Source: Moraxellaceae bacterium
GTDB taxonomy: Bacteria > Pseudomonadota > Gammaproteobacteria > Pseudomonadales > UBA3067
Length of the DNA stretch: 19,232 bases
Direction of reading: 5' to 3'
NCBI GenBank assembly: GCA_002401525.1
Contig: NVTH01000208.1
Location: forward strand, 1 to 19,232
Shown piece after piece: positions 1 through 19,232 of the stretch. The notes beneath the pieces are model-generated. The model saw only the letters and a list, made by a program, of their open reading frames with translations. It was not told the origin of the DNA and searched no databases. Within the stretch, counting starts at the first letter, position 1, and each line of letters opens with the position of its first letter. A program made the translations under genes and the position numbers.

Positions 1-685
1 GTCCATTAGCGCGAACTCCATCGGAAGGAGAATTTCCCACCACGATAGTATTTCCCAATATTATGGGCACGGTGGTATTGTAGATTTCACCAGAGAACAT
101 CTCTTCTTCTTGAGCACGAAAGCTCACCACGCCTTCATCGCCAAAAGAGCGACAAATCTTTCCATTAGTCGCGTCAACGGCAAACAAATGTCCCATTTGG
201 GTAACGTGTAATAACCGAGATTGGCATGCCTCATCGGGTTTCGCGGTGTCATTTTGGTGATAAACGATTCCCCAACAATTGCCACGAAGTTTATTGTGAT
301 TCAGTCCCAATGAGGAAAAATCAAAACGCCATTGAGTGCCCCCAGTTTCAGGATCCAGTGCCAATAGGTCCTCCTCTGGAGTACAGGCAAACAATGAGTT
401 CCCAATCATTAGAGGCGTATTCGCGAATGTGCGGATAAGCATAAACGGTTCGTCTGCATTGGTTCTAATCGACCATGCCGGCGTTAAATTTTTGATGTTG
501 TCGGGGGTGATTTTATCGGATGCAGTATGCCTTGCGTAGCCTTTGTCTCCACCATAAGATTGCCACTCGATGGACTCAAAAGCGGTATCTGACGAAGCGC
601 CGGTTTCAGCGGCAACACTTGAATTAAACCAACAGCAGGCCAATAAGGCAGCGAATAGACGGTGATTGATGCGCGTATTGATAAT
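1..685 (-). CDS. PQQ-dependent quinoprotein dehydrogenase, glucose/quinate family (partial, N-terminal part)
   Basis: This is the N-terminal part of a periplasmic quinoprotein; the C-terminus lies beyond base 1. It was translated by hand from the complement because there is no ATG. The frame opens with a signal peptide (about residues 1-25: basic INTRINHR, hydrophobic core, then a VAA-type cleavage site). Beta-propeller signatures of membrane-bound PQQ dehydrogenases follow: WQSYGGDKGYARH, ITPDNIKNLTPAW, FANTPLMIGNSLFACTPEED, LLALDPETGGTQWRFD, HLFAVDATNGKICRSFGDEG. Members of this family oxidise sugars or polyols in the periplasm and pass electrons to ubiquinone. The best start is ATT at 685-683, with a purine-rich AGGGGG just upstream. 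The first in-frame ATG lies deep inside the first propeller blade (about base 442). An in-frame TTG farther upstream is the alternative. The N-terminal transmembrane domain of glucose dehydrogenase is absent. The substrate cannot be told from this part. Confidence 0.85.
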   Translation of the reverse strand, partial: MINTRINHRLFAALLACCWFNSSVAAETGASSDTAFESIEWQSYGGDKGYARHTASDKITPDNIKNLTPAWSIRTNADEPFMLIRTFANTPLMIGNSLFACTPEEDLLALDPETGGTQWRFDFSSLGLNHNKLRGNCWGIVYHQNDTAKPDEACQSRLLHVTQMGHLFAVDATNGKICRSFGDEGVVSFRAQEEEMFSGEIYNTTVPIILGNTIVVGNSPSDGVRANG

Positions 686-886
686 GAAACCCCCTGTTAT
701 TTTATTGACAGTGATTTTAATACAGCGATTATTGTATTCCTTGTTAACAAACAACTCACTATGACATATTGATTTCAAAAATCGTATTGTATATTTCGAT
801 GGGGCACTTTGAATACAATCCGATTATTAGCGCTGCTAAATTTAAAGTAGCAAAACTGATGAGTTTATATTAACGGACGCGTAAAC
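686..886. promoter_or_regulatory. Leader region of the PQQ dehydrogenase gene with a repeated ATTGTAT motif
   Basis: This gap separates two minus-strand genes and must hold the promoter of the quinoprotein gene unless the two are co-transcribed. The motif ATTGTAT occurs at 731-737 and 786-792, and in the opposite orientation (GAATACAAT) at 811-819. The 731 and 811 copies extend to a 9-nt perfect inverted match (ATTGTATTC / GAATACAAT). Such repeated and inverted motifs can be binding sites for a regulator, but that is inference. No clear -35/-10 pair was found. Confidence 0.3.
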
Positions 887-1327
887 CTATTGATTTGAGA
901 GTTTGTTCCGAGTCATTCCAAGGGTGACCAATATTACAATAAACATAAGTACTGATAGAAATGCGCCCGAAACTACAGCCCCAACAAAATAGAGAATAAA
1001 GTGCCCTTTTAATTCTCGAAGCTCATCCAGTTCGGGGATATGGTCAGTGAACTCGCCTGTCATTAGAACGGAACCGGTTTGATACGCCATCAAAACAATA
1101 ATTGGGATTAAAGGCGGAATGCTGCTTAGATTCGCAGTGATCATGACGATCACTTTATTAAGCCTAAATAGTACTGCTAGGGAGATTGCAATGATATTCT
1201 GAGCGCCCCAGAAAGGAGATAATGTAACGAAAAGACCCACAGCAAAAGACATTGCAATTAAGTGGTTTGACTGATCGGAGGCAGTTAATTCCGTTAATAT
1301 TTTTGTTTTTAGTGTGTTATATCCCAT
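887..1327 (-). CDS. DUF2062 family small membrane protein
   Basis: This 146-residue protein matches the DUF2062 pattern: a hydrophobic stretch with FAVGLFVTLSPFWGAQNI (about residues 28-45), then IAISLAVLFRLNKVIVMITANLSS, and a closing membrane segment near the C-terminus (about 110-138). In the family the 'SP.xG..t/n..ia..la..lRlNk' core is the hallmark. Members are small inner-membrane proteins of unknown function, some fused to glycosyltransferases. The ATG at 1327 has no obvious Shine-Dalgarno sequence. The gene sits upstream of the quinoprotein on the same strand, 201 bases away, and no functional link is visible. Confidence 0.75.
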   Translation of the reverse strand: MGYNTLKTKILTELTASDQSNHLIAMSFAVGLFVTLSPFWGAQNIIAISLAVLFRLNKVIVMITANLSSIPPLIPIIVLMAYQTGSVLMTGEFTDHIPELDELRELKGHFILYFVGAVVSGAFLSVLMFIVILVTLGMTRNKLSNQ

Positions 1328-1763
1328 AGAGGTAAAACCGTTAAATCATTCAAATAATTAAGATTGTCGAAAAACTATACAGGCAAAAAATATTGCATTG
1401 AGTATTGCTAACCTCTTTTTTATTATGTTAACGATAAAATGCTTCTCTTTTGTAAAGAAGAAAAATAATAACCATCAAAAATTTCCACGCTATTAGATAA
1501 ATAAAACCAGATAGATATCAATTTTAGGGCTTAGTTTAAGCTGATTTATTTTAATTTCAACGATTATTCAGCCAACACCGGCCCAAAATATCGAACTTTT
1601 GCCGCTCATAAATCGGTTCGAATTCGTGGCATTATGCGTCCGAATATTTTACAACTTTACCACCCTACTTGTTACATAAGTCCCACAAAGTGTTGGATTA
1701 TTGTTTGAAGAGGGGGTTATCATAACAGTTTAGAGCATCATACAATTAAAGAGGGTTGTTGGT
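1328..1763. other. AT-rich intergenic region between divergent genes
   Basis: This 436-base stretch separates the DUF2062 gene (leftward) from the exported hydrolase-like gene (rightward) and should hold both promoters. I see only AT-rich sequence, a small imperfect hairpin around 1441-1460 (CTTCT / AGAAG arms), and the Shine-Dalgarno AAAGAGGG at 1748-1755 that serves the TTG start at 1764. No ORF, RNA gene or strong promoter pair was recognised. Confidence 0.5.
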
Positions 1764-2786
1764 TTGTTTAACGATCAACGCAGTGGAATTAGACCTATGG
1801 TTACTATCGAAAAATCGTTCGACACTATCCCTTCAATAAAGATCGTTTTTCTTACCTGCTTTGTACTGAATTTACTAGCAATCTCACAAATCTCTCAAGC
1901 CAGCGCACTTTCTTGTGACGACGATAACGCGGCTCCCATAGGCACATTGTTTGAGGACATGGATGGATTCTTCGTCGGCTCCAATGGATGCGCCTATGAC
2001 CCCTCCCTTTTCAAGGCTGAGAATATTACTGCGGTAGAACCCACTAACGGATCAACGCTAGAAAACACGACACCCATATTCGTGGTGAACGGTGGATTCG
2101 CAACCCTCGATGAACTTATTAATCGGCTTCAGGCCACTGCAGACGCCAAACAGCGTCCGGTCATCGGGATTTACAATGCCTATTTAGACCTGCTAGGTGA
2201 ATTTCTAAAGCTGTTTGATTTAATCAATCCGTCGGCAGCAACCTTTAGGGATGAAGCTTTCGAACAAATTAACGACGGGCACCGTGTTACTTTGCATGGC
2301 ATCAGTCAAGCAGGGTTTATTATTTCGCGCAGCTTAATCCAGTTGAAATTTATTATTTGGTTGTACAATCCATTCTCAGAATCTCGGCGAAACGAACTGA
2401 TTGGCCTTGTAGACGTGGAAGTAGTAGGAGGTTTAGGCGTTTACTTCCCTGACGGCCCTCGTTATGTCCATTACGTTAATGAACGAGATTGGCTACCTTA
2501 TTTAAGCGGCATTATGATTCCCAATGCACATCCCGGCGAAGGTGCAGTGATTGCAACGTTTAATTACCAGAATGAAGATTGCAGCGATGATCCAGGCTCT
2601 CTATTGTGGGAGGATTACCCTGGCTCTAACGGAAGTTTTGAAACTGGCAACCACAAATTCGGACTCAATGTACACAGTTTATGCGCCTATTCTGTCACCG
2701 GTTATCCGTACGATGCGCTTAGGGATTTCGCACCAGAAGTCGGTTATGCGACTGTGCCATTAGAATTGGGTTTTCAAATTGAGTGA
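1764..2786 (+). CDS. Exported alpha/beta-hydrolase-like protein of unknown function
   Basis: This 340-residue protein has an N-terminal signal segment (hydrophobic IVFLTCFVLNLLAI, about residues 27-40, then QASALSC), so it is probably exported. The mature part has features of the alpha/beta-hydrolase fold: strand-turn PIFVVNGGFATLDE (about 104-117), a nucleophile-elbow-like LHGISQAG with Ser181, a candidate acid in HYVNERDWLPYLSG (Asp242), and a candidate His in GLNVHSLCAY (His304). Spacing and order fit a Ser-Asp-His triad. The assignment is inferred from these motifs, not from a recognised family. Four Cys residues (51, 76, 273, 307) could form disulfides. TTG at 1764 is preferred because AAAGAGGG lies 8 nt upstream; ATG at 1797 is the alternative. 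Its 3' end overlaps the convergent dioxygenase gene by 13 bases. Confidence 0.6.
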   Translation: MFNDQRSGIRPMVTIEKSFDTIPSIKIVFLTCFVLNLLAISQISQASALSCDDDNAAPIGTLFEDMDGFFVGSNGCAYDPSLFKAENITAVEPTNGSTLENTTPIFVVNGGFATLDELINRLQATADAKQRPVIGIYNAYLDLLGEFLKLFDLINPSAATFRDEAFEQINDGHRVTLHGISQAGFIISRSLIQLKFIIWLYNPFSESRRNELIGLVDVEVVGGLGVYFPDGPRYVHYVNERDWLPYLSGIMIPNAHPGEGAVIATFNYQNEDCSDDPGSLLWEDYPGSNGSFETGNHKFGLNVHSLCAYSVTGYPYDALRDFAPEVGYATVPLELGFQIE

Positions 2787-3415
2787 GACTTAATTTCTAT
2801 ATTCATACGTCGAAAGGTCAAGTTGATCCTCGCAGCATGCACCTTTTTCGTGGGCGGTAAACAATGTTGCCAATATCGTTGAGTATCGCCAGTCATCACC
2901 AGCAAACTGCCAGGTTGTAGATAGAGTGAAATAGTGTCTTTACTTTGTTTATGTTTGAATGAAAATTTACGTTCTGCACCCAAACTAAGAGACGCTATGG
3001 CCGCCCCCCGCTGCAACTCTTTTTCATCGTCGCTGTGCCAAGCCACGCCTTCTGAACCGTTATGGTATAAATTAAGAAGGCAGGAATTAAATATTTCTTG
3101 GGTGCTTTTTTCCACAATGGCTTTTAATGTTAATAATGCCTCGCTCCAGGGCAATGCAGTTTTAGTATGATTAGAATAGGTATAGCGATAAGGCTCATCG
3201 CCGTACCAAGCCACTTTGCGCTGAGTGACGATTTTCTTACCGTACATTACCGCCACATCATTTTTCCATTCGATGCCCTCTAGCAAACCCTTAAAATGAT
3301 TATTGGCGTTTGAGCTAGACATGACTGGACCGTAATAGTGGACTTTCCCATCCTTTGGAAGGCGATTGATGGGCTCGCTATCGTCGTCAAACATATCCAC
3401 TGTTTTATTGATCAT
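2774..3415 (-). CDS. AlkB-type 2-oxoglutarate/Fe(II)-dependent nucleic-acid dealkylation dioxygenase
   Basis: This 213-residue protein fits the ABH2/ABH3-like branch of the AlkB DNA-repair family, which removes methyl lesions such as 1-methyladenine and 3-methylcytosine by oxidation. Visible elements are the N-terminal substrate-recognition region (VTQRKVAWYGDEPYRYTYS), the 2-oxoglutarate-contacting CLLNLYHNGSEGVAWHSDDE with iron ligands His127 and Asp129, the strand SLSLGAERKFSFKHK, the distal ligand His184 in YWQHCLPP, and the 2-oxoglutarate-binding arginines Arg196 and Arg202 in ARINLTFRRM. All catalytic residues are present. It has no relation to the alkane hydroxylase also called AlkB. 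Two nearby ATGs (residues 1 and 8) are possible starts. It lies 36 bases downstream of the CoA-transferase gene and may share its transcript. Confidence 0.92.
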   Translation of the reverse strand: MINKTVDMFDDDSEPINRLPKDGKVHYYGPVMSSSNANNHFKGLLEGIEWKNDVAVMYGKKIVTQRKVAWYGDEPYRYTYSNHTKTALPWSEALLTLKAIVEKSTQEIFNSCLLNLYHNGSEGVAWHSDDEKELQRGAAIASLSLGAERKFSFKHKQSKDTISLYLQPGSLLVMTGDTQRYWQHCLPPTKKVHAARINLTFRRMNIEIKSHSI

Positions 3416-3451
3416 GTCGGTTTTAGAGGGGGTTGAATTAAAGGGGACGCC

Positions 3452-4639
3452 TTAGATTACGCCATTCAATCGAAACGCCTCAATCTCTTTTGAGTGATAA
3501 CCTAATTCTTGTAACAATGAGTCACTGTGTTGGCCGAGCTCGGGGGCAGGTTCTAATCGTTGGGTTTCTCCCGGGATCTTAATGGGGCATGCAATGACTT
3601 TAACCTCCCCTTGGCTAGCATGCGGGATTGAAATTATACGGCCCTCTTGTTTCACAAACGGATTCTCTAGCGCTTCGGCAATGTCGTACACAGGCGCCAC
3701 TGGCACTTTCCCTTGCAGTTGTTCAAACCATTGCTGGGTGGTTTTTTGCTTCAGTATAGATTCTATCAATCCACCTAGTTCCGCTCTATTTTCCAAGCGT
3801 GCTTCAAAATGAATAAAACGAGGGTCCAATTTCCACTCTGGCTTTGCCAGCTCATCACAAAGTAACGGCCAAAATTTCTCCTTATTGCACATAATAAAAA
3901 GCCAACCATTTTGGGTTTTAAATAGCTGGCTCGGCGTAAGGGAAGGATGACCAGATCGTGCCACTCGACCTTGATTGACGCCTTCATTGAGATACCAAGC
4001 CGCAACGTAATTTAAATTACTTAACGCGGTATCAAATAAACTTGCATCGAGGTCCATGCCCTGCTGGTTCGCGCGAGCGCCGATTATCCCACAGGCTAAA
4101 GCGCACACTGCAGTCATGCCGGTCATCATGTCGACTATGGAGAGTCCAAACCGACTGGGCGGCCCGTCTGGTTCTCCGGTTAAGCTTAAAAAACCGGTTT
4201 CTGCCTGCATTAAATAATCAAACCCCGGCCAAGCAGCGCGCTCGCCAGTTCGACCATAAGCAGATAAATGAGAGCAAACAATAGTGGGATTAACCTCTTT
4301 GAGCTGCTCGTAGGTGATGCCCAATTTATCCGGCAGATCCCCGCGCAAATTATCCAAAAGCCCATCACTGGTTTTGACCAATGCCAGGAAAATTTTTCGT
4401 CCTTCAGAGGACTTCAAATCCAACGTAAGGCTTTTTTTATTTCGATTAAGACTTTGAAAAAATTGGCTGTCTTCATCTCCCAATAAATAGGGGCCTACAT
4501 GACGTCCGACTTCACCGCCTTCATTCGGGTTTTCGATTTTAATTACTTCGGCCCCAAGGTCCGCCAGTACTTGAGTACCAAACGGACCTGCACCGTATTG
4601 CTCGATGGCAATGATTCGTACACCTTCAAGAGGTAACAT
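3452..4639 (-). CDS. Class III (CaiB/BaiF family) CoA-transferase
   Basis: This 395-residue, full-length member of the class III CoA-transferases moves CoA between a donor thioester and a carboxylic acid. The N-terminus LPLEGVRIIAIEQYGAGPFG, then LADLGAEVIKIENP, SLNRNKKSLTLDLKS and GFDYLMQAETG are family signatures. The catalytic aspartate is Asp170 in FGLSIVDMMTGM, equivalent to Asp169 of formyl-CoA transferase. The C-terminus LGQHSDSLLQELG is also typical. The ATG at 4639 has AGGA about 9 nt upstream. The MaoC-like hydratase gene lies 87 bases upstream on the same strand, so the pair probably acts on one carboxylic acid: activation to the CoA ester, then hydration. The substrate is unknown. 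A short-chain or C5 dicarboxylate (itaconate, mesaconate or glutarate type) is only a guess. Confidence 0.92.
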   Translation of the reverse strand: MLPLEGVRIIAIEQYGAGPFGTQVLADLGAEVIKIENPNEGGEVGRHVGPYLLGDEDSQFFQSLNRNKKSLTLDLKSSEGRKIFLALVKTSDGLLDNLRGDLPDKLGITYEQLKEVNPTIVCSHLSAYGRTGERAAWPGFDYLMQAETGFLSLTGEPDGPPSRFGLSIVDMMTGMTAVCALACGIIGARANQQGMDLDASLFDTALSNLNYVAAWYLNEGVNQGRVARSGHPSLTPSQLFKTQNGWLFIMCNKEKFWPLLCDELAKPEWKLDPRFIHFEARLENRAELGGLIESILKQKTTQQWFEQLQGKVPVAPVYDIAEALENPFVKQEGRIISIPHASQGEVKVIACPIKIPGETQRLEPAPELGQHSDSLLQELGYHSKEIEAFRLNGVI

Positions 4640-4726
4640 AAAAGGGTTTCCTAACGAGATAGAAATTCACATTGCGCTACAGCAAACTAGCCAGCAGGCG
4701 GAGTAAGAATTACTGAGGGTTACGAA

Positions 4727-5245
4727 TTAGTAGTCCGCGATATCGTCCACCGCATGGCCTCTTTTGGGGATCAATACCGTTCTGATAAACGTCATAAAGT
4801 GGGTCCCATCCGCTTTTACCCCCCGTGTCTCGACAGTCACGATGCCTTGGGTAGGACGAGATTTGCTCTCTCTGATTTCTAACACGGTGGATTCAGCGTA
4901 AATGGTTTCGCCAACGAAAACAGGCTTGAGTAATTTGATGTCAGTCCAACCCAAATTGGCGATGGATTTCTGGCTAATGTCACTGACGCTCATCCCCAGT
5001 ACGAGGGGGAGCGTAAATCCGCTATTAACGACTATTTTTCCAAATTCACTTTTTTCCGCATAGGCTTGATCAAAGTGCAACGGGTGTTGATTCATCGTAA
5101 GCAATGTAAACCAGGTATTCTCTGTTTCAGTAATGGTACGACCTGGTCGATGCTCGTATATGTCCCCTTCTCTAAAGTCTTCCAAATATCGACCATAGGA
5201 TTCACGGTACCTGTTCTCTCCCACTGTTTTGCTTTCGCCGCCCAT
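4727..5245 (-). CDS. MaoC family acyl-CoA dehydratase/hydratase
   Basis: This 172-residue single hot-dog-domain protein fits the MaoC-like family. Key elements are YLEDFREGDIYEHRPGRTIT (the usual N-terminal strand), TMNQHPLHFDQAYAEKSEFG (residues 50-69, the hydratase signature region with His57 and Asp59), VVNSGFTLPLVLGMSVSD, and the C-terminal strands KPVFVGETIYAESTVLEIRESKSRP. Relatives include itaconyl-/mesaconyl-CoA hydratases and other enoyl-CoA hydratases that often pair with CaiB-type transferases, as here. Asn52 stands where many R-hydratases have Asp; this looks like a subfamily feature. The ATG at 5245 has AAGGGA 6 nt upstream. It is the first gene of the leftward hydratase / CoA-transferase / (dioxygenase) set. 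Confidence 0.88.
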   Translation of the reverse strand: MGGESKTVGENRYRESYGRYLEDFREGDIYEHRPGRTITETENTWFTLLTMNQHPLHFDQAYAEKSEFGKIVVNSGFTLPLVLGMSVSDISQKSIANLGWTDIKLLKPVFVGETIYAESTVLEIRESKSRPTQGIVTVETRGVKADGTHFMTFIRTVLIPKRGHAVDDIADY

Positions 5246-5596
5246 AATAATTCCCTTATCTTATTTTTTTTGATTTCTGGATTCCTGGATCTACAATTTT
5301 GGTTTGAATTGTACTCAGTGATTTATTGTTAGCGTTCGATATTACCCTGTTCCTTGCCTAAATTCACCATTCTCATACACTTGCCTCAATGAGGGTTTCG
5401 TCTGAAAATTTGAAGAATTGTTTTACCCCTGAGTTACGACAAATTGAGGTTTTTCGCCTATAACTACTCATAGCGGTGACACACTTCTGTTTTGAGCTGC
5501 GCCTATAGCGTAGCCAATTCTAAGGAGCAGAATAAATTCAAATTATAAACGCCATGCTACAAGGTCAATAACAAAAAGGAACCCTGTTAAGGCAAT
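5246..5596. promoter_or_regulatory. Divergent intergenic region between the MaoC/CaiB set and the kynurenine operon
   Basis: These 351 bases separate two leftward- and rightward-facing gene sets and must hold both promoters. An imperfect dyad at 5496-5514 (GCTGCGC-ctata-GCGTAGC, one mismatch per arm) lies about 80 bases upstream of the SDR start and is a possible operator. A TATAAA at 5544-5549 could be a -10 element, but no good -35 lies 17 bases upstream. No ORF or RNA gene was recognised. Functional assignment is inference. Confidence 0.3.
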
Positions 5597-6385
5597 ATGA
5601 ATATAAATCTTGAAGGGAAACATGCGCTAGTCTGTGGCAGTAGCCAAGGCATAGGGCGAGCGTGCGCCCTAAATCTCGCTCAACAAGGCGCTAGTGTTAC
5701 TCTATTTGCTCGGGACGAAGCAAGGCTTGAAAAGACTTTGGCTGAACTACCTGCAGAGGAAAATCAACAACATAACTTTCTAATTGCTGATTTTGCAGAA
5801 CCAGAACTGGTGAAATCGGTGATTGATAAACACTTGGAGACAGGTGAACGGTATCAAATTTTAATCAATAATACTGGCGGCCCCCCTCCTGGCCCTGCAC
5901 ATAAGGCCTCATTTGACGAATTCAGGAAAGGAATTGATTTACACTTAATTTCAAGCCATGCCCTAGTGTTGGCCTTATTGAGTGGCATGAAATCCTCCCA
6001 TTATGGCCGCATTATTAATATTACCTCGACCTCCGTAAAACAGCCCATCTACGGTTTGGGTGTATCCAACACCTTACGAGGGGCAGTGGCTAATTGGGCC
6101 AAAACCCTAGCCAATGAATTAGGGCCTTTTGGAATTACCGTCAATAACGTATTACCAGGTGCTACGAATACAAGCCGTCTAACCACAATATTTAAGAACA
6201 AAGCGACTAAACAACATAAATCACTCGATGAAGTGGTGTATGAAGAAAAGTCCATCATTCCATTAGGACGTTTTGGCGAGCCAGAAGAGATTGCCAACGC
6301 GGTGGCCTTCTTGGCATCGCCCGCAGCGTCTTACATTTCTGGCATTAACCTGTCAGTGGACGGTGGCCGAACTTCCAGCTTGTAA
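5597..6385 (+). CDS. Atypical short-chain dehydrogenase/reductase heading the kynurenine operon
   Basis: This 262-residue Rossmann protein has the NAD(P)-binding glycine motif CGSSQGIG (residues 13-20), the NNTGG turn (91-95), NITSTS (141-146, putative catalytic Ser) and the C-terminal ASYISGINLSVDGGR typical of SDRs annotated as 3-oxoacyl-ACP reductases. The usual Tyr-x-x-x-Lys pair is missing: the aligned stretch reads LGVSNTLRGAV (154-164), with Leu154 and Asn158 at those positions. From memory this variant is a recurring SDR subfamily and not decay. AAGG lies just upstream of the ATG. It is 95 bases ahead of the aldehyde dehydrogenase gene in the same direction, so a role in tryptophan or aminomuconate breakdown is likely from context, but no step of the textbook pathway needs it. 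Confidence 0.85.
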   Translation: MNINLEGKHALVCGSSQGIGRACALNLAQQGASVTLFARDEARLEKTLAELPAEENQQHNFLIADFAEPELVKSVIDKHLETGERYQILINNTGGPPPGPAHKASFDEFRKGIDLHLISSHALVLALLSGMKSSHYGRIINITSTSVKQPIYGLGVSNTLRGAVANWAKTLANELGPFGITVNNVLPGATNTSRLTTIFKNKATKQHKSLDEVVYEEKSIIPLGRFGEPEEIANAVAFLASPAASYISGINLSVDGGRTSSL

Positions 6386-6480
6386 CCATATTTTGAAGTA
6401 TCAATAACGCTTTCTGGGATTCTTTTTCGTGAGTGGTGCCTTTAGTGACACCCAATCCTAGCAATGGGGTGAAGCATTTC

Positions 6481-7923
6481 ATGGAAGCCATTTCAAATTA
6501 CGTTAACGGCGAGTTTCTTCCGATTGCTAGCAGAGCAATGCTGGATATCGTCAATCCTGCCACTGGAAAAGTATACGCCCGGTGTGTGGAATCCAATGTC
6601 GAAGACCTTGAACACGCCATCAGCTCATCACAAGCGAGCGCTAAAGCTTGGTCGCAATTAAAACCTGAAATTAGAGCAGAGTATCTAGTCAACATTGCCA
6701 ATGAAATTGATCAGCAAGCGGAAACCCTTGCGTTAGCGGAATGCATTGATAACGGCAAACCATTACAGCTGGCACTCAAGGTCGATATCCCAAGGGCCAG
6801 CGCTAATCTTCGATTCTTCGCGCACGCAGTGACTCAATTCAGCAGTGAATGCCATGCGATGGAGGATGTCGCGCTGAATTATACCTTGCGGAGCCCAGTA
6901 GGCACTGTGGCCTGCATTTCCCCGTGGAATTTACCGCTTTACTTGTTCACTTGGAAAATTGCCCCTGCGCTTGCAACAGGCAATTGTGTCATCGCCAAGC
7001 CGTCTGAAATTACGCCAATGACTGCCTTTCTGTTGGCCAAGATATGCCAAAAGGTGCAACTTCCCAAAGGCGTGCTGAATATATTACAAGGGACGGGGGC
7101 GAACATCGGTGAGATGATTTGTGAAGACCCGCGCATTAAAACCATTTCATTTACTGGTGGTAGCAAAACCGGTCTGCACATCGCCCAAATTGCCGCCAAA
7201 TCACTTAAAAAACTATCGTTGGAGTTAGGCGGAAAAAACCCCGCTTTAGTGTTCGCAGACTGTAAATTGCAAGAAACGGTTGAACAACTAGTCAACGCCT
7301 GCTTTGCAAACCAAGGCCAAATTTGTTTATGCCCGAGCAGGATATACGTGCATCAGTCGATTTACGATGAATTTAAAGTGTTGTTTATAAAAACGGTAAA
7401 AGAACTCGTGGTTGGAGACCCTCTTGATAACACAAGTTCTCAAGGCGCCCTTTCCTCAGCGAATCACCTGCAAAAAATATTGGATCACATTGAAATTGCA
7501 AAAAGCGAAGGTGCACAGTTACTTTGTGGTGGAGAGCAAGTGGGTTTAACAGGACGCTGCGAAGGTGGCTACTTTATGCAGCCGACAGTGCTTGAAAACT
7601 TAGCCAACCAAAGCCGCACCAATCAAGAAGAAATATTTGGTCCCGTTGTGACCCTGCAAACGTTCGAAAGCGATGACGACGCATTGATGCTCGCTAATGA
7701 GAGCGACTACGGATTGTCGGCAACCTTATGGACCGAAAATATTTCACGGGCACACAATGCAGCTCGAAAAATTGAAGCCGGCATTGTATGGATCAATTGC
7801 TGGCTGATTCGAGATCTAAGAACGCCGTTTGGTGGCATGAAAATGTCAGGACTGGGTCGTGAGGGTGGCTTGGAAGCATTGCGATTTTTTACTGAAAGCA
7901 AAAACGTGTGTTTAAAGTATTAA
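6481..7923 (+). CDS. nbaE: 2-aminomuconate 6-semialdehyde dehydrogenase
   Basis: This 480-residue NAD-dependent aldehyde dehydrogenase converts 2-aminomuconate semialdehyde to 2-aminomuconate. Core ALDH residues are present: Asn150 in SPWNLP, FTGG (224-227), general base Glu248 in LELGGKNP, nucleophile Cys282 in GQICLCPSR, and EEIFGPVV. The C-terminal segment NCWLIRDLRTPFGGMK (439-454) is the signature I associate with 2-aminomuconate / 2-hydroxymuconate semialdehyde dehydrogenases, where an arginine contacts the substrate carboxylate. I chose ATG 6481 because GGGGTGAAG lies 6 nt upstream and the family begins near 'YVNGEF'; the frame stays open to a GTG at 6433 but that extension looks untranslated. 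The neighbouring deaminase, dioxygenase and decarboxylase genes define the specificity. Confidence 0.93.
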   Translation: MEAISNYVNGEFLPIASRAMLDIVNPATGKVYARCVESNVEDLEHAISSSQASAKAWSQLKPEIRAEYLVNIANEIDQQAETLALAECIDNGKPLQLALKVDIPRASANLRFFAHAVTQFSSECHAMEDVALNYTLRSPVGTVACISPWNLPLYLFTWKIAPALATGNCVIAKPSEITPMTAFLLAKICQKVQLPKGVLNILQGTGANIGEMICEDPRIKTISFTGGSKTGLHIAQIAAKSLKKLSLELGGKNPALVFADCKLQETVEQLVNACFANQGQICLCPSRIYVHQSIYDEFKVLFIKTVKELVVGDPLDNTSSQGALSSANHLQKILDHIEIAKSEGAQLLCGGEQVGLTGRCEGGYFMQPTVLENLANQSRTNQEEIFGPVVTLQTFESDDDALMLANESDYGLSATLWTENISRAHNAARKIEAGIVWINCWLIRDLRTPFGGMKMSGLGREGGLEALRFFTESKNVCLKY

Positions 7924-7962
7924 TGGTGAATTAAATTCACCGCCGATATCGTGAGCGTTTAT

Positions 7963-8388
7963 ATGGTAGCCGATACAATTAGAAACTCTTTGTCTGCGCC
8001 CTCGCCGGTGGGGGCTTATCCTCATGCCAGAAAGGCTGGATCGTTGTTATTCCTCTCGGGTGTAGGTCCTCGAAAGAAAGGCTGCAGTGAGATTCCGGGT
8101 GTTCAAATGGACAAGCAAAACAACATCCAAAGTTACAATATTGAAGACCAATGCCACAGCGTATTTGAAAATGTGCGCTTGATTCTCGAAGAGTGTGGCT
8201 CGAGCTGGGAAAATTTAGTGGACGTCACCGTATTTCTTACCAATATGAAAGATGACTTTGCTAGTTACAATAAGCTATACGGAAAATATTTCGCAAACAA
8301 TGCGCCTTGCCGAACCACGGTGGAAGTCAATTGTTTACCTACTCCCATCGCAATTGAACTGAAATGTATTGCAGTGCTTGACGATTGA
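7963..8388 (+). CDS. nbaF: 2-aminomuconate deaminase (RidA/YjgF family)
   Basis: This 141-residue RidA-fold protein has the family motifs SPVGAYPHARKAGSLLFLSG, VFENVRLILEECGSSWENLVDVTVFL and PCRTTVEVNCLP with the conserved substrate-binding Arg (residue 117 here). Its length and the GVGPRKKG insertion match 2-aminomuconate deaminases, which release ammonia from 2-aminomuconate to give 4-oxalocrotonate. General RidA enamine/imine deaminases are shorter (about 128 residues). Its position right after the semialdehyde dehydrogenase supports this. I prefer ATG 7963 because GTGAG sits 7 nt upstream; the frame could also start at GTG 7951. It lies 39 bases after the dehydrogenase stop. Confidence 0.9.
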   Translation: MVADTIRNSLSAPSPVGAYPHARKAGSLLFLSGVGPRKKGCSEIPGVQMDKQNNIQSYNIEDQCHSVFENVRLILEECGSSWENLVDVTVFLTNMKDDFASYNKLYGKYFANNAPCRTTVEVNCLPTPIAIELKCIAVLDD

Positions 8389-8458
8389 CAAACGTAATCT
8401 CTGAATGAGTTGTAATTTATCGGTCTAAATTATTTTACTGAAAGCAATAGGCAAGGCG

Positions 8459-8983
8459 ATGGCCAATTTACTACCCCCAATTAATTTTAAACAATGGATT
8501 GAAGAACACCGCGATCAACTTAAACCGCCGGTGTGTAATAAGGAAGTTTATCCAAACGGTGATTACATCATTATGGTGGTGGGCGGTCCTAATGGTCGCA
8601 GAGACTACCATTACAATGAAGGCGCTGAATTTTTTTATCAACTTGAAGGTGAGATGCTTTTAAAAACCATTCAAAATGGTGAGCCGGTAGATTACCCGCT
8701 TACGGCCGGAGATATTTTCCTCTTACCGCCAAAGACGCCCCACTCGCCAGTACGCTTTGAAAATTCAATTGGTTTAGTGGTAGAAAGTAAACGCCGACCT
8801 GAAGAAAAGGACGGTTTAATGTGGTTCTGTGAACATTGCCATAGCAAATTATACGAAGAGTATTTTCACCTGACAAGCATTGAGAAAGATTTTTTACCGG
8901 TGTTCGAGCGCTTTATCAATTCCGAATCATTACGGACCTGCAGCAATTGTTCAGAAATTATGCCTGCCAATAATAAATTGTAA
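8459..8983 (+). CDS. nbaC: 3-hydroxyanthranilate 3,4-dioxygenase
   Basis: This 174-residue cupin opens the ring of 3-hydroxyanthranilate to 2-amino-3-carboxymuconate semialdehyde (ACMS). The iron ligands His51, Glu57 (HYNEGAEFF) and His95 (TPHSPVR) are at the same positions as in the characterised Cupriavidus metallidurans enzyme. The substrate-contacting Arg47 and Arg99 are also present. The C-terminal rubredoxin-like metal site of bacterial enzymes is intact: CEHC (Cys124, Cys127) and CSNC (Cys161, Cys164). The protein is full length with no gaps. It lies 70 bases after the deaminase gene. An AAGG-like sequence precedes the ATG at short spacing. Product and neighbour agree: the next gene decarboxylates ACMS. 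Confidence 0.97.
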
Positions 8984-9010
8984 TGGCTACTCATGGTGCA
9001 TGACAAACAA

Positions 9011-9058
9011 ATCGAACTGTAAACCGAACTAAATATTGAACTCATAATTGAACTGTAA
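9011..9058 (+). repeat. Degenerate 12-bp tandem repeat (four units) upstream of the decarboxylase gene
   Basis: GAACT occurs at 9014, 9026, 9038 and 9050, an exact 12-base period. The units read atcGAACTgtaa, accGAACTaaat, attGAACTcata, attGAACTgtaa. The first and last differ at one position. The array fills most of the gap between the dioxygenase stop and the decarboxylase ATG, which has no Shine-Dalgarno sequence. Function is unknown. Confidence 0.7.
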
Positions 9059-9069
9059 CCCCGTACAAT

Positions 9070-10107
9070 ATGCCTTTAAAAATAGATATACACACCCACA
9101 TTCTGCCCAAAGACTGGCCTGATTTAAAACAGCGTTACGGTTACGGCGGCTGGGTTCAGTTGGAGCACAGTATCGCTACTGGGGGCGGCTGCGGTTGTGC
9201 GAAAATGCTAAAAGACGGCAAAGTATTTCGAGAAATAGAATCCAATTGTTGGGACCCTCAAATTAGAATCGAAGAATACAAAAGCCACCAAACTCAAGTG
9301 CAGGTGTTGTCGACAGTGCCGGTTATGTTCAACTATTGGGCCAAGCCCAAAGACACGCTCGATTTGGCCAAACGCTTAAATGATCACCTTGCAGAAGTAG
9401 TCAATCTTTATCCGCATCATTTTGTAGGCCTCGCCACCTTACCCATGCAAGCGCCAGATTTAGCCGTCTTAGAGTTAGAACGTTGTATCAAGGAATTAGG
9501 CTTGAGCGGTGCGCAAATCGGCTCTCACATTAATCAATGGAATTTAGATGATGAGCAGCTGTTTCCAGTATTCCAAGCGTGTGAAGAATTAGGCGCGGCA
9601 CTATTTATACATCCCTGGGACATGATGGGCGCAGACCGAATGAAAAAATATTGGTTACCCTGGTTGGTAAGCATGCCCGCTGAAACCAGTTTAGCCATAT
9701 GCTCAATGATATTTGGTGGAGTCCTCGAACGCTTGCCGAAATTACGCGTTGCTTTTGCCCATGGTGGCGGATCATTCCCTTCGACTTTAGGTCGCATAGA
9801 ACATGGCTTTAAAGTGCGTCCTGATTTATGTGCCATTGACAATAATATTAACCCAAGGCATTACGCCAAAAAGATTTACTACGACTCACTAGTGCATGAT
9901 CCTTTAATGATGCGCTACCTACTCGATTTAGTAGGGCCTGAACAAATTGCTCTGGGCAGTGACTATCCGTTTCCATTAGGCGATTTGCAGCCTGGGAAGC
10001 TGATTGATGAACTGGGCATTAGCGACCAAGCACGGCAGCGTATTTTTCACGGCACAGCGCTTGAGTGGCTTAATTTACCTGCCAGCCAATTCGCACAAGG
10101 TGGTTGA
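9070..10107 (+). CDS. nbaD: 2-amino-3-carboxymuconate-6-semialdehyde decarboxylase (ACMSD)
   Basis: This 345-residue amidohydrolase-superfamily enzyme decarboxylates ACMS to 2-aminomuconate semialdehyde, steering flux away from quinolinate. Zinc ligands are visible in order: His8 and His10 (DIHTHILP), His181 (FIHPWD), His231 (FAHGGGSFP) and Asp298 (GSDYPFP). They correspond to His9, His11, His177, His228 and Asp294 of the Pseudomonas fluorescens enzyme. An arginine after the His231 motif (GRIEHGFKVRPDLC) matches the substrate-binding region. Length fits the family. It follows the dioxygenase gene by 86 bases, which contain a 12-bp tandem repeat, and is 6 bases ahead of the cyclase-family gene. 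The ATG at 9070 lacks an obvious Shine-Dalgarno sequence. Confidence 0.96.
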   Translation: MPLKIDIHTHILPKDWPDLKQRYGYGGWVQLEHSIATGGGCGCAKMLKDGKVFREIESNCWDPQIRIEEYKSHQTQVQVLSTVPVMFNYWAKPKDTLDLAKRLNDHLAEVVNLYPHHFVGLATLPMQAPDLAVLELERCIKELGLSGAQIGSHINQWNLDDEQLFPVFQACEELGAALFIHPWDMMGADRMKKYWLPWLVSMPAETSLAICSMIFGGVLERLPKLRVAFAHGGGSFPSTLGRIEHGFKVRPDLCAIDNNINPRHYAKKIYYDSLVHDPLMMRYLLDLVGPEQIALGSDYPFPLGDLQPGKLIDELGISDQARQRIFHGTALEWLNLPASQFAQGG

Positions 10108-10113
10108 CGGCGA

Positions 10114-11016
10114 ATGGCCTTAATCCTAAAGGTTCAACTAGAATCGCAAACTTACTCAGTGGATTTAGAGGCGGCTTATGACCTTTCGATCCCGATTATT
10201 TTCGACGGCCCTCAAGTGAATCATTTCGGAGCGCCGCAGGCTACTAGCGTACCTCTACAAGTAGGCAGTTACGTTGGTAGCACAGGTACTGGTGGCAGCT
10301 GTAATGCCAGCCAAATCACTATGACACCTCACTGCAACGGCACCCATACAGAATGCGCAGGCCATATAATCAATGAGAAATTATCAGTGCTAGACGTGCT
10401 GAAAGAAGAATTATGTTTAGCGCGTTTAATTTCTGTTGTTGCTGAGAAAGGCGCTCAATGCAACGACCAATACCACCCCATTAAAGAAGCCGACGATTTA
10501 ATTATTTCGAAATTGGAATTGGAAAATTCACTCGCAGCCGTCCCGAACACAACCAACACCGTTACTGAAATTGCCCATCAAGCTTTGATCGTGCGGGTTC
10601 TCCCTAACCCAAAAGAAAAGTGCTCCCGAGTTTACACAGCTAAAAATCCCCCAGCATATTTTTCGACTGAAGCGATGGCTTATCTTTCCGCACTGAAGCT
10701 AAAACATTTATTAGTAGATCTGCCTTCGTTGGATCGTATGTACGACAGCGGCTTGTTAAGTAATCATCACCAATGGTGGAATATACCTCAACGACAGACA
10801 GCTGAGAGTATTTCAAAGCCTAACGCAGAATCTAAAATTAATCGTACGGTGACAGAATTAATCTATGTGGATGACGCCATTGACGATGGATATTATGTAT
10901 TAAATCTGCAAATCCCAGCAATCCAAGGCGACGCAGTGCCGAGTCGCCCTTTACTCTACCCTCTTAAATCTTTTTCAGCAGCCACAGCAATGAAATCAAC
11001 GGAAATACCCCTTTAA
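10114..11016 (+). CDS. Cyclase-family metal hydrolase, putative kynurenine formamidase
   Basis: This 300-residue protein carries a cyclase-family (PF04199-type) metal site HCNGTHTECAGH (His73, His78, Glu80, His84). Classic KynB has H-x3-H-x-D; here the first His is one residue further away and Asp is replaced by Glu. The C-terminal part (about 190-260: LKHLLVDLPSLDRMYDSGLLSNHHQWW, then TVTELIYVDDAIDDGYYVLNLQ) also fits the family. Because it lies 6 bases after the decarboxylase and 16 bases before kynureninase, the likely reaction is hydrolysis of N-formylkynurenine to kynurenine and formate. This is inferred from context and family. It is about 90 residues longer than KynB, so it is a distinct subfamily and I give no symbol. 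Confidence 0.8.
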   Translation: MALILKVQLESQTYSVDLEAAYDLSIPIIFDGPQVNHFGAPQATSVPLQVGSYVGSTGTGGSCNASQITMTPHCNGTHTECAGHIINEKLSVLDVLKEELCLARLISVVAEKGAQCNDQYHPIKEADDLIISKLELENSLAAVPNTTNTVTEIAHQALIVRVLPNPKEKCSRVYTAKNPPAYFSTEAMAYLSALKLKHLLVDLPSLDRMYDSGLLSNHHQWWNIPQRQTAESISKPNAESKINRTVTELIYVDDAIDDGYYVLNLQIPAIQGDAVPSRPLLYPLKSFSAATAMKSTEIPL

Positions 11017-11032
11017 TGTTGAAAAAAAGCCA

Positions 11033-12325
11033 ATGAGCAAGGCCATGAATTTTGAGTTTTCGTTAGACCCAAATTTGCCGTCGCTAATGGACGAGCAGGA
11101 TCCGTTGGCTACTTTGCGCGAAGAGTTTTATATTCCCTGTCACGAGAATAAGCAGGAGCTTGTTTATTTTTGTGGTAATTCTCTAGGCTTACAACCACGA
11201 CGCACAGCCGAATACACCCAAGAAGTATTAAGCCAATGGCAATCACTTGCAGTGAAAGGCCATTTCGAGGGCCCTTATCCCTGGATGCCCTATCACGAAT
11301 TTCTTACCGAGGCTTTAGCGCAGTTGGTGGGCGCGCTGCCGGAAGAGGTCGTGGCAATGAACTCGCTCACTGCCAATTTGCATTTAATGATGGCGACCTT
11401 TTTTAGGCCCAATCAAAAACGCAACAAAATAGTCATTGAGCAGCATGCTTTCCCATCCGACTACTACGCAGTGGAGTCACAACTTATTCATCATCAGCTT
11501 GATCCTAAAATTCACCTTATCACTCTAGCCCACAGAGAGGATCTGCTATTTTATACTGAAGACTGGTTGGATCTAATTCACCAACAAGGCGAATCCATCG
11601 CCCTGCTAATTATTCCTGGTGTTCATTACTATTCGGGACAGTTTCTTGATTTAAAAACCATCACTGAAGCGGCTCATGCAAAAGGCTGTTTAGTGGGCGT
11701 GGATCTAGCCCACGCGGTAGGCAACACGGTGCTTTCCCTGCATCAGTGGGAAGTAGATTTTGCAGTGTGGTGCCATTACAAATACGTTAATTCTGGTCCC
11801 GGTGCGGTAGGCGGCTGTTTTGTTCACCAACGTCATGCAAAAAACACTTCACTTCCAAGGCTCTCCGGCTGGTGGGGGCATGACAAAGAAAGTCGATTTC
11901 AAATGAATGCTCAATTCCAAGCCATTGCGAGTGCGGATGGGTGGCAGCTATCGAATCCTCCAATCGTATCCCTCGCAGCCATTCGCGCGTCGTTGGATGT
12001 ATTTTCAAAGGCTGGAGGAATGCTGCCTTTGCGAAAAAAATCAAAACAACTGACTGGGTATTTTGAATATTTAATCAGCCAGCAATTAAGTGAACAAATT
12101 AAATTAATTACGCCCTCCGATCCAGAGCAACGCGGCTGCCAACTGTCTATGGTAATCAACTCCCCAAAAACTTCGGGTAAAGCGTTGTACCAACACTTAA
12201 ATGATCAAGGCGTGAGTGTGGATTGGCGCGAGCCAAACGTCATTCGCGCTACCCCCGTGCCTTTATACAATCGTTATCAAGAGGTGTATCAGCTGGTGGA
12301 AATATTAAAAGAGCAACTGTTATGA
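11033..12325 (+). CDS. kynU: Kynureninase
   Basis: This 430-residue PLP-dependent fold-type I hydrolase cleaves 3-hydroxykynurenine (or kynurenine) to 3-hydroxyanthranilate (or anthranilate) and alanine. Signatures are YFCGNSLGLQPRR near the N-terminus, the substrate loop FEGPYPWMPYHEFL, MNSLTANLHLMM, VGVDLAHAVGN with Asp224 and His227, and the Schiff-base lysine Lys250 in WCHYKYVNSGPGA. The C-terminal domain ends in a typical small-domain sequence (DWREPNVIRATPVPLYNRYQ). It is full length. Two in-frame ATGs (residues 1 and 5) are possible starts. Its stop overlaps the start of the monooxygenase gene in an ATGA, implying translational coupling. Confidence 0.97.
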   Translation: MSKAMNFEFSLDPNLPSLMDEQDPLATLREEFYIPCHENKQELVYFCGNSLGLQPRRTAEYTQEVLSQWQSLAVKGHFEGPYPWMPYHEFLTEALAQLVGALPEEVVAMNSLTANLHLMMATFFRPNQKRNKIVIEQHAFPSDYYAVESQLIHHQLDPKIHLITLAHREDLLFYTEDWLDLIHQQGESIALLIIPGVHYYSGQFLDLKTITEAAHAKGCLVGVDLAHAVGNTVLSLHQWEVDFAVWCHYKYVNSGPGAVGGCFVHQRHAKNTSLPRLSGWWGHDKESRFQMNAQFQAIASADGWQLSNPPIVSLAAIRASLDVFSKAGGMLPLRKKSKQLTGYFEYLISQQLSEQIKLITPSDPEQRGCQLSMVINSPKTSGKALYQHLNDQGVSVDWREPNVIRATPVPLYNRYQEVYQLVEILKEQLL

Positions 12326-13695
12326 AACGGGAGACCATTACACTCATTGGCGCTGGTTTAGTGGGATCATTACTGGCAATTTATTTAGGGCGTAAAGGCT
12401 TTCCGGTGGAGGTTTATGAAAAACGTCCCGACATGCGCAAAGAAAGCATTTCAGCCGGGCGGTCAATTAACTTAGCCCTCGCCAATCGAGGCATCGCTGC
12501 TTTAAAACAAGTGGGTGTGTTCGAAGCGGTAAAGAAAATCATTATTGCCATGGAAGGCCGAGAAATTCATGACCTAAAGGGCGTTACCAACTTCCAACCC
12601 TACGGCCGACGAGAAGAGGAAGTGATCTATTCAATTTCTCGCGCAGCACTAAATTGTTTGTTAATGGATCGTGCAGAAGCCACAGGTAACGTGACACTAT
12701 TTTTTAATCAGTCTTTTGAATCTATCGATCTAAATCAAAACACAATCACCTGTCAAAATACTCTTAATCATTCCTACGACCAGTACTCGTTTAATCGCGT
12801 AATCGGCACAGACGGTAGCAATTCAAAAATTAAAACCATTATCCATCAACGTCATGACCTACAAGCCGGCTTTGATCCCCTTCCCCACGGCTATAAAGAA
12901 CTTTCTATCCCTGCGGATTCAACAGGCCAACATCAAATTTCACCCAATGCCCTACATATATGGCCCCGTGGGCAATACATGAGCATTGCCCTTCCCAACT
13001 TGGATGGTAGTTTTACCGTTACTCTATTTTTACCCCATGAAGGGGAATGTAGCTTTGAGCACCTATTAAAGAAAGGTCAATTAGAAGCGTTTTTTAAACG
13101 GGAGTTTTGTGATCTTAATTTGTTGATACAGGATTTAGATCAGCAATTCGACCAAAACCCCATCGGCAACTTAGCGACGGTTAAAAGCGAGACCTGGCAT
13201 TATGAAGACAAACTACTCATTCTAGGAGACGCCGCACATGCCATCGTGCCCTTTCACGGCCAAGGGATGAATTGTGGTTTTGAAGATTGTTTAACGTTTA
13301 ACGAGTTGCTAGAAACCGAATCCTCATGGAGTGTCTTGTTTAATAAGGTGCAAATCCAGCGAAAACCGAATACCGATGCCATTGCAGAAATGTCTTTAGA
13401 AAACTATCAAGAAATGAGATCCGATGTTTTAGACCCAAAATATAGGCTCAAACAAGCAGTCGCGTTTAAATTGGAAGCACATTTTCCTAATCAATTTATA
13501 CCCAGATACAGCATGGTGATGTTTCATCGAATGCCATATAAAGAGGCCCAGCAGCGCAGCCTAATTCAAGCGCGGATATTGGATCAACTCTGTAATCACA
13601 TTGAACATATCGATGATTTGAATATTGCTTTGGCTCAGGAATTAGTGAATAAAGAGCTGGCTACGCCTGTGGGCGTAGTTCAATCTGCTGAGTAA
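12322..13695 (+). CDS. kmo: Kynurenine 3-monooxygenase
   Basis: This 457-residue FAD-dependent aromatic hydroxylase converts kynurenine to 3-hydroxykynurenine with NADPH and O2. Visible motifs are the dinucleotide-binding GAGLVGS (residues 10-16), the KMO-typical AGRSINLALANRG (45-57), the DG-type motif IGTDGSNSKIK, and GDAAHAIVPFHGQGMNCGFEDC (302-323), nearly identical to the eukaryotic enzyme. The C-terminal membrane anchor of mitochondrial KMO is missing, as usual in bacteria. The start is ATG 12322, overlapping the kynureninase stop by four bases (ATGA). An upstream extension of the frame exists but lies inside kynU and is not credible. A 7-bp hairpin (13661-13678) sits inside the 3' end of the gene. 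It is the last gene of the operon. Confidence 0.97.
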   Translation: MKRETITLIGAGLVGSLLAIYLGRKGFPVEVYEKRPDMRKESISAGRSINLALANRGIAALKQVGVFEAVKKIIIAMEGREIHDLKGVTNFQPYGRREEEVIYSISRAALNCLLMDRAEATGNVTLFFNQSFESIDLNQNTITCQNTLNHSYDQYSFNRVIGTDGSNSKIKTIIHQRHDLQAGFDPLPHGYKELSIPADSTGQHQISPNALHIWPRGQYMSIALPNLDGSFTVTLFLPHEGECSFEHLLKKGQLEAFFKREFCDLNLLIQDLDQQFDQNPIGNLATVKSETWHYEDKLLILGDAAHAIVPFHGQGMNCGFEDCLTFNELLETESSWSVLFNKVQIQRKPNTDAIAEMSLENYQEMRSDVLDPKYRLKQAVAFKLEAHFPNQFIPRYSMVMFHRMPYKEAQQRSLIQARILDQLCNHIEHIDDLNIALAQELVNKELATPVGVVQSAE

Positions 13696-13704
13696 CGCCA
13701 CCAT

Positions 13705-13774
13705 CTTCGCGGGAGTGACGTTATTAAAGGAAATGGCATAGGTAAATAAAAATATTGAAGGCATCAAAAGCATT
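13705..13774 (+). repeat. Degenerate third copy of the REP half-element and its flank
   Basis: Ten bases after the kmo stop, cttcgcgggagtgacg (13705-13720) matches the right arm of the REP pair (13948-13963) at 15 of 16 positions. Similarity continues loosely through an 'aaatggc...tattgaag...aaaagca' tract also found after the right arm (about 13964-14014). This suggests an old duplication of a unit of about 70 bases. No left half is present here. Confidence 0.5.
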
Positions 13775-13813
13775 GCGGTTCAATTTCCTGATTAACCGGA
13801 ATAAACTCTCCGC

Positions 13814-13841
13814 CGTCATTCCCGCGAAGGCGGGAATCCAT
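13814..13841 (+). repeat. REP-type palindromic element, left arm of a REPIN-like pair
   Basis: This 28-nt element contains its own palindrome (ATTCCCGC-gaag-GCGGGAAT). Its exact reverse complement lies at 13936-13963. The sequence type is a widespread proteobacterial extragenic palindrome. When transcribed it can form a stable hairpin at the 3' end of the kynurenine operon and may act in transcript end formation or stability. That role is inference. Confidence 0.8.
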
Positions 13842-13935
13842 CGGGTTCAAAACAATGAAGTCAGATCGATTCTGCTGTCATGTTTTCGCTCGATCTAAAG
13901 GGTACTGAACTGGCTAGAAATCAGCTCCAATCAAC

Positions 13936-13963
13936 ATGGATTCCCGCCTTCGCGGGAATGACG
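13936..13963 (-). repeat. REP-type palindromic element, right arm of a REPIN-like pair
   Basis: This is an exact 28/28 inverted copy of the element at 13814-13841, separated from it by 94 bases of unrelated sequence. Two REPs in opposite orientation with a short spacer is the REPIN layout, which is mobilised as a unit by RAYT-type transposases. No transposase gene is in the window, so any mobilising enzyme would have to be elsewhere. Confidence 0.8.
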
Positions 13964-14098
13964 ATGGTGGAGGTAATGGCGCATGCGTATATAGCAATAC
14001 TGAAGATATAAAAAGCAAAATTAGGCAAATAAATTACTGAGATATATTTTTACTTTCTGGAACGGTCAAGGGACAGATAAAGTTATCACTATTACAGG

Positions 14099-14341
14099 CT
14101 AAGTTTCTTTCTCAATCGCATAGATTTCTTCATCAATGGATTCAATCTTCGATTCAAATACAGCGCGCGCGTCTTGAAGTCCCTTATTATAATAATGAGC
14201 GCCTATTCCTTTGGAGAAAAACTCCAAAAGAAACTCCGCTTCAAACTGACCAATTTCTTGATGAAGTTCGTCATCAAAATAAGTGCGAAGCTTATGAACC
14301 ATTGAAGCTAGCGCTTCTTTGGTAAATTCTATGTCTGACAT
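14099..14341 (-). CDS. DUF2164 family protein
   Basis: This 80-residue acidic protein matches DUF2164 across its length: FTKEALASMVHKLRTYFDDE, then ELHQEIGQFEAEFLLEFFSK, then GAHYYNKGLQDARAVFESKI. The family is a small cytosolic protein of unknown function common in proteobacteria. It is predicted all-helical here. It lies about 130 bases downstream of the transporter remnant on the same strand. The ATG at 14341 has only a weak Shine-Dalgarno sequence. Confidence 0.88.
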   Translation of the reverse strand: MSDIEFTKEALASMVHKLRTYFDDELHQEIGQFEAEFLLEFFSKGIGAHYYNKGLQDARAVFESKIESIDEEIYAIEKET

Positions 14342-14474
14342 CGATTGAGTATTCCGTTTTTAGGCAATAATTTACTGGCCCATATTGCCCTTTGCAATGC
14401 CACTTTGCCATTCTTTTTTTAAGCGGATCAATCTTAATTTGCTCTGCATCCATTTCCTATCATTGGTATGCCGT

Positions 14475-15041
14475 TTATGCAGCAATATCGCGGTCGCTGG
14501 CACCTTGAAGATTGTCGTCATCTGATTTCTTCGAACTACCACCGAATAAATCATCAAAAAATATAAGCAGTGAGGGCAATATAAAAAGGTCAAACGCAAG
14601 TGCTAAAAAGAAGATAGCCGCCAGTACATTATTCTGGTCCCGAGTGGGCAGAAAGCCTGATAAGTTTGAGGCTAGCATTGCACACCCAAAGATTAGGGTA
14701 CTCATTATCAGTGCAACGGCGGAGTTTTCTAATACATACTTGACCGCTATTTCTGAAGTCAGCCCCTTCTTCTTTGCATCCAAATATTTCACTAATATAT
14801 GAGCGGTATCGTCGATAATCAGCCCTAAACTAATGGCATACGCCAAAGCAACATTCTGACCAATCGATCCCTTCCACAGTCCCCAGGCACCAAAAATCAT
14901 TAAAGGCGGAAGAAGGTTGGGGATTATACTAATAAGTCTGTATTTTAAAGAGCCGGACGCCAGAATCATTATTAATGTAACAAGTAATAAGATAATGGCT
15001 AAACCTTTGTTAGCGCGCCATAAACTACAGCCTGGATATTT
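14475..15041 (-). pseudogene. C-terminal remnant of an MMPL/RND-type transporter
   Basis: The open frame encodes only the last transmembrane domain of an RND/MMPL exporter: a first helix (GLAIILLLVTLIMILASG), the connecting LKYRLISIIPNLLPPLMIFG, the conserved AISLGLIIDDTAHILVKYLDAKKKG (helix with the Asp-Asp proton-relay-type pair), then VALIMSTLIFGCAMLASNLSGF and FFLALAFDLFILPSLLIFF. Full transporters are about 750-1000 residues; about 190 codons remain and an in-frame TAG at 15042-15044 ends the frame upstream. From ATG 14969 a 164-residue product could still be made. No clear transporter sequence was found between 15045 and 15289, so this looks like a truncation and not a single frameshift. 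The neighbouring hydroxylase gene may have arrived at the break, or the transporter may simply have decayed. Confidence 0.75.
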
Positions 15042-15044
15042 CTA

Positions 15045-15289
15045 AACATTTAAAATTTCGAGATTTCCCATTAGGAGAAATATTCCTATCCACTGGATTT
15101 AGGCTTTGGAATATATTCGACTAAAGGAAATGGGGAAATGGCCTCAATAAAACGAAGACTTATGTCTCGCTGGGTCCATTAAACCGGAATATTATTGTTA
15201 TTATTTTAAGAAATATTAGGCTTAGGGAAGGCTACCAGATTACGACTGGTAGCCCCTGCCTATTTGTAAAGATTGAGAGAGAATTTAAA
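15045..15289. other. Short intergenic region upstream of the transporter remnant
   Basis: Stops interrupt every minus-strand frame. A short open stretch on the minus strand (about 15080-15165, encoding RDISLRFIEAISPFPLVEYI) might be eroded coding sequence but I cannot match it to the transporter. The right end holds the terminator-like hairpin of the hydroxylase gene. Confidence 0.4.
15230..15254 (-). terminator. Terminator-like hairpin after the membrane hydroxylase gene
   Basis: A perfect 9-bp stem (GGCTACCAG / CTGGTAGCC) with a 7-nt loop begins 35 bases beyond the stop of the hydroxylase gene. There is no proper U-run directly after the stem on the minus strand, so termination may be inefficient or the hairpin may serve to stabilise the transcript. 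Confidence 0.5.
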
Positions 15290-16615
15290 TTAAACTGCGA
15301 TGGCTTGTGGCTCCGCCTCGCCTGGCAATTCGTTCTCAAGTCCTAGTGTTTTTAAATATTGCTGCCCTGCTTCAATCAACTCAGGCAGACCACTGTTAAT
15401 ATTTTCATAAGCAGCCAATACGCGTTCATCCGCAGTGGCATAATTCTCATCCCATTCCAAATATCGCGGGATCATTATTGCGTTCCACTTGGATGGAAAT
15501 AAAACAAACAGGAAGCTTACCAAATAACCATAGGGGGTAGTCATTGCCTCTTTGCCATTGCCGTAGAATTGTAATTCCGGTTCTTCAACTTGCGCATCAG
15601 AATGGTGATGCGAATGTCTAGAGATGCCCCATACCGCCCAATAAGTCATACGATGCGCGTCATCCCAGGCATGTCGTGGTTGAAACGGTTCAGTAGGAAC
15701 CCGGCATAAACCTTGGTGTTCAATGTAATTAGCCAATTCTAATCCTGTATGAGCAAGCACGCCGATAGCCAACATAAGTAACACGCCACCCATTCCGGCA
15801 GTGTAATAAAACATCAGTAAAACCAACGCTTCTACAGCCCAGCCTTGCAATGCTTGATTACTGGGGTGAAAAATCGGCAGCCCAAATTTTTGCAAGCGCT
15901 GCTTTTCAATAGCCCAGGTCATTTTATATTGGCCCCACACGCTTCTCATTCGAAATTTATAGAAGCTTTCGCCTCGATGAGCCCAGGAAGGATCTTCCGG
16001 AGTTCCGATCAAGTTGTGGTGTCCATAAGGATGACGAACCGAGAAGTACGTAAATAGACTAAAGGCCTCGCCAATACGCCCCATCCAAACTGATTTTGGC
16101 TCAAAAGTACGGTGGGTCATATTATGACCCAACACGACACCATTCAATGTGCCCCCCGCAGCGGCTAGGTAAAACCCGCCTAGCAGTGAAAGAATCGTAT
16201 TGCCTTCAAACGCCGCCACTACATCTATACCAAATATCGTACTGACGATTGCGCCAATGCCAAATAAATCCTTTTCAGGAAAGCCTAATTGCCATGCAAA
16301 TAGGATCACCAAAAAGGAATTACTAATTATCGCGCTCACCTCCATCCACGGAAATATCTGCGGATACTTATAGGCTCCAGCCCACTCTTCGGTATCCTCG
16401 CCAAAGAAATAATCACCAAATAAAGCCAACGCACCGAGAAAGAGGGAATAGTAGAGAATGGCATGACCGCCGATGAAGAATAACGGTATCCCAAGCGCCA
16501 GAAAAAATGAGGGTGAAGCGAATCTAAAATATTTCCAGAATTTCATAAAGGCTGTTTCGCCTTCTCTGGGTCCTTTATAAGCAGAATCTTCCGTGGTAAA
16601 TAACTCGAATAACAT
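15290..16615 (-). CDS. Alkane 1-monooxygenase (AlkB)-like integral membrane di-iron enzyme
   Basis: This 441-residue membrane protein belongs to the fatty acid desaturase / alkane hydroxylase superfamily. Several hydrophobic segments precede four histidine clusters: LGHNMTHR, SVRHPYGHHNLIGTPEDP, NYIEHQGL and SRHSHHHSD. The stretch TPEDPSWAHRGESFYKF and RSVWGQYKMTWAIEKQRL is diagnostic for the AlkB alkane/xylene monooxygenase branch, not acyl-lipid desaturases. Such enzymes hydroxylate terminal carbons using O2 and rubredoxin electrons. Differences from classic AlkB are HNMTH instead of HE-x-x-H in box 1, Arg instead of Glu before box 2, and Gln instead of Tyr in NYIEHYG. The substrate may differ. 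I chose ATG 16615 because GGAG lies about 8 nt upstream; GTG 16624 overlaps that site. No rubredoxin gene is nearby. Confidence 0.85.
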   Translation of the reverse strand: MLFELFTTEDSAYKGPREGETAFMKFWKYFRFASPSFFLALGIPLFFIGGHAILYYSLFLGALALFGDYFFGEDTEEWAGAYKYPQIFPWMEVSAIISNSFLVILFAWQLGFPEKDLFGIGAIVSTIFGIDVVAAFEGNTILSLLGGFYLAAAGGTLNGVVLGHNMTHRTFEPKSVWMGRIGEAFSLFTYFSVRHPYGHHNLIGTPEDPSWAHRGESFYKFRMRSVWGQYKMTWAIEKQRLQKFGLPIFHPSNQALQGWAVEALVLLMFYYTAGMGGVLLMLAIGVLAHTGLELANYIEHQGLCRVPTEPFQPRHAWDDAHRMTYWAVWGISRHSHHHSDAQVEEPELQFYGNGKEAMTTPYGYLVSFLFVLFPSKWNAIMIPRYLEWDENYATADERVLAAYENINSGLPELIEAGQQYLKTLGLENELPGEAEPQAIAV

Positions 16616-17022
16616 AATGATCACTCCGTTCCTTATTGTTGCACCATCAATGTTGCCCCATCGCCCTTAAATTTGGGCAGAATATTGGTCAACGTTTGTT
16701 TTTATTTTATTAAAACCAGACACAGCGTTCCTCTAAGCATGCCTTTCAATTAATCAATCCCGTAAAGCTCAACTATATGCGTTAGTTGAATTAGGAGTAG
16801 CATCCGATTAGGCCATAAATTACGATTGGCCTAATAAGGCACAATAAGCTTCATTACTCCCATTTGCACTGCCTTGGGATTAAAGGCAGTTTAGTGGATA
16901 AAAGATTGATTAGACAAATGAAATAATTTTCATAGGGAGTGAAATATATTTGATATTCCATTTCCATTACGGAATTTCTAGGGAGGGTGTTTTATTAGTT
17001 TGGCCGAAATAGCGCTTGTTTT
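16616..17022. promoter_or_regulatory. Intergenic region upstream of the membrane hydroxylase gene with two inverted repeats
   Basis: This 407-base gap between two minus-strand genes should hold the hydroxylase promoter. A perfect 8-bp inverted repeat ATTAGGCC (16807-16814) / GGCCTAAT (16828-16835), with a 13-nt loop, lies about 190 bases upstream of the ATG and looks like an operator or structured leader. A second stem ACTGCCTT (16868-16875) / AAGGCAGT (16883-16890) lacks a U-run on either strand and could be a weak terminator for the phosphoesterase gene. The 14-mer starting at 16825 recurs at 17968. No ORF was recognised. Confidence 0.35.
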
Positions 17023-17778
17023 CTAGCCTTCGTAAATGCACAAAAGCTCTTTGCGGGTAATCCTAGTTTCCGAAGGATAACCAAACGCATTGTTCACGTA
17101 CTCTATTCCATCAAGTGTAATTTGACGGTTTACATGGCTATGCCCATAGACGTGGATCTGAGGCTTTAGTTGTCTTATTTGCTCTTCCAATAACTCACTC
17201 CCCATCACCGGGTGGAGATAATGGAAAGCCTCTGGGATATAACTAGGCATTAAATCTATGCGCGGCATAAAATGCGAAAAACTAATTACCGTTTCATTAG
17301 TGATCTCTAGCTGCGTGTTTTGCTTCAAAAAGTGTTGAGTAAGAGCCAGCTCATCCATGCCAGCCGGCCATTTACACGCTCGGAAGTCCACCCAGTTCTG
17401 AGTTAACTTTTCATTGGGTTCTCCAAACGAAAAATCGTACCAAGATAAAAGTGGCACGATGGATAAAGAACCAATATGAAAAACTTCAGTTGAGATTGAA
17501 CACTTAGCTGCGAGGTCGCCAATAAGACCCACTTTTTCCATGGAGGTGATGCCTGGATTTCTTTTCACCCATAACTCATGATTGCCTGGCACGTAGAGCA
17601 CTTGCTTGAATGTTTCAGCTAGAAAATGAAAGCATTCTTCAAGCAATTCCAAGTCATCCGTTAAATCTCCAGCGAGGATAAGAACGTCATTGCGATACTC
17701 TGGGTTGGACAAAGAAAATAGCCAGCGTTTGTTTTCTTTGTAATCAACATGAATGTCCGACAACGCATATACCTTCAA
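17023..17778 (-). CDS. Calcineurin-like metallophosphoesterase
   Basis: This 251-residue protein carries the full set of metallophosphoesterase motifs: LSDIHVDY (Asp8, His10), LAGDLTDD (Asp38), YVPGNHELW (Asn66, His67), FSHFMPR, and HVYGHSHVN (two His) near the C-terminus. These residues bind two metal ions and cleave phosphoesters; the substrate is not predictable. I chose TTG at 17778 because GGGGAG lies 6 nt upstream and it yields MKVYALSDIH, the normal family N-terminus; the frame also runs up to GTG 17802. It is a lone minus-strand gene between the hydroxylase and the tail sheath gene, with no clear functional tie to either. Confidence 0.88.
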   Translation of the reverse strand: MKVYALSDIHVDYKENKRWLFSLSNPEYRNDVLILAGDLTDDLELLEECFHFLAETFKQVLYVPGNHELWVKRNPGITSMEKVGLIGDLAAKCSISTEVFHIGSLSIVPLLSWYDFSFGEPNEKLTQNWVDFRACKWPAGMDELALTQHFLKQNTQLEITNETVISFSHFMPRIDLMPSYIPEAFHYLHPVMGSELLEEQIRQLKPQIHVYGHSHVNRQITLDGIEYVNNAFGYPSETRITRKELLCIYEG

Positions 17779-18251
17779 ATCATACTCCCCAGCAATAAAC
17801 ACATTATTGGATAATAGTAAGCCACGAAAATATTTTATGAGGCTATTTAATCCGACTATTTATTCAAACCACTCTTTCAAACTATCCATTCAAATCATTT
17901 AATTAGATTATGTCATGAAAACATTTATTTAATTAATGTACCTAATCCAGCCACGTACGCCCGCCTAATTGGCCTAATAAGAACAATGCCGCAGTGATAC
18001 GCTGTATCAATATCTAAAAAAATCGCGCTCGTGACGTATTTACATAAATAAATATTTAAATAATCAAATAAAAATAATATAGTCGGCAACCAACCACATA
18101 AGATTGTGGGCGATTGACATTAACCTATCGCAATCAATTTTGGTTGAGAATTGAACAGGACATTGTTCGCTCAACTGAAGAATAGTATAAACCGAAAGAC
18201 CACGAATAATTCAAATGATTACCCGGAACAATTGCCCAAATGGAGGCCCCT
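17779..18251. promoter_or_regulatory. Long AT-rich leader upstream of the tail sheath gene
   Basis: These 473 bases between divergent genes contain no ORF or RNA gene that I recognise. The stretch 17921-18085 is strongly A/T-rich. At 17963-17980 a GCCTAATTG-GCCTAATAA tandem carries the 14-mer also found at 16825. A TTGACA lies at 18114-18119 but has only a poor -10 partner. The best promoter candidate lies closer to the gene and is listed separately. The Shine-Dalgarno GGAGG is at 18242-18246. Confidence 0.4.
18153..18191 (+). promoter_or_regulatory. Candidate promoter and overlapping dyad upstream of the sheath gene
   Basis: TTGTTC (18163-18168) is followed after 17 bases by TATAAA (18186-18191), a plausible sigma-70 pair placing the transcript start about 50 bases before the sheath ATG. 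The -35 overlaps the dyad GAACA (18153-18157) - 6 nt - TGTTC (18164-18168), a likely place for a repressor. The -35 is weak (three of six consensus bases), so both assignments are inferences. Confidence 0.35.
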
Positions 18252-19232
18252 ATGAGTGTTCCACTGACGTATCCAGGCGTGTATATCGAAGAGGTTCCAA
18301 GTGGTGTTCGTAGTATCACTGGTGTGGCCACATCCGTCGCTGCGTTTATTGGTAGTGCAACACGCGGCGATGAAAATGAGCCCACGTTGGTACAAAGTTT
18401 CGCCGACTACAATCGAACCTTTGGAGTGCTTTCCCGCAGCAGCCCGATGGGATTTTCCGTACGTCAATTTTTTCTAAATGGTGGCCGGGACGCGTTGATT
18501 GTTCGCGTTAGTAATGGCGGAGTCGCAGCAACTGTGACGGCAGGAGGCCTTGATTTAGTCGCGTCTAGTAGCGGCGATTGGGGCGAAAATTTATCGGTCA
18601 CTATTAGCTATCCTGATCCCACCATTAACCCCGATGCGGCAACCAACGAAGTCTTCAATTTGATCATTACCGATTCGGGTACGGGGACCATAGAGTCACT
18701 TAATAATATCTCTGCGCTGGAAGATAACAGTCGCTTTGCCACCACCATTATCGAACAACAATCAAAACTCGTTAGAGTCGATGGGACTTTGGCGGTCACA
18801 CGTCCGACTGAAGTAGTTGATGTTAGCTTTGCCGCTGATGGGGATGATGGTAGCCCCATCACCGACAACGAAGTGTCTAGTGGCGTTAATTTACAGGCGG
18901 ATCGAGAAGGCATCTGGGCTTTAGAAAAAGCCGACCTTTTTAATCTCCTTTGTATTCCTCCTTACGAGCTGGATACCGGCGACATTGGTGCCACTACGCG
19001 TACTGAAGCGGCCAATTATTGTTTGCAAAGGCGCGCAATTTTTATTGCAGATCCTTTACGTGGTTGGAGCGAACCGGATGATATTACCGATCCAGGTACG
19101 GGCTTAGACAGTGGCACGTGGGGGCTCACCCGCAACGCTAATACAGCCGTGTACTTCCCAAGAGTAATCCAACCTAATCCTTTGCAAGAAGGCCGGCTTG
19201 CGGAATTCTCACCCTGCGGCGTGGTCGCCGGG
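18252..19232 (+). CDS. Contractile tail sheath protein (partial, first 327 residues)
   Basis: The frame is open from ATG 18252 to the window end without a stop. GGAGG lies 5 nt upstream. The N-terminus YPGVYIEEVPSGVRSITGVA, then SVAAFIGSATRGD, is the hallmark of contractile sheath subunits of T4-like tails, R-type pyocins and extracellular contractile injection systems (Afp, PVC, MAC). SPMGFSVRQFFLNGGRDALIVRV (about residues 64-86) and the region DLFNLLCIPPYE (about 231-242), then YFPRVIQPNPLQEG, also fit. The sheath contracts to drive an inner tube through a target envelope. No capsid, integrase or other phage gene is visible upstream, and the strong leader suggests this is the first gene of a cluster running rightward. 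Phage or pyocin origin cannot be ruled out from one gene; the C-terminal half is missing. Confidence 0.9.
   Translation, partial: MSVPLTYPGVYIEEVPSGVRSITGVATSVAAFIGSATRGDENEPTLVQSFADYNRTFGVLSRSSPMGFSVRQFFLNGGRDALIVRVSNGGVAATVTAGGLDLVASSSGDWGENLSVTISYPDPTINPDAATNEVFNLIITDSGTGTIESLNNISALEDNSRFATTIIEQQSKLVRVDGTLAVTRPTEVVDVSFAADGDDGSPITDNEVSSGVNLQADREGIWALEKADLFNLLCIPPYELDTGDIGATTRTEAANYCLQRRAIFIADPLRGWSEPDDITDPGTGLDSGTWGLTRNANTAVYFPRVIQPNPLQEGRLAEFSPCGVVAG

Follow-up and report, generated by a model that had tools for sequence, protein, structure and literature searches.

The window analysed here, a stretch of 19,232 nucleotides, is the entire contig C109 of the genome G000, and it ends within an open reading frame (18252-19232, forward strand) that has no stop codon at the contig end. 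The question raised by this locus is whether the frame opens a contractile injection system (CIS), as the first-pass annotation proposed, or belongs to a phage tail, a tailocin or a decayed remnant. We conclude that a CIS of the eCIS superfamily very probably starts here, with this frame as its first structural gene, interrupted solely by the contig boundary.

The sheath gene and the rest of its cluster

The features at the right end of the window are as follows.

17803..18251, forward strand: leader of 449 bases without a recognised gene; it lacks the small upstream frame (upORF131, treated below) that is found here in seven of the nine other rows of its clade
18242..18246, forward strand: ribosome-binding site GGAGG, 5 bases before the ATG at 18252; GGAG in relatives
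18252..19232, forward strand: N-terminal part of a contractile sheath gene (Cis2/Afp2-like), assigned by homology; 327 of about 510 codons, without a stop before the contig end

Judged by sequence comparison, the identity of this frame as a sheath gene is far beyond chance. The fragment matches PHROG 23, "tail sheath", at 1.5e-19 in the PHROGs scan and solved sheaths at a best E of 3.6e-18 in the PDB sequence search, and 5495 proteins match it at E 1e-3 or better in the protein database search. Among the 120 homologues listed, the first 51 are 507-520 residues long, and each carries PF04984 and PF17482; the 327-residue fragment on its own scored no family in Pfam or NCBIfam. GGAG stands directly 5′ of the sheath ATG in all seven aligned relatives, and a start further upstream, at 18240, is improbable, since that ATG would overlap the GGAGG site (18242-18246). 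The well-formed N-terminus and good ribosome-binding site reported by the first-pass annotation are borne out by PHROG 23, the solved sheaths and this GGAGG.

The remainder of the gene lies on contig C76, which was found by searching its own genome (3.37 Mb in 250 contigs, a 74% complete bin) with the tube and ATPase of a relative. Read in reverse, C76 opens with 184 residues of a sheath C-terminus. Residues 1-327 of the full-length homologue P0001 are matched by the window piece at 92.4% and residues 327-510 by the C76 piece at 98.9%, so that the two pieces overlap by one residue. Because the ends of the two contigs share no exact overlap of at least 15 bases, we infer the join from the protein; on these alignments, the gene is in all likelihood whole and split only by the contig boundary. 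An early stop after the window end, which the first-pass annotation named as the mark of a remnant, is not seen, as the sheath frame continues on C76.

Past the sheath C-terminus, C76 holds seven further open frames, the last one cut by the contig end. They include a tube protein (PF06841, 4.2e-44, with one ambiguous residue), a T4_baseplate protein (Pfam, 1e-12), a Pvc16_N cap protein (Pfam, 4.8e-41) and an AAA ATPase with matches to AAA (2.7e-27) and to a winged-helix domain (WHD, 8.8e-16); PADLOC matches to the ATPase lie for the most part in the shared AAA domain. The ATPase is followed by a 104-residue protein and then by a cargo-position ORF that is cut after 182 residues. Contig C89 holds three open frames, of which the first and last are cut: a Baseplate_J protein, a 698-residue protein without a Pfam match, which by its place is probably of the tail-protein-I type, and a 971-residue DUF6519 fibre-type protein (8.1e-30, with a weak beta-helix match below the Pfam cut-off). 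C109, C76 and C89 are unjoined in the assembly, and C89 is placed solely by the gene order in relatives. The anticipated continuation of the cluster holds in G000 for tube, T4_baseplate, Baseplate_J, Pvc16_N and AAA ATPase; of the middle of the cluster, a first Baseplate_J gene, a Phage_base_V spike and eCIS_core were looked for in this 74%-complete bin and not found.

Two further observations concern the same region and genome. Between the T4_baseplate and Pvc16 genes lies a 365-residue protein rich in S, N, L and Q and without a Pfam match (L105:4163-5260, reverse strand); its family occupies this position in 67 of 87 loci, and it could be a length- or loading-related part. A second, distant relative of the CIS ATPase (locus L104, G000:C110:2400-2975, reverse strand) shows 31% identity over residues 456-639.

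Upstream of the sheath, the long leader and the housekeeping-type, non-phage genes noted at first pass are both present. The Pfam scan covered 17 window proteins, with the ORF at 2-778, cut by the left edge, set aside: one is the sheath fragment, 14 of the other 16 match metabolic or housekeeping families, and two have no match. Among these genes is a kynurenine-type degradation set at 8459-13695 on the forward strand (3-HAO, Amidohydro_2, cyclase, the kynureninase C-terminal domain KYNU_C and FAD_binding_3). The promoter scan of the leader gave one match versus 3.2 in shuffles, which is fewer than chance and uninformative, and terminator-like matches numbered 2 versus 0.5. In an alignment of the upstream DNA of relatives judged by eye, no conserved block was evident besides the ribosome site.

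Sheath, tube, gp25 and baseplate J genes are shared by prophage tails and R-type tailocins, and distant phage sheaths do match the query; relatives of the sheath are also encoded at 40 loci from a viral collection, with a best identity of 49% across the whole query. Nevertheless, we consider a prophage tail or an R-type tailocin highly improbable. The matches to phage records are weak (129 of 129 under 60% identity, with the 20 listed at 21.9-35.6%), the pyocin sheath matches P0001 weakly, at 3.1e-5, and G000 carries a Pvc16_N protein and a winged-helix AAA ATPase, while its relatives carry eCIS_core cargo. Capsid, terminase, portal or integrase genes or pyocin-type neighbours, which the first-pass annotation regarded as decisive for this origin, are missing from the proteins scanned: Pfam detected none of the phage families (head, portal, terminase, integrase) in the 17 window proteins or in 10 right-flank proteins from three relatives. 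Those right flanks encode inositol monophosphatase, FHA, T2SSE, rhodanese, GGDEF/EAL, oxidoreductase, hydrolase and HD proteins, and two of the ten have no match. We reject the phage and tailocin origin on the weakness of the phage sheath matches and the lack of phage families in the scanned flanks. A decayed remnant consisting of a lone sheath fragment might be suspected from a window that ends inside the gene and from a bin in which neither a spike nor a first Baseplate_J gene was found as far as searched. This explanation is very unlikely and was also rejected, as C76 supplies the missing C-terminal 184 residues and seven downstream frames, with three more on C89; moreover, the bin is only 74% complete.

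The reading as the left edge of a CIS, with the sheath first, agrees with the genes on C76 and C89 and with the order in the related genome G095, in which the sheath through the DUF6519 gene follow in the same order on a single 64,969-base contig. The criteria for the eCIS superfamily are those of Geller et al. (2021; PMC8213781). Sheath, tube, baseplate, cap (DUF4255/Pvc16_N) and AAA ATPase genes are all found, on three contigs in G000 and on one in G095; membership is judged by these genes rather than by the ten-core-gene cut of that paper. The locus represents a new example of a widespread and known kind of CIS, a well-supported cluster from what is, judging by the relatives of its sheath, probably an uncultured gammaproteobacterium.

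Gene order, cargo and a small upstream family in related loci

In the related loci L012, L107 and L108 (from G095 and G097), Pfam identifies CIS_tube, Phage_base_V, gp25 and two Baseplate_J proteins, together with a DUF4280 (PAAR-like) match below threshold. Of the components to be looked for, gp25 and CIS_tube are thus present in relatives; a spike is represented there by Phage_base_V, for which G000 itself gave no match.

The following counts refer to genes recognised by a set of 19 HMM queries, in loci chosen by sheath similarity, and hold for this lineage only. In 75 of 80 related loci, the tube follows the sheath as the first gene recognised. Where at least 700 bases of upstream sequence are available (76 loci), the gene directly upstream of the sheath is upORF131 in 46, no recognised gene lies ahead in 28, and another CIS gene is found in two (L074 and L082). 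L044 has upORF131 upstream and baseplate-region genes further up, which brings the loci with a same-strand recognised CIS gene other than upORF131 to three of 76 (L044, L074 and L082); in L066, the upstream CIS genes lie on the opposite strand. The first-pass annotation was right that the sheath leads the cluster, but this order is ordinary in this lineage, and we reject the view of it as an oddity.

In a rapidly built tree of 84 sheath rows, the window sheath groups with L009-L017 in a set of ten (support 100), all nine of which are titled as gammaproteobacterial groups. A sheath match occurs in seven of 95 genomes searched, G000 included, hence in six of 94 others; the sole other genome of the genus among them has none. 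Sheath relatives are also encoded on plasmids (125 records, best 54.4%). The 40 loci from the viral contig collection (L114-L153) may include CIS clusters that were classified as viral.

Cargo was scanned with Pfam in the slots of L010, L011, L012, L014 and L016. eCIS_core (DUF4157) is present in four of the five, namely L010 (twice), L011, L014 and L016 (twice), and absent from L012. Such cargo is frequent, though not universal, in the eCIS superfamily. By genome, eight of nine searched have an eCIS_core match, the exception being G000, whose cargo-position ORF is cut after 182 residues. The suggestion of cargo genes holds for the relatives, while no eCIS_core gene was found in G000. The cargo-position protein of L011 (17220-19517, forward strand) combines eCIS_core with four annexin repeats following it. 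L012 and L014 have near-identical sheaths and, from about 17010, different cargo ORFs as read by eye, which fits the known cargo variability of eCIS loci.

The same scan brought to light an unnamed, sheath-linked family of small proteins, whose reference member is the following.

L012:9440-9835, forward strand: upORF131, directly upstream of the sheath; counterparts in 49 of 87 loci

The 49 loci were obtained by searching the ORFs of all 87 with an HMM, and in 48 of 80 related loci the frame lies just before the sheath; judged by their length and content, L002 and L015 represent a single contig of 10,276 bases. The distance to the sheath is 11-195 bases in 40 of 46 cases and 461 in one, and the remaining five overlap according to the ORF start chosen. 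In a less biased sample, the 369 genomes of the class, upORF131 occurs in five and stands beside a sheath gene in all five. The proteins have about 120-145 residues, and most end in a motif resembling I(L/F)(V/I)(G/A)RDATP. At E 1e-3 or better, 721 proteins match; in the 120 entries listed, every name shown reads "hypothetical protein", and no Pfam domain is assigned. No named family fits in scans of Pfam, NCBIfam and PHROGs, which returned scattered weak single-member matches or none. The AlphaFold model is almost all-beta (mean pLDDT 91.4). Nothing convincing emerged from the PDB, whether searched by sequence or by fold (best E 6.8e-4; query TM-score below 0.5 in the 50 listed), and the matches in the viral model library were to uncharacterised phage proteins (best 4.5e-7, TM 0.67); one upORF131 sequence had no match in plasmid or phage records. 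Literature searches by words, in which an unnamed gene is hard to find, gave no description of the family.

On the sheath tree, the presence of upORF131 requires at least 16 changes versus a mean of 27.4 in shuffles, none of 500 being as low, with the qualification that the tree is a quick one and that some rows labelled as lacking the frame have short upstream flanks. It follows that upORF131 tends to follow the sheath lineage and is often lost or exchanged. It is missing before the sheath in the window, L016 and L017 and was not found elsewhere in their genomes. We suggest, with slightly less than even confidence, that upORF131 normally heads the CIS operons of this lineage, is tied to the sheath and has a role in the machine, such as decorating the sheath or terminating it, and that the window system is a variant that lost it. 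If so, comparing systems with and without upORF131 would show its role.

Mechanism and site of action

According to established CIS knowledge, applied here to the observed gene content and order, the tube and sheath would polymerise on a spike-baseplate complex, and the cap would end both. Cargo, which in the relatives consists mainly of DUF4157 proteins whose genes follow that of the ATPase, would be packed into the tube. Contact by the DUF6519 fibre-type protein would change the shape of the baseplate and cause the sheath to contract, and the contracting sheath would drive the tube and its cargo into the target.

Whether such a particle would be released from the cell rather than fire inside it is uncertain, and the indications point in both directions. 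Among solved sheaths (17 distinct sequences matched in all), P0001 is closest to 8bky (2.6e-73) and 9ezm (2.1e-70). It is more distant from Pvc2 (7.6e-44), Afp3 (8.1e-39), All3325 of the Anabaena system (2.3e-37) and 7adz (4.6e-36), and from the pyocin sheath (3.1e-5). In the source papers, 8BKY is traced to Streptomyces coelicolor Cis2, 9EZM to the Halogeometricum borinquense study (PMC11566945) and 7ADZ to AlgoCIS, and 7b5h is named as a tCIS (PMC12923769). Measured against solved structures rather than the dbeCIS reference set, the system appears to combine a fibre-type gene with a sheath whose closest counterparts belong to clade II systems.

The solved systems nearest by sheath point to own-cell or contact-dependent action. 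The S. coelicolor CIS is reported as cytoplasmic (PMC10066040) and that of H. borinquense as membrane-bound (PMC11566945), and a tape-measure gene is reported absent from both systems; no tape-measure family occurs among the cluster proteins scanned here. The rival reading, a cytoplasmic or membrane-tied CIS that acts within the producing cell or on contact instead of being released, is in our view less likely than not. Sheath kinship does not fix the mode of action, and downstream of the baseplate genes lies a fibre-type gene (DUF6519, with a weak beta-helix match), whereas S. coelicolor has no fibre gene. In addition, no 19-residue stretch with a mean Kyte-Doolittle value of at least 1.9 occurs in 19 proteins of the reference cluster or nine of the own genome (the maximum in the L012 cargo is 1.86), which is a mild argument against anchoring in a membrane. 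Both this result and the fibre-type gene lean toward a free particle. The combination of a sheath closest to those of systems acting inside or at their own cell with a fibre-type gene makes the choice between a released weapon and an own-cell device testable in cultivable relatives.

Comparison with known systems

The clusters of Afp (Serratia) and PVC (Photorhabdus) begin with the tube gene. They share with the present system the types of sheath, tube, gp25 (here in relatives), baseplate J, Pvc16 cap and Pvc15 ATPase. They differ in having several sheath proteins (Afp2-4 and Pvc2-4, all of which match P0001), whereas one sheath gene was found here, and it stands first. AlgoCIS (clade Ib) resembles the present lineage in its single sheath protein and DUF4157 cargo, but its sheath 7adz is much more distant (4.6e-36), with the best stretch in the C-terminal part.

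The closest solved sheath is that of the S. coelicolor CIS (8bky, subtype IId), aligned over residues 7-506 of P0001. Both systems have a single-protein sheath, and a tape-measure gene is seen in neither. The S. coelicolor CIS is reported to need the membrane protein CisA; it also differs in having no fibre gene, whereas the present system has a DUF6519 fibre-type protein after the baseplate genes. The next-closest solved system by sheath, the archaeal and membrane-bound CIS of H. borinquense (9ezm, clade IIa), has DUF4157 proteins in an interspacing region (PMC11566945), and proteins of this kind are common to it and the relatives of the present system. The same source describes a separate putative anchor protein, whereas the reference cluster here has no candidate membrane protein at the threshold used. 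In PMC12923769, DUF6519 itself is described as eBAP5, the eCIS domain that anchors the fibre and often carries a beta-helix C-terminus. Like such eBAP5 systems, the present one has DUF6519 beside the baseplate genes, and the C-terminal part of the protein matches a beta-helix weakly. In that source eBAP5 correlates with Actinobacteriota, whereas the present example comes from a gammaproteobacterium-like bin.
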